Shown piece after piece: positions 1 to 64,000 of a DNA stretch of 64,000 nucleotides. Where the stretch lies: contig NZ_JQLN01000005.1 in assembly GCF_000744225.1 (NCBI RefSeq), positions 2,317,001 through 2,381,000 on the forward strand, written 5' to 3'. The position numbers and the translations under genes are program-made. How positions within the stretch are numbered: the stretch's first letter is position 1; the number at the start of each line of letters is the position of its first letter. The stretch comes from Kitasatospora mediocidica KCTC 9733 (GTDB lineage: Bacteria > Actinomycetota > Actinomycetes > Streptomycetales > Streptomycetaceae). The notes below the pieces were generated by a model. That model had not been told where the DNA came from. It worked only from the letters and a program-made list of their open reading frames with translations, and ran no database searches.

Positions 1-158
1 CGGGCGGTCTGGGTCGCGTCCACCGGGTCGACGGTGACCGCGGCGGCGGCCGGGGCGCCCGGCGCGGCGCTCGCGCTGCCGGGCAGCATTCCCAGGCCGA
101 GTACGGCGACGAGCGCCGCGCTCGCGACCGTGGCCGAAGCCTTCATGGGTGTCTTCAA
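1..158 (-). CDS. Secreted protein, N-terminal fragment (runs off window)
   Basis: Only the N-terminal part is inside the window. Read from a TTG at 158 (or the ATG at 146) it begins MKTPMKASATVASAALVAV and continues through a hydrophobic stretch to an Ala-rich signal-peptidase region (GSASAAPGAP), so it is very likely exported by Sec. The TTG is preferred because a GGGGAGGA ribosome binding site lies about 11 bases upstream of it; the ATG would be 23 bases away. After the signal peptide the sequence is Ala/Val/Pro-rich (AAAAVTVDPVDATQT) and no catalytic domain is reached. A TACTAT -10-like hexamer sits at 246-251 and a perfect CRP-type palindrome at 388-407. The mature function cannot be inferred from this fragment. 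Confidence 0.7.
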   Translation of the reverse strand, partial: MKTPMKASATVASAALVAVLGLGMLPGSASAAPGAPAAAAVTVDPVDATQTA

Positions 159-387
159 CGTGGTGACGTCCTCCCCTAACCGGTCCGGCTCGTGGCCGTC
201 CGGTGAACCGATGAAGCCAAGGTGAGGACAAATTTGACCCAATGGATAGTAAAAATGGAAGACCTTGACCGCCGTGCGCACAGTGCGGTACGGGAGTCGG
301 CCTTCCGGATGACGTAGCGTCATATCCGATCGCACGGAGAGGTGTTGGCCTGCCGCGACGGAGAAGAGCGGAATGGCGAACCGGTCG

Positions 388-407
388 AATGTGAGGTGGA
401 TCACATT
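388..407. promoter_or_regulatory. CRP-type palindrome
   Basis: AATGTGA, six bases, TCACATT: a perfect 7+7 inverted repeat identical in its core to the classical CRP consensus TGTGA-N6-TCACA. It lies between the clpC terminator and the secreted-protein gene, about 230 bases upstream of that gene's start. Streptomyces encodes a Crp-family regulator with a similar motif (family knowledge); the long distance to the presumed promoter makes direct activation uncertain. Confidence 0.5.
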
Positions 408-427
408 GCCGGATTGGGCAGAAAAAA

Positions 428-464
428 GCCCCGGCCCCGGCTGAAAATCAGCCGGGGCCGGGGC
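428..464 (-). terminator. Rho-independent terminator of clpC
   Basis: A 17-bp perfect stem (428-444 with 448-464, loop AAA) is followed on the minus strand by six T residues (A-run at 422-427). It lies 18 bases past the clpC stop and is the most canonical intrinsic terminator in the window. Confidence 0.93.
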
Positions 465-481
465 CCTTCGAGCGGGAGGTG

Positions 482-2998
<2,517 letters not shown>

Positions 2999-3180
2999 CG
3001 TTAATCGCTCCTCAGAGCGGTCGGTCAGTTCGGGGTCGGTCCCCGCCCTGTCCTTCCGCATGCTAGTCCCGCTCAGCGGCGCGGCAGGGGCCCCTCCCGC
3101 CCGATGGTGGGCAAAGGAGGGTGGATCTCCCCCCACGTGTGTGGGGGAATCATGCTGCACGACCAGCCGACACCCTTCCC

Positions 3181-3207
3181 AACCTGATGCTGGGAGACGG
3201 TGTTCCC
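3181..3207 (-). promoter_or_regulatory. Sigma-R (ECF) type promoter of clpC
   Basis: On the minus strand GGGAAC (3207-3202), exactly 18 bases, then GTT (3183-3181). This matches the Streptomyces sigma-R pattern GGGAAT-N18-GTT at all but one base. clpC and other protease genes belong to the sigma-R thiol-stress regulon in S. coelicolor (family knowledge), which supports the call. Confidence 0.75.
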
Positions 3208-3238
3208 GCTAGTCCGCCCGATGCACGTGTTGCCGCTA

Positions 3239-3249
3239 CGCCAATGGCG
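3239..3249. promoter_or_regulatory. ClgR-type operator
   Basis: CGC-CAATG-GCG followed by AAC; on the other strand GTTCGC-CATTG-GCG. It fits the CGCYNANRGCG pattern described for the ClgR activator of clp genes in actinobacteria. It sits about 32 bases upstream of the -35 element of the sigma-R-like promoter, a typical activator position. Confidence 0.6.
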
Positions 3250-3525
3250 AACACGCTCCGCTCCGATCCGTGGAACGGTGTGCATCCACCTCGATCGCCG
3301 GCTTCGCGGCCTGCCACCGGTTCGGGCCTGAACCCGTCCCACCTGCATTCATACCGGAAATTGCGACGGTTCTCGTGCAGTTTCCCAGGTGGTGTTGTTC
3401 GCTCGGCGAGAAGTCTGCCGATCCGGGCCCCAGGTGACGGGGCCTCAGTGTGGTGGCGACGGCCCGGTAGGGCCAATCGGGGCGGACGCCGTGACCGGGC
3501 CGCTCCTACCAGCGTTGCACAGTCC

Positions 3526-4038
3526 GTGAGTGCCCCGCAGTCCCCGACCAGGTCGTCGGGAGCAGACCCGGTCGCGATGCTGCTCCGCTGCGACCGGCTG
3601 GAGCTCCCGGCAGGGGCCGGCCGGGCCGTACTGGCCCGCTCGGAGCGGCTGGGCCGGCCGACCGGACCGGTGCTGCAGGCGACGGCCGCCGAGGCCGGGG
3701 AGCGGTCGCTCTACCTGCTGGCGGCGGGGACGGCCGAGCTGGTGCCCGGACTGCTGTGCTGGCTCGGCTGGGGGCCGGAGCTCGGCCTGGACCTCCGCGC
3801 CCGCCCCGGGCGCCCGCAGCGCCCCGCCACGGTGCCACGGCCACGGGGCGTGGAGGATGATCCTCCACGCCCCGTGACCGACGGGCACGCGCTGTGCGGT
3901 GTCCGTTGGGTACGCGCTCGGGCGGCTGCCGGGCCGCCGCTCGGTCTCGACCTGGCCTCGCCGGGTCTGCTGCGGCTGCTGGACGGGCTGGCCGAGGCCT
4001 GCCTCCGCGACCGGATGGGCCTGCCGCCGGCCCGTTGA
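3526..4038 (+). CDS. SCO3374-like conserved hypothetical protein
   Basis: A 170-residue soluble protein that starts at a GTG (VSAPQSPTRSSGADPVAMLL). I recognise it loosely as the Streptomyces family between clpC and lsr2 (SCO3374 type), from the segments LRCDRLELPAGAG, LLAAGTAELVPGLLCWLGWG and the C-terminal LASPGLLRLLDGLAEAC. It looks shorter at the N terminus than I remember for the family. No ribosome binding site is clear, and the start could be the downstream ATG of MLLRCDRL. A 35-base palindrome lies inside the frame (3842-3876), at residues GVEDDPP. Function unknown. It is divergent from clpC and convergent with lsr2. Confidence 0.6.
   Translation: MSAPQSPTRSSGADPVAMLLRCDRLELPAGAGRAVLARSERLGRPTGPVLQATAAEAGERSLYLLAAGTAELVPGLLCWLGWGPELGLDLRARPGRPQRPATVPRPRGVEDDPPRPVTDGHALCGVRWVRARAAAGPPLGLDLASPGLLRLLDGLAEACLRDRMGLPPAR
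3842..3876. repeat. Perfect 17-bp inverted repeat inside a gene
   Basis: Arms 3842-3858 and 3860-3876 are perfect reverse complements with a single central base, inside the SCO3374-like frame and without breaking it. It has no following T-run. It could be a small palindromic insertion or a hairpin in the mRNA. Confidence 0.85.
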
Positions 4039-4078
4039 CGGCCGAGTACCACCAGTGCACGGCGGCAGCCGCGCCGCC

Positions 4079-4429
4079 TCAGGAGACGTTGGCCGCCTCG
4101 TACGCCTCGCGCACGTTGCTGGGGACGCGGCCGCGGTCGTTGACCGAGAAGCCGTTGTCCTTCGCCCAGGTGCGGATCTTGGCGGTGTCCGCGCCACCGG
4201 CGGCCGGCCGGGCGGTGCCACGGGCGCCGGAGCGGCGGACGCTGGTGAGCCGGCCGCTCTGCTTGCGGCCCTTGTCGACATACGGAGCCAACAGGCTGCG
4301 CAGTTTGTCCGCGTTCGCGGACGTGAGGTCGATCTCGTAGGCAACGCCGTCGAGGGCGAACGTCACCGTCTCGTCCGCCGAACCGCCGTCGAGATCGTCT
4401 TCAAGAATGACCTGCACCCTCTGTGCCAC
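4079..4429 (-). CDS. lsr2: Lsr2-family nucleoid-associated protein
   Basis: H-NS-like xenogeneic silencer of actinobacteria: binds AT-rich DNA in the minor groove and oligomerises through its N-terminal domain. The 116 residues show the N-terminal dimerisation domain (MAQRVQVILEDDLDGG to about residue 60), a basic linker, and the C-terminal DNA-binding domain with the RGR tripeptide at residues 99-101 (NDRGRVPSNV), the AT-hook-like core. The GTG at 4429 is chosen because the family starts MAQ(K/R)V and AAAGG lies 7 bases upstream. It is convergent with the preceding gene; no clear terminator separates them. Confidence 0.96.
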   Translation of the reverse strand: MAQRVQVILEDDLDGGSADETVTFALDGVAYEIDLTSANADKLRSLLAPYVDKGRKQSGRLTSVRRSGARGTARPAAGGADTAKIRTWAKDNGFSVNDRGRVPSNVREAYEAANVS

Positions 4430-4557
4430 GGGCTTCCCTTTCCGCTTAACGACCCAATGCCTTAGGGAAAGGAAACCGCCTTTTCTCGAAAAACACAAAC
4501 CCCGGACTGTTCGGGCCGTGACCGGCTACCGCTCTGGCAAGTCCGCCGGACGGCGGT

Positions 4558-5085
4558 TCAGAGATGCAGTAGCATGCGCGAGTTGCCCAGGGTGTTGGGC
4601 TTCACGCGCTCCAGGCCGAGGAACTCGGCGACTCCTTCGTCGTAGGAGTGAAGGAGTTCTTCATACACTTCCGTAGCGATGACCGCCGGATCTGTCGTAC
4701 CATCATCGGTTTCACCGATCTCGACGAAGCCGTGTTTCGCGAAGAACGCCACCTCGAACGTCAAGCAGAAAATCCGACGTACACCCAGCCCCCGCGCAGT
4801 CTCCACCAACTGTTCCAGAAGTCGGTGTCCGACGCCGTGACCTCGGCAGATCGGATCGACGGCGAGGGTACGCACCTCCGCGAGGTCCAGCCACATCACG
4901 TGCAACGCGCCGCAGGCGACCACCTCGCCGGTGTCCACGCGCTCGGCGACCCAGAACTCCTGGACGGATTCGAACAGGGTCACGGTCGGCTTGTCGAGCA
5001 GAATGCCGTCCTGTGAGTAAGCGTCGATGAGCCGTCGAACGGTCCTGACATCGTTGGTCCGCGCCCGGCGGATGGTGACCTCCAT
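4558..5085 (-). CDS. Amino-acid N-acetyltransferase (GNAT, ArgA-like)
   Basis: A single-domain GNAT acetyltransferase of 175 residues. It resembles the short N-acetylglutamate synthase type of actinobacteria, which starts arginine synthesis by acetylating glutamate. Visible features: strand-loop IRRARTNDVRTVRRLID at the start, GALHVMWLDLAEVRTLAVDP, and the acetyl-CoA loop CRGHGVGHRLL near residue 80, then an FFAKHGF motif typical of GNAT C-termini. No arginine genes are nearby, so the substrate is inferred from similarity only. The ATG is preceded at 7 bases by TAACGT, a -10-like hexamer that overlaps the end of the BlaI-type gene, so the mRNA may be leaderless. Confidence 0.85.
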   Translation of the reverse strand: MEVTIRRARTNDVRTVRRLIDAYSQDGILLDKPTVTLFESVQEFWVAERVDTGEVVACGALHVMWLDLAEVRTLAVDPICRGHGVGHRLLEQLVETARGLGVRRIFCLTFEVAFFAKHGFVEIGETDDGTTDPAVIATEVYEELLHSYDEGVAEFLGLERVKPNTLGNSRMLLHL

Positions 5086-5095
5086 GGGCCGGACG

Positions 5096-5491
5096 TTATC
5101 GCGTCGGCCCGTCCTCGGTCTCCCCGGTCCGGCCCGGCCCGGCGACCCGCAGTGCGTCCCGCAGCGCCTCGCGCTGCTCGGCCGACATCAGCCCGAAGAA
5201 GTGCACCAGGGCCGCCGCCGGATTGTCACTGGTGGCCCAGGCCTCGTTCATCAGCGCCGCGGTGTAGGCCTCGCGTGAGGAGACCGGCTCATATCGATAG
5301 GCGCGGCCGTCGCGTTCCCGGCGCAGCCAGCCCTTTCTGTAGAGCTTGTCGAGGACCGTCATCGCCGTGGTGTAGGCGATATCGCGTTCCTCGCGCAGAT
5401 CGAGCAGCACCTCGCGAACGGTCACCGGGCGGTTCCACTGCCACACCCGGGTCATGATGGCGTTCTCCAGTTCACCGAGCTGCCGCACCAT
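5096..5491 (-). CDS. BlaI/MecI/CopY-family transcriptional regulator
   Basis: A 131-residue winged-helix repressor. The N-terminal two thirds carry the family fold: LGELENAIMTRVWQWNRPVTVREVL, the recognition helix region AYTTAMTVLDKLYRKGWL and the wing RRERDGRAYRYEPV. The C-terminal part (AALMNEAWATSDNPAAALVHFF) is the dimerisation segment. Classical members are inactivated by a membrane sensor peptidase (BlaR1), but no M56 peptidase gene is adjacent, so signal and targets are unknown. The ATG at 5491 has AAGG 7 bases upstream. Confidence 0.9.
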   Translation of the reverse strand: MVRQLGELENAIMTRVWQWNRPVTVREVLLDLREERDIAYTTAMTVLDKLYRKGWLRRERDGRAYRYEPVSSREAYTAALMNEAWATSDNPAAALVHFFGLMSAEQREALRDALRVAGPGRTGETEDGPTR

Positions 5492-5548
5492 GGGGCAACC
5501 TTAGGGAAAAATCGGACAAAACGCATGACCGCCACTTCGGCGGCGCGC

Positions 5549-5584
5549 CGCAGGCCGCCGCCCGGGCATGGGCGACGGCCTGCG
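5549..5584 (-). terminator. Terminator of the pan-nad-lysS gene run
   Basis: A 15-bp stem with one mismatch (5549-5563 with 5570-5584, loop of 6), 23 bases past the last minus-strand stop. No T-run follows, which is common for streptomycete terminators. Confidence 0.65.
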
Positions 5585-5606
5585 ATGAGAGTGCTGCGAG
5601 GTGCTG

Positions 5607-5768
5607 TTATTCCGCGACGCGGGGCGCGGCGGCGGCCGCCAGCGCATCGGCGGCGGCGTCCTCCTTGCCCTTCTGGTCGCCGCCCTGGGTGCGGATGATG
5701 GCGCGCACCAGGAATCCGAAACCGATCGCCATCACCAGTGGCGGCACAATCGCGCTGATGTACTGCAT
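5607..5768 (-). CDS. Small single-span membrane protein downstream of lysS
   Basis: A 53-residue peptide starting MQYISAIVPPLVMAIGFGF and then LVRAIIRTQGGD. It has one N-terminal transmembrane helix (about residues 4-24), a short charged stretch (QKGKEDAAAD) and an Ala-rich tail. The ATG lies 4 bases past the lysS stop and its ribosome binding site GGGAGAG sits inside the end of lysS, so it is almost certainly co-transcribed and coupled with lysS. No function is known to me; a terminator follows directly. Confidence 0.82.
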   Translation of the reverse strand: MQYISAIVPPLVMAIGFGFLVRAIIRTQGGDQKGKEDAAADALAAAAAPRVAE

Positions 5769-5772
5769 CAGG

Positions 5773-7356
5773 TCACTCTCCCTCGGTCTTTTCGGCGGAC
5801 TGGGTTGCGGACTTCGCGTCCGACTTGGCCTCGGCCCGGGCGTGGTCCGGGCGGACCAGCGGGAAGAGCACCGTCTCGCGGATGTTCTTGCCGGTGAGCA
5901 GCATGATCAGGCGGTCCACGCCGAGACCGAGACCACCGGTGGGCGGCATCGCGTACTCCAGCGCCCGCAGGAAGTCCTCGTCGATCTGCATGGCCTCGAC
6001 GTCGCCGCCGGCCGCCAGCAGCGACTGCGCGGTGAGCCGGGCGCGCTGCTCGACCGGGTCGATCAGCTCCGAGTAGGCGGTGCCGATCTCGGTGCCGAAG
6101 ATCACCAGGTCCCACTTCTCGGCCACGCCCGGGATCGAGCGGTGCTGACGGGTCAGCGGGGAGACCTCGGTCGGGTAGTCCTTGAGGAAGGTCGGCCGGA
6201 TCGCGTTCTCCTCCAGCAGGCGCTCGATCATCTCCAGGATGATCTGCCCGTGGCCCCACTCCTTCTCGTAGGGCACGCCGGCCGCGTCGGCGAGCTTGCG
6301 CAGCTCCTCGACGGTGCTCTGCGGGGTGACCTCGGTGCCCAGCCGCTCGGAGATGCCGGGGTAGACGCTGATCTCCTCCCACGGCTCGGCGAGGTCGATC
6401 TCGTGCTCGACGCCGTGCGGGTCGGTGCCGCGGACCACCGTGGTGCCCAGCGCGTCCTTGGCCGCGTTGATGATGATCGCGCGGATCAGCTCGGCCTGGG
6501 TGTCGTAGTCGCCGTATGCCTCGTACGACTCCAGCGCGGTGAACTCCGGGTTGTGGGTCGCGTCGGCGCCCTCGTTGCGGAAGTTCCGGTTGATCTCGAA
6601 GACCTTCTCGGCGCCACCGACCACCAGCCGCTTGAGGTAGAGCTCGGTGGCGATCCGCAGGTAGAGGTCGATGTCGTAGGCGTTGATGTGCGTGATGAAC
6701 GGGCGGGCGTTGGCGCCGCCGTGGATCGGCTGCAGCATCGGGGTCTCGACCTCGAGGTAGCCGCGCTCCTCGTAGGTGTTGCGGATCGAGCGGACCACCG
6801 TGCTGCGCAGCCGCAGCATCTCGCGGGCCTCGGGGTTGACGATCAGGTCCACGTAGCGCTGGCGGACCCGGGCCTCCGGGTCGGTCAGGCCCTTGTGCTT
6901 GTCCGGCAGCGGGCGCAGGCACTTGGCGGTCAGCGCCCAGCTGTCCACCATGATGCTGAGTTCGCCGCGCTTGGAGGTGATCACCTCGCCCTCGACGCCG
7001 ACCTGGTCGCCGAGGTCGATGTCGGTCTTCCAGTCGGCCAGCCGCTCCGGGCCGAGCTTGTCCAGGGAGAACATCACCTGGAGGTCGCCGGAGCCGTCGC
7101 GCAGGGTGGCGAAGCAGAGCTTGCCGCCGGTGCGGGCGAGGATCACCCGGCCGGTGACGCCGGCCCGCCGGCCGGTCGCGGTGTCCGGCTCCAGGTCGGG
7201 GTGCTCGGCGCGCAGGTCGGCGATGGTGGTGGTGCGGGGGAAGCCCACCGGGTAAGGGTCGACCCCGGCGGCGCGGAGCCGGTCGAGCTTCTCGCGCCGG
7301 ACGCGCATCTGCTCGGGGAGGTCGTCGGTCGCGGGAAGGCTGTTCTGGTCGCTCAC
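5773..7356 (-). CDS. lysS: Lysyl-tRNA synthetase, class II
   Basis: Charges tRNA-Lys with lysine in the cytoplasm. The 527 residues show an N-terminal OB-fold anticodon-binding domain (TGRVILARTGGKLCFATLRDGSGDLQ region) and the class II catalytic core: motif 1 near LIVNPEAREMLRLRSTVVRSIR, motif 2 FRNEGADATHNPEFT and motif 3 GLGLGVDRLIMLLTG. Streptomycetes often carry a second LysX-type or lysS copy elsewhere. The C-terminal tail after motif 3 is charged (RAEAKSDAKSATQSAEK). It is the penultimate gene of the minus-strand run; the gap to the upstream gene is 80 bases. Confidence 0.97.
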   Translation of the reverse strand: MSDQNSLPATDDLPEQMRVRREKLDRLRAAGVDPYPVGFPRTTTIADLRAEHPDLEPDTATGRRAGVTGRVILARTGGKLCFATLRDGSGDLQVMFSLDKLGPERLADWKTDIDLGDQVGVEGEVITSKRGELSIMVDSWALTAKCLRPLPDKHKGLTDPEARVRQRYVDLIVNPEAREMLRLRSTVVRSIRNTYEERGYLEVETPMLQPIHGGANARPFITHINAYDIDLYLRIATELYLKRLVVGGAEKVFEINRNFRNEGADATHNPEFTALESYEAYGDYDTQAELIRAIIINAAKDALGTTVVRGTDPHGVEHEIDLAEPWEEISVYPGISERLGTEVTPQSTVEELRKLADAAGVPYEKEWGHGQIILEMIERLLEENAIRPTFLKDYPTEVSPLTRQHRSIPGVAEKWDLVIFGTEIGTAYSELIDPVEQRARLTAQSLLAAGGDVEAMQIDEDFLRALEYAMPPTGGLGLGVDRLIMLLTGKNIRETVLFPLVRPDHARAEAKSDAKSATQSAEKTEGE

Positions 7357-7436
7357 CTCACCAGGGTAACGACCGGCACCTCGTGGTCCGCCACCGGATA
7401 TCGCGGGTCGCGGACCACGGGTGCGAGGGGCGGCGG

Positions 7437-8267
7437 TCAGCCGGTGCCGGTGGCGAGTTCGCCGCCTTCGCGCAGCGGCGTGCGGACCGGCGTACGAGCG
7501 GTGGCGTGCACCGGCGGGTGCGCGGCGGAGGGCCGGGGGCGGCGGGCGAAGAGCTCGGAGGGGGTGGGCACCCGCGGGGTGTGGTGGCCGGGCTCGTCCG
7601 GTACGCCGCTCACTGCGGTGTCGGTGCTGCGCGGCTCGGTGGGGCTGCTCATCGGAATCGGTCCTCCAGCTCGGTCGGTGGGACTGCTCGGTGCGACGGC
7701 GGCGAGAGCGGACAGGTGGCCGGACGCCGGTGCCGGCGTCGGACTGGGCACGGCGGCGAGGTGGCGCGCGGTGAGGGCCGGGGCGGACGCGGGGTGCGGG
7801 AAGCCGGTGCTGAGCGCCAGCCGCGCGCGGACGGCGGCCTCGGCCAGCTCGTGGCAGCGGCCCGCCAGGCGCGAGCGCCGCGAGCGCTCGCCCGGGCCGC
7901 AGGGCAGCCGGGAGAGCGAGCGCAGCGCCGACAGGTCGTCGGGACCGGGCAGGTAGCCGTCGGTGACGGCCTCCTCCAGCCGTTCCAGGTACCCGCGGGC
8001 GCTGCCGGGCAGCGCGGACCGGTAGCGGGACAGCTCGTCCAGCAGGAAGCTCCGCAGCCGGCCGCCCTCCTGGGCGGCCTCGTCGATCGCCTCGGCCAGC
8101 CGCAGGGCCTCCTGGACGTCCTCCGCCCAGAGATCAGCGCCGTTCGGGCCGAGCGTCAGTTGGGCGGGGACAGCGGGGTGGAGGGCTTGGGCGAGGGCAC
8201 GGCGCAGCACGCGCACTTCGTCGGCGCTGAAGGCCATGCCGCCGCGGGACCCATGTGGCGTAGGCAT
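7437..8267 (-). CDS. Hypothetical protein with helical N-terminal half and Pro/Ser/Thr-rich tail
   Basis: A 276-residue soluble protein. The first 150 residues are helical and charged (ADEVRVLRRALAQALHPAVPAQL, WAEDVQEALRLAEAIDEAAQ, RSFLLDELSRYRSAL); the rest is low-complexity Pro/Ser/Thr/Ala-rich. I recall no characterised family; it looks like a conserved Streptomyces protein between coaX and lysS. The ATG at 8267 is used because TAGGGT (8274-8279, minus strand) stands 6 bases upstream as a -10 of a leaderless mRNA; the internal ATG at 8237 (MAFSADEV) has no ribosome binding site. It probably has its own promoter inside the cofactor run. Confidence 0.7.
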   Translation of the reverse strand: MPTPHGSRGGMAFSADEVRVLRRALAQALHPAVPAQLTLGPNGADLWAEDVQEALRLAEAIDEAAQEGGRLRSFLLDELSRYRSALPGSARGYLERLEEAVTDGYLPGPDDLSALRSLSRLPCGPGERSRRSRLAGRCHELAEAAVRARLALSTGFPHPASAPALTARHLAAVPSPTPAPASGHLSALAAVAPSSPTDRAGGPIPMSSPTEPRSTDTAVSGVPDEPGHHTPRVPTPSELFARRPRPSAAHPPVHATARTPVRTPLREGGELATGTG

Positions 8268-8347
8268 AAAATGACCCTACGTGAGGAATATCCGATTTGT
8301 CGGTAACCTCGCGCAGGGCCGCCCCGATCGGGTCAGCTGACGATCCC

Positions 8348-9133
8348 TCAGCTGGGCTTGTTGCGCTCGTACACGAGCCGCAGGCCGATCAGGGTGAGCC
8401 ACGGCTCGTGGACGTCGATCGCCTCGGCCTCGCCGAGCACCAGCGGGGCCAGCCCGCCGGTGGCGATCACTTGGACGTCCTCCGGGTCGGTCGCCAACTC
8501 CTTGGACATCCGGGCCACCAGGCCGTCCACCTGGCCGGCGAAGCCGTACAGGATGCCGGACTGCATGCCCTCGACGGTGTTCTTGCCGATCACGTTGCGC
8601 GGCCGGGTCAGCTCGATCTTGCGCAGCTGCGCGCCGCGCACGCCGAGCGCCTCGACCGAGATCTCGATCCCGGGCGCGATCGCGCCGCCGATGTAGTCGC
8701 CGCGCTCGTTGATCGCGTCGAAGGTCGTCGCGGTGCCGAAGTCGACCACGATGCACGGTCCCCCGTACAGGTGGTTGGCGGCCAGTGCGTTGACGATCCG
8801 GTCGGCGCCGACCTCCTTGGGGTTGTCCATCAGGACGTGCACCCCGGTCTTCACCCCGGGCTCCACGATCACCGCGGGTACGTCGCCGTAGTAGCGGCGG
8901 GTCACCTCGCGCAGCTCGTGGAGCACCGCGGGCACCGAGGAGCAGATCGCCAGACCGTCGACCCGCCCCTCGGAGGCCAGCGGGTGAGAGCCCATCAGCC
9001 CCTGCATCAGCACCGCCAGCTCGTCCGCGGTGCGGCGCGGGTCGGTGGAGATCCGCCAGTGCTCGACGATCTCCTCGCCGTCGAACAGGCCGAGCGTGGT
9101 CTGGGTGTTGCCGACGTCGATGGTGAGGAGCAT
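8348..9133 (-). CDS. coaX: Type III pantothenate kinase
   Basis: Phosphorylates pantothenate, the first step from vitamin B5 to coenzyme A. The 261 residues begin MLLTIDVGNTQTTLGLFDG, the ASKHA-fold phosphate-1 motif, followed by LMDNPKEVGADRIVNALAA and the second motif VVDFGTATTFDAI, then GAIAPGIEIS and the Gly-rich ATGGLAPL. It lies 27 bases past nadC in a run that also holds panC and panD, so pantothenate is made and activated from the same transcript. The ribosome binding site is weak. Confidence 0.96.
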   Translation of the reverse strand: MLLTIDVGNTQTTLGLFDGEEIVEHWRISTDPRRTADELAVLMQGLMGSHPLASEGRVDGLAICSSVPAVLHELREVTRRYYGDVPAVIVEPGVKTGVHVLMDNPKEVGADRIVNALAANHLYGGPCIVVDFGTATTFDAINERGDYIGGAIAPGIEISVEALGVRGAQLRKIELTRPRNVIGKNTVEGMQSGILYGFAGQVDGLVARMSKELATDPEDVQVIATGGLAPLVLGEAEAIDVHEPWLTLIGLRLVYERNKPS

Positions 9134-9160
9134 GAGCCGCTTTCCGAGTGGGTGGGTGGA

Positions 9161-10129
9161 TTACGGGCGGAGGTCCAGGCCGATGTCCAGGATCGGCGAG
9201 GAGTGGGTGAGCGCTCCGACGGCCAGGTAGTCGACACCAGTCTCGGCCACCGCATGCGCGGTGGCCAGGGTCAGGCCGCCGGAAGCTTCCAGGGTGGCCC
9301 GGCCGGCCACCAGCTCGACGGCCGCCTTGAGCTGATCGACCGTGAAGTTGTCGAGCAGGATCTGCTCGGCCCCGGCCTCCAGCACCGGCGGGATCTGCTC
9401 CAGGGTGTCCACCTCGACCTGCACCGGCAGCTCGGGGTAGGCGGCCCGGACGGCCTGGAAGGCCTCGGCCACGCCGCCCGCGGCGACCACGTGGTTGTCC
9501 TTGATCAGCGCCGCGTCCGAGAGCGCCATCCGGTGGTTGACGCCGCCGCCGGCCCGCACCGCGTACTTCTGCAGCGAGCGCAGGCCCGGGTGGGTCTTGC
9601 GGGTGTCCCGGACCTTGGCGCCGGTGCCCTCCAGGGCGTCCACCCAGGCGCGGGTGGCGGTGGCGATCCCGGACAGGTGGCAGAGCAGGTTGAGCGCGCT
9701 GCGCTCGGCGGTCAGCAGGTCGCGGGTGCGGCTGCGCACCGACAGCAGCACCTGGCCGGCCGCGACCGCGTCGCCGTCCTCGACGTGCCGCTCGACCTCG
9801 AACTCCTCCTCGCAGATCAGCGAGACGACGGCCTCGGCGATCCGCAGGCCGGCCACCACGCCGGCCTCGCGGGCGGTGAAGTCGGCGGTGGCGACCGCGT
9901 CGGCCGGCACGGTGGCGATCGAGGTGACGTCCTCGCCGCCGGCCAGGTCCTCGGCCAGCGCCAGCGTGGCGATGTCCTCGACCTCGACCGGGTCCAGGCC
10001 GGCCGCCTCCAGCAGCTCGGCCAACGCCGGGTCCAGGCCGGTCTCGTAGCCCTCGCCGTCGCCGCAGGCGCAGCCGTCGCCGCAGCCGTCCTGCTCGGCC
10101 AGCGGGAGTTCCTCGTGCGTGTGCGACAT
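9161..10129 (-). CDS. nadC: Nicotinate-nucleotide pyrophosphorylase (carboxylating)
   Basis: Converts quinolinate and PRPP to nicotinate mononucleotide in de novo NAD synthesis. The 322 residues contain the QPRTase N-terminal domain (LAEDLAGGEDVTSIATVPA) and the barrel with RDTRKTHPGLRSLQKYAVRAGGG, HRMALSDAALIKDNH and ASGGL. The start follows the nadB stop by 3 bases and its ribosome binding site GAGGAG lies inside nadB, so translation is coupled. Odd: an N-terminal extension of about 30 residues with a Cys/Gly/Asp cluster (DGCGDGCACGDGEG) not found in most NadC proteins. Confidence 0.97.
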   Translation of the reverse strand: MSHTHEELPLAEQDGCGDGCACGDGEGYETGLDPALAELLEAAGLDPVEVEDIATLALAEDLAGGEDVTSIATVPADAVATADFTAREAGVVAGLRIAEAVVSLICEEEFEVERHVEDGDAVAAGQVLLSVRSRTRDLLTAERSALNLLCHLSGIATATRAWVDALEGTGAKVRDTRKTHPGLRSLQKYAVRAGGGVNHRMALSDAALIKDNHVVAAGGVAEAFQAVRAAYPELPVQVEVDTLEQIPPVLEAGAEQILLDNFTVDQLKAAVELVAGRATLEASGGLTLATAHAVAETGVDYLAVGALTHSSPILDIGLDLRP

Positions 10130-10132
10130 GGC

Positions 10133-11821
10133 TTACTGCTCCTCGGAAGTGCTGTTGAGTGCTACTGCGGGGGTGCCGGAGACGGCGTCCAGGGTGGTGA
10201 TCAGGTGGCGCTGCCACCGCGCGTCGTCCCGCTCGGGGAAGTCCTCGCGCCAGTGGCAGCCGCGGGTCTCGGCCCGCAGCTCGGCCGCGGCCACCAGGGC
10301 GGCGGCGACCAGCAGCAGGTTGGCGGCCTCCCAGGTCTCCACCCGCGGGTCGGCGGGCTTCTCCTCGGCGGCCTGCGCGGCGGCCGCGCGGCCCAGTGCG
10401 GCCAGGCCCTCGGCGGCGCCGGCCAGGCTCGCGGCCGAGCGCAGCACACCCGCGCCGTTGGTCATCAGCCGCTGGATCTCGGCCCGGGCCTCGGGCGCGG
10501 GCAGCGGGACGGGCCGGGCGGCGTACGCGGCCGGGACGTCCACCGAGCGCTCCGGCAGCCGGCCGGCCGCGTACCGCTCGACCAGGTCGGCGGCGATCCG
10601 CTCGGCGAAGACCAGGCCCTCCAGCAGCGAGTTGGAGGCCAGCCGGTTGGCGCCGTGCACGCCCGTGCAGGCCACCTCGCCGCAGGCGTACAGGCCCGGG
10701 ACGGTGCTGTGGCCGTGCAGGTCGGTGCGGACGCCGCCGGAGGCGTGGTGCGCGGCCGGGGCGATCGGGATCAGCCCCTCGACCGGGTCGATGCCGTGCG
10801 CGCGGCAGGAGGCCAGGATGGTGGGGAAGCGCTCCTCCCACATCGCCGCGCCGAAGTGCCGCCCGTCCAGGTACATGTGGTCGGCACCCTGCGCCTGCAT
10901 CTGCCGGGTGATCGCCTTGGCGACGATGTCGCGCGGGGCGAGCTCGGCCAGCTCGTGCTGTCCGACCATGAAGCGGGTGCCGGCGGCGTCCACCAGGTGG
11001 GCGCCCTCGCCGCGGACGGCCTCGGAGACCAGCGGCTGCTGGCCCTCGGACTCCGGGCCCAGCCACATCACGGTGGGGTGGAACTGGATGAACTCCAGGT
11101 CGGTCACCTCGGCGCCGGCGCGCAGCGCCAGCGCCACGCCGTCGCCGGTGGAGACCGCCGGGTTGGTGCTGGCGGAGAAGACCTGGCCCATGCCGCCGGT
11201 GGCCAGCACCACGGCGCGGGCCCGGATCGCGCCGACGCCGTCGCGCTGGCCCTCGCCCATCACGTGCAGTGTCAGGCCGGCCGCGTGGCCGGTGGCGTCG
11301 GTGAGCAGGTCGAGCACGAGGGCGTGCTCGATCAGCTCCAGGCCGGGGTCGCTGCGCACCGCCGAGACCAGGGCGCGCGATATCTCGGCGCCCGTCGCGT
11401 CGCCGCCCGCGTGCGCGATCCGGCGCCGGTGGTGGCCGCCCTCGCGGGTCAGCAGGATCTCGCCGTCGGCGTCCTGGTCGAACGCGGCGCCGGTGGCGAT
11501 CAGGTGCCGCACGGCCTCCGGCCCCTCGGTGACCAGGGAGCGCACGGCCTCCTCGTCGCAGAGCCCGGCGCCCGCCACCAGGGTGTCGGCGAGGTGCTGC
11601 TCGGGCGTGTCGCCCTCGCCCAGGGCGGCGGCGATGCCGCCCTGGGCCCAGCGGGTGGAACCGTCGTCCAGCATCGCCTTGGTGACCACCGTCACCCGCA
11701 GACCGGCCTTGCGGACGCCCAGCGCGACGGTCAGGCCGGCCACCCCGGAGCCGACCACGACCACGTCGGTGGTGGCGGTCCAACCCGGGGCGGGGGCGGT
11801 GAGGCGGTGGGTCACTGGCAT
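10133..11821 (-). CDS. nadB: L-aspartate oxidase
   Basis: FAD-dependent oxidase that turns L-aspartate into iminoaspartate for quinolinate synthase. The 562 residues show the dinucleotide motif VVVVGSGVAGLTVALGVR near residue 20, the STRWAQGGIAAAL substrate loop, VVLATGGMGQVF, EFIQFHPT, RGEGAHLVDAAG, and the succinate-dehydrogenase-like C-terminal helical domain (RAEIQRLMTNGAGVLR). No nadA is present in this window, so quinolinate synthase must be encoded elsewhere. It is coupled to nadC; the gap to panD upstream is 45 bases. Both NadB and PanD draw on aspartate. Confidence 0.97.
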   Translation of the reverse strand: MPVTHRLTAPAPGWTATTDVVVVGSGVAGLTVALGVRKAGLRVTVVTKAMLDDGSTRWAQGGIAAALGEGDTPEQHLADTLVAGAGLCDEEAVRSLVTEGPEAVRHLIATGAAFDQDADGEILLTREGGHHRRRIAHAGGDATGAEISRALVSAVRSDPGLELIEHALVLDLLTDATGHAAGLTLHVMGEGQRDGVGAIRARAVVLATGGMGQVFSASTNPAVSTGDGVALALRAGAEVTDLEFIQFHPTVMWLGPESEGQQPLVSEAVRGEGAHLVDAAGTRFMVGQHELAELAPRDIVAKAITRQMQAQGADHMYLDGRHFGAAMWEERFPTILASCRAHGIDPVEGLIPIAPAAHHASGGVRTDLHGHSTVPGLYACGEVACTGVHGANRLASNSLLEGLVFAERIAADLVERYAAGRLPERSVDVPAAYAARPVPLPAPEARAEIQRLMTNGAGVLRSAASLAGAAEGLAALGRAAAAQAAEEKPADPRVETWEAANLLLVAAALVAAAELRAETRGCHWREDFPERDDARWQRHLITTLDAVSGTPAVALNSTSEEQ

Positions 11822-11866
11822 GGTGTTGCTCCGGTCTGCGATCCGGCGGCTGCCGGAGGTTGCTGC

Positions 11867-12286
11867 TTAGAGGGCGTGGACGGCGTCGCCGCGGACGGTG
11901 TCCGTGCCCGGCAGGGCCTCGGCCGGGTCCGCGCCGGTTCCGGTGACCCGGTTGTCGGCGTCCACGAAGACCACCTTGGGCCGGTACGACTTGGCCTCGG
12001 CGGTGTCCATCTGCCCGTAGGCGATGAGTATCACCAGGTCGCCCGGGTGGACGAGGCGGGCCGCGGCGCCGTTGATCCCGATCACGCCGGTCCCGCGCGG
12101 GCCCGCGATCGTGTAGGTCTCCAGCCGGGCGCCGTTGTTGATGTCGACGATGTGGACCAGCTCACCGGGGAGCAGGTCGGCGGCGTCGAGCAGGTCCTCG
12201 TCCACCGTCACCGAGCCGACGTAGTGCAGGTCGGCCTGGGTGACGGTGGCACGGTGGATCTTGGACTTGAGCATGGTGCGAAGCAT
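11867..12286 (-). CDS. panD: Aspartate 1-decarboxylase (pyruvoyl-dependent)
   Basis: Makes beta-alanine from aspartate for pantothenate. The proenzyme cleaves itself between Gly24 and Ser25, seen here in [13 protein letters not shown], to give the pyruvoyl cofactor. Other active-site residues are in their usual places: Lys9, Arg54, Thr57, Tyr58 (ARLETYTI). The 139 residues include a C-terminal tail of about 20 residues ([21 protein letters not shown]) beyond the compact E. coli enzyme. Actinobacteria lack the PanZ maturation factor, so self-cleavage is expected. Confidence 0.97.
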
Positions 12287-12349
12287 TGGTCACGCCTCCA
12301 GAGGTGAGTGCATGCCTACTACGGCGGTGCTTGTCGAAACGATGCTGTG

Positions 12350-13249
12350 CTACCTGACGATGATGCGAACGTTGTCGATCAGGCGGGTGGACCCTACCGT
12401 GGCGGCCACGGCCAGCACCGCCTCGCCCTGGAAGTCGTCCGGGGCCTCGACGAACTCGTCGGGGTCGATCAGGGCCAGGTAGTCGAGGGTGATGCCTTCC
12501 GCGGCGTCCAGGACGGCCGCGGCGGCCGCGCGGACGGCCTTCGGGCCCTGGGCGGCGACGTCCCGGCCGGCGAACAGGGCGGCCGAGAGCGTCAGCGCCC
12601 GCGCGCGCTCGTCCTCGGAGAGGAAGCGGTTGCGCGAGGAGAGCGCGAGGCCGTCGGATTCGCGGACGGTCGGGACGCCGATGACCTCCACGTCGAAGTC
12701 CAGGTCGGCCACCATCCGCTGGACGATCGCCAGCTGCTGGGCGTCCTTCTCGCCGAAGAAGGCGAAGTCCGGGTCGGTGATGTGCAGCAGCTTGGCCACC
12801 ACGGTCAGCACGCCGTCGAAGTGGCCGGGGCGGCTGGCACCCTCGAAGCGCTCGCCCATCGGGCCCGCGGTGATCCGCACCTGCGGCTCGCCGTTGGGGT
12901 AGACCTCCTCGGGCAGCGGTGCGAAGACCACGTCCGCGCCGGCCTCCTCGGCCAGCCGGACGTCGGCGGCCAGCGTGCGCGGGTAGCGGTCCAGGTCCTC
13001 GCCGGCCGCGAACTGCAGCGGGTTGACGAAGACGGTCACCGCGACCCGGCCGTCCGCGCCGACCTCCTTGCGGGCCGCCCGGATCAGCGCGGCGTGGCCC
13101 TCGTGCAGGGCGCCCATGGTCATCACCACGGCGTTGTCCACCGGCTGCTCGTCCGGCCAGAAGGCGGGCTCGAAGTCGGCGATGGTGTGGGTCAGGGCGG
13201 TCTTGCGGGGCTGGGTCGCCTGCTTGCCGCGCTGGGTCTTGCCCGCCAT
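12350..13249 (-). CDS. panC: Pantothenate synthetase (pantoate-beta-alanine ligase)
   Basis: Joins pantoate and beta-alanine with ATP to form pantothenate. The 299 residues show the nucleotidyl-transferase motifs: VMTMGALHEGHAAL (HIGH-type), VTVFVNPLQF, FFGEKDAQQL, and LSSRNRFLS (KMSKS-type loop). The ATG at 13249 is chosen because GAAGGAG lies 8 bases upstream; the GTG three codons earlier would leave no spacing. An unusual N-terminal extension rich in basic residues (AGKTQRGKQATQPRKTA) precedes the catalytic fold. It lies between the DUF2520 protein and panD. Confidence 0.97.
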   Translation of the reverse strand: MAGKTQRGKQATQPRKTALTHTIADFEPAFWPDEQPVDNAVVMTMGALHEGHAALIRAARKEVGADGRVAVTVFVNPLQFAAGEDLDRYPRTLAADVRLAEEAGADVVFAPLPEEVYPNGEPQVRITAGPMGERFEGASRPGHFDGVLTVVAKLLHITDPDFAFFGEKDAQQLAIVQRMVADLDFDVEVIGVPTVRESDGLALSSRNRFLSEDERARALTLSAALFAGRDVAAQGPKAVRAAAAAVLDAAEGITLDYLALIDPDEFVEAPDDFQGEAVLAVAATVGSTRLIDNVRIIVR

Positions 13250-13357
13250 GTCATGCACTCCTTCGCTGGGTCCAGCCGGAGGGCTGGGGAAAACCGGTCA
13301 TGCGGCCGTCACGGTAGCCGAGTGGGACGACGTCGGCGGTGGCCGAGGGCGGCGCGG

Positions 13358-14284
13358 TCACCGCTTGACCTCCTCGTCGAGGACGGCCAGCAGGGCGGCC
13401 GCGGAGTCCGCGGCGAGACTCCCGCCGGCCACCGCGCGCTGGGCGGTGGCGCGGGCCATCGCCCGGTAGGCCTGATCGATGTCCGGGGACACCGTACTGA
13501 GCTGCTCCAGGTGACGGCGGACCGTCCCCAGGTCGCCGCGGGCGACCGGGCCGGTGAGCGCGGCGTCGCCGGAGCGCAGGCTGTTGTCGAGCGCGGCGCC
13601 GAGCAGCGGGCCGAGCAGCCGGCCGGGTTCGGCCACACCGGCCGTCCGCAGCAGCTCCAGCGCCTGGGCGACGAGCGTGACCAGGTGGTTCGCGCCGTGC
13701 GCGAGGGCCGTGTGATAGAGCGGGCGGACGTCCTCGGGCACCCACTCGGGCTCACCGCCCATCTCCACCACCAGCGCCTCGGCGACCGGGCGCAGCTCGT
13801 CCGGGGCGGTCACCCCGAACGGGCAGCCGGCCAGCCGGGCCACGTCCACCGAGGTGCCGCTGAAGGTCATCGCGGGGTGCAGCGCCAGCGGCAGCGCGCC
13901 GGCCCGGGTGGCGGGTTCGAGTACGGCGACGCCCATCGCGCCGGAGGTGTGCACCAGGAGCTGGCCCGGGCGGATCGCGCCGGTGGCGGCCAGCCCGGCC
14001 ACCAGGTCCGGCAGGACATCGTCGGGGACGGTCAGCAGCACCAGGTCGGCGGCGGCCAGCACCTGCGGCGGCGTCACCACCCGGACGCCCGGCAGCAGGG
14101 CCTCGGCGCGCCGGCGGGAGGTGGTCGAGACGCCGGAGGCGGCGACCACCCGGTGGCCGGCCAGCTGCAGGGCGGCGCCGAGGGCGGGGCCGACCCGGCC
14201 CGTCCCCACCACGCCGACGGCGAGTCGGGCCGGACGGCCGGCCGGGTCCCCGGCGGCGGGGTCGAACAGGTCGGGTGTGTCCAC
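13358..14284 (-). CDS. Rossmann-fold / DUF2520 oxidoreductase, candidate ketopantoate reductase
   Basis: A 308-residue NAD(P)-binding protein. An N-terminal Rossmann domain (VGVVGTGRVGPALGAALQLAGH, GxGxxG near residue 25) is followed by VLLTVPDDVLPDLV, HTSGAMGVAVLEPA, LHPAMTF and the helical DUF2520 half (YHTALAHGANHLVTLVAQA). The architecture resembles 6-phosphogluconate dehydrogenase and ketopantoate reductase. It heads the panC-panD run and no panE is visible, so a ketopantoate reductase role in pantothenate synthesis is a reasonable inference, not shown. Start at ATG 14284. Confidence 0.85.
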   Translation of the reverse strand: MDTPDLFDPAAGDPAGRPARLAVGVVGTGRVGPALGAALQLAGHRVVAASGVSTTSRRRAEALLPGVRVVTPPQVLAAADLVLLTVPDDVLPDLVAGLAATGAIRPGQLLVHTSGAMGVAVLEPATRAGALPLALHPAMTFSGTSVDVARLAGCPFGVTAPDELRPVAEALVVEMGGEPEWVPEDVRPLYHTALAHGANHLVTLVAQALELLRTAGVAEPGRLLGPLLGAALDNSLRSGDAALTGPVARGDLGTVRRHLEQLSTVSPDIDQAYRAMARATAQRAVAGGSLAADSAAALLAVLDEEVKR

Positions 14285-14351
14285 GGTTCGCGTTCCAGTC
14301 CTCTACGGGTACCAGACGTACCGCACCATGGTACGGCCCTGGCGGGTCCGC

Positions 14352-15041
14352 TCAGTCGGAGCTACCGGCCCGGACCAGCCCGGCTTCGTAGGCCAGCACC
14401 ACGGCCTGCACTCGGTCGCGCAGGTTCAGCTTGGCCAGGATGCGGCCCACGTGGGTCTTCACGGTGGCCTCGGAGAGGCCCAGCCGGGCGGCCACCTCGC
14501 CGTTCGACAGGCCCTGGACCACCAGCAGGAACACCTCCCGCTCGCGGTCGGTCAGCGGGTCAAGGACGGCCGGGGTGCCGGCGGTGTGCGTGACCGGGAG
14601 CACCTCGGCGAAGCGGTCGATCATGCGGCGGGTGGTGGTGGGGGCGACCACCGCGTCCCCGGCGTGCACCGAGCGGATCGCGGCCACCAGCTCGGTCGGC
14701 GGCACGTCCTTGAGCAGGAAGCCGCTGGCCCCGGCCTTGAGCGCGGCGAAGGCGTACTCGTCCAGGTCGAAGGTGGTCAGGATCAGCACCCGCGGCGCCT
14801 CGTGCAGCGGGGTGCCGTCCGCGGCCAGGCAGATCCGCCGGGTGGCCTGGACGCCGTCCAGCCGCGGCATCCGGACGTCCATAAGGATCACGTCGACCTC
14901 GGTGTGCCGCAGCACCTCCAGCGCCTGGGCGCCGTCGCCCGCCTCGGCGGTGATCTCGATGTCGCCCTGCGACTGCAACACCATCCGGAAGCCCGTGCGC
15001 AGCAGTTCCTGGTCGTCGACGAGCATCACGCGGATGGTCAT
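14352..15041 (-). CDS. LuxR/NarL-family two-component response regulator
   Basis: A 229-residue response regulator. The receiver domain has the acidic pair VDDQE, the phospho-acceptor Asp in [14 protein letters not shown] (near residue 54), a Thr in LILTTFD and a Lys in FLLKD. The C-terminal GerE helix-turn-helix is [20 protein letters not shown] with [17 protein letters not shown]. It starts 7 bases past the kinase stop, so the pair is an operon. The target genes and signal are unknown; it points away from the pan-nad run, which starts about 70 bases downstream. Confidence 0.96.
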
Positions 15042-15048
15042 GGTTCTC

Positions 15049-16239
15049 CTATTTGCCGGTCTTCAGGGGGAGGACGGCGCGGATCCGGAAGCCGCCGCCC
15101 GGGCGCGGGCCGACGTCCAGACTGCCGCTGACCATGCCGATCCGCTCGCGCATGCCGATCAGACCATGCCCGAGGCCGTCCACTCCGCCGTGGGCCAGCT
15201 TCTCGTCGGTGGCCCCCCGGCCGTCGTCCTCGATCAGCACGTTGAGGTCGCGGTCCCCGAAATCCACCGCGACCCGGGCGCTGGCACCGGGGCCGCCGTG
15301 CTTGCGGACGTTGGTCAGCGCCTCCTGGACGATCCGGTAGACCGTCAGCTCGACGCCGCGCGGCAGCTCGCGGACCTCGCCGGTGCTGGTGAACTCGACC
15401 GGCAGTCCGGCGGTGCGGACCTGGTCCAGCAGGTCGGGCAGCTCCTCGACGCTGGGCTGCGGCAGGTACTCCCCGGCCGCGTCGGAGGTGCGCAGCACGC
15501 CCAGCAGCCGGCGCATCTCCACCAGCGCCTGGCGGCCGGTGGAGGCGATCGTGCCGAGCGCCTCCTTGGCCTGCTGCGGCGAGTTGTCGAGCACGTAGGC
15601 GGCGCCGTCCGCCTGGACGATCATGACGGAGACGTTGTGCGCGACCACGTCGTGCAGCTCGCGGGCGATCCGGGCCCGCTCGGCGGCCACCGCCACCTTG
15701 GCCTGGGCGTCCCGCTCGCGTTCCAGCCGGGCGGCCCGGTCCTCCAGCTCCACCAGGTAGGCGCGGCGCACCCGGGTGAGGCGCCCCCAGGCCCAGCAGA
15801 GGATGAAGGGGGTGGAGAGCAGAACAGCGTAGAAGACGGCCTTGGTGGTGCTCCCGTGCTGGTCGGCGTCGCCCTGGAACCGCAGGTAGGTGAGCGGTCC
15901 GGCCGCCAGACCGCCGGCCAGCGCCAGCCGGGACGCCCAGGCCGCCCCGAAGGCCGCGCCGGTGTAGACGAAGACCAGGTAGGCGATGGACGAGGCGTCC
16001 GGCGGCACGTTCAGCAGCACCTGGGCGAGCCCGAGCACCAGGGCGGCGACCACCGTCGCGTTCGGCCAGCGCCGGCGCACCACCATGAGTCCGCCGAGGG
16101 TGAGCCCGAAGGCGGCGACGGGCAGCAGCGAGTTCTGGTAGTCGATGGCGGACAGGGCGACGAAGGAGAGCACGAGCAGCGCCCAGCCGCCATCGACCAC
16201 CAGGGGGTGTCCGCGAAGCCAGGCGTTGAGTCGATGCAC
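15049..16239 (-). CDS. NarL-type sensor histidine kinase (HisKA_3)
   Basis: A 396-residue membrane histidine kinase, partner of the adjacent response regulator. About five hydrophobic segments fill the first 150 residues ([77 protein letters not shown]). A coiled linker follows ([18 protein letters not shown]), then the phospho-acceptor His in [17 protein letters not shown] and the HATPase_c domain ([38 protein letters not shown]). The GTG at 16239 has TAGGCT 6 bases upstream, suggesting a leaderless mRNA. It is divergent from the MidA-type gene. Confidence 0.96.
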
Positions 16240-16332
16240 CAGACCAGCCTAGGCAGTCGAAAGGCCTGCTCCCGTCCGCCGGGAGGGCGATCCGCTCTCG
16301 TCCGCAGGTCGGAGCCCGGTACCGTCACGGGC

Positions 16333-17337
16333 ATGAGCTGGATGCGGTGGCGGCCCGCCATGGAGGAGGCCCTGTACGGGACGGACGGCGGTTTCTACCG
16401 CAGCCCGGAGGGGCCGGCCGGGCACTTCCGGACCTCGGTGCACGCCTCGCGCCAGTACGCGCAGGCGGTCGGCCGGCTGCTGCTGGAGGTGGACGAGGCG
16501 CTCGGCCACCCGGCGGAGCTCGCGCTGGTCGACGTCGGCGCCGGGCGTGGCGAGCTGGTGTCCGCGCTGGCCGGGCTGCTGCCCGGACGGCTGCGCGCGT
16601 ACGGGGTCGAGCTGGCCGCGCGGCCGGACGGGCTGCCGGACGGCGTGCGCTGGACGGCCGAGCCGCCGCGCGGGGCGGTGGGTCTGCTCTTCGCCAACGA
16701 GTGGCTGGACAACGTGCCGCTGGACGTCGCCGAGCCGGACCCGGACGGGCGGCTGCGCTACGTCGAGGTGTCGCCCGCGGGGGAGGAGCGGCCGGGCCCG
16801 CCGCTGAGCGCCGAGGACGCCGCCTGGGCGGCCCGCTGGTGGCCGTCCGACGCGCCCCGGGTGGAGCTCGGCGGCCCGCGCGACGCGGCCTGGGCCGCCG
16901 CGGTGGGCTCGTTGGAGCGCGGTCTCGCGGTCGCGGTGGACTACGCGCACGAGAAGTCGGACCGGCCGGTCTTCGGGTCGCTGACCGGCTTCCGGGCCGG
17001 CCGCGAGGTGCGCCCGGTCCCGGACGGCAGCTGCGACCTGACCGCCCATGTGGCGCTGGACTCGGCGGCGGTGCGCGGCGCCGCGGATGTCCACACCCTG
17101 TGGACGACGCAGCGCGAGGCGCTCAGGGCCCTCGGGGTGGACGGCGCACGCCCCCCGCTCGCGCTCGCGTCGAGCGACCCCGTCGGCTACCTCCGCGCGC
17201 TCGGCGCCGCAGGTGAGGCCGCCGAACTGACCTCCGTCGGCGGCCTTGGCGACTTCGGCTGGCTGGTGCAGGCCGTCCGAATTCCGATACCGAACAGCCT
17301 GCGAGGCCTCTCGGGATGGCAGACTCTGACCCCATGA
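16333..17337 (+). CDS. MidA/NDUFAF7-type SAM-dependent methyltransferase
   Basis: A 334-residue class I methyltransferase of the COG1565/MidA family, known in mitochondria as NDUFAF7. Visible are [20 protein letters not shown], the SAM loop [15 protein letters not shown] near residue 67, the family signature [21 protein letters not shown], and [11 protein letters not shown] with [10 protein letters not shown]. In eukaryotes NDUFAF7 dimethylates an Arg of the NDUFS2 subunit of complex I. Here the very next gene, overlapping or abutting, encodes the bacterial NDUFS2 homologue NuoD, which suggests the same enzyme-substrate pair. TACCGT stands 7 bases before the ATG, so the mRNA is probably leaderless. 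Confidence 0.9.
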
Positions 17338-18488
17338 GCATCAGGGAGACCACGGTCGGCATCGGTGCCGGGGCGGAGCAGACCGCCACCGACATGGTGC
17401 TGAACATCGGCCCGCAGCATCCGTCCACGCACGGCGTGCTGCGGCTCAAACTCGTGCTGGACGGCGAGCGCATCGTCGAGGCCGAGCCGGTGATCGGCTA
17501 CATGCACCGCGGCGCCGAGAAGCTCTTCGAGGCGCGGGACTACCGGCAGATCATCATGCTGGCGAACCGGCACGACTGGCTCTCCGCCTTCGCCAACGAG
17601 CTGGGCGTGGTGCTGGCCGTCGAGCGGATGCTCGGCATGGAGGTCCCCGAGCGGGCGGTCTGGGTGCGCACCCTGCTGGCCGAGCTCAACCGGGTCCTCA
17701 ACCACCTGATGTTCCTCGGCTCCTACCCGCTGGAGCTCGGCGGGATCACGCCCGTCTTCCACGCCTTCACCTCGCGCGAGGAGCTCCAGCACGTGCTGGA
17801 GGAGGCCAGCGGCGGCCGGATGCACTACATGTTCAACCGGGTCGGCGGCCTCAAGGAGGACCTGCCGGCCGGCTGGCTCGGCCGGGTCCGGACCGCCGTG
17901 GCCACCGTCCGCGCCCAGCTGCCGGTCTTCGAGGACCTGGTGCTCGGCAACGAGATCTTCCGGGCCCGGACGGCCGGCGTCGGCGTCCTGTCGGCCGAGC
18001 ACGTCAAGGCGTACGGCATCAGCGGCCCGATCGCGCGCGCCTCGGGCGTCGACTTCGACCTGCGCCGCGACGAGCCGTACCTCGCGTACGGGGAGCTGCG
18101 CGACGTGCTGACCGTGGTCACCCGCGAGGAGGGCGACTGCCTGGCCCGCTTCGAGGTGTTGCTGGAGCAGACCGTCAACGCGCTCGACCTGGCCGACGCC
18201 TGCCTGGACCGGCTGGCCGGCCTGCCGGCCGGACCGGTCAACCTGCGGCTGCCCAAGGTGCTCAAGGCCCCCGAGGGCGAGACCTACGCCTGGACCGAGA
18301 ACCCGCTCGGGATCAACGGCTACTACCTGGTCTCGCGCGGCGACAAGACGCCGTGGCGGCTCAAGCTCCGCTCGGCGTCCTTCAACAACATCCAGGCCCT
18401 CACCGAGCTGCTGCCCGGGACCCTGGTCGCCGACATGGTCGCCATCCTCGGGTCGATGTTCTTCGTCGTCGGGGACATCGACAAGTAA
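17316..18488 (+). CDS. nuoD: NADH-quinone oxidoreductase subunit D (lone NuoD)
   Basis: A 390-residue NuoD/49-kDa subunit; in complex I this subunit forms the quinone site with NuoB. Recognised by [57 protein letters not shown] and the C-terminal [20 protein letters not shown]. The Arg of the HRG motif (residue 65) corresponds to the Arg methylated by NDUFAF7 in human NDUFS2 (R85 of the mature protein). No other nuo gene is nearby, so this is a second, isolated copy (nuoD2 type). Start: ATG 17316 has GAGG 9 bases upstream; ATG 17334 would form an ATGA overlap with the methyltransferase stop. Either way it is coupled to that gene. Confidence 0.94.
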
Positions 18489-18503
18489 GACCGACCGGTC
18501 TCA

Positions 18504-18528
18504 GGCCGCCGCCTCGGGCGCGGCGGCC
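18504..18528. terminator. Bidirectional terminator after nuoD
   Basis: A 9-bp perfect stem (18504-18512 with 18520-18528, loop of 7) between the ends of two convergent genes; no T-run. Confidence 0.5.
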
Positions 18529-18540
18529 CGCCGGGCGGCG

Positions 18541-19389
18541 CTACTTCTTCTTGGCCTTGGGCTTCGGGTCGGCCGGGTGCGGCGCCAGCCTGCGGTCGCC
18601 CTTGGCGGCGATCCGCTGCTCGCACAGCTCGGCCAGCACGGCGTAGCCCTGGGGGCCCATCAGCTCGGTCAGCTCGGGCCGGTAGCTGACGAAGACCGGG
18701 TCGGGGCCGTCGTGCGCCTCGGGGCTGCCGGTGCACCACCAGTGCAGGTCGTGACCGCCCGGGCCCCAGCCGCGGCGGTCGTACTCGCCGATGGTGACCT
18801 GGAGGTAGCGGGTGTCGTCGGGGCGGTCGATCCAGTCGTAGGTACGGCGGACCGGCAGCTGCCAGCAGACATCCGGCTTGGTCTCCAGCGGTTCCTTGCC
18901 CTCGGCCAGCGCCAGGGTGTGCAGGGCGCAGCCCTCGCCACCCGCGAAGCCGGGGCGGTTGAGGAAGACGCAGGCGCCGTCGACCCGGCGGGTCTGCCGG
19001 TCGCCGTCCTCGTCGAGCATCGTGATGCCGCCGTCGATGACGAGCTTGCCGTTCTCGTCGGTGCCCTCGTCGAAGAGCTGCCAGGTCTCCCGGGTGAGGC
19101 GGGCGGCGTGGCCGGTGACGCGCTTCTCGTCGTCCTCGTCCGAGTAGTGCGCGCCCAGCGTGCAGCAGCCGTCCGAGGCGCCGCGGCCCGGACGGATGCC
19201 GTGGCAGCCGCGACCGAAGATGCAGGTCCAGCGCGAGGTCAGCCAGGTCAGGTCGCAGCGGAAGACCTGCTCCTCGTCGGCGGGGTCGGCGAACTCGACC
19301 CAGGCGCGCGGGAAGTCCAGCGGGACCTCGGGACCGGGCTTCTTGACCTTGGTCTTGAGCTTGGGGGTGGGGATGTCGATGGCTGCCAC
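18541..19389 (-). CDS. Cys-rich conserved hypothetical protein (YkgJ/DUF3109-like)
   Basis: A 282-residue soluble protein with a conserved Cys pattern: [59 protein letters not shown] and WWCTGSP. The arrangement resembles the putative metal-binding YkgJ/DUF3109 family, in which Cys residues hold zinc or an iron-sulfur cluster. The C terminus is Lys-rich (PKPKAKKK). The start is uncertain: a GTG at 19389 ([12 protein letters not shown]) is used, but a GTG at 19434 is possible and neither has a clear ribosome binding site. It is transcribed toward nuoD and lies downstream of the alpha/beta hydrolase. Confidence 0.75.
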
Positions 19390-19452
19390 CCGGCAAGGGT
19401 AGGCCCTGCGCGAAGCGGGCATCGAGGCAGACACAGCACGGCCGCCGCCGGG

Positions 19453-20205
19453 TCACCGCAGGAAGGCCTCCAGCGCGGCGGCGAAGGCGACCGGCACCTC
19501 GTACATCGGGTAGTGCCCGCTGGCCGGCAGCACCTCGATCTCGGCCTGGGGGTAGTGCGGCAGCCAGGTGGCCCGCAGCACCGCCTCCGAGAGCGCGGCG
19601 TCGTGCTCGCCGGCGAACAGCCGCACCGGCAGGGTGCTGCCGGTGATCTTGGCGGCGAAGTCCTGGGTGCTCCAGTCGGTCAGGTAGGCCGCGAAGGCCT
19701 CCTTGCGGGAGAGTGCCACGGACTGCGCCGTCATCCGGTCCAGCCAGACGGCGCCGGCGCGGTGGCCGGTGACCATGTCGAGAATGGCGCGGCGGTTGGC
19801 GGGCTGCTCCGCGGCGCCGTGGAACAGGTCGTACGCGTCACCCTCCAGGGGGAAGCCGGTGGCCGGCACCGGGGCGATCCCGGCCAGCTTGCGCACCCGG
19901 TGCGGCGCCTCGGCCAGCACCCGCTGCACCGCCTTGCCGCCCATCGAGTGGCCGACCAGCGAGAAGGTCCGCCAGCCGAGCTGGTCGGCCAGCGCCAGCG
20001 CGTCCTGGGCGATCTCGGCCACCGTGTACTCGCCGGGGACGTCGGCCCGGTCGCCGTAGCCGCGGTAGTCCAGGAAGGCGTAGCTGAAGGCCGCCGGATC
20101 GAGGCAGTCGAGGAACGGACCCCACCCGGCGCTGGTACCGAACCAGTCGTGCAGCACGATGACCTGGTGCTCGCCGCTGCCCAGCAGGCGGTGACTGATC
20201 GTCAT
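19453..20205 (-). CDS. Alpha/beta-fold hydrolase
   Basis: A 250-residue cytoplasmic alpha/beta hydrolase. The oxyanion segment VIVLHDWFGTSAGW, the nucleophile elbow LVGHSMGGKAVQ (Ser near residue 95), the acid in LFAGEHDAALSE and the catalytic His in PASGHYPMYEVP are all in order, so the triad is complete. The substrate is unknown; relatives include esterases and lactonases. The ATG at 20205 follows GGGAG by 9 bases. It lies upstream of the Cys-rich protein gene on the same strand and is divergent from the Ppx/GppA gene. Confidence 0.93.
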   Translation of the reverse strand: MTISHRLLGSGEHQVIVLHDWFGTSAGWGPFLDCLDPAAFSYAFLDYRGYGDRADVPGEYTVAEIAQDALALADQLGWRTFSLVGHSMGGKAVQRVLAEAPHRVRKLAGIAPVPATGFPLEGDAYDLFHGAAEQPANRRAILDMVTGHRAGAVWLDRMTAQSVALSRKEAFAAYLTDWSTQDFAAKITGSTLPVRLFAGEHDAALSEAVLRATWLPHYPQAEIEVLPASGHYPMYEVPVAFAAALEAFLR

Positions 20206-20324
20206 GTCCGGCTTCTCCCAAGGTGATGGACGGGGCGTTCGGTGAACAGCCTCCTCCGCTGCCGCTCGACGGGCAATCGAACACGCGGGATTTCCTCAGG
20301 TCGGGTGCCGTAGCGTGGTGAATT

Positions 20325-21263
20325 ATGCGACTCGGTGTGCTCGACGTAGGTTCCAACACCGTCCACTTCCTCGTGGTGGACGCCCACCCCGGTGCTGCCC
20401 CCCTGCCCGCGTACTCGCACAAGGCGGAGCTGCGGCTCGCCGAGCTGCTCGACGCGCAGGGGGCGATCAGCGAGGCGGGCATCGAGTTGCTGATCGGCAT
20501 GATCGCCTCCTCGATCCGGGTGGCCGAGGACAAGGGCGTGGTCGACCTGCTGCCGTTCGCCACCTCCGCGGTGCGCGAGGCGGCCAACGGCGAGGCCGTG
20601 CTCAAGCGGGTGCAGGACGAGACCGGCATCGAGCTGCAGGTGCTCTCCGGCGAGGAGGAGGCGCGGCTCACCTTCCTCGCCGTGCGGCGCTGGTTCGGTT
20701 GGTCGTCCGGCCGGCTGCTGGACCTGGACATCGGCGGCGGCTCGCTGGAGATCGCCTGCGGCCTGGACGAGCAGCCCGACGCGGCCTTCTCGCTGCCGCT
20801 GGGCGCGGGCCGGCTCACCGCCGGCTGGCTGCCCGACGAGGTCGCCGACCCCGAGCGGCTGCGCGACCTGCGCCGGCACATCCGGGCCGAGATCGCCGGT
20901 GTGGTCGGCGAGGTCGCCCGGCTCGGGCCGCCGGACCACGCGGTGGCCACCTCCAAGACCTTCAAGCAGCTCGCCCGGATGACCGGCGCCGCTCCCGCCG
21001 AGGCCGGCCTGCTGGTGACCAGACGGCTGACCCGCTCCGGGCTGTCCGCCTGGGTGCCCCGGCTGTCCGCCATGACGGTGGCCGAGCGGGCCCGGATCCC
21101 CGGCGTCTCCGAGGGCCGGGCCAAGCAGCTGCTGGCCGGCGCGCTGGTGGCCGACGCGGCGATGGACCTGTTCGGCCTCGACGAGCTGGACATCTGTCCC
21201 TGGGCGCTGCGGGAGGGCATCATCCTGCGCCGGCTGGACACCTTGGCCGCGCAGAACGGCTAG
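20325..21263 (+). CDS. Ppx/GppA-family exopolyphosphatase
   Basis: A 312-residue ASKHA-fold phosphatase of the short actinobacterial Ppx/GppA type, acting on polyphosphate or (p)ppGpp-related substrates. Motifs: [18 protein letters not shown] at the start (phosphate-1), [25 protein letters not shown] with the catalytic Glu, [15 protein letters not shown] (phosphate-2) and [14 protein letters not shown]. Actinobacteria usually have two paralogues with different activities; which one this is cannot be told. TAGCGT stands 8 bases before the ATG, compatible with a leaderless mRNA. Confidence 0.93.
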
Positions 21264-21305
21264 CCGGGATCCCCGCCGGGGGCGCGGGCCGCATACGCTG
21301 TCCCC

Positions 21306-22328
21306 GTGGTGCGAGCAGGCGGACCGGAGGACGAAGAGCCGGACGGCGAGGAGCGCGCCCGCGGCCCGCGCCGCGCGGCGCGGATGGGCGGCGCGAGCGC
21401 GGCCAAACCACCCAGACCGCCCCGGCCGGTGCGCAGGCGCGCGATCCGCAAGGCGGCCGGGAGCGAGCGCCCCGCCCCACTGCTGCGCACCACCGACCGG
21501 CTCGTCCTGCCGCGGCACCCGGCGCTGCACGTCCCCGACACCAAGGTCGCCCTCTCCACCGCCTCGGTCTACCCGGAGAGCACCTCGATCGCCTTCGAGC
21601 TCGCGGCCAAGCTCGGCTACGACGGCGTCGAGGTGATGGTCTGGAACGACCCGGTCAGCCAGGACCTGGACGCCCTGCGGGCGCTCTCCGACAAGCACCA
21701 GCTGCCGATCCTGGCCGTGCACGCGCCCTGCCTGCTGATCACCCAGCGGGTCTGGACCACCGACCCGTGGACCAAGCTGGTGCGGGCCAGGGCAGCCGCC
21801 GAGAAGCTCGGCGCGGACACCGTGGTGGTCCACCCGCCGTTCCGCTGGCAACGCCAGTACGCCCGGGAGTTCGTCCGCGGGATCAACCGGATGGCGGACG
21901 AGACCGAGGTCCGGTTCGCCGTCGAGAACATGTACCCCTGGCGCTACCGCGACCGCGAGATGCTCGCCTACGCCCCCGGCTGGGACGTCACCGACGAGGA
22001 GTACCGGCACTTCACCATCGACCTCTCGCACGTCTCCACCTCGCGGATCGACGCCTTCGAGATGGTCGACCGGATGGGCGCGCGGCTGGCCCACGTCCAC
22101 CTCGCCGACGGCTCCGGGTCCGGCAAGGACGAGCACCTGATCCCCGGCCGCGGCAACCAGCCCTGCGCCGAGCTGCTGGAACGCCTCGCCCGCACCGGAT
22201 TCGGCGGCCACGTGGTGCTGGAGGTCAACACCCGCCGCTCCGGGTCGCCGGCCGAGCGGGAGTCCGACCTCGCCGAGGCGCTGGCCTTCACCCGGCTCCA
22301 TCTCGCCAGCGCTACGCGCGTACGCTGA
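21306..22328 (+). CDS. TIM-barrel sugar-phosphate isomerase/epimerase-type protein
   Basis: A 340-residue protein with an AP-endonuclease-2/xylose-isomerase-like TIM barrel from about residue 75. Metal-site segments are visible: [57 protein letters not shown] and HVVLEVNTR. The first 70 residues are a basic, Arg/Pro-rich extension ([20 protein letters not shown]) with no recognised fold. It starts at GTG 21306, 6 bases after TACGCT, so it is likely leaderless. The substrate is unknown. It lies 42 bases past the Ppx/GppA gene. Confidence 0.88.
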
Positions 22329-22358
22329 CAGGACCACGACGACTTCGGGAGGCCGACG

Positions 22359-23123
22359 GTGACGGACAGCCAGTTGCAGGCGCACGCGGCGAGCTTCGGC
22401 GCCGTCGCCGCCGAGTACGACCGGGCCCGGCCGTCCTACCCGGCCGCGGTGTTCGACGCGATCGAGCGCCTGACGGGCCGTCCGCTCAAGGGCGCCGACG
22501 TGCTGGACGTGGGCGCCGGCACCGGCATCGCCACCCGGCTGCTGCACGAGCGCGGCGCCCGGGTGACGGCCGTCGAGCCGAGCGCCGGGATGGCCGCCCG
22601 GCTGCACGCCGTCAGCCCCCGGATCGCGCTGGTCAAGGGGGACGGCAACGACCTGCCGTTCCACGACGCGACCGCCGACCTGATCACCTACGCGCAGGCC
22701 TTCCACTGGACCGACCCGGCCCGCTCGATCCCCGAGGCGCTGCGGGTGCTGCGCCCGGGCGGCGCGCTGGCGCTGATCTGGAACCTCAAGGACCGCTCGG
22801 TCGGCTGGCTGCGCGCGCAGGAGGAGCGGCTGACCGCGGCCCTGCCCTCGTACCACTACTACGGCGCCATGAACGTGGTCATCGAGGCGCTGGGGGACTA
22901 CCCGTTCGAGGTGTCCCGCACCGAGCTGCGCTGGGAGCGCCGGCTCACCGTGGACGACGTGATCACCGATCTGCGGTCCAAGTCCTACTTCGCCGTCCTG
23001 GACGAGGACCGCAAGGGGCCGGTGCTGGCCGCCGAGCGGGCCGCGCTGCTGGAGGTGTTCCCCGACGGCGAGGTCGTCGAGCCGTACTCGGTGGACCTCA
23101 CGGTGGCGGTCAAGTGCGGCTGA
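22359..23123 (+). CDS. Class I SAM-dependent methyltransferase
   Basis: A 254-residue Methyltransf_11-type enzyme. It starts with the AASFGAVAAEYDRARPSYP segment typical of this subfamily; the SAM motif is LDVGAGTGIATRLL near residue 50, followed by VTAVEPSAGMAARL, GDGNDLPF, YAQAFHWTDP and LRPGGALALIWN. The substrate is unknown. The GTG at 22359 has GGGAGG 8 bases upstream, and TACGCT further up could be its -10, so unlike its neighbours it has a leader. It lies 30 bases past the TIM-barrel gene. Confidence 0.92.
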   Translation: MTDSQLQAHAASFGAVAAEYDRARPSYPAAVFDAIERLTGRPLKGADVLDVGAGTGIATRLLHERGARVTAVEPSAGMAARLHAVSPRIALVKGDGNDLPFHDATADLITYAQAFHWTDPARSIPEALRVLRPGGALALIWNLKDRSVGWLRAQEERLTAALPSYHYYGAMNVVIEALGDYPFEVSRTELRWERRLTVDDVITDLRSKSYFAVLDEDRKGPVLAAERAALLEVFPDGEVVEPYSVDLTVAVKCG

Positions 23124-23231
23124 CCGCCATCCGGACGCGCTGTCCGGCAGGCGGGACCGGGGCGTAGGCTCGAGTGTTACGGCGGCCCGCTCGTGGCGGG
23201 TCGCGCAGAGCCACCGAAGGAGTGGAGCCCA

Positions 23232-25076
23232 GTGCCCGAGCTGAAGTCCCGTACGGTCACCCACGGACGCAACATGGCAGGCGCCCGGGCGCTTCTTCGG
23301 GCGGCCGGTGTAGCCCGCGAGGACTTCGGCAAGCCGATCATCGCGGTCGCCAACTCCTTCACCGAGTTCGTCCCGGGGCACACCCACCTCCAGCCGGTGG
23401 GCCGGATCGTCTCCGAGGCGATCAAGGCCGCCGGCGGCATCCCGCGCGAGTTCAACACCATCGCGGTGGACGACGGCATCGCGATGGGCCACGGCGGCAT
23501 GCTCTACTCGCTGCCCTCCCGCGACCTGATCGCCGACTCGGTCGAGTACATGGTCAACGCGCACTGCGCGGACGCCCTGATCTGCATCTCCAACTGCGAC
23601 AAGATCACCCCCGGCATGCTGATGGCCGCGCTGCGCCTCAACATCCCGGTGGTCTTCGTCTCCGGCGGCCCGATGGAGGCCGGCAAGGCCACCCTGGTGG
23701 ACGGCACGGTCCGCAAGCTCGACCTGGTCAACGCGATCTCGGACGCCGTCAACGAGAACGTCTCCGACGCGGACATCGCGATCATCGAGGAGAACGCCTG
23801 CCCGACCTGCGGGTCCTGTTCGGGCATGTTCACCGCCAACTCGATGAACTGCCTCGCCGAGGCCATCGGCCTGGCGCTGCCCGGCAACGGCTCGGTGCTG
23901 GCCACCCACACCGCCCGCAAGGACCTCTACGAGGACGCCGGCCGGACGATCGTCGACATCACGCTGCGCCACTACCACCAGGACGACTACTCGGTCCTGC
24001 CGCGCAACATCGCCACCCGCGCCGCGTTCGAGAACGCGATGGCGCTGGACATCGCGATGGGCGGCTCGACCAACACGATCCTGCACCTGCTGGCCGCCGC
24101 GCAGGAGGCCGAGGTGGACTTCGACATGCGGGCCATCGACGCCATCTCGCGCAAGGTGCCCTGCCTGTCCAAGGTCGCGCCCAACGGCAACTACTACATG
24201 GAGGACGTCCACCGGGCCGGCGGCGTCCCGGCGATCCTCGGTGAGCTGTACCGCGGCGGGCTGCTGAACGAGGACGTGCACACCGTGCACTCCGGCTCGC
24301 TCGACGAGTGGCTGAAGACCTGGGACCTGCGGGGCGGCTCGCCGTCCCCGGAGGCCGTCGAGATGTTCCACGCGGCCCCCGGCTGCGTCCGCTCGGCCAC
24401 CGCGTTCTCGCAGTCCGAGCGCTGGGAGACGCTGGACACCGACGCCGCGGGCGGCTGCATCCGCAGCGTCCAGCACGCCTACTCCGTCGAGGGCGGCCTG
24501 GCCGTGCTCTACGGCAACCTCGCCGAGGACGGCTGCATCGTGAAGACGGCCGGCGTCGACGAGTCGATCTGGACGTTCAGCGGGCCGGCCGTGGTGGTCG
24601 AGTCCCAGGAGGACGCGGTCGACGCCATCCTGACCAAGCGGATCAAGGAGGGCGACGTCGTGGTGATTCGCTACGAGGGTCCCAAGGGTGGCCCCGGCAT
24701 GCAGGAGATGCTCTACCCGACCTCCTTCCTCAAGGGCCGCGGCCTGGGCAAGGCCTGCGCGCTGATCACCGACGGGCGCTTCTCCGGCGGCACCTCCGGC
24801 CTCTCGATCGGCCACGCCTCGCCCGAGGCGGCGTCCGGCGGCACCATCGCGCTGGTCGAGGACGGCGACGTCATCTCGATCGACATCCCCGGGCGCAAGG
24901 TCAGCCTGGAGGTCTCCTTCGAGGAGCTGCACGAGCGCCGGCTCAAGCTGGAAGCCGAGGGCGGCTACCGGCCCAAGAACCGTGAGCGGCAGGTCAGCCA
25001 GGCCCTGCGGGCGTACGCGGCGATGGCCACCTCCGCCGACCGGGGCGCGGTGCGCGACATCAGCAAGCTGGGCTGA
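23232..25076 (+). CDS. ilvD: Dihydroxy-acid dehydratase
   Basis: Fe-S lyase of valine, isoleucine and pantothenate-precursor synthesis: dehydrates 2,3-dihydroxy-isovalerate to 2-ketoisovalerate. The 614 residues carry cluster ligands Cys122 ([12 protein letters not shown]) and the [19 protein letters not shown] block (Cys190, 193, 196), plus [11 protein letters not shown] and [19 protein letters not shown]. The presence of Cys193 together with Cys122 and Cys196 resembles the E. coli-type enzyme. The GTG at 23232 (VPELKSRTV) is chosen from family length and an AAGGAG 9 bases upstream. 2-Ketoisovalerate also feeds pantoate, linking this gene to the pan genes. Confidence 0.97.
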
Positions 25077-25138
25077 GCCCGGCAGGTCGGTCGGTCCGGG
25101 CTCCGGTTTCCTCCGCTGCGCGGGTGATAATCGGACCC

Positions 25139-25627
25139 GTGACCGACGACCGCACCGCCCCCGCGCCCGAACCCATCCGCTTCTTCGGCACCAGCTGGGT
25201 GGACCGCGGGCGCGACTACTGGCTGCGGCGCGCTCTCGTTCCGGTCGGGGCGCTGCTGACGGTGCTCGCCGGGGCGTTCGTGCTGCGCTTCGCGGTCAGC
25301 GGGGTGCAGCTGTCCAAGTCCGGCGGGTTCGTCAACGGACTGCTGATCGGCGCGATCGCGGTCTGCTCGTGCCTGGCGGCGCTGCGCAACTGGAAGCAGC
25401 TCTCCGAGGGCCGCGACGCGCTCACCGGCTGGATGGCCGAGGAGAAGTCGCTCGGCGCGGTCTGGCTGATCGGCTGCGTGGGCGCGGCGGCGGCGTACTT
25501 CCTGCGCAGCCTCACCGAGGCCCCCGGCGAGGCTGTCCGGCGGGCCCGCTACGAGCGCGCCGTGGAGCGGCACGAGCGCCGCTCGACCGGCCGCGCGGGG
25601 CGTCCGGGCAAGCGGCGCAAGGGCTGA
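25139..25627 (+). CDS. Conserved membrane protein with basic tail
   Basis: A 162-residue protein with three probable transmembrane helices (ALVPVGALLTVLAGAFVLRF, GFVNGLLIGAIAVCSCLAAL, LGAVWLIGCVGAAAAYF) and a highly basic C terminus (RRSTGRAGRPGKRRKG). No family is recognised with certainty. The GTG at 25139 (VTDDRTAPAPEPI) is preferred because GATAAT at 25126-25131, a near-perfect -10, lies 7 bases upstream, making this the best-looking leaderless start in the window. It lies just past ilvD and converges on the next gene; the stops almost touch. Confidence 0.75.
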   Translation: MTDDRTAPAPEPIRFFGTSWVDRGRDYWLRRALVPVGALLTVLAGAFVLRFAVSGVQLSKSGGFVNGLLIGAIAVCSCLAALRNWKQLSEGRDALTGWMAEEKSLGAVWLIGCVGAAAAYFLRSLTEAPGEAVRRARYERAVERHERRSTGRAGRPGKRRKG

Positions 25628-25628
25628 A

Positions 25629-26939
25629 TCAGCTGCGGCTGATGGTCCCGCACTTGTCATTCTCCGGCAGCGGCTTGCTGTGGTCGTACGGGTCGCTGGT
25701 CGGCCCGGTCTGCGCCTCCCGGCCGCCGCCCGCGTCGGTCTGCGGGAATGTCGGCTCCAGCCAGCCGTCCCCCGTTTGGCAGTAGTTGTTGCCCATGTCG
25801 CTGTAGCCCTTGCCGAGCTCCAGCTTCGTGGGGTCGACGTCGTACCGGGCCGGGTCCGCGAACCGGAAGTCCTGCTCGCGGCGGACGATGTCGCGGGTGA
25901 CCTCGGTGCTGCCCTTCAGCTGCAGCCAGCCGACCGACTGGGTTCCGCCGCCGGCGCCGCCCGAGCCGCCGCCCTGCGGGGAGGGCGAGGGGGCGGCCGA
26001 CGGCCAGTACACGTCGGGGCCCGGCACCAGCGCGTAGACGAAGGTGTAGTCGGTGTGCACCAGCAGACCGTGGTCGCCGTCGCTCTCGAAGCTGGTGTGG
26101 CCCTGGACCTTGACCACGTCACCGGCCGGGACGGCGGTGCGGGGGTTGAACCGGCTGAACCAGATGGTCGGGTCGTGGTCCGTGGAGGGGTGCGCGAGCG
26201 CCGCCGTCGCCGTGTCGCGCTCCTGGCGGTCCAGCATGCCCAGCGCCGCCTGCGGGCTGCCGCCGGCCACGACCGCCGGGTCCAGGTTGGACGCGACCAG
26301 GAAGGCCTTCACCAGCTGGAGCTTCGCGGTGACCTCGTCCGCCCCGAACGTCCCGGTGGCCTGACCCGGCGGCAGCGCGATGCCGTCCGCCCCGGCCGGC
26401 CACGCCAGGGCCGGCGAGCCGGCCCACGGGTGGTCCACGGTCGGGTTGTCGGGGGCCTCGGTGGAGGGCGCGGCGCTCGGGGCTGCGGTCTCGGGGGCCT
26501 GGGTGGTGATCGGCTTGGGGCTCATCGGGGCGCCCGCGGTGCCGCCGTTGCCGGGGCCCGCGCCGATGTGGGTGTCGTACCAGGTGTGCAGCCGGTCGAC
26601 GTTCAGCCCGGCCAGCACCACCGAGGCGGCCAGCAGGACGAAGACCGGCGTCTGCCAGTTGCGCTTCGACCGGCGGACGGGATTGCCCCAGGCGTCGACC
26701 CGCTTCGCCTTGCGGTCGAAACGCCCGCGCCGGATCTCGGTCGGCGGGCGCCACGGCTGCGGTTCCTCGGGCGGGTTGTTCTTCCACTTCGCGGCGAGGT
26801 GCCGGGCGCGGCCGGACTGCTCCTTGACGGCGGCCGCCTTGACGAAATCGTCGTCCAGGACCAGCCCGGCGAACGGGTCCGGCTCCTGCTCCTGCTCGGA
26901 GGAGGGCGGCGGGAAATCGGGGTCTTCGGCTATCGGCAC
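25629..26939 (-). CDS. SCO2583/SCO2584-type single-span membrane protein
   Basis: A 436-residue protein. The cytoplasmic N terminus (FAGLVLDDDFVKAAAVKE, RARHLAAKWKNNPPEEPQPW) resembles the N-terminal domain of a Streptomyces family I recall as SCO2583/SCO2584. One transmembrane helix follows (WQTPVFVLLAASVVLAGLNV, about residues 105-125), then a Thr/Pro/Ala-rich linker and a large outer domain (around TGTFGADEVTAKLQLVKAFL to the C terminus) containing a Gly-rich insert and Cys residues near the end. Function unknown. The GTG at 26939 has CATACT 6 bases upstream, so it may be leaderless. Confidence 0.8.
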   Translation of the reverse strand: MPIAEDPDFPPPSSEQEQEPDPFAGLVLDDDFVKAAAVKEQSGRARHLAAKWKNNPPEEPQPWRPPTEIRRGRFDRKAKRVDAWGNPVRRSKRNWQTPVFVLLAASVVLAGLNVDRLHTWYDTHIGAGPGNGGTAGAPMSPKPITTQAPETAAPSAAPSTEAPDNPTVDHPWAGSPALAWPAGADGIALPPGQATGTFGADEVTAKLQLVKAFLVASNLDPAVVAGGSPQAALGMLDRQERDTATAALAHPSTDHDPTIWFSRFNPRTAVPAGDVVKVQGHTSFESDGDHGLLVHTDYTFVYALVPGPDVYWPSAAPSPSPQGGGSGGAGGGTQSVGWLQLKGSTEVTRDIVRREQDFRFADPARYDVDPTKLELGKGYSDMGNNYCQTGDGWLEPTFPQTDAGGGREAQTGPTSDPYDHSKPLPENDKCGTISRS

Positions 26940-27088
26940 GCCGTCAGTATGCAGATGGCGGCGCACGGTTCGATCGCCGGGAGGCGGAATCGTGCGCCCG
27001 GGGTGATCAATCTGTGCCGATTGGGACCCACTTGCCCGGAACGCCCCGCCCGGTTCCGTGCCTGCGGCCGGTCGGACCTGCTCGCGTC

Positions 27089-27568
27089 CTACTTGCGGGC
27101 GCCCTTGACCGAGCCGACTACGCCGGCGATCACCAGCAGCACCCCGGCGGGCAGCAGCGAGGTGAAGAAGGCGCCGATCAGCCCCCAGTCCCCGAGGATG
27201 CTGAGCACCAGCGTGTTGAGCACCAGCAGCGCGCCGCTCGCGGGGAGTGCCGCCTTCCACGGGTGCGCGTCCGCCCAGCGGCGCAGCCGCCGGTCGCCGG
27301 TGTCCTTGCGCAGCTGGCCGCCCACCGTGCCGACCAGGAAGAAGAAGAACAGCGCCAGCCCGGCCGGCCCGGCCAGGATGCTCGTCGACCAGCTCCCGGT
27401 CAGGACGTCGACCCCGAGCGCCGCAGCGCCCACCACCGCACCGACCGCCGCGCCCACCCGCCACGACCCGAGGGCCGTCGACGCTACGGCCAGCTGCCGG
27501 TTCTCACTCCGCGACAAATCTCCGTGTGCCATATCTCCACCGTGCTCCTCGGCGGTCCCTGAAGCCAT
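27089..27568 (-). CDS. Four-helix membrane protein
   Basis: A 159-residue integral membrane protein with four hydrophobic spans (AAVGAVVGAAALGVDVL, ILAGPAGLALFFFFLVGTVG, ALPASGALLVLNTLVLSILG, GAFFTSLLPAGVLLVIAGVV) and a short basic tail. No family is recognised. The ATG at 27568 has a G-rich ribosome binding site 8 bases upstream; the ATG at 27532 (MAHGDLSRSENR) is an alternative with GGAG placed too close. It is divergent from proC, with a 30-bp perfect palindrome between them. Confidence 0.75.
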   Translation of the reverse strand: MASGTAEEHGGDMAHGDLSRSENRQLAVASTALGSWRVGAAVGAVVGAAALGVDVLTGSWSTSILAGPAGLALFFFFLVGTVGGQLRKDTGDRRLRRWADAHPWKAALPASGALLVLNTLVLSILGDWGLIGAFFTSLLPAGVLLVIAGVVGSVKGARK

Positions 27569-27605
27569 AGGGGTAACCCCCGAGTTTTCCCCTACTGGGC
27601 GATGG

Positions 27606-27635
27606 CCGGGGCGATCACCCGGGTGATCGCCCCGG
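27606..27635. repeat. 30-bp perfect palindrome between divergent genes
   Basis: Positions 27606-27620 and 27621-27635 are exact reverse complements with no spacer (core GATCACCCGGGTGATC). It lies between the starts of the membrane-protein gene (minus) and proC (plus), where a terminator is not expected, so it may be an operator. It has no T-run on either side. Confidence 0.8.
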
Positions 27636-27743
27636 CGGGGTGGTGGACGGTGCGGGTCCGCAGAGCGGACGCACCCCGCTCCCGGCGGCCCCGGGTGCGA
27701 GGATGTGGCCAGCACCGCCGCGATGATCAAGGAGACCCACGCC

Positions 27744-28571
27744 ATGACCAGCAGCGCCGTCCAAGCCCAGCGGATCGCCTTCCTCGGTACCGGCAAGATC
27801 GGTGAAGCCCTGCTCTCCGGGCTGCTGCGGGCGGGGAAGGATCCGGCGGACGTCCTGGTCACCGCGCGCCGTCCGGAGCGGGCCGCCGAGCTGGCCGCGA
27901 AGTACGGGGTGGGCGTCACCACCAACCGGGAGGCGGCCAAGCTCGCCGACACGCTGATCCTCGCCGTGAAGCCGCAGGACATGGGCACCCTGATCGAGGA
28001 GCTGGGCCCGCACATGACCGCCGACCGGCTGGTCATCTCGGCCGCGGCGGGCATCCCGACCCGCTGGTTCGAGGCCCGGCTGCCGGCCGGTACCCCGGTG
28101 GTCCGGGTGATGCCCAACACGCCCGTCCTGGTCGACGAGGGCATGAGCGTCATCTCCGGCGGCTCGTACGCCCGCGAGGAGCACCTGGTGCGCACCGAGG
28201 AGATCTTCCAGTCGGTCGGCAAGGCGCTGCGGCTGCCCGAGGCGCAGCAGGACGCGGCCACCGCGCTGTCCGGCTCGGGCCCGGCGTACTTCTACTACCT
28301 GGTCGAGGCGATGACCGACGCGGGCATCCTGCTCGGCCTGCCCCGGCAGGTGGCGCACGACCTGATCGTCCAGTCGGCGGTCGGCGCCTCGGTGATGCTG
28401 CGCGACTCCGGCGAGCACCCGGTCAAGCTGCGCGAGGCGGTCACCTCGCCGGCCGGCACCACCATCGCGGCCATCCGCGAGCTGGAGAACCACGGTGTGC
28501 GGGCGGCCCTGCTCGGCGCGCTGGAGGCGGCCCGCAACCGCTCCCAGGAGCTCGCCTCGGGCGGGAAGTGA
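27744..28571 (+). CDS. proC: Pyrroline-5-carboxylate reductase
   Basis: Last step of proline synthesis: reduces 1-pyrroline-5-carboxylate with NAD(P)H. The 275 residues show the Rossmann motif [18 protein letters not shown] at the N terminus, [27 protein letters not shown], and the C-terminal signature [19 protein letters not shown] with [15 protein letters not shown]. The ATG at 27744 has AAGGAG 9 bases upstream. Its stop overlaps the next gene's GTG (GTGA), so the two are translationally coupled. Confidence 0.97.
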
Positions 28572-29230
28572 CCGCCGTGGACTACGACCTGGTGATCTTC
28601 GACAACGACGGCGTACTGGTGGACAGCGAGCCGATCTCCAACCGGGTGCTGGCCGAGTACCTGACCGAGCTGGGCTACCCGACCACGCAGGCGGACTCCT
28701 ACCGCGACTTCATGGGCTGCGCCGCGCACACCGTGCACGACGTGATCGCCGAGCGGTACGGCGCCGCGCTGCCGGCGGGCTTCGACGAGGACTTCCACGC
28801 CCGGGTGTTCGCCGCCTTCGCCACCGAGCTGACGCCGGTCGCGGGCGCCGGGGAGCTGCTCAAGACGCTGGGCGCACACGCCGTGCCGTACTGCCTGGCC
28901 TCGTCGGCCCACCACAGCTGGATCCGCACCGCCCTCGACCTCACCGCACTGCGCGGCTACCTGCCCGAGCAGCGGATCTTCAGCGCCCAGGACGTCGGCG
29001 TCGGCAAGCCCGCCCCCGACCTCTTCCTGCACGCCGCCCGGACACTGGGCGTCGACCCCGGGCGCTGCCTGGTGATCGAGGACAGCCGCAACGGCGTCCT
29101 GGCCGCCCGCGCGGCCGGCATGGACGTCTACGGCTACGCCGCCCTCACCGACCCCGCCCGCCTCACGGCGGCGGGCGCGACCGGACTGCTCGGCTCACTG
29201 GGAGAGGTGCTCGCCCTGCTGGCGGCGTGA
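28568..29230 (+). CDS. HAD-IA family phosphatase (beta-phosphoglucomutase-like)
   Basis: A 220-residue HAD hydrolase with a class C1 helical cap. Motif [13 protein letters not shown] has Asn in place of the usual Phe/Leu-Asp pair spacing but keeps both Asp residues; motif II is CLASSAH, motif III the Lys of [11 protein letters not shown], and motif [18 protein letters not shown]. Relatives dephosphorylate small sugar phosphates or 2-phosphoglycolate; the substrate here is unknown. The GTG overlaps the proC stop. Confidence 0.93.
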
Positions 29231-29602
29231 GTTGGCGGTGGCGGGGTGGGGCGCTCGGTGAACTCCGGTGACAAATCGGTCAATCCGGTCCGGTAGTTCG
29301 TGCCCGGATCGGGGTACTACCAGGTCACTGGACAGATCGTCTTCGCCGCGGGTCCGGCGCAGGTAGTCTGCCGGCCCCAACTCCCGCACGAAGGAACACC
29401 GCTGATGGCACGTATGCCCGGAGCCGAGTGGAGGGGGTCGGCGGGTGTCGCGGTGGGGATAGGTCATTTCGCAGACTCTGCCGACCGGTTGACGAGCGCC
29501 GCGAAGTACCCGAAGGCGGCTGCTCTCCGAGCGGGCTGAAACCCCTGCACTCACTCGTGCCCCCGGTCGTCGGCCGGGGACCACTCATGAACAGGAGCCA
29601 TC
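29231..29602. other. Gene-poor stretch upstream of the amidase
   Basis: About 370 bases. A 44-residue open frame at 29405-29539 with a good ribosome binding site lies within it. A TAGTCT -10-like hexamer occurs near 29367. The rest shows no codon bias on either strand; no RNA gene was recognised. Confidence 0.5.
29405..29539 (+). CDS. Possible 44-residue peptide or remnant of an amidase gene
   Basis: It starts ATG with AAGGA 9 bases upstream and reads MARMPGAEWRGSAGVAVGIG, then ends after 44 residues. The opening MARMPGAEWR resembles the first residues of Streptomyces peptidoglycan amidase genes of the type that follows at 29603, so this may be a truncated copy rather than a functional peptide. 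Not certain to be a gene. Confidence 0.35.
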   Translation: MARMPGAEWRGSAGVAVGIGHFADSADRLTSAAKYPKAAALRAG

Positions 29603-30394
29603 ATGCAGTTCGTCACCCGCGCCCAGTGGGGCGCGCCTTCCACCACCCCGGCCGCCGATCTTCCGAGCGCACAGGGCGTCAAGGTCCACTGGATCGGGGG
29701 GCCGTACTCGACTCCCGACCACTCCGAGTGCGCGGCCGAGGTCCGCTCCATCCGCCAGGAGCACCTCAGCAACCCCACGGAGGGCTGGGTCGACATCGCG
29801 TACAACCTGCTTGTCTGCGGACATGGTTACGTCTTCGAGGGGCGTGGTGCGGGCAAGGAGTCCGGCGCGAACGGGGACCAGGCGCTCAACCGCGCGGACT
29901 ACGCGGTCTGCGCCATCGTCGGTACGGACGAGCAGGACAGCGCGTCGCTGCTCAACGGCCTGCGTGATGCCATCGAGTACCTGCAGCAGAACGGTGCCGG
30001 GGGCGAGATCCTCGGCCACCGGGACGGCTACAACACCGACTGCCCCGGCGATGCGCTGTACGCCTGGGTGCACTCCGGGGCCCCTCGCCCCGGCGGTTCG
30101 GTGCCGTCGCAGCCCGTCACCCCGCCCGCCCCGCCGGCGCCCGCCCCCGCCGCCGGCTACCCCGCCTGGCCCGGCGAGTACCTGCGCGTCCAGACGCCGA
30201 TGCTGCACGACGGCAACGTGCAGACCTGGCAACGGCAGATGGCGCAGAGAGGCTGGTCGATCACCGCGGACGGCTGGTACGGGCCGGCCTCGGCGAGTGT
30301 CTGCCGCCAGTTCCAGCAGGAGAAAAACCTTGGGGTCGACGGCGTGGTCGGCCCGCAGACCTGGGACGCGGCCTGGACCGCCCCGGTGACCTGA
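29603..30394 (+). CDS. N-acetylmuramoyl-L-alanine amidase with peptidoglycan-binding domain
   Basis: A 263-residue peptidoglycan amidase of the PGRP/T7 lysozyme type. The Amidase_2 domain (1-160) shows probable zinc ligands in VKVHWIGGPYS, GEILGHRDGYN and NTDCPGDALY. A Pro/Ala-rich linker (SQPVTPPAPPAPAPAAGY) leads to a PG_binding_1 domain (VQTWQRQMAQRGWSITADGW, VCRQFQQEKNLGVDGVVGPQ). There is no signal peptide, which is usual for the phage-like members and means export is unexplained. ATG 29603 follows AGGAG. Five 11-bp repeats and a terminator come directly after the stop. Confidence 0.92.
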   Translation: MQFVTRAQWGAPSTTPAADLPSAQGVKVHWIGGPYSTPDHSECAAEVRSIRQEHLSNPTEGWVDIAYNLLVCGHGYVFEGRGAGKESGANGDQALNRADYAVCAIVGTDEQDSASLLNGLRDAIEYLQQNGAGGEILGHRDGYNTDCPGDALYAWVHSGAPRPGGSVPSQPVTPPAPPAPAPAAGYPAWPGEYLRVQTPMLHDGNVQTWQRQMAQRGWSITADGWYGPASASVCRQFQQEKNLGVDGVVGPQTWDAAWTAPVT

Positions 30395-30445
30395 CCTCCG
30401 CCTGACCTCCGCCTGACCTCCGCCTGACGTCCTCCTGACGTCCGC
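30391..30445. repeat. Tandem repeat, five 11-bp units
   Basis: CTGACCTCCGC repeats three times exactly (30391-30423) and twice with small changes (30424-30445). It begins within the last codons of the amidase gene, each unit offering a TGA in turn, and lies directly before the terminator. Confidence 0.9.
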
Positions 30446-30459
30446 TGCTCCGCGCAGAG

Positions 30460-30482
30460 GGGGGCACCCACGTGGTGCCCCC
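30460..30482 (+). terminator. Terminator of the amidase gene
   Basis: A 9-bp perfect stem (30460-30468 with 30474-30482, loop CACGT) 66 bases past the stop, lacking a T-run. Confidence 0.65.
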
Positions 30483-30592
30483 TCCCGATCGTTGTGTTCG
30501 ACCCCTCCCCAAAATCCGGCGGACCCCCTACGCTCGCGCCAATATCTTCGTACCGGTCAGTAGGACTGTGCCGGTGGTGAGCGAGGTGTCGG

Positions 30593-31792
30593 ATGTCCAC
30601 CGAGGTCACGGCCCGGCTGCGGCAGGCCCGCACCGCGCTGCTGGTCAGCTTTCTGCTCCAGGGCACCACCTTCGCGCTGCTGGTCACCCGGATCCCGGGG
30701 ATCCAGCGGCACTACGGGCTGAGCGACGGGACGCTGACGATCTTCCTGGCCGCGGTGCCGATCCTGGCGGGCGTCGGCTCGATCACCTCCGAGCAGCTGG
30801 TCAAGCGGACCAGTCCGCGCACGGTGCTGCGGATCGTGCAGCCGGCCGTCTGTCTGACCCTGGTGGGAGTGGGGGCCGGCGACGGGCTCTGGGCGCTGGG
30901 CCTGGCGCTGTCCGCCTTCGGGCTGCTGGTCGGGGCGCTGGACGCCAGCATGAACATGCTCGGCGTCGGCCTCCAGCATCGTTACGGACGCTCCATCATG
31001 CTCGGCTTCCACGCGGCGTTCAGCCTCGGCGGCATCATCGGCGCGCTGCTCGCCAGCGCCGGCGCGCACCTGTCGCTGCTCACCCTGTTCGGGGCGAGTA
31101 CGGCGGTGCTGATCCCGGCCGCGCTGGTGGCCGGCCGGTTCTTCGCCGGCCCGGCGGAGCTGGGCGACGCGGTCCGCGAGGCGGTGGCCGCCGCCGCCCG
31201 CTCGATCCCGTGGCGCCCGCTGCTGCCGCTCTGCGCCGCGATGGCGTTCGCGTACATCGCCGACTCGACGGTCTCCAACTGGAGCGCCAAGTACCTCACC
31301 GAGACGCTGCACAGCTCCGACCAGGTGGCCGCGCTGGCCTACGCCGGCTACATGGTGGCGCTGCTGCTGGGACGGACCGTCGGCGACCGCACGGTGCAGC
31401 GCTGGGGTGCGGTGACGGTGGTCCGTACCGGTGCCGGGGTCGCGGCGGTCGGCTTCGGCCTGGCCGCGCTGGCGCCCGCCGCCTGGGCCGGGATCGCCGG
31501 GTTCACCGTGCTGGGGATCGGCATCTGCGCGATCATCCCGCAGGTCTTCGCGGCCGGCGGGCGGCTCTTCCCGCAGGACTCGGACGCGGCGGTGGCCCGG
31601 CTGAACCTCTTCAACTACGTCGGCTTCCTGGTCGGTTCGCCGTTGGTCGGCGCGATCGCCGGGGCGAGTTCGTACCGGTGGGCGCTGATCGCCCCGATGC
31701 TGCTGGTCCTGCTGGTGGTCCCGCTCGCCGGGCACTTCGCACCCGCCGCGGTCCGCCCGCTACCGTTGGACCATGCCCCAAGCCGAGCCTGA
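30593..31792 (+). CDS. MFS transporter
   Basis: A 399-residue membrane transporter of the major facilitator superfamily with about 12 hydrophobic segments, starting after a short N terminus (RTALLVSFLLQGTTFALLVT). The loop between helices 2 and 3 is not the strict GxxxDRxGRR form. It resembles the proteobacterial and actinobacterial YbjJ-like group (FHAAFSLGGIIGALLAS, LNLFNYVGFLVGSPLVG). The substrate is unknown. ATG 30593 has GAGG 6 bases upstream. The 3' end overlaps the acuC start by 20 bases. Confidence 0.93.
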   Translation: MSTEVTARLRQARTALLVSFLLQGTTFALLVTRIPGIQRHYGLSDGTLTIFLAAVPILAGVGSITSEQLVKRTSPRTVLRIVQPAVCLTLVGVGAGDGLWALGLALSAFGLLVGALDASMNMLGVGLQHRYGRSIMLGFHAAFSLGGIIGALLASAGAHLSLLTLFGASTAVLIPAALVAGRFFAGPAELGDAVREAVAAAARSIPWRPLLPLCAAMAFAYIADSTVSNWSAKYLTETLHSSDQVAALAYAGYMVALLLGRTVGDRTVQRWGAVTVVRTGAGVAAVGFGLAALAPAAWAGIAGFTVLGIGICAIIPQVFAAGGRLFPQDSDAAVARLNLFNYVGFLVGSPLVGAIAGASSYRWALIAPMLLVLLVVPLAGHFAPAAVRPLPLDHAPSRA

Positions 31793-32972
31793 CCAGCCCT
31801 GTGGCCTGCACCTCTTCTGGGACGAGGCCGTCACCGCCTACGACTTCGGCCCGGGGCACCCGATGGACCCGACCCGGCTCGCGCTCACCATGCGGCTGGT
31901 CGAGGCGCTGGGGCTGCCGGACGCCCCCGGCGTGACGGTGTCCGCCGCGCCGCCGGCCGGCGACTCCACGCTGCGGCTGGTCCACCGCGCCGAGTACGTC
32001 GAGGCGGTCCGTCACGCGGCCCTGCACCCGGGTGAGCTGGACGAACGCCACGGCCTGGGCACCGAGGACAACCCGGCCTTCCCGGCCATCCACACCGCCT
32101 CCGCGCTGATCGCCGGCCAGTCGGTGGGCGCGGCCGAGGCGGTCTGGCGCGGGCCGGCCCGACACGCCGTCAACTTCGCCGGCGGCCTGCACCACGCGAT
32201 GCCCGGCCAGGCCTCCGGCTTCTGCGTGTACAACGACGCCGCCCTCGCCATCGCCCGGCTGCTCGAACTCGGCGCCGAGCGGGTCGCCTACGTGGACATG
32301 GACGTGCACCACGGCGACGGCGTCCAGCACGCCTTCTGGGACGACCCGCGGGTGCTCACCGTCTCGCTCCACGAGCACCCCAGCACGCTCTTCCCGCAGA
32401 CCGGCTGGCCCACCGAGACCGGCGGCGAGTCGGCCCCCGGCTCGGCCGCCAACCTCCCGCTGCCGGCCGGCACCGGCGACGCGGGCTGGCTGCGCGCCTT
32501 CCACGCGGTGGTGCCCGAGCTGCTGGCCGGCTTCCGCCCGCAGGTCCTGGTCACCCAGCACGGCGCGGACACCCACACCGAGGACCCACTGGCCCACCTC
32601 ACGGTCAGCGTGGACGCCCAGCGCGAGGTGGCCCGCAGCCTGCACGAGCTGGCCCACCGGCACTGCGAGGGCCGCTGGGTGGCCCTGGGCGGGGGCGGAT
32701 ACGCGATCGCCGACGTGGTGCCGCGCACCTGGACGCATCTGGTGGCCACCGCCGCCGGCCGTCCGGTGGACCCGGCCACCGAGACGCCCGAGGAGTGGCG
32801 CGCGGAGGTCTACCGGCTGACCCGCAGACCGGCCCCGGCGCGGATGACCGACGGCGCAGAGCCGCTCTGGCGGGACTTCACCGACTCCGGCTACGACCCG
32901 GGGGACCGCCTCGACCAGGCGATCCTGGCCACCCGCCGGGCGGTCTTCCCCCAGCACGGCCTGCTGCCGTGA
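31773..32972 (+). CDS. acuC: Acetoin utilization protein AcuC (class I histone deacetylase family)
   Basis: A 399-residue zinc hydrolase of the histone-deacetylase superfamily; AcuC-type enzymes deacetylate acetyl-CoA synthetase and other acetyl-lysine proteins. Motifs in order: GHPMDPTRLALT, GGLHHAMPGQASGFCVYND, YVDMDVHHGDGVQHAF (zinc ligands Asp and His), VSLHEHPSTLFP, VTQHGADTHTEDPL (zinc Asp) and LGGGGYAI. The start lies inside the transporter gene; TACCGT stands 6 bases upstream, so acuC may have a separate leaderless mRNA. The stop overlaps the next gene (GTGA). Confidence 0.94.
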   Translation: MPQAEPDQPCGLHLFWDEAVTAYDFGPGHPMDPTRLALTMRLVEALGLPDAPGVTVSAAPPAGDSTLRLVHRAEYVEAVRHAALHPGELDERHGLGTEDNPAFPAIHTASALIAGQSVGAAEAVWRGPARHAVNFAGGLHHAMPGQASGFCVYNDAALAIARLLELGAERVAYVDMDVHHGDGVQHAFWDDPRVLTVSLHEHPSTLFPQTGWPTETGGESAPGSAANLPLPAGTGDAGWLRAFHAVVPELLAGFRPQVLVTQHGADTHTEDPLAHLTVSVDAQREVARSLHELAHRHCEGRWVALGGGGYAIADVVPRTWTHLVATAAGRPVDPATETPEEWRAEVYRLTRRPAPARMTDGAEPLWRDFTDSGYDPGDRLDQAILATRRAVFPQHGLLP

Positions 32973-33808
32973 CCCGGTCCGCGCCCGACCGCGCGGAACT
33001 CCTGGACCACCTGGTCCGCCGCCGGCTGGCCGGTCCGAACATCCCGACGCCCCGGCAGAAGAACCTGCGCAGCTACCGGCTGTTCGGCCAGGGCGACCCG
33101 GAGGCCCTGATGGGGCTGGACCCGGAGGGGCGCTGGGGACCGGCCGCGGTGCTCGACCTGATGGCCGAACGGTGCGGCGTGCGTCCCGAGTTCGGCTACG
33201 GGCAGGGGCCGGACCGGATCGACCCGGAGCGCACGGTGGCCGCCCTCGACCGGCTGGCCGCGCTGCTGCGCCGAACCGCCGAGCGGCGGGGCAGCGTCCT
33301 GGCCGGTACCGGGCATCCCACCCAGTTGGCGGGCTTCCACGGGGCGCTCGTGACGGCGCTCGCCGGCGCGGGGTGCGCCGTTCGCACGCCTGCCCGGGGC
33401 GCGCGCCTCCGCACGCCCACGCCCTCCGGCGACCGGCTCTGCGCCGTGGACTACCTCGGCCCGGTGGCCGTGCTGCGGGCGCTTGACGGGCCCGCCAGGA
33501 CTGGGAGACTCGGCTCCGGATCCGACCTGCTGCACACCCACTCGGCGCAGCCCGTACGGCTGCTCCTGGCGGCCCTGGCCGAGGCCGGGCACCCCCCGCC
33601 CGACCTGCTGCTGGGCGACCACGGCTGGCTCTGCGGCGCGGGCCGGCTGGGCGTGCCGGCGGGCGGCCCGGCGGACTCCAACGACCCCGCCCCGTTCGTC
33701 GGCGAGGCCGAGCGGACGGTCGCGGTGGCCGTCCCGATGGACGACGGAGCGCAGCCGGCCTGCTACAGACCGCTGACCGACTATGTACTGCAACAGGCGG
33801 ATCTCTGA
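32969..33808 (+). CDS. Phosphatase-like conserved protein coupled to acuC
   Basis: A 279-residue protein that follows acuC in streptomycetes and is often annotated as a phosphatase (family recollection, not derived from motifs). Visible segments: RQKNLRSYRLFGQGDPEAL, LAGTGHPTQLAGFHGALV and LGDHGWLCGAGRLGVPAGGP with SNDPAPFVGEA, a His/Asp-rich pattern compatible with a metallo- or HAD-like phosphatase. The GTG overlaps the acuC stop, so the two are co-translated. The catalytic class is unresolved. Confidence 0.75.
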   Translation: MTRSAPDRAELLDHLVRRRLAGPNIPTPRQKNLRSYRLFGQGDPEALMGLDPEGRWGPAAVLDLMAERCGVRPEFGYGQGPDRIDPERTVAALDRLAALLRRTAERRGSVLAGTGHPTQLAGFHGALVTALAGAGCAVRTPARGARLRTPTPSGDRLCAVDYLGPVAVLRALDGPARTGRLGSGSDLLHTHSAQPVRLLLAALAEAGHPPPDLLLGDHGWLCGAGRLGVPAGGPADSNDPAPFVGEAERTVAVAVPMDDGAQPACYRPLTDYVLQQADL

Positions 33809-33940
33809 CCGTCCAAGGACTCGTTACCCCCCTCTTCCCACTGGTACCACCCGCAACTACTCTGGGGATACGCGTGTGTCGGTGGAGTCACCGGAGGGGA
33901 AGCCGGTGCCTTGCACACGGATAAAGGGTCGGGTGAGGTC

Positions 33941-34150
33941 ATGGGTTCCGGCGAACGCCCCTTGCAAGAGGTCAATTTCCTGACCGTGGCGGAAGTCGCC
34001 TCGGTCATGCGGGTGTCCAAGATGACGGTGTACCGATTGGTGCACGGTGGAGAGCTTCCGGCCATCCGGGTCGGCCGCTCCTTCCGGGTCCCCGAGCAGG
34101 CTGTGCACGACTACCTGAAGGACTCCTACGTGGGGCGCCAGAGCGCCTGA
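33941..34150 (+). CDS. Excisionase-type (MerR-like) helix-turn-helix DNA-binding protein
   Basis: A 69-residue single-domain DNA-binding protein. FLTVAEVASVMRVSKMTVYR is the helix-turn-helix and HGGELPAIRVGRSFRVPEQA the wing, as in excisionase/MerR_1-type proteins that are conserved in streptomycetes beside the bS22 gene. There is no integrase nearby, so it is a housekeeping or developmental regulator rather than a phage excisionase. ATG 33941 gives the family's usual length; an in-frame TTG at 33911 is possible. Confidence 0.9.
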   Translation: MGSGERPLQEVNFLTVAEVASVMRVSKMTVYRLVHGGELPAIRVGRSFRVPEQAVHDYLKDSYVGRQSA

Positions 34151-34172
34151 CGGAGGGGTCGGCAGGTCCCGA

Positions 34173-34202
34173 TTACAGGGCTGGGCGCGCGGACGGTAGG
34201 CT
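34173..34202 (+). promoter_or_regulatory. Promoter of the bS22 gene
   Basis: TTACAG (34173-34178), 18 bases, TAGGCT (34197-34202), a sigma-70-like promoter about 68 bases upstream of the GTG of the small ribosomal protein gene. Confidence 0.55.
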
Positions 34203-34270
34203 AGGCCCTCCGTCAGTCGTATGGACTCCGTCTCTCACGGGCGGGAGTCTCAGTGAGCGAGGGTTGTTCC

Positions 34271-34369
34271 GTGGGCTCTGTCATCAAGAAGCGTCGCAAG
34301 CGTATGGCCAAGAAGAAGCACCGCAAGCTTCTGAAGCGGACCCGCGTGCAGCGTCGTAACAAGAAGTAA
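34271..34369 (+). CDS. AURKAIP1/COX24-type small ribosomal protein bS22
   Basis: A 32-residue, extremely basic peptide, [20 protein letters not shown] and then [12 protein letters not shown]. It matches the AURKAIP1/COX24 motif of actinobacterial small-subunit protein bS22, related to mitochondrial mS38. Starts with GTG after GAGGG 7 bases upstream. It has its own promoter (34173-34202) and a strong terminator, as expected of a highly expressed ribosomal gene. The codon choice (CGT, AAG) differs from its GC3-maximal neighbours, consistent with high expression. Confidence 0.95.
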
Positions 34370-34399
34370 CACCTGCTTGAGCCTCGCTCCAGCTGTGCT

Positions 34400-34442
34400 G
34401 CTGCCCGCCCCGGCCTTCTGGCCGGGGCGGGCAGCGTCATTT
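34400..34442 (+). terminator. Strong intrinsic terminator of the bS22 gene
   Basis: A 16-bp perfect stem (34400-34415 with 34420-34435, loop TTCT) followed by TCATTTT. Confidence 0.92.
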
Positions 34443-34511
34443 TCCGGGCCCTGAAGCGGTACGGTGCAGACACGGTCCGGTACAGGTCCGGCACAGGGAG
34501 GGCGGCACACA

Positions 34512-35597
34512 GTGGGCAAGGTCGTGCTCGTCACCGGGGTGGCCCGCCACCTGGGGGCCCGCTTCGCCGAGCGGATCCGCCGGCAGCCGGGTGTGGAGCT
34601 GGTGGTCGGCGTCGACGTCGAACCCGCCCGGCACACTCCCGAGCAGTTCCCGGAGTCCGACACGCCCGTCGCGCCGTACGTCTTCGCCCGCGCCGACCTG
34701 CGCCGCCCGGCGATCGCCCGGGTCCTCGCCGAGCACGACGTCGACACCGTGGTGCACCTCAACGTCAGCGCCACCAACCCGGGCGCTCCCGGCCGCGCGG
34801 CGGTCAAGGAGATCAACGTCATCGGCACCATGCAGCTGCTCGGTGCCTGCCAGCAGTCGGGCACGCTGGAGCGGCTGGTGGTGAAGTCGACCACCGGGGT
34901 CTACGGCTCGACCCCGCGCGACCCGGCGGTCTTCGGCGAGCGGACGCAGCCCAAACACCTGCCGTCCGGTGGTTTCGCCAAGGACGCCGCCGAGGTCGAG
35001 GGGTACGTGCGCGGCTTCGGCCGGCGCCGGCCGGACGTCGCGGTGAGCGTGCTGCGGTTCGCCAACATCGTCGGTCCGGCCGCCGACACGCCGCTGAGCG
35101 AGTACTTCGCGCTGCCGGTGCTGCCCACCGCGCTCGGCTACGACCCGCGGCTGCAGTTCGTCCACGAGGACGACGCCGTCGAGGTGCTCCGGCTGGCCGC
35201 CCTGGACCCGGCCCGCGGCACCACCAACACCGGGACCTTCAACGTCGCGGGCGAGGGCGTCCTGCTGCTCTCCCAGTGCGCCCGCCGGCTCGGCCGGCCG
35301 ACCGTGCCGATACTGCTGCCCGCGCTCGGCTGGGTGGCCGCGCTGGCCCGGCAGACCCGCGTCACCGACTTCTCTCCCGAGCAGATCGGCCTGCTCACGC
35401 ACGGCCGTGTGGTGGACACCACCCAGTTGCGCGAGACCTTCGGCTACCAGCCGCGGTTCAGCACCCCGGAGGCGTTCGGCGACTTCGCCGCGTCGCAGCA
35501 CGGCGGCCTGCTGCCCCCGGAGCGGCTGGCCGCGGTCACCGACCGCCTCACCGCACTGCTGGGCCCCGAGCACCCGACCCGAACCGACAGGAGCTGA
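34512..35597 (+). CDS. NAD-dependent epimerase/dehydratase (extended SDR)
   Basis: A 361-residue extended short-chain dehydrogenase. The nucleotide site is VLVTGVARHLGARFAERI, an atypical Gly motif for the class; HLNVSATNP, KSTTGVYGS and the SDR segment VSVLRFANIVGPAADTPLSE follow. A usual YxxxK catalytic pair is not obvious (FAKDAAEVEGY instead), so activity is uncertain. Streptomycetes keep this gene next to the acyltransferase that follows. GTG 34512 has GGGAGG 10 bases upstream. Confidence 0.88.
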   Translation: MGKVVLVTGVARHLGARFAERIRRQPGVELVVGVDVEPARHTPEQFPESDTPVAPYVFARADLRRPAIARVLAEHDVDTVVHLNVSATNPGAPGRAAVKEINVIGTMQLLGACQQSGTLERLVVKSTTGVYGSTPRDPAVFGERTQPKHLPSGGFAKDAAEVEGYVRGFGRRRPDVAVSVLRFANIVGPAADTPLSEYFALPVLPTALGYDPRLQFVHEDDAVEVLRLAALDPARGTTNTGTFNVAGEGVLLLSQCARRLGRPTVPILLPALGWVAALARQTRVTDFSPEQIGLLTHGRVVDTTQLRETFGYQPRFSTPEAFGDFAASQHGGLLPPERLAAVTDRLTALLGPEHPTRTDRS

Positions 35598-35604
35598 ACC
35601 GAGG

Positions 35605-36627
35605 ATGACGGCGGCGAGAGAGCGAGCGACCGGGCAGGCCAAGGTCATCCCGATCGAGACGGCACCGAGCTGGACCCCGAACGACGGGGACGGCGCCGGG
35701 GTGGGCGCCTTCGCCTCGATGCTGGCCGACGCGGTCGGCGGGGCGCTGTCCGGCCGGCTCGGGCCGGTGGCGGAGTCGGTGCTCGGCAAGGGCTGGGAGG
35801 GCCGCGCGGCCAACGGCCTGGCCTTCCTGCGCCGCCGGATCACCGGCGACTACGAGGTGGACGAGTTCGGCTTCGACCGTGAGCTCACCGAGGAGGTCTT
35901 CCTCTCGGCGCTGCGCCCGCTGGCCGAGAAGTACTTCCGGATCGAGGTCCGCGGGATCGAGAACATCCCCGCCGAGGGCGGCGCCCTGGTGGTCGCCAAC
36001 CACTCGGGGACGGTCCCGCTGGACGCGCTGATGACCCAGGTGGCCATCCACGACCACCACCCCGGTCGCCGGCACCTGCGGATGCTCGCGGCGGACCTGG
36101 TCTTCGTGCTCCCGGGCGTCGGCGAGCTGGCCCGCAAGGCCGGGCACACGCTGGCCTGCAACGAGGACGCCCAGGCGCTGCTGGAGCGCGGCGAGGTGGT
36201 GGGGGTCTGGCCGGAGGGGTTCAAGGGGATCGGCAAGCCGTTCGCGGACCGCTACAAGCTGCAGCGCTTCGGGCGCGGCGGCTTCGTGGCCTCGGCGCTG
36301 CGGGCGCAGGTGCCGATCGTGCCCTGCTCGATCGTCGGGGCGGAGGAGACCTACCCGATGCTCGGCAACGCCAAGACGCTGGCCAGGCTGCTGGGCCTGC
36401 CGTACGTGCCGATCACGCCGACCTTCCCGTGGCTCGGGCCGCTCGGCGCGATCCCGTTGCCGACGAAGTGGACCATCCAGTTCGGTGAGCCGATCCGGAC
36501 CGACACCCACCCGCCGGAGGCGGCGGACGACCCGATGCTGGTCTTCAACCTGACGGACGAGGTGCGCGAGACCATCCAGCACACCCTCTACCGGCTGCTG
36601 GTGCAGCGGCGCTCGGTCTTCTTCTGA
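35605..36627 (+). CDS. 1-Acyl-glycerol-3-phosphate acyltransferase-like (PlsC family)
   Basis: A 340-residue lysophospholipid acyltransferase-fold protein. The PlsC core starts near residue 110: VVANHSGTVPLDALMTQ takes the place of the NHxxxxD motif (here His and Asp are separated by six residues), and GVWPEGFKGIGKPF is the second (EGT-type) motif, then VPIVPCSIVGAEETYP. The first 100 residues are a soluble extension. It probably acylates a lipid at the inner membrane face together with the preceding SDR. ATG 35605 follows the SDR stop by 7 bases. Confidence 0.88.
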   Translation: MTAARERATGQAKVIPIETAPSWTPNDGDGAGVGAFASMLADAVGGALSGRLGPVAESVLGKGWEGRAANGLAFLRRRITGDYEVDEFGFDRELTEEVFLSALRPLAEKYFRIEVRGIENIPAEGGALVVANHSGTVPLDALMTQVAIHDHHPGRRHLRMLAADLVFVLPGVGELARKAGHTLACNEDAQALLERGEVVGVWPEGFKGIGKPFADRYKLQRFGRGGFVASALRAQVPIVPCSIVGAEETYPMLGNAKTLARLLGLPYVPITPTFPWLGPLGAIPLPTKWTIQFGEPIRTDTHPPEAADDPMLVFNLTDEVRETIQHTLYRLLVQRRSVFF

Positions 36628-36676
36628 AGCCCTCCTGAGCCCGTGCCGGGCCTCCTGAGCCTCCACTGACCGACAC

Positions 36677-36723
36677 AGTCCGCAGGGCCCGCACACTCGA
36701 CGAGCGTGCGGGCCCTGCGGACT
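36677..36723. terminator. Bidirectional terminator between acyltransferase and rsbN
   Basis: An 18-bp perfect stem (36677-36694 with 36706-36723, loop of 11) between two convergent genes. Confidence 0.88.
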
Positions 36724-36727
36724 TGCC

Positions 36728-36757
36728 CAGCGGTGACCTGCTCAGCGGTGACCTGCT
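36728..36757. repeat. Tandem duplication of 15 bp at the rsbN end
   Basis: CAGCGGTGACCTGCT occurs twice head to tail, ending at the rsbN stop codon. It is outside the coding sequence. Confidence 0.85.
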
Positions 36758-38019
36758 CAGCCCCCGGTCAGCCCGAGCCCGGGCAGCAGGCCCGGGATGA
36801 GCGGCGGCAGGTTCAGCCCCGGGTCCAGCTGCGGTGCGCCGCTCGGCGAGGCGCCGGTGACCGGAGCACCCGACTGCTGACCCGCGCCGGGGGCGCCGAC
36901 GGCGCCGCCCTGCGGCGAACCGGACGGGGTGGCCGCCGACTTGCCGGCCCCCGTCAGGCTGCCCGTCAGTCCGTTGACCAGGCCGTTCACCTGGCCGCCG
37001 ACCGCGCCGCCGGAGGTCGAGCCGGAGCCCTGACCGCCCTGCTGCGCGCCCTGTCCAGCGCTGCTGTCGGCCGACGGGTGACCGTCGCCCGCCTGGCCGG
37101 ACGACCCGGCCGCCGGTGCGGAGCCCTGGTCCGCGCCCGGCAGGCCGTCGCCGGTCGCGGACGGGGACGAGCCGCTCGGCGCGCCGGCCGGCTGGGCCGT
37201 CGAGCCGTGGCCGGCCTGCGGGTCCAGGTGCAGCGGTGCGACGTCCTCGCTCATGTCGCCGAAGAGCTGGTCCATCTGACCGGCCACCGGGGTCAGCTGC
37301 GAGGGCAGTCGGCCCTGCAGCTGCGCCCAGTGGTCGTCCTGGCCCTCGGAGAAGGCCGCCAGCTTGCGCATCGGGTCCAGCGAGCCGTTGGAGCGGTAGA
37401 CCGAGCGCAGCAGCTCCCGGCCCTTGGCCGCCTCGGCGTGCATGTCGTCCAGCGCCTCGCCGAGCTTGGCCACCGTGGCCGGGCTCAGCGCCGCCGGGCT
37501 GTCCGTGCGGCCGACCAGGCTGCGCGCCTCGGCCAGCCGGGTGGAGGCCTGGTCGAGCAGCAGGGCGCCGCGTTCGGCGTCCGAGCCGGCCAGGTCCAGT
37601 CGCAGGCCCTCCAGGCCGCGCTTCATGCCGTAGAGGGTGTCGCCGGGCAGCGCCGCGGTGCTCGCGGCGGCGACCCCCGCGAAGCTGCCGACGGTCACTC
37701 CCGCCACCAGCCCGCCGATCGCGAACCGCTTGCCCCAGCGCCGCCGTCGGCCGACCCGCTCTGCCCGGTGGCTGCGCTGGTTCGGCACCGTCGGCAGTCC
37801 GCCGCCGGCCATCGCCTGCTCGAACGCGGCCATCAGTTGGGCGCGTTGGGTGACCCGGACCTCAAGGTCCAGGCCCGGCACGGTGGTCGCACGCAATGCC
37901 TGCGCCGTGTCGAGGAGTTCACCCATCCCCGGATTGCTCGCCGGTTGTCCTGTCCGGTGGGCCTCCAGCGCATCGGCGAAGGCCTTCGCCCGCCGGTGCT
38001 CCAGCACGTTTGCCGTCAC
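36757..38019 (-). CDS. rsbN: Anti-sigma factor RsbN (DUF5667 membrane protein)
   Basis: A 420-residue protein encoded directly downstream of bldN. In Streptomyces, RsbN is the membrane anti-sigma factor that holds BldN inactive. The N-terminal cytoplasmic part (ANVLEHRRAKAFADALEAHR, LRATTVPGLDLEVRVTQRAQ) is the sigma-binding region; one transmembrane helix follows (FAIGGLVAGVTVGSFAGVAA, about residues 97-117), then a DUF5667 outer domain (ALPGDTLYGMKRGLEGLRLD) and a long Gly/Ser/Pro/Gln-rich tail. GTG 38019 has GGGAGG 8 bases upstream. The 250 bases between bldN and rsbN could hold a separate promoter. Confidence 0.9.
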   Translation of the reverse strand: MTANVLEHRRAKAFADALEAHRTGQPASNPGMGELLDTAQALRATTVPGLDLEVRVTQRAQLMAAFEQAMAGGGLPTVPNQRSHRAERVGRRRRWGKRFAIGGLVAGVTVGSFAGVAAASTAALPGDTLYGMKRGLEGLRLDLAGSDAERGALLLDQASTRLAEARSLVGRTDSPAALSPATVAKLGEALDDMHAEAAKGRELLRSVYRSNGSLDPMRKLAAFSEGQDDHWAQLQGRLPSQLTPVAGQMDQLFGDMSEDVAPLHLDPQAGHGSTAQPAGAPSGSSPSATGDGLPGADQGSAPAAGSSGQAGDGHPSADSSAGQGAQQGGQGSGSTSGGAVGGQVNGLVNGLTGSLTGAGKSAATPSGSPQGGAVGAPGAGQQSGAPVTGASPSGAPQLDPGLNLPPLIPGLLPGLGLTGG

Positions 38020-38269
38020 GGGCCACACCTCCCTTCGTCGTTGTCGACTCCCCGGCCTGCCGGACGGTTGCCTCGGCGGGCCAAATCCACTCCATCGGGT
38101 GACTGTGCGCGACTTGGCTTGACCGCGCGACCCGAGGTGGTTTGCACGCTGGGCAACGAGTGGCGAGGGGGGTCGGTTACGCACGAGTGATCATGTGACC
38201 GCCCATTCACCCGGATGTGTAAGAACGGCCCGTGGGGTGACTGTTGAGCTGATTCGTGTGGAGATATGG

Positions 38270-39112
38270 TCATCGCGCGTCAGGCGGCAGCAACCGGGCC
38301 AGGGTGCGGACGGCGCGGTACTGCAGCGTCTTGATCGCCCCCTCGTTCTTGCCCATGATGCGGGCCGTCTCGGCCACCGAGAGGCCCTGCAGGAAACGCA
38401 GCGTGACGCACTCCTGCTGCTGCGGGTTGAGCCGGTGGACGGCGTCCAGCAGGGCCGCGTTGGAGAGTGACTCCAGCACCGAGTCCTCGGGGCTGCGTTC
38501 GCACTCGTTGGAGTCCAGCATCTCGCCCGTGGTGACCTCAAGCCGGAAGCGGCTGGACTTGAAGTGGTCGGCGACCAGGTTGCGGGCGATGGTCACCAGC
38601 CAGGCGCCGAAGTCCCGGCCCTGCCAGGTGAAGGTGCCGATCCTGCGCAGCGCCCGCAGGAAGGTCTCGCTGGTGAGGTCCTCGGCGGTGGCCCGGCTGC
38701 CGACCCGGTAGTAGATGTAGCGGTAGACCGTGTCGCAGTAGTGGTCGTAGAGCCGCCCGAAGGCCTCGCTCTCGCCGGCCTGGGCCCGTTCGACCAGATC
38801 CATGATCGGGTTCTCGGACTCGACCCCCGGCGGTGGCAGCGTCCGGGAGCGGCCGCGGGTACCGGTGCCGCCGGGCGTGGCGCTGCGGCTGCGCGTGCCG
38901 GCACCGCCCGCCGCCGTACTGCGCAGCGCGACACCCGGTGCGAACGGGACGCCGGCCGGGACCAGTTGGGGCGAGGCCAGGATCAGCTGGCTGCGGAGCA
39001 GGGAGCGAAGCAGGCGGAGATTGCGCGAGGCGATGGCGGGAACGGTGCTGGCGTTGGCGGCGGGCGACGGGCGGGCGGGAGCAGGCGCGTCGTTCCGGAC
39101 GGGTGGGTACAC
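38270..39112 (-). CDS. bldN: Developmental ECF sigma factor BldN (with pro-sequence)
   Basis: ECF sigma factor required for aerial hyphae; in Streptomyces it drives chaplin and rodlin genes and bldM. The 280 residues start MYPPVRND, as does S. coelicolor BldN (MYPHV). About 103 residues of low-complexity pro-sequence precede the sigma fold; the S. coelicolor pro-sequence is about 86 residues and is removed by proteolysis. Region 2: FGRLYDHYCDTVYRYIYYRV with ATAEDLTSETFLRALRRI; region 4: LNPQQQECVTLRFLQGLSVA with GKNEGAIKTLQYRAVRTL. The GTG at 39112 has GGGAG just upstream. rsbN follows on the same strand. Confidence 0.97.
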   Translation of the reverse strand: MYPPVRNDAPAPARPSPAANASTVPAIASRNLRLLRSLLRSQLILASPQLVPAGVPFAPGVALRSTAAGGAGTRSRSATPGGTGTRGRSRTLPPPGVESENPIMDLVERAQAGESEAFGRLYDHYCDTVYRYIYYRVGSRATAEDLTSETFLRALRRIGTFTWQGRDFGAWLVTIARNLVADHFKSSRFRLEVTTGEMLDSNECERSPEDSVLESLSNAALLDAVHRLNPQQQECVTLRFLQGLSVAETARIMGKNEGAIKTLQYRAVRTLARLLPPDAR

Positions 39113-39485
39113 GGGACTCCCAGAGGCAGAACTGTGGACGGATCACCTCCGCCTGCGCGGAGTGCACACTCCTTGTCACCCCGCCGGGGGGACACGTGGG
39201 TTGGGCGTGCATCCAGGAGAGAATAACGCTTTGTGCAATGACAGCTACACCCTGTGGCCGAAGTGGTCGATTGGGATCCACTTCGCGTGGTATATGAGCT
39301 GAAAGTGACCGAACAAAGCTCCGAACTGCCCGCTGAACGTGACCGCTCGGTGGCCTACTGTGACCAATTTCGAGGTCGGCGCGGCGGTTTCCCTGCCCGG
39401 AGGCCCGCCAACCCCAGACTTTTCGGCGCGTTCGAACGATCAGATCCGGTCATCGGACCCTGCCAGCAGGGACGGTGACGAAACG
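39113..39485. other. bldN upstream region
   Basis: About 370 bases between bldN and the end of the upstream gene. A TATTCT -10-like hexamer lies at 39220-39225 (minus strand) about 100 bases before the bldN start, without a recognisable -35, as in activator-controlled promoters. bldN is a known BldD target; I could not align a full BldD consensus and do not claim one. No gene is called. Confidence 0.5.
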
Positions 39486-40409
39486 TCAGCTCCGGCGGCG
39501 TCGCAGGGCCACGCCCGCCACCGTCGCCCCTGCCACCGCACCGAGCAGCACCGCCGCCGGGATGCCGATCCGGGCCGCCTTCCGGCCGGTCCGGAAATCC
39601 TGCACCCGCCACCCCTGAGCCCGGGCGTGGCGGCGCAGCGCGGCGTCCGGGTTGACCACGAACGGATGCCCGACCAGCGAGAGCATCGGGATGTCGTTGG
39701 CCGAGTCGCTGTAGGCGGCGCAGTGGCCGAGTTCCAGCCGCTCGCGCCGGGCGAGTGCGCCGACCGCGGCCGCCTTCGCCGGGCCGTGCAGCATCTGGCC
39801 GACCAGTCGCCCGGTGTAGACGCCGTCCTGCGCCTCCGCGACGGTCCCCAGCGCGCCGGTCATGCCGAGCCGGCGGGCGATGATCCGGGCCACCTCCAGC
39901 GGCGCGGCGGTCACCAGCCAGACCCGCTGCCCGGCGTCCAGGTGCATCTGCACCAGCGCCCGGGTGCCGGGCCAGACCTTGGCGGCGACGATGTCCTCGA
40001 AGATCTCCTCGCAGATCGCCTCCAGGTCGGCGGTCCGCTTGCCGGCCACCAGCGACAACGCGGTGTGCTGGGCGTCGGCGATGTGGGCCGGGTCCTCGGT
40101 GCCGTGCAGCCGGAACCAGGCCTGCTGCCAGGCGAACCTGGCGACGTCGCGGCGGCTGAAGAACTTCCGCCGGTAGAGGCCGACGCCGAGGTAGAAGACC
40201 GCGGCGCCCTGCAGGATCGTGTTGTCGCAGTCGAAGAACGCGGCGGCGTGCGGGTGGTCCGCCGGAGCGGCGCCGTCCTCGACCTCCTCCGCGGGTGCGG
40301 GAGCCGCCCGGAGCGCCTGCTCGGCGGCGTCGGCGGCGGCCTCGCCCGCCAGGGCGGTCCGCTCGGAGGAGGAACGCCTTGCCTGAGTGAGCCTTCGCAG
40401 CGCGGCCAT
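39486..40409 (-). CDS. HAD-IB family hydrolase
   Basis: A 307-residue phosphatase of the SerB-like HAD-IB group. Motif I AAFFDCDNTILQGAAVFYLG (Asp-x-Asp near residue 60), motif II WLVTAAP, the Lys of HGPAKAAAV and motif IV AYSDSANDIPML are present. A C-terminal hydrophobic helix (IPAAVLLGAVAGATVAGVAL) ends in RRRRS, so it is probably membrane-anchored. Streptomycetes keep it near bldN. The ATG at 40409 has TATGCT 7 bases upstream, a likely leaderless start; it is divergent from the glutaredoxin gene. Confidence 0.92.
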   Translation of the reverse strand: MAALRRLTQARRSSSERTALAGEAAADAAEQALRAAPAPAEEVEDGAAPADHPHAAAFFDCDNTILQGAAVFYLGVGLYRRKFFSRRDVARFAWQQAWFRLHGTEDPAHIADAQHTALSLVAGKRTADLEAICEEIFEDIVAAKVWPGTRALVQMHLDAGQRVWLVTAAPLEVARIIARRLGMTGALGTVAEAQDGVYTGRLVGQMLHGPAKAAAVGALARRERLELGHCAAYSDSANDIPMLSLVGHPFVVNPDAALRRHARAQGWRVQDFRTGRKAARIGIPAAVLLGAVAGATVAGVALRRRRS

Positions 40410-40471
40410 GGCACCGAGCATAGTCAGCCGAGATGGCCGGGGTGAGCGCGGTGGCGGCGCACAATGGGGCG

Positions 40472-40750
40472 GTGAGCCCACTGCTGCGCCGTGCCAAGAG
40501 TCCCGAGCCCGCCGACCGTACGGTCACCCTGATCGGGAAGCCCGGCTGTCATCTCTGCGACCAGGCCCGTGAGGTGATCACTCAGGTCGTGGCCGAACTC
40601 GGCAGCTCCTTCGAGGAGCGCGACATCACCGAGGACCCCGAGCTCTACCGCCTCTATGCCGAGCAGATCCCGGTGACCCTGATCGACGGCAGGCAGCACG
40701 ACTTCTGGCGGGTCGACGAGAAGCGGTTGCGCGCGGCCCTGCTGCGCTGA
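40472..40750 (+). CDS. Glutaredoxin-family protein
   Basis: A 92-residue thioredoxin-fold protein with TVTLIGKPGCHLCDQAREVI, the CxxC redox site being CHLC, and EQIPVTLIDGRQHDFWRVDE with the cis-Pro loop. It belongs to the DUF836/glutaredoxin-like group and probably works in thiol redox control. The GTG at 40472 (VSPLLRRAK) fits relatives; an in-frame ATG at 40433 is an alternative. Only about 60 bases separate it from the divergent HAD-IB gene, so the promoters overlap. Confidence 0.9.
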   Translation: MSPLLRRAKSPEPADRTVTLIGKPGCHLCDQAREVITQVVAELGSSFEERDITEDPELYRLYAEQIPVTLIDGRQHDFWRVDEKRLRAALLR

Positions 40751-40915
40751 GTCGGCCGGCTCCGATACACCGTCCTACCCCCGCCGTTCGGCGGGTGCGC
40801 TAGGCCGAATCGTTGCCGGAACGACTCGATAACGTCGATGAATCCGGGCTCTGCTCTGCCTACGATCTACCTCGTTCCGCACTACTGGAGGGGTCGAACT
40901 CGGAGGAGGGCAGCC

Positions 40916-41578
40916 ATGGTTCCCGGGCGGGCCCTCTCGCCGGCGGCCGGCGGGTTCGCGGTGGTCGACATCGAGGCCAGCGGCAGCAGCCCGTGGCGCC
41001 ACCGGGTGGTGGAGGTCGGCGTGGTGCTGCTGGACCGCGCGCTGCGGGTCGAGGCGGAGTTCGCCACCCTGGTCGACCCGAACGGTCCGGTCGGCCCCAC
41101 CCACGTGCACCGGATAGCGCAGGACGACGTCGTCGGCGCGCCGCGTTTTCGCGAGATCGCACCGTTTCTGCTCGAACTGCTGGCCGGACGCGTCCTGGTG
41201 GGCCACCATGTCAGCTGTGACCGGGCCTTCCTGGAGCGCGAGTTCGCCCGGATCGGGGTGCCGCTGCCGCCGGTCCCGCTGCTCTGCACCATGCGCCTGG
41301 CCCGCCGTCACCTCCCCGAGGCCGGCGGATTCGGCCTCGCCGCCTGTGTGGCGGCGGCCGGACTCGGCGCCTTCGCCGCCCACTGCGCACTCGCCGACGC
41401 CCGGGCGTCGGCGGCCCTGCTGCGGCACCTCACGCACCCGCCGGCCGGTCCGCCCGCGGACTGGACCGAGCAGCTCCGCGAGGCATCGGCGCTGGCCTGG
41501 CCCCGGCTGGGCGTGCCGCGTCAGGTCCGGGGCCGAGGTCGGGCGCAGCTCCGCCGGCAGGTGGGGTACGAAGCGTGA
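40916..41578 (+). CDS. DnaQ-like 3'-5' exonuclease
   Basis: A 220-residue DEDD-type exonuclease. Exo I is FAVVDIEASGSSPWRHRVVE (Asp-x-Glu), exo II GRVLVGHHVSCDRAFLEREF, and exo III AAHCALADARASAALL (His with Asp five residues later), so all catalytic carboxylates are present. It may be a proofreading-type or RNase T-like nuclease; it is separate from the polymerase. ATG 40916 has GGAGGAGGG just upstream. It ends about 40 bases before the Rex operator. Confidence 0.92.
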   Translation: MVPGRALSPAAGGFAVVDIEASGSSPWRHRVVEVGVVLLDRALRVEAEFATLVDPNGPVGPTHVHRIAQDDVVGAPRFREIAPFLLELLAGRVLVGHHVSCDRAFLEREFARIGVPLPPVPLLCTMRLARRHLPEAGGFGLAACVAAAGLGAFAAHCALADARASAALLRHLTHPPAGPPADWTEQLREASALAWPRLGVPRQVRGRGRAQLRRQVGYEA

Positions 41579-41616
41579 TGCGCGTCACTGTGGCGGGACA
41601 AAACGGACACCATCTT

Positions 41617-41632
41617 TGTGCACACGTTCACA
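41617..41632. promoter_or_regulatory. Rex operator (autoregulatory)
   Basis: TGTGCACACGTTCACA matches the Streptomyces Rex operator TGTGAACNNNTTCACA at all but one fixed base. It covers the -35 (TTGTGC at 41616-41621) and spacer of a promoter whose -10 is TAGCCT at 41639-41644 (17-bp spacer), ideal for repression when NADH is low. The regulated gene is rex itself with the hem operon. Confidence 0.92.
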
Positions 41633-41679
41633 AACGCATAGCCTGGCAGCCAAAGCCCAGCTTCACCCACAGGAGCACC

Positions 41680-42564
41680 GTGGCAATCGGCCGATCCACC
41701 CCGAAGTCCTCGCCCCCCAGCCCTGCCGACGGAGGCTCCATGCGCCGCACCCCTGTGGGACGTCAGACGCGCGCCCGCGGTATCCCCGAGGCGACAGTCG
41801 CCCGACTCCCGCTCTACCTGCGCGCGCTGACCGCGCTCTCCGAGCGCTCGGTGCCGACCGTCTCCTCGGAGGAGCTGGCCGCCGCCGCGGGGGTCAACTC
41901 CGCCAAGCTCCGCAAGGACTTCTCCTACCTGGGTTCGTACGGAACCCGGGGCGTGGGCTACGACGTCGAGTACCTCGTGTACCAGATCTCCCGTGAGCTG
42001 GGCCTGACCCAGGACTGGCCCGTCGTGATCGTCGGGATCGGAAACCTCGGGCACGCGCTCGCCAACTACGGCGGCTTCGCCTCCCGCGGCTTCCGGGTGG
42101 CGGCCCTGCTGGACGCCGACCCGACCGTGGTCGGCAGCAGCGCGGCCGGCCTGCCGGTGCGGCACATGGACGAGCTGGAGGCGATCGTGGAGAGCCAGCA
42201 CGTCTCCATCGGCGTGATCACCACGCCGCCGGGCGCCGCCCAGCAGGTCTGCGACCGGCTGGTCGAGGCGGGCGTCACCAGCATCCTGAACTTCGCGCCG
42301 ACCGTGCTGACCGTCCCGGACGGCGTGGACGTGCGCAAGGTGGACCTCTCGATAGAGCTCCAGATCCTGGCCTTCCACGAGCAGCGCAAGGCGGGCGAGG
42401 AGCCCGACCAGGGCCGCAGCGCCGAGGAGTCCGTGCTGGACCGCGCCCCCGGCCCGGTCCGCGCGGCCGCCGCCAAGCTGCGCCGGGCGGCCGGTGCGGC
42501 CAAGGACGCGAAGGCCGAGAAGGCCGAGAGCGACTCGGACCGGCCCGCGGTGATGCCGGCATGA
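41680..42564 (+). CDS. rex: Redox-sensing transcriptional repressor Rex
   Basis: Senses the NADH/NAD+ ratio and represses respiratory and heme genes when NADH is low. The 294 residues have a winged-helix domain (RGIPEATVARLPLYLRALTA, AAAAGVNSAKLRKDFSYLG) and a Rossmann domain (VVIVGIGNLGHALANYG), then SILNFAPTVLTVP and QILAFHEQRKAGEE. The N terminus (AIGRSTPKSSPPSPADGGSM) is about 20 residues longer than S. coelicolor Rex, and the C-terminal tail is Ala/Lys/Glu-rich. GTG 41680 follows AGGAG. First gene of rex-hemA-hemC-hemD-hemB. Confidence 0.97.
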   Translation: MAIGRSTPKSSPPSPADGGSMRRTPVGRQTRARGIPEATVARLPLYLRALTALSERSVPTVSSEELAAAAGVNSAKLRKDFSYLGSYGTRGVGYDVEYLVYQISRELGLTQDWPVVIVGIGNLGHALANYGGFASRGFRVAALLDADPTVVGSSAAGLPVRHMDELEAIVESQHVSIGVITTPPGAAQQVCDRLVEAGVTSILNFAPTVLTVPDGVDVRKVDLSIELQILAFHEQRKAGEEPDQGRSAEESVLDRAPGPVRAAAAKLRRAAGAAKDAKAEKAESDSDRPAVMPA

Positions 42565-42637
42565 GCGAGCGCAGCGAGGTCATCATGAAAAGCGGCGCGT
42601 CCGACTCGTCGGCTGCCGAGCGAAGCGAGGCGGGCGC
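42565..42637. repeat. rex-hemA linker with repeated GAGCGAAGCGAG-type motif
   Basis: The 73-base linker contains GAGCGAGCGCAGCGAGG just past the rex stop and GAGCGAAGCGAGGCG before hemA, two copies of a motif that recurs at gene ends in many actinomycete genomes (recollection). No promoter is seen; hemA's ribosome binding site is poor. Confidence 0.6.
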
Positions 42638-43984
42638 ATGAGTCTGCTCGTCGTCGGTCTCAGCCACCGCACCGCCCCCGTCGGCGTCCTGGAGCGCGCA
42701 GCGCTCACCGGGGACGTCCCCACCCGCCTGCTGCACGACGCGGCCGCCACGGCCACCGTCTCCGAGGCGGCCCTGCTCAACACCTGCAACCGCATCGAGC
42801 TGTACGCGGACGTGGACAAGTTCCACGCCGGCGTCGCCGAGCTGTCGCTGCTGCTCGCCCACCACAGCGGGGTGGACCTGGAGGAGCTCACCGCCCACCT
42901 CTACGTCCACTACGAGGACCGCGCCGTCCACCACCTCTTCTCGGTGGCCTGCGGTCTGGACTCGATGGTGGTCGGCGAGGGCCAGATCCTGGGTCAGCTG
43001 CGCGACGGGCTGGCCCGCGCCCAGGAGGAGCACACGGCGGGCCGCGGCCTGAACGAGCTCTTCCAGCAGGCGCTGCGGGTCGGCAAGCGCGCGCACAGCG
43101 AGACCGGGATCGACCGGGCCGGCCAGTCGCTGGTCACCTTCGGCCTGGACCAGATCGCCGCCGGTGCGGGACCGATCGCGGGCAAGCGGGCGCTGGTGGT
43201 GGGCGCGGGCTCGATGAGCTCGCTGGCCGCCGCCACGCTCTCCCGGGCCGGTGTCAGTGACCTGCTGATCGCCAACCGGACGCCCGAGCGCGCCGAGCGG
43301 CTGGCCGCCGGCCTGGGCGCCCGTACCGTCGAGTTCGCCAAGGTGCCGCAGGCGCTGGCCGACGTGGACCTGGTGATCTCCTGTACCGGCTCGGCCGGCG
43401 CGGTGATCGCCGCGGCCGACGTCGCCGCTGCGGTGGCCTCCCGCGCGGCGGACAGCCCGCTGGCCTTCCTCGACCTGGCGATGCCGCGCGACGTGGACCA
43501 CGAGGTCCACGAGCTGCCCGGCGCGCTGCTGGTCGACCTGGAGTCGCTCTCGCAGGCCGACGCCGCGACGCCGGGCGCCGGCGACGTCGACGCGGTCACC
43601 AAGATCGTCGCCGACGAGGTGGCCGCCTTCGGTGCCGCGCAGCGCGCGGCCCGGATCGCCCCCACCGTCGTCGCCCTGCGCGCGATGGCCTCCGAGGTGG
43701 TCGGCGCCGAGCTGGCCCGCCTCGACGCGCGACTGCCCACGCTGGACGAACGCTCCCGCGCCGAGATGGCGCAGACCGTCCGCCGGGTGGTCGACAAGCT
43801 GCTGCACGCACCGACGGTGCGGGTCAAGCAGCTCGCCGCCGAACCGGGCGGCGCCTCCTACGCGGACGCGCTGCGCGAACTCTTCGACCTCGACCCGGGC
43901 GCCGTGCACGCGGTGTCCGGAACGCCGGTCGTACCGCAGGCGCAGGCCGCCGGCGGTAGTCTCGCGGGCGGAGCGGCCCGATGA
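42638..43984 (+). CDS. hemA: Glutamyl-tRNA reductase
   Basis: First committed step of C5-pathway heme synthesis: reduces Glu-tRNA to glutamate 1-semialdehyde with NADPH. The 448 residues show catalytic Cys50 in LLNTCNRIELY, HLFSVACGLDSMVVGEGQIL, the NADPH motif ALVVGAGSMSSLAAATL, and the C-terminal dimerisation helix (AEMAQTVRRVVDKLLHAPT). The stop overlaps the hemC start (ATGA). In S. coelicolor hemA lies in the Rex-controlled rex-hemACD operon, as here. HemL, which uses its product, is encoded at 56206. Confidence 0.97.
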   Translation: MSLLVVGLSHRTAPVGVLERAALTGDVPTRLLHDAAATATVSEAALLNTCNRIELYADVDKFHAGVAELSLLLAHHSGVDLEELTAHLYVHYEDRAVHHLFSVACGLDSMVVGEGQILGQLRDGLARAQEEHTAGRGLNELFQQALRVGKRAHSETGIDRAGQSLVTFGLDQIAAGAGPIAGKRALVVGAGSMSSLAAATLSRAGVSDLLIANRTPERAERLAAGLGARTVEFAKVPQALADVDLVISCTGSAGAVIAAADVAAAVASRAADSPLAFLDLAMPRDVDHEVHELPGALLVDLESLSQADAATPGAGDVDAVTKIVADEVAAFGAAQRAARIAPTVVALRAMASEVVGAELARLDARLPTLDERSRAEMAQTVRRVVDKLLHAPTVRVKQLAAEPGGASYADALRELFDLDPGAVHAVSGTPVVPQAQAAGGSLAGGAAR

Positions 43985-45033
43985 ACCACCATATCGACCA
44001 CCAGCACGACCGGGATGATCACGTGATGAATGGTCAGCTGAGTACCCGACAGGGCCAGTTGGACGCCGAAACGATACCGCTGCGGCTGGGCACCCGGCGC
44101 AGTGCGCTGGCGATGGCCCAGTCGGGCATGGTTGCCCGGGAGGTCGCCCGGGTCACCGGGCGGCCCGTCGAGCTGGTGGAGATCACCACCTACGGCGACA
44201 CCTCCCGGGAGCACCTCGCGCAGATCGGCGGTACCGGCGTCTTCGTCTCCGCCCTGCGCGACGCGCTCCTGGAGGGCCGGATCGACCTCGCGGTGCACTC
44301 GCTGAAGGACCTGCCCACCGCCGACCCGGAGGGCCTGCTGCTGGCAGCCGTCCCCGAGCGCGAGGACGTCCGGGACGCCCTGGTCGCCCGCGAGGGCCTG
44401 GACCTGGCCGAGCTGGTCGAGAAGTGCGTGGGCCGCCCGGCCCGGATAGGCACCGGCTCCCCGCGCCGGATGGCCCAGCTGAACGCCTGGGCCGCCGCCA
44501 ACGGCGCCTCGATCGAGACGGTCGCGATCCGCGGCAACGTCGACACCCGGATCGGCTTCGTGCACTCCGGTGAGCTGGACGCCGTCGTGCTGGCCACCGC
44601 CGGTCTCAACCGGCTCGGCCGCGGCACCGAGGTCACCCAGCACCTCGACCCCGAGCTGATGCTTCCGGCCCCCGGCCAGGGAGCACTCGCCATCGAGTGC
44701 CGGGCCGACGCCGTCGAGCTGGCCGCCGCCCTCGGCGCGCTCGACCACGCACCCACCCGCGTCGCCGTCGTCGCGGAACGCGCCCTGCTGGCCGCCCTGG
44801 AGGCCGGCTGCTCCGCCCCCGTCGCCGCACTGGCGACCGTGAGCAGCAGATCCGAACTGCGGCTGGAGGGCGTCGTCGGCACCATCGACGGCGCCACCTT
44901 GCTGATGATGTCCACCACTGGCCCGCTCGTGCTCGACGAGACGGCCGAACGGCAGGCGGCGGCCCTCGGCCACGCCCTCGCCGCCCGGCTGCTCGACGGC
45001 GGAGCGGCCGGTCTGATGGGGGAGCGAGCCTGA
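43981..45033 (+). CDS. hemC: Hydroxymethylbilane synthase (porphobilinogen deaminase)
   Basis: Joins four porphobilinogens into hydroxymethylbilane. The 350 residues include LRLGTRRSALAMAQSGMVA, catalytic Asp110 in LAVHSLKDLPTADP, RIGTGSPRRMAQL, IRGNVDTRIG, and the dipyrromethane-cofactor Cys277 in LEAGCSAPVAAL. The ATG overlaps the hemA stop. Odd: the first 30 residues form an extension, His/Asp-rich at its start (NHHIDHQHDRDDH), that is not part of the catalytic fold; an in-frame GTG at 44023 would remove most of the His residues. Confidence 0.96.
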   Translation: MNHHIDHQHDRDDHVMNGQLSTRQGQLDAETIPLRLGTRRSALAMAQSGMVAREVARVTGRPVELVEITTYGDTSREHLAQIGGTGVFVSALRDALLEGRIDLAVHSLKDLPTADPEGLLLAAVPEREDVRDALVAREGLDLAELVEKCVGRPARIGTGSPRRMAQLNAWAAANGASIETVAIRGNVDTRIGFVHSGELDAVVLATAGLNRLGRGTEVTQHLDPELMLPAPGQGALAIECRADAVELAAALGALDHAPTRVAVVAERALLAALEAGCSAPVAALATVSSRSELRLEGVVGTIDGATLLMMSTTGPLVLDETAERQAAALGHALAARLLDGGAAGLMGERA

Positions 45034-46697
45034 TGAGCCCCACCGCCACCGCCGATCGGTCCGGACGCTGCACCTTCCTCGGCGCGGGCCCGGGTGACCC
45101 CGGTCTGCTGACCCTGCGTGCGGTCGAGGTGCTGGCCTCGGCCGACATCCTGATCGCCGACCCGCTCACCGCCGCGGCCGTCCGCACGCACTGCCCCGAG
45201 GGCGTGCAGGTGCGGACCCCCGCCGGACCGGACGGGGAGAGCGCCACCGCCACCGACATCGGCGGGTGGGGCGACGCCGCCTCGCTCGCCAAGCTGGTCG
45301 CCGACGCGGTCCAGGCCGGCAAGCACGTGGTCCGCACCGTCGACGGCGACCCGGGTCTGGACGGCCGCGCCGCCGAGGAGATGCTCTGCTGCGCCAAGGC
45401 CGGACTGGCCTTCGAGGTGATCCCCGGGGTCGCCCAGTCGGTCGGCGTGCCCGCCTACGCCGGCGTCCCGCTGCGCGGCAGCAACGGCGCCGACGTGCGC
45501 TTCGTGGACGGCGCCGCGCTGGTCGCCGGCGCCCTGGTGGACCTCGGCGCGCCCGAGACCACCCTGGTGGTGCGCACCACGCTCGGCCAGCTGCCGGCCA
45601 CCGCGGCCGCGCTGGTCACGCACGGCCGCAAGCCGGACGCCGCGCTCTGCGCCACGCTCTCCGGCACGACGACCCGTCAGCGGACCTTCACCGCCACCCT
45701 GGCGACGATAGCCGCCGAGCTGAAGGCCGCCCGGGTGCTGCCCTCGCCGGTCTCCGCTCCGGTGGACCCGGCGACCTCGGTGATAGCCGTGGTCGGCGAG
45801 CAGGTCGCGCACCGCTCCTCGCACTCCTGGTTCGAGACCAAGCCGCTGTTCGGCTGGAACGTCCTGGTGCCGCGGACCAAGGAGCAGGCCACCGGCCTCT
45901 CCGAGCAGCTGCGCTCCTACGGCGCGGTGCCGCAGGAGGTGCCGACCATCGCGGTCGAACCGCCGCGCACCCCGCAGCAGATGGAGCGGGCCATCAAGGG
46001 CCTGGTGACCGGGCGCTACGAGTGGATCGCCTTCACCTCGGTGAACGCGGTGCGCGCGGTGCGCGAGAAGTTCGAGGAGTACGGCCTGGACGCCCGCGCG
46101 TTCGCCGGGATCAAGGTCGCGGCGGTCGGCGAGACCACCGCGCAGGCGCTCGTCGACTTCGGCGTCAAGCCCGACCTGGTCCCGTCCGGCGAGCAGTCCG
46201 CGGCCGGCCTGCTGGAGGACTGGCCGCCGTACGACCCGGTCTTCGACCCGATCGACCGGGTGCTGCTGCCGCGTGCCGACATCGCCACCGAGACGCTGGT
46301 GGCAGGCTTGGTCGAACTCGGCTGGGAGGTGGACGACGTGACGGCGTACCGCACCGTGCGCGCCTCGCCCCCGCCGGCCGAGACCCGCGAGGCGATCAAG
46401 GGCGGCGGCTTCGACGCGGTGCTCTTCACCTCGTCCTCGACCGTGCGCAACCTGGTCGGCATCGCCGGCAAGCCGCACAACGTCACCATCATCGCCTGCA
46501 TCGGTCCGGCCACCGCCAAGACCGCCGAGGAGCACGGCCTTCGCGTCGACGTGATGGCCCCCGCGCCGTCCGCTTCCGCGCTGGCGCAGGCCCTGGCGGA
46601 CTTCGGCGCGGGACGCCGGGACGCCGCCACCTCGGCGGGCGAGCCGGTGTATCGCCCCAGCGAGCGCCGCCCGGGCTCCCGGCGCAAGGCGCGCTGA
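45033..46697 (+). CDS. hemD: Uroporphyrinogen-III synthase with degenerate C-methyltransferase domain
   Basis: A 554-residue two-domain protein. The N-terminal half is SUMT-like (CTFLGAGPGDPGLLTLRAVE), the C-terminal half HemD (GWNVLVPRTKEQATGLSEQL, WIAFTSVNAVRAVREKFEEY, VLFTSSSTVRNL, CIGPATAKTAEEHGLRVDV), which closes hydroxymethylbilane to uroporphyrinogen III. In the SUMT half the usual KGGDPFVFGRGGEE block reads TVDGDPGLDGRAAEE and the PLTHR block reads PLRGSNG, so methyltransferase activity is doubtful. ATG 45033 overlaps the hemC stop. The C-terminal tail is basic (ERRPGSRRKAR). Confidence 0.95.
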   Translation: MSPTATADRSGRCTFLGAGPGDPGLLTLRAVEVLASADILIADPLTAAAVRTHCPEGVQVRTPAGPDGESATATDIGGWGDAASLAKLVADAVQAGKHVVRTVDGDPGLDGRAAEEMLCCAKAGLAFEVIPGVAQSVGVPAYAGVPLRGSNGADVRFVDGAALVAGALVDLGAPETTLVVRTTLGQLPATAAALVTHGRKPDAALCATLSGTTTRQRTFTATLATIAAELKAARVLPSPVSAPVDPATSVIAVVGEQVAHRSSHSWFETKPLFGWNVLVPRTKEQATGLSEQLRSYGAVPQEVPTIAVEPPRTPQQMERAIKGLVTGRYEWIAFTSVNAVRAVREKFEEYGLDARAFAGIKVAAVGETTAQALVDFGVKPDLVPSGEQSAAGLLEDWPPYDPVFDPIDRVLLPRADIATETLVAGLVELGWEVDDVTAYRTVRASPPPAETREAIKGGGFDAVLFTSSSTVRNLVGIAGKPHNVTIIACIGPATAKTAEEHGLRVDVMAPAPSASALAQALADFGAGRRDAATSAGEPVYRPSERRPGSRRKAR

Positions 46698-46712
46698 CCT
46701 CTGGAGGAAGAG

Positions 46713-47690
46713 TTGTCCGCTTACCCGTCCGTCCGGCCCCGCCGGCTGCGCAACAGTCCCGCGATGCGCCGGCTGGTGGCGCAGACCCGGCTGCACCCGG
46801 CCGAGTTGATCCTGCCGCTGTTCGTCCGTGAGGGCATCACCGAGCCGAAGCCGATCGACTCGATGCCGGGTGTCGTCCAGCACACCCGCGACACGCTGCG
46901 CAAGGCGGCGGTCGAGGCGGCCGAGGCCGGACTCGGCGGGCTGATGCTCTTCGGCGTGCCGGCGGTGCAGGACGCGATCGGCAGCGAGGGCACCAACCCG
47001 GACGGCATCCTGCAGCAGGCGATCCGCGACGTTGTCTCCGAGGTCGGCGACGCGCTCGTGGTGATGTCGGACCTGTGCCTGGACGAGTACACCGACCACG
47101 GCCACTGTGGTGTGCTGGCCGCGGACGGCAGCGTGGACAACGACGCCACCCTCGCGCGCTACGCCGAGATGGCCGTGGTGCAGGCCGACGCGGGTGTCCA
47201 CCTGGTGGGTCCGTCCGGCATGATGGACGGTCAGATCGGCGTGATCCGGCGGGCGCTGGATGCGGCGGGCCACCAGGAGACCGGCATCCTCGCCTACACC
47301 GCCAAGTACGCCTCGGCGTTCTACGGCCCGTTCCGCGAGGCGGTCGGCTCCTCGCTCAAGGGCGACCGCAAGAGCTACCAGCAGGACCCGGCCAACACCC
47401 GCGAGTCGCTGCGCGAGCTGGAGCTCGACATCGCCGAGGGCGCCGACCTGGTGATGGTCAAGCCGGCCATGGCCTACCTGGACATCCTGCGTCAGGTCGC
47501 CGACGCCTCACCGGTGCCGGTGGTCACCTACCAGGTCTCCGGCGAGTACGCGATGGTGGAGGCCGCCGCCGCCAAGGGCTGGATCGACCGCGAGCGGATG
47601 ATCATGGAGACGCTGACCTCGCTGCGCCGCGCCGGGGCCGAGCAGATCCTCACCTACTGGGCGGTCGAGGTCGCCCGGCAGCTGCACTGA
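46713..47690 (+). CDS. hemB: Porphobilinogen synthase (delta-aminolevulinate dehydratase)
   Basis: Condenses two 5-aminolevulinates to porphobilinogen. The 325 residues carry Schiff-base Lys198 ([15 protein letters not shown]) and Lys250 ([11 protein letters not shown]). The metal loop is [15 protein letters not shown]: Cys122 and Cys132 of the three-Cys zinc site are kept, but position 124 is Asp. The TTG at 46713 has GGAGGAAG directly upstream. Last gene of the rex-hem operon, 16 bases past hemD, followed by a terminator. Confidence 0.97.
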
Positions 47691-47707
47691 CACCGGTGGC
47701 ATGACGG

Positions 47708-47741
47708 AGGGGGTGCCGGCGAACCACGCCGACACCCCCTT
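47708..47741. terminator. Terminator between hemB and the His-rich secreted gene
   Basis: A 14-bp stem with one mismatch (47708-47720 side with 47728-47741) between two convergent genes. Confidence 0.7.
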
Positions 47742-47752
47742 CGCCACAGAAC

Positions 47753-48025
47753 TCAGCTGTGGTGGTGCCAGCCGTCGATCTGGACCTCGCCCGCGCCCTC
47801 GCCGCCGGTCGCGGTGTCGGTCGCCCACAGGCTGTGCTCACCGGCGGTGTGCACGTGGTGGGTGCCGGCCCAGCCCGCGCCCCCGCCGGCCACGAACACC
47901 GGGTGCGCGGAGACCACGCCGCCACCGCCGCCACCGGCCGTGACGTGGGCGTAGGCCGGGGCGGCGATCCCGGCGATCATCAGTGCGCCGGCCGCGACGG
48001 CGGCGGCCTTGCCGAGCATCTTCAT
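47753..48025 (-). CDS. Small His-rich secreted protein
   Basis: A 90-residue precursor. The signal peptide MKMLGKAAAVAAGALMIAGI ends at PAYA, and the mature 64 residues are Gly/His-rich: HVTAGGGGGGVVSAHPV, GWAGTHHVHTAGEHSLW and the C terminus GWHHHS. Many His residues suggest metal binding, but no family is recognised. The ATG at 48025 follows AGAGGA by 9 bases. It is the first gene of the cell-surface island and convergent with hemB. Confidence 0.85.
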   Translation of the reverse strand: MKMLGKAAAVAAGALMIAGIAAPAYAHVTAGGGGGGVVSAHPVFVAGGGAGWAGTHHVHTAGEHSLWATDTATGGEGAGEVQIDGWHHHS

Positions 48026-48083
48026 GAGGTTCGGTCCTCTCATCTGACAGGGCGTCCGGGAGTGGACGCCGCTTTCCCAAAAA

Positions 48084-48113
48084 CGGGGCCGGGGAGAGGT
48101 CTCCCCGGCCCCG
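48084..48113 (-). terminator. Intrinsic terminator downstream of the first rodlin gene
   Basis: A 13-bp perfect stem (48084-48096 with 48101-48113, loop AGGT) followed on the minus strand by a T-run (A residues 48079-48083). Confidence 0.9.
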
Positions 48114-48181
48114 CTGTACTGCTCCGTTGAGTCAGGTACCGCTCTGGAGGGTCAGGTGGTGCGCAGCTCGTGGGAGCTGGA

Positions 48182-48520
48182 TCAGCCGATCAGGTGCGAC
48201 AGCGCGCCGTCACCGTTGGACTGCGTGGCCTGGCCGACGTTGCAGGTCTGGTGCAGCTGCTGGTTCAGGACCGGCACGTCGACCTGGACCGGGATGAGGC
48301 CGACCTGGACGTGGTGAACCTCGGGCAGGCAGATGTTCGGGTTGTCCAGGGTGTGGAAGTTGGGGCTGTGGTCGCCCCAGGTGCCGGTGGTGTTGGTGCC
48401 ACCCGCGCCCTGGACGGAGGCGGCGGAGCCGTCCGCGTCACCGATGGCGAGGGAGGGGGCGGCGGACATGGCGACGGCGGCAGCGGCCAGGCCGGCGACG
48501 GCGAAAACCTTCTTCAGCAT
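48182..48520 (-). CDS. Rodlin-like protein 1
   Basis: A 112-residue secreted protein of the rodlin family, which with chaplins forms the rodlet layer on aerial hyphae and spores. The signal peptide MLKKVFAVAGLAAAAVAMSA ends at SLA, and the mature part starts IGDADGSAAS. Family marks: GDHSPNF, the two Cys (PNICLPEV and HQTCNVGQ), VGLIPVQVDVPVLNQQL and the C-terminal SNGDGALSHLIG. The ATG has a purine-rich AAAGAGAG region upstream. It is 112 residues, the same length as its paralogue at 48658-48996, with which it shares most of the mature sequence; S. coelicolor RdlA/RdlB are instead convergent. Confidence 0.92.
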   Translation of the reverse strand: MLKKVFAVAGLAAAAVAMSAAPSLAIGDADGSAASVQGAGGTNTTGTWGDHSPNFHTLDNPNICLPEVHHVQVGLIPVQVDVPVLNQQLHQTCNVGQATQSNGDGALSHLIG

Positions 48521-48603
48521 GGGGAGCTCTCTTTCGAGGTAGCGCGGTGAGGACGGGCGGGTGGTGCCGGGCACCGCTGGCTGCGGTGGTGCTGCGGGTA
48601 CCG

Positions 48604-48642
48604 GGGCCCGGACGGGCACTGGGGGAGCGGCCGTCCGGGCCC
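48604..48642 (-). terminator. Terminator between the two rodlin genes
   Basis: A 12-bp perfect stem (48604-48615 with 48631-48642) directly past the second rodlin stop, so each rodlin gene is its own transcription unit. Confidence 0.75.
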
Positions 48643-48657
48643 GGAGGCTGGGGCTGA

Positions 48658-48996
48658 TCAGCCGATCAGGTGCGAGGCGATGCCGTCACCGTTGGACTGC
48701 GTGGCCTGGCCGACGTTGCAGGTCTGGTGCAGCTGCTGGTCGCCGACCGGGATGTCCGCCTGGACCGGGATCAGGCCGACCTGGACGTGGTGGATCTCCG
48801 GGAGGCAGATGTTCGGGTTGTCCAGGAAGTGGAAGTTCGGGCTGTGGTCGCCCCAGGTGCCGGTGGTGTTGGTGCCACCGTTGCCCTGGATGGACGCCGC
48901 GGAACCGTCCGCGTTGCCGATCGCCATGGCGGGGGAGGCGCCGGCGGCCAGAGCCGCGGCCACCAGGCCGACGGAGGCGAGGGTCTTCTTGATCAT
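48658..48996 (-). CDS. Rodlin-like protein 2
   Basis: A 112-residue rodlin paralogue. Signal peptide MIKKTLASVGLVAAALAAGA, cleavage near AMA, mature IGNADGSAASIQGNGGTN. It keeps the whole central block of its neighbour (GDHSPNFHFLDNPNICLPE, VGLIPVQADIPVGDQQL, HQTCNVGQATQSNGDG). The differences are concentrated in the signal peptide and a few conservative sites, a sign of recent duplication or gene conversion. ATG 48996 follows GAGAGGA by 6 bases. It is expected to be under BldN control, as rodlins are in S. coelicolor; no promoter was identified with certainty. Confidence 0.92.
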   Translation of the reverse strand: MIKKTLASVGLVAAALAAGASPAMAIGNADGSAASIQGNGGTNTTGTWGDHSPNFHFLDNPNICLPEIHHVQVGLIPVQADIPVGDQQLHQTCNVGQATQSNGDGIASHLIG

Positions 48997-49387
48997 GATG
49001 ATTCCTCTCGGGATTACTTCGTGCGCTGCCGCTGCGTCGGGCGTTGCGGAATAGTTCTGGTCTGTGGCCACCGTGGACTGAACGGCGTATTCAGGAATGC
49101 GATCACGTCCGACAGATACTCGGGCTGCCGGCTGGTCGACTGTCCGATCCGGCCGTTGTCGTGCGGTGACATCGATATCAAAGAATGGCGGGCCGGAAAG
49201 TTACGCGAGGCTCGTGGAGAAACTTTGCCGAGTCGCGCAGCCGTCGGCGTGTCGATCGGACTAATACTCCGTTCGGGCTACGGTCCGCCCACTCCGGGGG
49301 CTCCGGATCGTTGAGGCAGATTGGCCTCGGCTGTATTCGTCAGCGAGGCACTGTCCGGAAGCTCTCAAAAGATCGGCTGGGAACACG
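48997..49387. other. Divergent promoter region, rodlin 2 / secreted protein
   Basis: About 390 bases, less GC-rich than the neighbourhood, with ATCGATATCAAAGAATGG near 49164-49181. It contains the promoter at 49311-49339 for the plus-strand gene. The promoter of rodlin 2 must lie here but I could not assign it. Confidence 0.5.
49311..49339 (+). promoter_or_regulatory. Promoter of the secreted-protein gene at 49388
   Basis: TTGAGG (49311-49316), a 17-bp spacer, TATTCG (49334-49339), 48 bases before the ATG. Confidence 0.55.
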
Positions 49388-50047
49388 ATGAACTTCTCCA
49401 AGCGGACCGGTGCGCTGCTGCTGCTCGCCGTCGGCGCCTCGGCGGTCGCGGGTCAGGGTGTGGCCGCCGCGGCGGGACCGCTCTCCCCGAGCCAGGTGGC
49501 GTCCCTCGAGAACGGTCTCGCCACCAAGTCGGTGCCTTTCCGGGTGCCGTTGGAGACGGTGAGCGAGAAGGCCCCCCTGCTCCCGCTCGGCGGTGACATC
49601 ACGGGCGCGGTGCCGGCCTCCCCGGTGCTGCCGCCGGTGCCGGCCGAGCAGGACCGCCACCAGATGGTGCCGGACCGGGTGGTGCCCGCCCTGAACTTCA
49701 GCAAGGTCGGCCCCAGCCTGAACACCGCGCTGCCGCTGCCGGCCGTCGCCGACGGCGTGCGCCCCGGCGACCTGTCGCTGGACGCGCCCGCCGCGCCGCT
49801 CAAGGCGGTCGGCCCGGCCGTGGGCCTGGGTCACCCGCTCGCCTTCGCCGAGGGCCCGGACGGTTCGCTGCACGACGGCACGCTCTCGGCCGGTGACCTG
49901 GACCCGCGGTTCATCCCGGCCGCGGTCTCCGCCGTCCCCGGCGCCAAGGCCTCGCTGGGCAGCGCGGACAAGCGGCTCTCGCTCACCGACGCGGCGCACG
50001 ACCTGCTGATGGCCACCGACGCGACGGCGGCCGAGTCCGAGGGCTGA
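49388..50047 (+). CDS. Secreted hypothetical protein
   Basis: A 219-residue exported protein. The signal peptide MNFSKRTGALLLLAVGASAV ends at VAAAA; the mature chain is Pro/Leu/Ala/Val-rich with repeated short hydrophobic stretches (VPASPVLPPVPAEQ, VGPSLNTALPLPAVADG) and no Cys. No catalytic motif or family is recognised. It faces the secreted protein at 50128-50490 across a shared terminator and lies between rodlins and chaplins, so a role in the cell envelope or aerial surface is likely by context only. Confidence 0.8.
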   Translation: MNFSKRTGALLLLAVGASAVAGQGVAAAAGPLSPSQVASLENGLATKSVPFRVPLETVSEKAPLLPLGGDITGAVPASPVLPPVPAEQDRHQMVPDRVVPALNFSKVGPSLNTALPLPAVADGVRPGDLSLDAPAAPLKAVGPAVGLGHPLAFAEGPDGSLHDGTLSAGDLDPRFIPAAVSAVPGAKASLGSADKRLSLTDAAHDLLMATDATAAESEG

Positions 50048-50067
50048 CCGTCCCGTCCAGTCCCGTC

Positions 50068-50115
50068 CGTACGGCGAGGCCCGGTGCGTCTGCTCGCACC
50101 GGGCCTCGCCGTACG
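50068..50115. terminator. Bidirectional terminator
   Basis: A 21-bp perfect stem (50068-50088 with 50095-50115, loop TCTGCT) between two convergent secreted-protein genes; the longest perfect hairpin in the window. Confidence 0.9.
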
Positions 50116-50127
50116 CACGGGGGGAGC

Positions 50128-50490
50128 TCAGCCCGGCAGGGCCGAGAGCAGCAGGCCGGCGCCGGGGATGTCCTTGGCCCCGCCGCCGTGGCTCAGCCCG
50201 CCGGTGAGCCCGGTGCTGCTGAGCGGGGCCATGCCGGGGTTGTCGGGCTTGACGGCGACGGCGTTGCTCAGCGGGTCGGCGCCCGACTGCGCGAACGGGT
50301 CGAGCCGCAGGTCCTTCGCCGGGGCGATCACGTACGGGAGCGCGCCCAGGGCCGGCCCGGCCTGGATCGGCTGGAGGGAGCCGGTGGGCGCCGGGGTCGC
50401 GGCGGCAGCCGCCGCCGGCCCGGCCTGGCCGAGCAGCAGTACGGCCCCCAGCGCGGCGAGCAGGCCGCTCGCGGTGGTCTTGGCGGTCAA
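50128..50490 (-). CDS. Secreted hypothetical protein
   Basis: A 120-residue exported protein starting at a TTG (LTAKTTASGLLAALGAVLLL) with AAAGGA 7 bases upstream; the signal peptide ends in a poly-Ala region (GPAAAAAATPAP). The mature part is Pro/Gly/Leu-rich (LGALPYVIAPAKDLRLDPFA, PGMAPLSSTGLTGGLSHGGG) with no Cys. It resembles in style, not in sequence, the convergent secreted protein at 49388. A 12-base periodic repeat fills its leader. Unknown function. Confidence 0.75.
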   Translation of the reverse strand: MTAKTTASGLLAALGAVLLLGQAGPAAAAAATPAPTGSLQPIQAGPALGALPYVIAPAKDLRLDPFAQSGADPLSNAVAVKPDNPGMAPLSSTGLTGGLSHGGGAKDIPGAGLLLSALPG

Positions 50491-50501
50491 CGCGGGATCC
50501 T

Positions 50502-50580
50502 TTCGTCGGACACTTCGTCGGCAGTTCGTCGGAGCTTTCACCGGAGCGCTCACCCGAGCTTTCACCGGGGCTTTCACCGG
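50502..50580. repeat. About 12-base periodic repeat in the leader of a secreted-protein gene
   Basis: TTCGTCGG occurs at 50502, 50514 and 50525, then TTTCACCGG at 50536, 50560 and 50572 with a degenerate copy (GCTCACCCG) near 50548. The block fills the space between the chaplin terminator and the ribosome binding site. Confidence 0.8.
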
Positions 50581-50587
50581 AAACGGA

Positions 50588-50621
50588 ACTGCCCCCCGGA
50601 CGCGGGAGTCCGAGGGGCAGT
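50588..50621 (-). terminator. Terminator of chaplin 1
   Basis: A 14-bp stem with one mismatch (50588-50601 with 50608-50621, loop GCGGGA), 20 bases past the chaplin stop. Confidence 0.8.
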
Positions 50622-50641
50622 GCTCGCGAGACGTCCGCCGA

Positions 50642-50908
50642 TCAGCAGTCGTCGTCGTGGTGCATCGCCTCGGCGTTGACGCAGGTGTTGCCGAAGGCCG
50701 GGTTGAGCAGGCCGACCACGTCCACCGAGTTGCCGCAGAGGTTCACCGGGATGTGGATCGGGACCTGGGCGTTGTTGCCGGAGAGCACGCCGGGGGAGTT
50801 GGCGGCGACGCCCTCCGCACCCGCGCTGGCGGCGGCCGCACCCGCGCCGCCGAGGATCAGGCCGACCGCCGCGGTCGACAGGATCGCGAGCTTCTTGGTC
50901 TTCTGCAT
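50642..50908 (-). CDS. Short chaplin 1 (with acidic Cys tail)
   Basis: An 88-residue precursor of a short chaplin, a secreted amyloid-forming surfactant of the aerial surface. The signal peptide MQKTKKLAILSTAAVGLILG ends near AAAA; the chaplin domain shows SPGVLSGNNAQVPIHIPVNL, the Cys pair (NLCGNS and GNTCVN) and LLNPAFGN. Unusually, the chain continues past TCVN with AEAMHHDDDC, adding two His, three Asp and a third Cys. AAGGAG lies 7 bases before the ATG. It is expected to be BldN-dependent. Confidence 0.95.
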   Translation of the reverse strand: MQKTKKLAILSTAAVGLILGGAGAAAASAGAEGVAANSPGVLSGNNAQVPIHIPVNLCGNSVDVVGLLNPAFGNTCVNAEAMHHDDDC

Positions 50909-50942
50909 GGGGATCTCCTTGTGGATCATCACGAGAGGGGAC

Positions 50943-50974
50943 GCCGCGCGCGCGGGGCGAACCGGGCGCGCGGC
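50943..50974 (-). terminator. Possible terminator of chaplin 2
   Basis: A 9-bp perfect stem (50943-50951 with 50966-50974) between the two minus-strand chaplin genes; no T-run. Confidence 0.5.
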
Positions 50975-51002
50975 GGTTGCCGCGAGGGCGAACGGGTCGC
51001 TG

Positions 51003-51245
51003 TCAGCCGTTGTTGACGCAGGTGTTGCCGAACGCCGGGTTGAGGATGCTGATGACGCCGATGCTGTTGCCGCACACGTTGACCGGGACGTGCACCGGGA
51101 CCTGGATCAGGTTGCCGGAGAGCACGCCGGGGGAGCCGGCCGCGACGCCCTCGGCGCCCGAGCTGGCGGCGGCCGCACCCGCGCCGCCGAGGATCAGGCC
51201 GGCCGCGGCGACGGAGAGGACGAGGGACTTCGAGAACTTGCGCAT
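51003..51245 (-). CDS. Short chaplin 2
   Basis: An 80-residue short-chaplin precursor: signal peptide MRKFSKSLVLSVAAAGLILG, mature chain with GAEGVAAGSPGVLSGNLIQV, PVHVPVNVCGNSIGV and NPAFGNTCVNNG, ending right after the second Cys as usual. The two Cys form the conserved disulfide. GGAGG lies 10 bases before the ATG. Divergent from chaplin 3. Confidence 0.95.
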   Translation of the reverse strand: MRKFSKSLVLSVAAAGLILGGAGAAAASSGAEGVAAGSPGVLSGNLIQVPVHVPVNVCGNSIGVISILNPAFGNTCVNNG

Positions 51246-51622
51246 GAGAGTTAATCCTCCGTTGATTTCCAGGGACGGTATTTCCCGGGCACCGGGCGAA
51301 ACCGGAAACCTGCCCGAAAGGTTTCGGGCAGCCGCCGATTGTCACTCAGGCGGCGGATGCCCGAACTTCGGTCTCGACGCCGATTGCGGGTCGGACCCTT
51401 TTCTGTACGCCCGGTGCACCCGGCCGCGTGCGTGCGTGTGGAACAGCTTCCGGAAGGGAGAACGACGGCGGGCGCGACGGGAAACGGGTGGCGGTGCGCT
51501 GGGATCGCGGGCGCAGCGGGATACGTACAAACGGGTGATGGTCGAGGCCTGGGCGCAACCTCCGTGCCGCGGGCGTCGTTGACGATCATGCACGCATCGT
51601 GCTCAGTAACAAGGAGACTCAA
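51246..51622. other. Divergent chaplin promoter region
   Basis: About 377 bases between two divergent chaplin genes. It should contain two developmental promoters, but no sigma-70-like pair is evident, which would fit the use of BldN. Long reading frames crossing it have no ribosome binding sites and are not called. Confidence 0.5.
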
Positions 51623-51862
51623 ATGAGCGTCAAGAAGGCTGCCGTTGTCGGCGCCGCCGTGGTCGGCATCGTGGCCGCTGGTGCCGGGACCGCCCTCGCC
51701 AGCTCCGGTGCCGAGGGCGCCGCTGTCGGATCGCCGGGTGTGCTCTCCGGCAACCAGCTCCAGGTTCCGATCCACATCCCGGTCAACCTGTGCGGCAACA
51801 GTGTCGACGTGATCGGCCTGCTGAACCCGGCGTTCGGCAACACCTGCGTCAACCAGGGCTGA
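51623..51862 (+). CDS. Short chaplin 3
   Basis: A 79-residue short-chaplin precursor: MSVKKAAVVGAAVVGIVAAG signal peptide ending near ALA, then SSGAEGAAVGSPGVLSGNQL and IPVNLCGNSVDVIGLLNPAF with GNTCVNQG. Its domain is nearly identical to chaplin 1 without the acidic tail. AGGAG lies 7 bases before the ATG. Its own strong terminator follows. Confidence 0.95.
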   Translation: MSVKKAAVVGAAVVGIVAAGAGTALASSGAEGAAVGSPGVLSGNQLQVPIHIPVNLCGNSVDVIGLLNPAFGNTCVNQG

Positions 51863-51876
51863 TCCGCCCCATCGGG

Positions 51877-51917
51877 CCGCCGTCCACCGCCTCTCCTCCT
51901 GAGGCGGTGGACGGCGG
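51877..51917 (+). terminator. Terminator of chaplin 3
   Basis: A 17-bp perfect stem (51877-51893 with 51901-51917, loop of 7), followed by TTCTGT. Confidence 0.88.
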
Positions 51918-51980
51918 TTCTGTCGTGCGCCCACCGCATCACAGAACCTGAGGACTCCTCAACTTTCCTTGTCATCTGTC

Positions 51981-52009
51981 TTGTTGTGTTACTTGTCAGT
52001 ACCTACGAT
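51981..52009 (+). promoter_or_regulatory. Promoter of the secreted SGNH esterase gene
   Basis: TTGTTG (51981-51986), a 17-bp spacer, TACGAT (52004-52009), in a local AT-rich patch; 47 bases before the GTG. Confidence 0.65.
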
Positions 52010-52024
52010 GTGAACCCGCTCACA
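52009..52024. promoter_or_regulatory. Rex-like operator at the esterase promoter
   Basis: TGTGAACCCGCTCACA matches the Rex consensus TGTGAACNNNTTCACA except for one base. It begins on the last base of the -10 and covers the transcription start. Confidence 0.55.
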
Positions 52025-52056
52025 GTGAAACTCCGCCCCCACCCCAGGAGTCCTAC

Positions 52057-53709
52057 GTGATCAGGAAACGCATCTCAGGTCCCCCCACCGCCCTGCTCGC
52101 CGTCGCCGCCCTGGTCGCCGCCCTCGGGTTGGCCACCGGCGCCCCGTCGGCCCAGGCCGCCGCCGGCTCCAGCAGCACCACCCGAGCCGACCTGCCCAGC
52201 GCGATCGTCTCGATGGGCGACAGTGCGATCTCCGGCGAGGGCGCCGGAACCGACACCAGCGACGGCTACTTCGCCGGCACCGACGGCCCGTCCAACTACT
52301 GCCACCGGCACCCGCAGTCCGAGATCTTCGACACCGGCCTGACCGGGGTCACGCCCGTCGACCTGGCCTGTTCCGGCGCGCAGACCGGTGACCTGACCAG
52401 CGACCCGACGCTGGCGAAGATCACCGGTGGCGGCAGCGGCGACTACGGCGAGCCCAAGCAGGACGTCCAACTCGCCCAGACCGCGGCCAAGTACAACGTC
52501 AAGATGGTCGTCGTCACGATCGGCGCCAACGACAACTTCGACTTCAGCGGGATCATGGAGAGCTGCCTCGGGCAGTACTTCCCGATTCCCAAGTCGCAGG
52601 GCTGCCGGGACACCATCGGCAGCGCGGCCATCACCCAGCGGGCCGCGGCCGTCATCCCGAAGGTCACCGCGGCGATCACCGACGTCCGCCAGACCATGCG
52701 CAACGCCGGCTACGCCGACGGCTCCTACCAGCTGGTCTACCAGTCGTACTTCACCCCGATCACCCCCGACATCCGCGCCAACGACTACGGGAGCAAGATC
52801 GCGCAGGGCTGCCCGGCCTACCCCGAGGACCTCGCCTGGGGCCACAACTGGGTGGTCCCGACCTTCGACGACGCGCTGCGCCAGGCGGCCGAACAGGTCC
52901 CGGGCGTCCGGTTCCTGGACGAGCGCCGGGTCAGCTACGGCCACGAGGTCTGCGCGGAGTGGACCACCTCGCCGTACGAGTACACCAACGGCGACGTCAT
53001 CGACCTCTCCGAGAACACCCGCAACGGCTGCGACTTCTCGGTCGGCATCCTCTCGCTCTGCGAGAACGAGATCCGGCAGTCCTACCACCTGCGGGTCGCG
53101 GGCTACCAGGGCGAGGGCGCCTGCCTGGGCGCGTTCTACACCGGTGCCGCGCAGCAGGAGGCGTACTGCACGCTCAACCAGTCCGACGGCACGTCGCTGA
53201 TGCCGCTGACAGCCGGTCAGCCGTTCAACGACGCCCCCGAGGACGGCGCCTGGTACCAACTCACCAGCGCCGCCAACGGCAAGGCACTCGACCTCTCGGG
53301 CGGCGGCACCTACGGTGACAGCACCAACGGCCGCACCGCGATCAGCTACCCGGCCACCGGCGGGCTCAACCAGTCCTTCGTCCTGGAGGCCAAGCCCGGC
53401 GGCAGCTACGAGATGGACTTCAGCGGCAACCGGAACATGTGCCTGGACGCCACCGGCGCCTCCACCGCCCCCGGAACCGTCCTGGAACAGTGGAGCTGCA
53501 ACGGCGGCGCCAACCAGCACTGGGTGATCGAGCCGGCAGGCGGCGGCCAGTACAAGCTCGCCGACTCGGCCGACACCACCAAGGTCGCCACCGTCAGCAC
53601 CTCCGTCGACGGCCAGGGCAACCCGGTCATCCAACTCGCCCCCGACACCGGCGCATCCACCCAGCTCTGGGGACTCACCAAGCTCGGCATCGTCTACCTG
53701 CACGGCTGA
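52057..53709 (+). CDS. Secreted SGNH-family esterase/lipase with ricin-type lectin domain
   Basis: A 550-residue exported enzyme. Signal peptide MIRKRISGPPTALLAVAALV ends near AQA. The SGNH hydrolase domain (about 45-370) has the block I Ser in SAIVSMGDSAISGEGAG (Ser56), a Gly in LACSGAQTGDL, Asn in VTIGANDNFDF and an Asp/His region near QSYHLRVAGYQ; many Cys suggest disulfides. The C-terminal part (about 390-550) is a ricin-B lectin with QSFVLEAKPGG, NMCLDATGAST and NQHWVIEPAGG (QxW type). It probably removes acyl groups from a glycan or lipid it binds. GTG 52057 follows AGGAG by 6 bases. Confidence 0.93.
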   Translation: MIRKRISGPPTALLAVAALVAALGLATGAPSAQAAAGSSSTTRADLPSAIVSMGDSAISGEGAGTDTSDGYFAGTDGPSNYCHRHPQSEIFDTGLTGVTPVDLACSGAQTGDLTSDPTLAKITGGGSGDYGEPKQDVQLAQTAAKYNVKMVVVTIGANDNFDFSGIMESCLGQYFPIPKSQGCRDTIGSAAITQRAAAVIPKVTAAITDVRQTMRNAGYADGSYQLVYQSYFTPITPDIRANDYGSKIAQGCPAYPEDLAWGHNWVVPTFDDALRQAAEQVPGVRFLDERRVSYGHEVCAEWTTSPYEYTNGDVIDLSENTRNGCDFSVGILSLCENEIRQSYHLRVAGYQGEGACLGAFYTGAAQQEAYCTLNQSDGTSLMPLTAGQPFNDAPEDGAWYQLTSAANGKALDLSGGGTYGDSTNGRTAISYPATGGLNQSFVLEAKPGGSYEMDFSGNRNMCLDATGASTAPGTVLEQWSCNGGANQHWVIEPAGGGQYKLADSADTTKVATVSTSVDGQGNPVIQLAPDTGASTQLWGLTKLGIVYLHG

Positions 53710-53715
53710 CAGCTT

Positions 53716-53758
53716 CTGCGGTGCGGGAAGTCGGCATCCCCGACTTCCCGCACCGCAG
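53716..53758 (+). terminator. Terminator of the esterase gene
   Basis: A 19-bp perfect stem (53716-53734 with 53740-53758, loop CATCC), 7 bases past the stop. Confidence 0.9.
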
Positions 53759-53794
53759 TTGCTATGCCGGGCTCCACAGAGCAAAACTGACGAC

Positions 53795-54208
53795 GTGGCT
53801 ACGTGGAACTGGAGCGACGCAGGCGGACCGGACGACCCCATGGTGGTCCGATCGGTGGAGCTGCGCCCCGACCCGCCCGCCGACCCCCGGCACACCCAGA
53901 TCGTCATCAACGCCGACCTGCAGCGCCCGTTGGAGGACGGCGCCTACCTCGACGTCACCGTCAGGCTCGGCCGGGTCAAACTGGTCGCCCACAGTTTCGA
54001 CCTCCTGAAGGAGCTCCAGGCGAACGGAACGGTCTCACCCTGGCAGCACCACATCCCGCCGGGCCCGCTCACCCTCGCCTTCCCCCCACTGCGCTCCCTG
54101 CTCAACGACACGCGCCCGGGCAGGTACGTCGTCCTGGTGAACGCCCACGCCGCCGAGGACGAACTGCTCGCCTCCGTCTACATCACGGTCGACTTCGAAG
54201 CGCCGTAG
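53795..54208 (+). CDS. ML-domain-like lipid-binding protein
   Basis: A 137-residue protein without signal peptide. The order of segments fits the MD-2-related lipid-recognition (ML) fold known from PG/PI transfer and NPC2-like proteins: VVRSVELRPDPPADPRHTQI, LEDGAYLDVTVRLGRVKLVA with HSFDLLKEL, LTLAFPPLRSLLNDTRPGRY and VVLVNAHAAEDELLASVYIT. The paired Cys residues of eukaryotic ML proteins are absent. ML proteins are uncommon in bacteria (recollection). The GTG start has no strong ribosome binding site. It lies between the esterase and the MerR fusion, probably as a separate unit. Confidence 0.7.
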   Translation: MATWNWSDAGGPDDPMVVRSVELRPDPPADPRHTQIVINADLQRPLEDGAYLDVTVRLGRVKLVAHSFDLLKELQANGTVSPWQHHIPPGPLTLAFPPLRSLLNDTRPGRYVVLVNAHAAEDELLASVYITVDFEAP

Positions 54209-54211
54209 CGC

Positions 54212-54242
54212 TTGACCCTCACGCGGCGTGATGCCGCATTCT
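54212..54242 (+). promoter_or_regulatory. MerR-type promoter with operator in a 19-bp spacer
   Basis: TTGACC (54212-54217), 19 bases, CATTCT (54237-54242). The spacer holds the dyad CTCACGC-G-GCGTGAT. Long 19-bp spacers with a central dyad are the mark of MerR-activated promoters. The start would fall on the GTG at 54250, 7 bases past the -10, giving a leaderless mRNA. Confidence 0.85.
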
Positions 54243-54249
54243 CGGGGGC

Positions 54250-55365
54250 GTGGAAGAACACCTGACCGTGGGACGCGTGGCCGAGCTCGCCGCAGTGAGC
54301 GTGCGCACGCTGCACCACTACGACGAGATCGGCCTCGTCCAGCCCTCCGCGCGCACCGCAGCCGGCTACCGGGCCTATGCGGCGGGCGAGGTGGAGCGAC
54401 TGCGGGAGGTCCTGGCCTACCGGCGGCTTGGCTTCGGACTGCGCGAGATCGCGGATCTGGTGGACGACCCGAACACCGACGCGGTGGCACACCTGCACCG
54501 GCTGCGCGGCCTGCTGTTGGAACAGCGCGATCGCGCCGCCGCCACGGTGACCGCCATAGACCACGAACTGGAGAGACGGGCGATGGGGATCAGGACGACG
54601 CCGGAGGAACAACTCAAGGTGTTCGGAGCAGAGTTGTACGAGGTCATCGGCTCCGCCTACCCGGCGACCCGGCGCACCGAGCCGCGGATCGCCGAACAGG
54701 TCTGGGCCGCCCTGGGCGACGCCCGGACGGTACTCAACGTCGGCGCCGGCACCGGCTCCTACGAGCCCCCCGGCCGTGAGGTGACCGCAGTGGAACCGTC
54801 GGCCGTCATGCGGGCCCTGCGCCCCGCGGGCGCCGCGCCGTGCGTGGACGCGAGCGGCGAGCGCCTCCCGTTCGCGGACCAGTCCTTCGACGCCGCAATG
54901 GCCTTCAGCACCATCCACCACTGGCAGGACCCGATCGCCGGCCTGCGCGAGATGCGACGGGTGGCCCGGCGCGTGGTGGTGTTCACGCACGACGCCAGCG
55001 ACGTCGGCTGGCGCAACCGCTTCTGGCTCAGCCGCGACTACCTCCCCGAGGTGGCCGCCATGGTCGCCGGCCGCCCCTCGGTCGACCGGCTGGCCGCCGC
55101 CATCGGCGCCCGCCTGGAGCCCGTCCTCATCCCCTGGGACTGCGCCGACGGCTTCTTCGAGGCCTACTGGCGCCGCCCCGAGGCCTACCTCGAAGAACAC
55201 GTCCGCCGCGCGGTGTCGGTCTGGACCCGCGTCGGCCCCGAAGCCGAACAGCGCGCCGTGACCAACCTCCGCGCCGACCTCGCCTCCGGCCGCTGGGCCG
55301 ACCGCAACCCCGAGCTCGTCGCCCTCGACGCAGCCGAACTCGGCCTGCGCCTGCTCATCGCCTGA
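54250..55365 (+). CDS. MerR-family regulator fused to a SAM-dependent methyltransferase
   Basis: A 371-residue fusion. Residues 1-75 are a MerR DNA-binding domain (LTVGRVAELAAVSVRTLHHY, DEIGLVQPSARTAAGYRAYA), followed by a dimerisation coiled coil (LHRLRGLLLEQRDRAAATVT). From about residue 155 a class I methyltransferase follows: VLNVGAGTGSYEPPGREVTA, VEPSAVMRAL, CVDASGERLPFADQSFDAAM and STIHHWQDP. Separate MerR regulators fused to binding domains (TipA type) are known; here the effector domain is enzyme-like, so SAM or a methyl acceptor may be the signal. It has its own MerR-type promoter and is leaderless. Confidence 0.9.
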   Translation: MEEHLTVGRVAELAAVSVRTLHHYDEIGLVQPSARTAAGYRAYAAGEVERLREVLAYRRLGFGLREIADLVDDPNTDAVAHLHRLRGLLLEQRDRAAATVTAIDHELERRAMGIRTTPEEQLKVFGAELYEVIGSAYPATRRTEPRIAEQVWAALGDARTVLNVGAGTGSYEPPGREVTAVEPSAVMRALRPAGAAPCVDASGERLPFADQSFDAAMAFSTIHHWQDPIAGLREMRRVARRVVVFTHDASDVGWRNRFWLSRDYLPEVAAMVAGRPSVDRLAAAIGARLEPVLIPWDCADGFFEAYWRRPEAYLEEHVRRAVSVWTRVGPEAEQRAVTNLRADLASGRWADRNPELVALDAAELGLRLLIA

Positions 55366-55396
55366 TCCCCCCCTCAGAATCCTTCGGCCTCCCGGC

Positions 55397-55879
55397 TCAG
55401 GGCCAGACCAGGCAGTACAGCTGGTGCCCCGCGTCGTGCAGCCGGTTCGCGAAGTCCTGCCACTCGTGCAGCATCGAGTAGATGACGAACGCGTCGCGCG
55501 GCCCGCGGCGGTCGGGGACGGTGGACCAGATGAACGCGGCGGCGCCGAGCTCGGTCTCGTCCGCCTTGCGCAGGGGCTCGACGACGGTGTGCGGGAGCTG
55601 CACGACGGCGTAGTCGGGGTGCAGGACGACCAGTTCCAGCGGCGGTACCTGGTGCAGCGGGACGCCCTGGATGCCGGTGAGCACCATCGCGCTCATGGTC
55701 TCAGGTTTGATCTTGGTGGAGAGGTGGCCGTTCGGTGAGCCGCTGGTCTCCATCAGGTCGCCCAGGCGGCCGAGCGAGCCGAGCTCGCCGGCGTCCAGCC
55801 CCAGGCCGCCGGGGCCCAGCGCTGTGGGGACTCTCGCGGCGGTGGCGCGGTCGGGTGCGCCGAAGTACTTGTAGGTCAC
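55397..55879 (-). CDS. Conserved hypothetical protein
   Basis: A 160-residue soluble protein starting GTG (VTYKYFGAPDRATAARVPTA) with AAGGA 9 bases upstream. It has a Gly/Leu-rich middle (GLGLDAGELGSLGRLGDLME) and a conserved-looking C-terminal half (VPPLELVVLHPDYAVVQLPH, TELGAAAFIWSTVPDRRGPR, FVIYSMLHEWQDFANRLHDA). I recall similar proteins in streptomycetes but no function. The frame stays open upstream to 56119 with a plausible but biased extension. It is convergent with the MerR fusion and divergent from hemL. Confidence 0.75.
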   Translation of the reverse strand: MTYKYFGAPDRATAARVPTALGPGGLGLDAGELGSLGRLGDLMETSGSPNGHLSTKIKPETMSAMVLTGIQGVPLHQVPPLELVVLHPDYAVVQLPHTVVEPLRKADETELGAAAFIWSTVPDRRGPRDAFVIYSMLHEWQDFANRLHDAGHQLYCLVWP

Positions 55880-56205
55880 CCCCACCCGTCCTTCACCCCG
55901 CCTTCCCCTTCCTCTGGACCCGCCTGCCCGTGGGCCGGGATCCATATCCGCCGCCGTGGCCTCCTCGAAGCCGTCGTGCGCCTCGGACACTCTCGGACCA
56001 TCCTCACCGGAATTCGCCGGAACCGACAGACCTTCGGGCCACCGGTGTCCCTCCGGAGGCCCTTGCACGTCGACCGTGCTCTCCCCAGTGTGCGGGACGA
56101 CGGGACAGCGGCCGCACACGGATCATCGTTCCAGATGATCGGCTCCGACATGCAGAGGTAAAGGACACGATTTGAGACCGGACCCGTTTGAGAGGATGTG
56201 GTCTC
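55880..56205. other. Divergent region upstream of hemL
   Basis: About 325 bases. It contains the inverted repeat GATCATC-N6-GATGATC at 56120-56139 and the hemL ribosome binding site. Minus-strand frames run through it but have no good start signals; no Rex-type site was found here. Confidence 0.5.
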
Positions 56206-57534
56206 GTGAGCTACCCGTATGAAGCACCTCAGTCCCAGCTGCTCTTCGACCGCGCCTCGATCGTGACCCCCGGCGGGGTGAACTCCCCGGTGCGCGCCTT
56301 CCGCGCGGTGGGCGGCACCCCGCGCTTCATGGTGTCCGGCACCGGCCCCTACCTGACCGACGCCGACGGCCGTGAGTACGTCGACCTGGTCTGCTCCTGG
56401 GGACCGATGATCCTCGGCCACGCGCACCCCGCCGTGATCGACGCCGTCCAGCAGGCTGTGACGCGCGGCACCTCCTTCGGCACGCCCGGCCAGGGCGAGG
56501 TCGAGCTGGCCGAGGAGATCGTCTCCCGGGTGGCTCCGGTGGAGCAGGTCCGGCTGGTCTCCTCCGGCACCGAGGCCACCATGTCGGCCATCCGGCTGGC
56601 CCGCGGCTTCACCGGCCGGGCGAAGATCGTCAAGTTCGCCGGCTGCTACCACGGTCACGTGGACGCGCTGCTGGCCGCGGCCGGTTCCGGCGTGGCGACC
56701 TTCGGCCTGCCCGACACGCCCGGTGTGACGGGCGCTCAGGCCGGCGACACCATCGTGCTGCCGTACAACGACCTCGCCGCCGTCGAGCAGGCCTTCGCGC
56801 GCCACGCCGGGGAGATCGCCTGTGTGATCACCGAGGCCTCGCCCGGGAACATGGGCGTCGTCCCGCCGGCCGCCGGTTTCAACGCGGGCCTGTCCCGGCT
56901 CTGCCGCGAGAACGGCGCGCTCTTCATCTCCGACGAGGTGATGACCGGCTTCCGCGTCTCCAAGGCCGGCTGGTACGGCCTGGAGGCCGCCCACGAGGGC
57001 TGGGCCCCCGACCTGCTCACCTTCGGCAAGGTGATGGGCGGCGGCTTCCCGGCGGCGGCCTTCGGCGGTCGCGCGGACGTGATGGCCTACCTGGCGCCGG
57101 CCGGCCCGGTCTACCAGGCGGGCACGCTCTCCGGGAACCCGATCGCCACCGCGGCGGGCCTGGCCCAGCTGCGCGGCTGCACCGACGAGACGTACGCCAC
57201 CGTCGACCGGGTCGCCGACACGGTCTCCGGCCTGGTCGGCGACGCGCTGACGAAGGAGGGTGTGACGCACCGCCTGCAGAAGGCGGGCAACATGTTCTCG
57301 GTCTTCTTCACCGACGAGCAGGTGACGGACTACGACTCGGCGAAGCGTCAGCAGGCCTTCCGCTACACCGGGTTCTTCCACAGCCTGCTCGCGGACGGCG
57401 TCTACCTGCCGCCGTCCGCCTTCGAGTCCTGGTTCGTCTCGGCGGCCCATGACGAGCGGGCGATCGAGAAGATCGCCGCCGCCCTCCCCGCCGCGGCCCG
57501 CGCGGCGGCCCAGGCCCAGCCCACCCAGAACTGA
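56206..57534 (+). CDS. hemL: Glutamate-1-semialdehyde 2,1-aminomutase
   Basis: PLP enzyme that turns glutamate 1-semialdehyde, the HemA product, into 5-aminolevulinate. The 442 residues show [61 protein letters not shown] and the PLP Lys in [19 protein letters not shown], then [17 protein letters not shown] 56206 follows AGAGGA by 9 bases. It is separated from the hemACDB operon by the surface island. The following gene starts 13 bases after the stop. Confidence 0.97.
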
Positions 57535-57547
57535 GGACGCGAACCAG

Positions 57548-58231
57548 ATGAGCGCCAAAGAGATCACCGTGGTGCACCTCATGCGGCACGGCGAGGTGCA
57601 CAACCCCGAGGGCGTGCTCTACGGCCGGCTGCCTGACTACCACCTCTCCGAGCTCGGACGGCAGATGGCCGACCGGGTGGCCGAGCACCTGGCCGACCAC
57701 GACATCACCCACGTGGTCGCCTCCCCGCTGGAGCGCGCCCAGGAGACCGCCGCGCCGATCGGCGCGTCGCACGGGCTGACCGTCGCCACCGACGACGGGC
57801 TGATCGAGGCCGAGAACGTCTTCCAGGGCAAGACCTTCGGGGTCGGCGACGGCTCGCTGCGCAACCCGCGCTACTGGCCGCACCTGGTCAACCCGTTCCG
57901 GCCGTCCTGGGGCGAGCCGTACGTCGAGCAGGCCGTGCGGATGATGGGCGCGCTGGCCGCCGCCCGGGACGCCGCCCGCGGGCACGAGGCGGTCTGCGTC
58001 AGCCACCAGCTGCCGATCTGGACGGCCCGCTCGTTCGCCGAGCGCCGCCGGCTCTGGCACGACCCGCGCAAGCGGCAGTGCTCGCTGGCCTCGCTGACCA
58101 GCTTCACCTACGAGGGCGACAAGCTGGTCTCGGTCGGCTACCGCGAGCCGGCCCGCGACCTGCTGCCGGCGCACCTGACCGGCAAGGGCTCCAAGGGGGA
58201 CGTGCCGGTGGGCAAGAGCTTCGGCGCCTGA
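57548..58231 (+). CDS. Histidine phosphatase family protein
   Basis: A 227-residue phosphoglycerate-mutase-like phosphatase. It has the phosphohistidine motif VVHLMRHGEVHNPEG, the Arg/Glu pocket in YHLSELGRQMADR and VVASPLERAQETAAPI, and the second His in AVCVSHQLPIWTARSF. Relatives in actinomycetes sit in this position after hemL; the substrate is unknown, and a link to the tetrapyrrole pathway is only contextual. ATG 57548 follows GAGGA by 10 bases. Confidence 0.92.
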   Translation: MSAKEITVVHLMRHGEVHNPEGVLYGRLPDYHLSELGRQMADRVAEHLADHDITHVVASPLERAQETAAPIGASHGLTVATDDGLIEAENVFQGKTFGVGDGSLRNPRYWPHLVNPFRPSWGEPYVEQAVRMMGALAAARDAARGHEAVCVSHQLPIWTARSFAERRRLWHDPRKRQCSLASLTSFTYEGDKLVSVGYREPARDLLPAHLTGKGSKGDVPVGKSFGA

Positions 58232-58286
58232 CCGTCCGACCAGCCTGTCAGGACCTGATCCGGTCTTTACACCCGCAGCTCAGGGT

Positions 58287-58311
58287 GGGTCCGACCCGCA
58301 AGGTCGGACCC
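58287..58311 (+). terminator. Terminator after the histidine phosphatase
   Basis: A 10-bp perfect stem (58287-58296 with 58302-58311, loop CGCAA); no T-run. Confidence 0.7.
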
Positions 58312-58334
58312 CCCTAAAGCCTCCCAAAGTCCCA

Positions 58335-58350
58335 TGCGAAACTTTTCACA
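58335..58350. promoter_or_regulatory. Rex-like operator at the cytochrome c maturation operon
   Basis: TGCGAAACTTTTCACA differs from TGTGAACNNNTTCACA at two fixed bases. It ends on the A of the resA-type start codon, and the gene lacks a ribosome binding site, so transcription probably starts near here and binding would block it. Confidence 0.45.
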
Positions 58351-58982
58351 TGTCTGGTACGTCGCTCCCCCAGCCTTCGGTCGGGCGGACCCCCTCCCGC
58401 CTCCGCCTCGCTGCGGCCCTGATTGCCTCGGCCGTTGCGCTCACGCTCGCCGGGTGCTCTTCGTCAGGCTCGGGCGGCGGTGACGCGCAGGCCGGATTCG
58501 TGATCGGCAACGGCGGTATCGACACCGCGCCGATCGCCGGCCGGCAGCCCGCGCCCGCCATCTCCGGCAAGACGCTGGAGGGCTCCAACGCCGCCCTCTC
58601 CGACTACCGCGGCAAGATCGTCGTCCTGAACATCTGGGGCTCCTGGTGCTCGCCCTGCCGGGCCGAGGCCAAGGGCCTGGAGCAGGTCTACGAGAAGTAC
58701 AAGGGCCAGGGGGTGCAGTTCCTCGGGATCAACACCCGGGACACCAGCATCACCAACGCCAAGCAGTTCGAGGACGTCAACGGGATCAGCTACCCGAGCC
58801 TGTTCGACCCGGACGGCACCCAGATCCTCAAGTTCCCCAAGGGCAGCCTGAACCCGCAGTCCATCCCGACCACGATCGTGATCGACCGCGAGGGCCGGCT
58901 CGCCGCCCGCGCGATGAAGGCGCTGCCCGCCGAGGACCTGGAGTCGATGCTCACGCCGATCCTGGCGGAGCCGACGTCGTGA
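58350..58982 (+). CDS. resA: ResA-type thiol-disulfide oxidoreductase (lipoprotein)
   Basis: Membrane-bound thioredoxin that keeps the apocytochrome c heme-binding Cys pair reduced outside the membrane. The 210 residues start with a lipoprotein signal (LALTLAGCSSSG type, lipobox Cys36), then a TlpA/ResA domain with VVLNIWGSWCSPCRAEAKGL (active-site Cys100 and Cys103), FLGINTRDTS and the cis-Pro loop SIPTTIVIDREGR. ATG 58350 has no ribosome binding site and lies on a Rex-like site. Its stop overlaps the ccdA start (GTGA). Confidence 0.95.
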   Translation: MSGTSLPQPSVGRTPSRLRLAAALIASAVALTLAGCSSSGSGGGDAQAGFVIGNGGIDTAPIAGRQPAPAISGKTLEGSNAALSDYRGKIVVLNIWGSWCSPCRAEAKGLEQVYEKYKGQGVQFLGINTRDTSITNAKQFEDVNGISYPSLFDPDGTQILKFPKGSLNPQSIPTTIVIDREGRLAARAMKALPAEDLESMLTPILAEPTS

Positions 58983-59761
58983 GTGCCGGCGTCCTGGTCG
59001 CCCTGGGGGAGACCAACGGCACCGTCATGAACGGGCCGCTGCTGCTCGCGACGCCGATCGCGGTGGCAGCCGGCCTGGTCTCGTTCTTCTCCCCGTGCGT
59101 GCTGCCGCTGGTCCCCGGCTACCTCTCCTACGTCACCGGCTTCTCCGCGGCCGACCTGGCCGACGCCCAGGGCGCCCGGCGCGGCCGGATGCTGGCCGGC
59201 TCGATGCTCTTCATCCTCGGCTTCGCCGCCGTCTTCGTCTCCTTCGGCGCCCTGTTCGGCGAGTTCGGCCTGACCCTGCGGGAGCACCAGACCGCCATCG
59301 ACCGGGTGATGGGCGTGCTGACCATCCTGATGGGCCTGGCCTTCATGGGCCTGCTGCCCGGGTTCGGGATGCGCGAACTGCGCTCGCACCGCCGTCCGGT
59401 GGTCGGGCTGGTCGGAGCCCCGCTGCTCGGCATCGTCTTCGGCCTGGGCTGGGCCCCGTGCATCGGCCCGACCCTGACCTCGGTGCTGAGCCTGTCGGCC
59501 AGTCAGGCCAGCGCGGGGCGCGGCGCCTTTCTGACGGCGGTGTACTGCTTCGGTCTGGGCGTACCGTTCATCGTGGCCGCGCTGACCTTCCGGCGTGCCC
59601 TGGGCGCGTTCGGCTGGGTCAAGCGCCACTACCAGTGGGTCATGCGCCTGGGTGGCGGCATGCTCGTCGTGGTCGGCCTGCTCCTCGTGACCGGTGCCTG
59701 GAACGAGCTGATCAACCAGCTCCAGTACCTGGCACCCAACGACTCCTCGATCGGAATCTGA
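58979..59761 (+). CDS. ccdA: Cytochrome c biogenesis protein CcdA
   Basis: Six-helix membrane protein that passes electrons from cytoplasmic thioredoxin to ResA. The 260 residues contain the first redox Cys in FFSPCVLPLVPGYLSY and the second in FGLGWAPCIGPTLTSVLSLS, each with flanking Pro, plus hydrophobic spans such as GRMLAGSMLFILGFAAVFVS and VMRLGGGMLVVVGLLLVTGA. Translationally coupled to resA by GTGA and followed after 2 bases by resB. Confidence 0.96.
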   Translation: MSAGVLVALGETNGTVMNGPLLLATPIAVAAGLVSFFSPCVLPLVPGYLSYVTGFSAADLADAQGARRGRMLAGSMLFILGFAAVFVSFGALFGEFGLTLREHQTAIDRVMGVLTILMGLAFMGLLPGFGMRELRSHRRPVVGLVGAPLLGIVFGLGWAPCIGPTLTSVLSLSASQASAGRGAFLTAVYCFGLGVPFIVAALTFRRALGAFGWVKRHYQWVMRLGGGMLVVVGLLLVTGAWNELINQLQYLAPNDSSIGI

Positions 59762-59763
59762 CC

Positions 59764-61527
59764 GTGAGTGACACCGACCTCAAGCCCCCGGCGGACGAGG
59801 AGTCCGCCGAGCGGATGAGCAGCGCCCCGGTCGAGGCGGACGCTCCTACCGGCATAGGAGTCATCGGCTGGACGCGCTGGATGTGGCGTCAGCTGACCTC
59901 GATGCGGGTCGCGCTGATTTTGCTCTTCCTGCTGTCGCTCGCGGCCATCCCCGGTTCGCTGATCCCGCAGAACAGCCAGAACGCCTTCAAGGTGCAGACC
60001 TGGAAGGCGGCTCACCAGTCGATCGCGCCGGTCTACGAGAAGCTCCAGCTGTTCGACGTCTACAGCTCGGTCTGGTTCTCGGCGATCTACATCCTGCTCT
60101 TCATCTCGCTGGCCGGCTGCATCATCCCGCGCACCTGGCAGTTCGTCGGCGTGATCCGGGCCGATCCGCCGGCCGCGCCGCACAACCTGACCCGGATGCC
60201 GGTCTACGCCGCCTGGCACACCGACGCCGACCCCGAGACCGTCAACGCCGCCGCACACCGGCTGCTGCGCAAGCGCCGGTTCCGCGCGCACCTGAGCACC
60301 GGGACGAAGGGCGCGGTCGCCGCCGAGAAGGGCTACCTGCGCGAGGTCGGCAACCTGCTCTTCCACCTCTCGCTGTTCGCCCTGCTGGCCGGGTTCGCCT
60401 GGGCCAGCCTGGCCAGCGGCCAGGGCGGCAAGCTGGTGGTCGAGGGCGACGGCTTCGCCAACACGATGACCCAGCTCGACGACTTCACCGGCTCGGCGTT
60501 CTACGGGCCCGAGGATCTCGACCCGTTCGGCTTCAAGCTCGACAACTTCACCGCCAGCTACCAGACCACCGGCGACCAGATGGGCAATGCGCGCGAGTTC
60601 GTCGCGCACATCCGCTACTGGGAGGGCGACGACAGCAGCAAGCTGAAGGCCGGTGACATCCAGGTCAACCACCCGCTGGACATCGGCGGCAGCAAGGTCT
60701 TCCTGATCGGCCACGGCTACGCCCCGGTGATCACGGTCCGGGACGCGACCGGCAAGGTGGTCTACCACGACACCGTCCCCTTCCTGCCGCAGGACAGCAA
60801 CCTCACCTCGACCGGTGTGGTCAAGGTCGGCGACTACGGGGACAAGGACGGCAAGAAGGTCCAGCTCGGTTTCCAGGGCTTCTTCCTGCCGACCGCGCCG
60901 GCCAACTTCGGCCCGACCACCGGCCCGATCTCGCTCTTCCCGGGTGACGCGTCCCCGCTGCTGGTGCTGACCGCCTACGCGGGCGACCTCGGCACCGACT
61001 CCGGTCTGCCGCAGAACGTCTACCAGCTGGACCTCACCCACCTGACCCAGCTGCAGCAGGACGGCGGGCCGGCCAAGGCCAAGATGACGCCGGGCCAGGT
61101 CTGGCAGCTGCCGAACAACTACGGCACCATCTCGTTCGACTCCTACAAGCAGTGGGCGACCTTCAGCGTCTCGCACCGCCCGGGCAACTCCGTCGCCCTG
61201 ACGGGTGCGGTGCTCGCCGTGCTCGGCCTGATCGGCTCGCTCTTCGTGCAGCGCCGCCGGATCTGGGTCCGCGCCGTGGTCGGCCCGGACGGCCGGACGC
61301 TGGTGGAGCTGGCGGGCCTGGCCCGCAGCGAGTCCGCGCGGATCGCCGAGGAGCTGGCCGAACTGGCCGTGGACCTCCAGGACGACGCGCCGGCCCTGGA
61401 AGAGCCCGCCGAGCCCCTCCCCGCTGAGACACCCGACACGTCCGAGACGTCCGACACGCCCGACGCCTCATCAGTTCCCGCGACATCTGCCCCCGCCCGC
61501 CCTGCCGACTCGGAATCCAAGGAGTAG
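59764..61527 (+). CDS. resB: Cytochrome c biogenesis protein ResB (Ccs1)
   Basis: Membrane part of the system II cytochrome c synthase, which carries heme across the membrane with CcsB. The 587 residues have helices at VALILLFLLSLAAIPGSLIP, SAIYILLFISLAGCIIPRTW and LLFHLSLFALLAGFAWASLA, a large outer domain (about 215-470), and a last helix (LTGAVLAVLGLIGSLFVQRR) followed by a cytoplasmic domain. The tail after residue 550 is a low-complexity Glu/Pro/Thr/Asp-rich stretch (TPDTSETSDTPDASSVPATS). GTG 59764; the gap to ccsB is 3 bases. Confidence 0.96.
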   Translation: MSDTDLKPPADEESAERMSSAPVEADAPTGIGVIGWTRWMWRQLTSMRVALILLFLLSLAAIPGSLIPQNSQNAFKVQTWKAAHQSIAPVYEKLQLFDVYSSVWFSAIYILLFISLAGCIIPRTWQFVGVIRADPPAAPHNLTRMPVYAAWHTDADPETVNAAAHRLLRKRRFRAHLSTGTKGAVAAEKGYLREVGNLLFHLSLFALLAGFAWASLASGQGGKLVVEGDGFANTMTQLDDFTGSAFYGPEDLDPFGFKLDNFTASYQTTGDQMGNAREFVAHIRYWEGDDSSKLKAGDIQVNHPLDIGGSKVFLIGHGYAPVITVRDATGKVVYHDTVPFLPQDSNLTSTGVVKVGDYGDKDGKKVQLGFQGFFLPTAPANFGPTTGPISLFPGDASPLLVLTAYAGDLGTDSGLPQNVYQLDLTHLTQLQQDGGPAKAKMTPGQVWQLPNNYGTISFDSYKQWATFSVSHRPGNSVALTGAVLAVLGLIGSLFVQRRRIWVRAVVGPDGRTLVELAGLARSESARIAEELAELAVDLQDDAPALEEPAEPLPAETPDTSETSDTPDASSVPATSAPARPADSESKE

Positions 61528-61530
61528 ACG

Positions 61531-62685
61531 GTGATTCTCGCCTCCGGGGTCAATCCCCATCTGGCTGAGCTCTCCAACAAGCTCATCTACTCGGCCATGG
61601 CTGTGTACCTGCTGGCCATGTTCGCCTACATGTTCGAGTGGACCTTCGGCAGCAAGGGCGCGGTGGCGGTACGTTCCGCCGAGCAGGCCACGCTGGCCGA
61701 GACGGCCGCCGCCGCCACCCTGCCCCAGCAGGCGAAGGTGGCCAAGGCCGCCAAGTCGGTGACCGTCACGGTGGCCTCGCCCGGTGGCGGGACCACCACG
61801 CTGACCCGCACCGCGCTGGCCGGCGAAGGCGCCACGGTGGTCACCAGCGGCCGCGGCGACGGCGACGTGCTGGACGGCCCGGGTGCGGCCGGCACCAGCG
61901 AGAAGGGCGACATGGCGGGCCGGATGGCCGTCTCGCTGACCGTCCTGGGCTTCCTGATCAACGCGGGCGGCGTGTTCACCCGCGGCCTGTCGGTGATGCG
62001 CTGGCCGTGGGGGAACATGTACGAGTTCTCCTGCGCGTTCGCCGTCTCCACGGTGGCCGCGTTCCTGATGCTGCTGCTGGCGAAGAAGCCGGTCCGCTGG
62101 CTCGGGCTGCCGGTGGTGCTGACCGCCGTGCTGACGCTGGGCCTGGCCACCACGGTGCTCTACACCGACTCCGAGCAGCTGGTGCCCGCCCTGCACTCGT
62201 ACTGGCTGGGCATCCACGTGACCACCGCGATCATCTCCGGTGGCGCCCTGCACGCGGCCTTCGTGGTCACTGCCCTCTACCTGGGCAAGGACACCTACGA
62301 CAAGCGGATCGCGGCCGGCAAGACCACCGGCCCGTTCAACACCGCCGCCTCCGTCTGGGACCGGCTGCCCGCCGCCGCGACGCTGGACAAGCTCTCCTAC
62401 CGGATCAACGCGATGGTCTTCCCGCTGTGGACGTTCACCATCATCGCGGGCGCGATCTGGGCCGAGTCCGCCTGGGGCAAGTACTGGGAGTGGGACCCGA
62501 AGGAGACCTGGTCGTTCATCACCTGGGTCGCCTACGCCTGCTACCTGCACGCGCGCGCCACGGCCGGCTGGAAGGGCCGCAAGGCAGCGTACCTGGCCTG
62601 CCTGGCCTTCGCCTGCTTCGTCTTCAACTACTACGGCGTCAACATCTTCGTCACCGGCAAGCACTCGTACGCCGGCGTCGGATAG
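61531..62685 (+). CDS. ccsB: Cytochrome c biogenesis protein CcsB (ResC)
   Basis: Heme-handling protein of system II cytochrome c maturation. The 384 residues hold about eight membrane spans and the WWD-type heme motif in SAWGKYWEWDPKETWSFITW, with conserved His residues in LHSYWLGIHVTTAI and CYLHARATAGW. A hydrophilic insert between the first and second spans (about residues 45-130, SVTVTVASPGGGTTTLTRTA) is longer than in the Bacillus protein. It starts at GTG 61531 and ends the four-gene operon; a terminator follows. Confidence 0.96.
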   Translation: MILASGVNPHLAELSNKLIYSAMAVYLLAMFAYMFEWTFGSKGAVAVRSAEQATLAETAAAATLPQQAKVAKAAKSVTVTVASPGGGTTTLTRTALAGEGATVVTSGRGDGDVLDGPGAAGTSEKGDMAGRMAVSLTVLGFLINAGGVFTRGLSVMRWPWGNMYEFSCAFAVSTVAAFLMLLLAKKPVRWLGLPVVLTAVLTLGLATTVLYTDSEQLVPALHSYWLGIHVTTAIISGGALHAAFVVTALYLGKDTYDKRIAAGKTTGPFNTAASVWDRLPAAATLDKLSYRINAMVFPLWTFTIIAGAIWAESAWGKYWEWDPKETWSFITWVAYACYLHARATAGWKGRKAAYLACLAFACFVFNYYGVNIFVTGKHSYAGVG

Positions 62686-62700
62686 CCGTCCCGCCCCGCC

Positions 62701-62746
62701 ATCGGGAACGGTGCAGGCGCCCTCGGGCACCTGCACCGTTTCCGAT
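62701..62746 (+). terminator. Terminator of the cytochrome c maturation operon
   Basis: A 17-bp stem with one G-T pair (62701-62717 with 62730-62746) and an inner GCCC/GGGC stem, 15 bases past the ccsB stop. Confidence 0.88.
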
Positions 62747-62888
62747 CGTGAACACCTGGCTGAACAGGTGTCAGCGTGCCGATGGTGGGGATGTCTCCGG
62801 ATGGACCGACGAATCGGCTGTGACAAGGTAGTACGTACCGGCACTGACCACTGATGCCGTGTACCGGAGACTGCGGGGAGGCCGCGCC

Positions 62889-63293
62889 ATGGACAGCGAA
62901 GAGGTCATGCTGACGGTCCGCATCACCGTCGGAGAGCGCTCACTGCTGCGGCAGCTGGCGCAGGGTCACCGGAGCGACCTCTCCGAGGTGGTGGCCGACG
63001 GACTGCTCGACGTGCTGCCGACGCTGCAGGGCACCGCGCGGGCGTACGGGCTGCTCGCCGCGCTCGCGGAGCCGGCGCCCTGCGCGCTGACGGTCTGGCT
63101 GCCGGCCCCGCTGGCCGACCTGCTGGTGCCGGCCGCGTCCCAGGTGGCGCTGGCCACCGGCGTGCGGCTGGGGTCGGGGTCGGCGATGCTCGGGGCGGCG
63201 CTGCGGCTCTGGCTGTCGCAGGACCCCGAGCTGCTCGCCGGGAACCTCCGGGTGATGCACGCGGGCCGGCCGGTCGGCCTGGTCGCCGCGTAG
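62889..63293 (+). CDS. Hypothetical protein, possible DNA-binding or regulatory
   Basis: A 134-residue soluble protein starting MDSEEVMLTVRITVGERSLL. The first 45 residues (VRITVGERSLLRQLAQGHRS, DLSEVVADGLLDVL) resemble a ribbon-helix-helix arrangement, and the rest is Leu/Ala-rich with one Cys (EPAPCALTVWLPAPLADLLV). No family is recognised firmly. ATG 62889 has GGGGAGG 7 bases upstream. It is a single gene between two terminators. Confidence 0.75.
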   Translation: MDSEEVMLTVRITVGERSLLRQLAQGHRSDLSEVVADGLLDVLPTLQGTARAYGLLAALAEPAPCALTVWLPAPLADLLVPAASQVALATGVRLGSGSAMLGAALRLWLSQDPELLAGNLRVMHAGRPVGLVAA

Positions 63294-63328
63294 CCGCCGA
63301 ACCGTCCGGCACCGACCCGCGCAGACAC

Positions 63329-63360
63329 CGAAGCCCGGCCCCCAACAGGGCCGGGCTTCG
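63329..63360. terminator. Bidirectional terminator
   Basis: A 13-bp perfect stem (63329-63341 with 63348-63360, loop CCAACA) between convergent genes. Confidence 0.9.
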
Positions 63361-63399
63361 TCGTTCGTGCCGTACCGTGCAGTGCCGTGCGGCCTCGCG

Positions 63400-63594
63400 C
63401 TACGCGGCCTGCTGCCAGCTGACGGGCGAGTAGTACGCCGGACGGCGCTCCAGGCGCTGCCACCGGGCGATCGGCTCCAGCGGGACGGCGGCGGCCGCCG
63501 CGGTCTGCTGTGCGGCCGCGCGGGCCAGCAGGACGACGGTCAGCGCGGCGAGTTCCTCGTCGGTGAGGGTGCCGCGGGTGATGGTGATGTTCAT
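63400..63594 (-). CDS. accE: Acyl-CoA carboxylase epsilon subunit
   Basis: A 64-residue small subunit that links the alpha and beta subunits of actinobacterial acetyl/propionyl-CoA carboxylase and raises activity. Marks: ITITRGTLTDEELAALTVVL at the N terminus and the C-terminal RWQRLERRPAYYSPVSWQQA, which contain the family's conserved pattern. It follows the beta-subunit gene by about 50 bases on the same strand, the standard pccB-accE order. Confidence 0.95.
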   Translation of the reverse strand: MNITITRGTLTDEELAALTVVLLARAAAQQTAAAAAVPLEPIARWQRLERRPAYYSPVSWQQAA

Positions 63595-63646
63595 GCTGAT
63601 CCTTTCGCTCGGCGGGTCGGTCCTGCGGTGTGGCGCTCGCGTGGTG

Positions 63647-64000
63647 CTACATGGGCGGGTTGCCGTGCTTGCGGGAGGGCAGGTCGGCGTGCTTGGTGCG
63701 GAGCATGGCGAGGGCGGCGGCCAGGACGGTGCGGGTCTCGGCGGGGTCGATGACGTCGTCGACGAGGCCGCGTTCGGCCGCGTAGTACGGGTGCATGAGT
63801 TCGTTCTTGTATTCCTTGATCTTCTGGGCGCGCATCGCCTCGGGGTCCTCGGCGGCGTTGATGTCGCGGCGGAAGATCACGTTGGCGGCGCCCTCGGCAC
63901 CCATCACGGCGATCTCGTTGGTCGGCCACGCGTAGGACAGGTCCGCGCCGATCGAGCGCGAGTCCATCACGATGTACGCGCCGCCGTAGGCCTTGCGCAG
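63647..64000 (-). CDS. Acyl-CoA carboxylase beta subunit (carboxyltransferase), C-terminal part
   Basis: Only the last 118 codons (including the stop) are inside the window; the gene continues beyond 64000. The visible sequence LRKAYGGAYIVMDSRSIGAD, SYAWPTNEIAVMGAEGAANV and IFRRDINAAEDPEAMRAQKI, ending in MLRTKHADLPSRKHGNPPM, is the carboxyltransferase C-domain of PccB/AccB-type proteins. With AccE it transfers carboxyl groups to acetyl- or propionyl-CoA for lipid and polyketide precursors. Whether it prefers acetyl- or propionyl-CoA cannot be told without the N-terminal part of the domain. Confidence 0.95.
   Translation of the reverse strand: MRKAYGGAYIVMDSRSIGADLSYAWPTNEIAVMGAEGAANVIFRRDINAAEDPEAMRAQKIKEYKNELMHPYYAAERGLVDDVIDPAETRTVLAAALAMLRTKHADLPSRKHGNPPM

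Follow-up and report, generated by a model that had tools for sequence, protein, structure and literature searches.

The window, as we call the whole stretch of 64,000 nucleotides analysed here, comes from the soil actinobacterium Kitasatospora mediocidica KCTC 9733 and carries a gene for a small ML-domain protein at 53795..54208 (plus strand, stop codon included). The frame opens with a GTG codon and encodes 137 amino acids, with no cysteine and no signal peptide; the open reading frame, its coordinates and both peptides quoted in the original prediction are exact. A close relative, encoded in Kitasatospora sp. MAA4 (L002), shares 84% protein identity with the window ML protein. DNA similarity between the two loci is confined to 53794-54197, that is, from one base before the GTG to eight bases before the stop codon. 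Over 134 codons, the two ML genes differ at 18, 9 and 46 first, second and third codon positions, respectively, the third-position bias being already present within codons 1-15 (0, 1 and 4 differences), and dN/dS is 0.095/0.714. The boundary of DNA similarity, the codon-position bias and the dN/dS values together indicate that the frame is constrained and that the GTG start is very probably right. The window ML frame is a real gene under purifying selection; upstream of its start, neither a TANNNT -10 hexamer nor a clear ribosome-binding site was found.

Genomic context and mobility of the ML gene

The ML gene lies in an accessory insertion (53750..55395, its right edge falling at 55371-55397 depending on the genome) that also holds a gene encoding a MerR-type DNA-binding domain fused to a SAM methyltransferase domain (54250..55365, plus strand, with a start at 54250 or 54268). 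On the left, the insertion adjoins a core gene for a secreted GDSL-like esterase with ricin-type lectin domains (52057..53709, plus strand), present in 62 of the 70 genomes of the genus, the GDSL matches of which fall below the Pfam cut-offs; on the right, the core neighbour encodes a 160-aa protein with no Pfam match (55397..55879, minus strand). Beside the esterase gene, at 50642-51862, the window also encodes three small secreted proteins, two on the minus and one on the plus strand, which resemble chaplins in their LSGN and VPIHIPVNLCGNS motifs.

All seven sister genomes examined, which are those with the esterases most similar to the window's among the genomes compared, lack the stretch 53750-55395 at this site, and their core flanks are colinear with those of the window. 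One of them (G209, locus L081) has only 15 bp between the core flanks; judged by eye from ORF starts, G003 carries a GNAT-like ORF at the site and G177 a large NRPS-like ORF. The region 53710-55396 is, as a side observation, a variable insertion site, with other content or almost nothing in each of the seven sisters. A 19-bp perfect inverted repeat with a 5-base loop, seen by eye, lies at 53716..53758, and sister similarity ends inside it (53749-53754) in five of the seven genomes and just before it (53709-53710) in the other two. The repeat probably acts as an end signal for the core esterase gene; as it is followed by no run of T, no terminator is predicted there.

The secreted esterase that the original prediction placed upstream is real, yet it is a core gene beside which the ML gene has been inserted, and the functional link implied between the two is not supported: among 30 esterase loci checked, out of 64 matching places, the window's own is the only one with an ML gene within 1.5 kb, and we rejected the esterase as a partner. 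The MerR-methyltransferase was rejected likewise, with an ML gene within 1.5 kb at one of 27 loci, again the window's own; these loci are all the matching places, some of them being pieces of one gene. This second gene is itself an accessory gene at scattered sites, with matches in 22 of the 70 genomes of the genus. A search for defence systems with PADLOC gave no link either: its match to mad1 (3e-7, residues 2-46) covers the MerR domain, and the ML protein gives no match. As a separate observation, the MerR-methyltransferase gene is split into two pieces in G224, and so is the second copy of it that G150 carries. Since the ML gene works without the esterase or the MerR-methyltransferase, its gene context gives no ligand.

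A conserved neighbourhood was also sought around the other ML genes and set aside: with the pairs between L020 and L023 (syntenic by eye) left out and the neighbours annotated in part, no recurrent partner appears among the matches listed, the shared families being scattered (ABC transporter parts, regulators and others). Two neighbours deserve mention in their own right. A 676-aa protein of no known family and with no Pfam match lies near the ML gene in two loci (L024:2005-4035 and L033:9151-11181); this proximity may be due to chance, as relatives of the protein are common on Streptomyces plasmids (14 records). In addition, a ubiquitin-conjugating E2-like protein is encoded about 3 kb from the ML gene at L024:4411-4725 (minus strand, with a longer frame to 5001), in G277, a genome of the same family. 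It scores 99.9 bits against PF00179 and matches the UbcH5 family in the PDB at E 1.4e-24. The catalytic cysteine of E2 enzymes lies in a GSIC motif, which is replaced by GAIV in this protein. A relative of it is present, unannotated, on the Kitasatospora aureofaciens plasmid NZ_CP020568.1.

Comparison with the sister genome G222, which carries the 84% identical relative, bears on how the ML gene came to its present place. The two genomes are 93-95.5% identical around the window locus, but the ML relative of G222 sits on a different contig, and the window genome has the neighbourhood of that relative without an ML gene in it. Between window and G222, dS is 0.71 for the ML genes versus 0.11-0.16 for four core genes. 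Because the ML value is far above the core values, the ML genes of the two sisters were probably acquired in separate events or drawn from a diverged pool. As a single-gene unit of the Streptomycetaceae accessory pool, the ML gene seems to pass from one related bacterium to another. The idea in the original prediction of a transferred gene thus stands for transfer between bacteria, on the strength of the insertion, the other site in the sister and the dS values, whereas a eukaryotic source is something that we infer.

Membership of the ML family

As a single sequence, the window protein matches the Pfam ML domain (PF02221) marginally, its 22.8 bits lying just over the cut-off of 22.7. Searches against solved structures give a much stronger match: phmmer finds yeast NPC2 (6r4m) with E = 2e-13, and a profile built from 12 bacterial relatives finds yeast NPC2 at E = 1.1e-26 (97 bits). 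With the same profile, the N-terminal segment of the human GM2 activator aligns weakly with the start of the bacterial proteins (E 0.04). Profile search against the ML family, proposed beforehand as a check, therefore recovers the family, and the ML resemblance read from the bare sequence is borne out by Pfam, phmmer and the bacterial profile alike.

The relatives point in the same direction. All 17 members of alignment A2 match PF02221 at E <= 1, the best of them at 8.3e-17, and all 12 matches of the family-level PF02221 search exceed the Pfam cut-off. Two further relatives, of which stretches were scanned with Pfam, gave 17.6 bits (L042, below the cut-off) and no match (L089). In the six-frame PF02221 searches of the family, order and phylum samples (E <= 0.001), the window genome is not among the matches. 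The bacterial proteins have the segments PDPP, GAY-DV-VKLG-IKL-DL and PIxPG in common. The window protein belongs to their long group, in which the NPC2 segment order is kept; in five short members (115-125 aa), much or all of the loop-helix segment seen in the longer proteins is missing.

Predicted fold

The AlphaFold model of the window protein (pLDDT 89.1, pTM 0.82) is an ML-type beta-sandwich. In a Foldseek search with this model, yeast NPC2 chains occupy ranks 1-9 (best E 3.9e-10), followed by the GM2 activator, MD-1 and MD-2, and ML proteins fill ranks 1-24 in Foldseek and ranks 1-9 in VIA-align. The best VIA-align match is yeast NPC2 (6r4n_F; Z 11.9, rmsd 3.0, 128 residues aligned), with bovine NPC2 at Z 11.6 and Der f 2 at Z 10.5. 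Structure prediction, the second check suggested at the outset, thus returns the ML beta-sandwich with NPC2 as its closest counterpart. Unrelated domains also score well in VIA-align, among them the Wzt carbohydrate-binding domain (Z 9.9) and mannosidase domains (Z 9.0-9.6). With unrelated domains reaching Z 9-10, a lipid site is not proved by the fold alone, and what sets NPC2 apart is the match in sequence.

In this regard, the resemblance could in principle be convergent, an immunoglobulin-like beta-sandwich joined to a chance sequence match. Such a reading would draw on the Pfam score, which lies just 0.1 bit above the cut-off, and on the many beta-sandwich domains that match the model at Z 8-10. 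It is largely refuted by the phmmer and profile matches, both of which lead to one specific family, and the uniformly above-threshold scores of the family search and the segments shared by the bacterial members also speak against it; we regard it as extremely improbable. By homology and fold, far beyond chance, the window protein is a member of the ML family (PF02221).

Absence of a cysteine set and of a signal peptide

The absence of cysteines and of a signal peptide, noted in the original prediction, is borne out and extends over the relatives examined. In residues 1-35 of the window protein there is no stretch resembling a signal peptide, the best 12-aa mean hydropathy being -0.06, a value left unchanged by the use of an upstream TTG start (53759). 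None of 24 bacterial ML proteins has a hydrophobic N-terminus (best 12-residue hydropathy <=1.53), compared with 2.47-2.87 in five secreted or lipoprotein control sequences. Export signals were judged here by hydropathy, the starts of the relatives being chosen at the conserved beginning of the domain and an upstream start being tried for the window gene only. The set of 24 leaves out L044, L087, L091 and L094, which are fragments or have no clear start, as well as L047 (same place as L002) and L095 and L096 (same as L088); L088 itself is truncated by a contig end.

None of these 24 proteins has six cysteines, the number that the three disulfides of NPC2 require; they contain 25 cysteines in total and at most four each. 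Among the first 17 bacterial proteins collected, seven have no cysteine, eight have one and two have two.

The start regions of the genes are in line with this picture. A TANNNT -10 hexamer ending 6-7 bases before the start codon occurs in nine of the 24 family genes versus 12 of 270 predicted control genes (Fisher p 5e-6), the controls being genes of the same loci, ML genes included, with starts from a rough gene caller. In Streptomyces lividans, the -10 element is TANNNT and about 20% of genes are reported as leaderless (PMC6742748). The placement observed here would be the layout expected of leaderless transcripts. Where present, the hexamer at the start supports the start chosen and leaves no space for a signal peptide.

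Some of the remaining cysteines may be relicts. Four of the 25 lie exactly on cysteine columns of the yeast protein or the GM2 activator, where 0.59 would be expected, and 49 of 20000 simulations reach four; L032 has cysteines at both columns mapped to NPC2 Cys8 and Cys121. In L020, L023 and L026, a cysteine that is by eye equivalent to that of yeast LSC lies two columns off in the alignment and was left uncounted. These positions weakly suggest a disulfide-bearing ancestor. As the sequences are related and hence not independent, we treat them as a hint, and their use as proof of a eukaryotic origin was set aside.

The loss of disulfides and signal peptide fits the reducing cytosol, and the window ML protein is, in our view, very probably cytosolic. 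Alternatively, it might leave the cell by a non-classical route and scavenge lipids outside, next to the secreted esterase. The adjacency of the two genes would be in keeping with such a role, as would the normal secretion of eukaryotic NPC2, nine curated examples of which are tabulated with signal peptide positions (PMC6979364). Nevertheless, all 24 relatives lack a hydrophobic N-terminus, given the starts chosen, the disulfides that one would expect of an extracellular member are absent, and the esterase has an ML gene at its side in the window alone among the 30 loci. We consider export very unlikely.

Distribution of the bacterial family

The bacterial profile A1 finds matches in 11 of the 70 genomes of the window's genus, Kitasatospora. 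For a second genus of the family, 295 genomes were sampled and nine match; six of these nine carry a divergent third group, and one (G1176) has a 51-position fragment. Several of the genomes recovered with profile A1 had themselves contributed sequences to it. A search with PF02221 alone recovers 12 of 297 genomes in the family sample (the window genome being missed) and three of 293 in the order sample, all three already among the 12. The phylum sample gave no match in 396 genomes, a result that is not evidence of absence, as the same search also missed the window genome. In the class sample, where only some candidates were scored, the single match in 345 genomes is the window genome. Outside the family but within the order, a match was found in G041 (E 4.6e-5). 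Another weak match, in G011 (L007, E 2.5e-4), was dropped as spurious, its frame reading by eye like a dehydrogenase.

Matches also occur in four plasmid records, the fourth being weak (E 9e-3), and one plasmid-encoded relative, WP_331745949.1, is already annotated as 'ML domain-containing protein'. No match was found in phage records searched with the relative L023, and a search of viral contigs with A1 gave 24 pattern matches, none of which was confirmed. Among viral models, Foldseek found a single match under E 0.001, a protein of 610 residues that aligns with an rmsd of 15.9.

Two further observations concern the divergent third group, made up of L088, L090, L092, L093 and L089, which matches A1 and has a conserved 'RVTC' segment. 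The scanned stretch of its one member tried, L089, gives no Pfam match. In addition, G1309 carries one divergent ML gene three times, on three contigs (L088, L095 and L096), with equal scores and an identical translated ML part.

The bacterial members are 22-40% identical to the window protein, except for two that are closer, the one at 84% and a third member of the same subclade, in G207, at 47%. As the members differ strongly from each other, the bacterial ML family is not young. Overall, it is a patchy family that shares a cysteine-poor, signal-less form.

The divergence within the family could also be read as the mark of an ancient bacterial lineage ancestral to the eukaryotic ML proteins, instead of a gene taken from a eukaryote. 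However, only a minority of Streptomycetaceae-type genomes carry the gene, with a single match in the order beyond this family, and the phylum sample yielded none, with the caveat on that search given above. The single cysteines on eukaryotic disulfide columns, and the pair in L032, weakly suggest a disulfide-bearing ancestor as well. We hold an ancestral bacterial lineage to be unlikely, and a eukaryotic origin, followed by loss of secretion and disulfides, to be the likely course.

Proposed function and origin

Work on ML proteins has dealt with eukaryotic lipid handlers that are secreted and disulfide-bonded, with roles in lysosomal cholesterol export and LPS sensing and as mite allergens. 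Our findings allow us to propose, as the likely reading, that the window protein is a bacterial member of the ML family (NPC2 / PG-PI transfer) that has turned cytosolic and serves as a carrier or buffer of a hydrophobic ligand, encoded by a mobile single gene. The protein would start at the mature N-terminus of the ML domain, and its beta-sandwich would fold without the three disulfides. Between the two sheets, it would hold one hydrophobic molecule, which may be a phospholipid (PI or PG), an isoprenoid or hopanoid, or a lipid-like metabolite, and it would act as a soluble cytosolic carrier or buffer for that molecule. By analogy with yeast NPC2, we lean towards binding of a hydrophobic ligand, with less assurance than we attach to the cytosolic location. 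Actinobacteria make phosphatidylinositol, so that PI or PG is a reasonable first candidate.

A different possibility is that the ML fold has been kept and the ligand pocket lost, the protein now being a binding or regulatory protein, for instance an adaptor for a protein or a cell-wall sugar. This would be compatible with the neighbours, annotated in part, among which none recurs that points to lipid metabolism, with the carbohydrate-binding domains found among the close folds (Wzt, Z 9.9) and with the five short members deprived of all or much of the loop-helix. The window protein, however, is one of the long group and retains the NPC2 segment order, and we judge loss of the pocket to be rather improbable.

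As to how a cytosolic ligand carrier of this kind would have arisen, we offer a tentative scenario, to which we give somewhat less than even weight. An ancestor of the streptomycetes would have captured a eukaryotic, probably fungal-type, NPC2/PG-PI transfer gene and shed its signal peptide and disulfides, turning the product into a cytosolic lipid shuttle. The gene would now spread as a minimal single-gene unit of about 450 bp, in many members with its own promoter at the start codon.

If this is true, the Streptomycetaceae have at their disposal a lipid-transfer protein of eukaryotic type that is soluble and works inside the cell. A disulfide-free cytosolic bacterial branch would show that the ML fold is stable without disulfides, would offer an easily expressed ligand-binding model and would suggest that antibiotic-producing actinobacteria have a soluble traffic of lipids still to be explored. 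The domain and the fold are already known. In the open-licence literature, searched by titles and abstract starts, no paper on bacterial ML proteins is among the matches listed, and within that scope the cytosolic, disulfide-free bacterial branch appears to be undescribed.

Comparison with known lipid-binding proteins

Bacterial proteins thought to carry sterol lipids have been described in methanotrophs, namely BstA, BstB and BstC (PMC10942540). These have folds that differ from the ML fold, namely those of an RND transporter, a periplasmic binding protein and the T component of a TRAP transporter. Closer in kind is the relative WP_331745949.1 from a Streptomyces virginiae plasmid, a protein of the same bacterial family with 36% identity to the window protein and, like it, with no cysteine and no hydrophobic N-terminus. 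It is encoded on a linear plasmid among neighbours unlike those of the window gene, and no study of it is among the literature matches listed.

The mammalian and mite ML proteins (mammalian NPC2, the GM2 activator, MD-1/MD-2 and the group 2 allergens) are 9-20% identical to the window protein. NPC2, Der f 2, Der p 2, MD-1 and the GM2 activator nevertheless share its fold at Z 8.8-11.6, as does MD-2 by Foldseek. The disulfides of NPC2 are given as Cys8-121, 23-28 and 74-80 (PMC6979364); it is secreted with these three bonds, whereas the window protein has neither cysteines nor a signal peptide.

The best match to the window protein in both sequence and fold is yeast NPC2 (6r4m/6r4n, deposited as phosphatidylglycerol/phosphatidylinositol transfer protein), which has the same domain and segment order over 120-128 residues, at 28% identity. 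The yeast chain is longer (201 residues) and carries cysteines at DLC, LSC and ITC of the matched part, in contrast to the window protein, which has none and no signal peptide. Yeast NPC2 is described as having a larger pocket than human NPC2, one in which it binds sterols, phospholipids and sphingolipids (PMC11512107).
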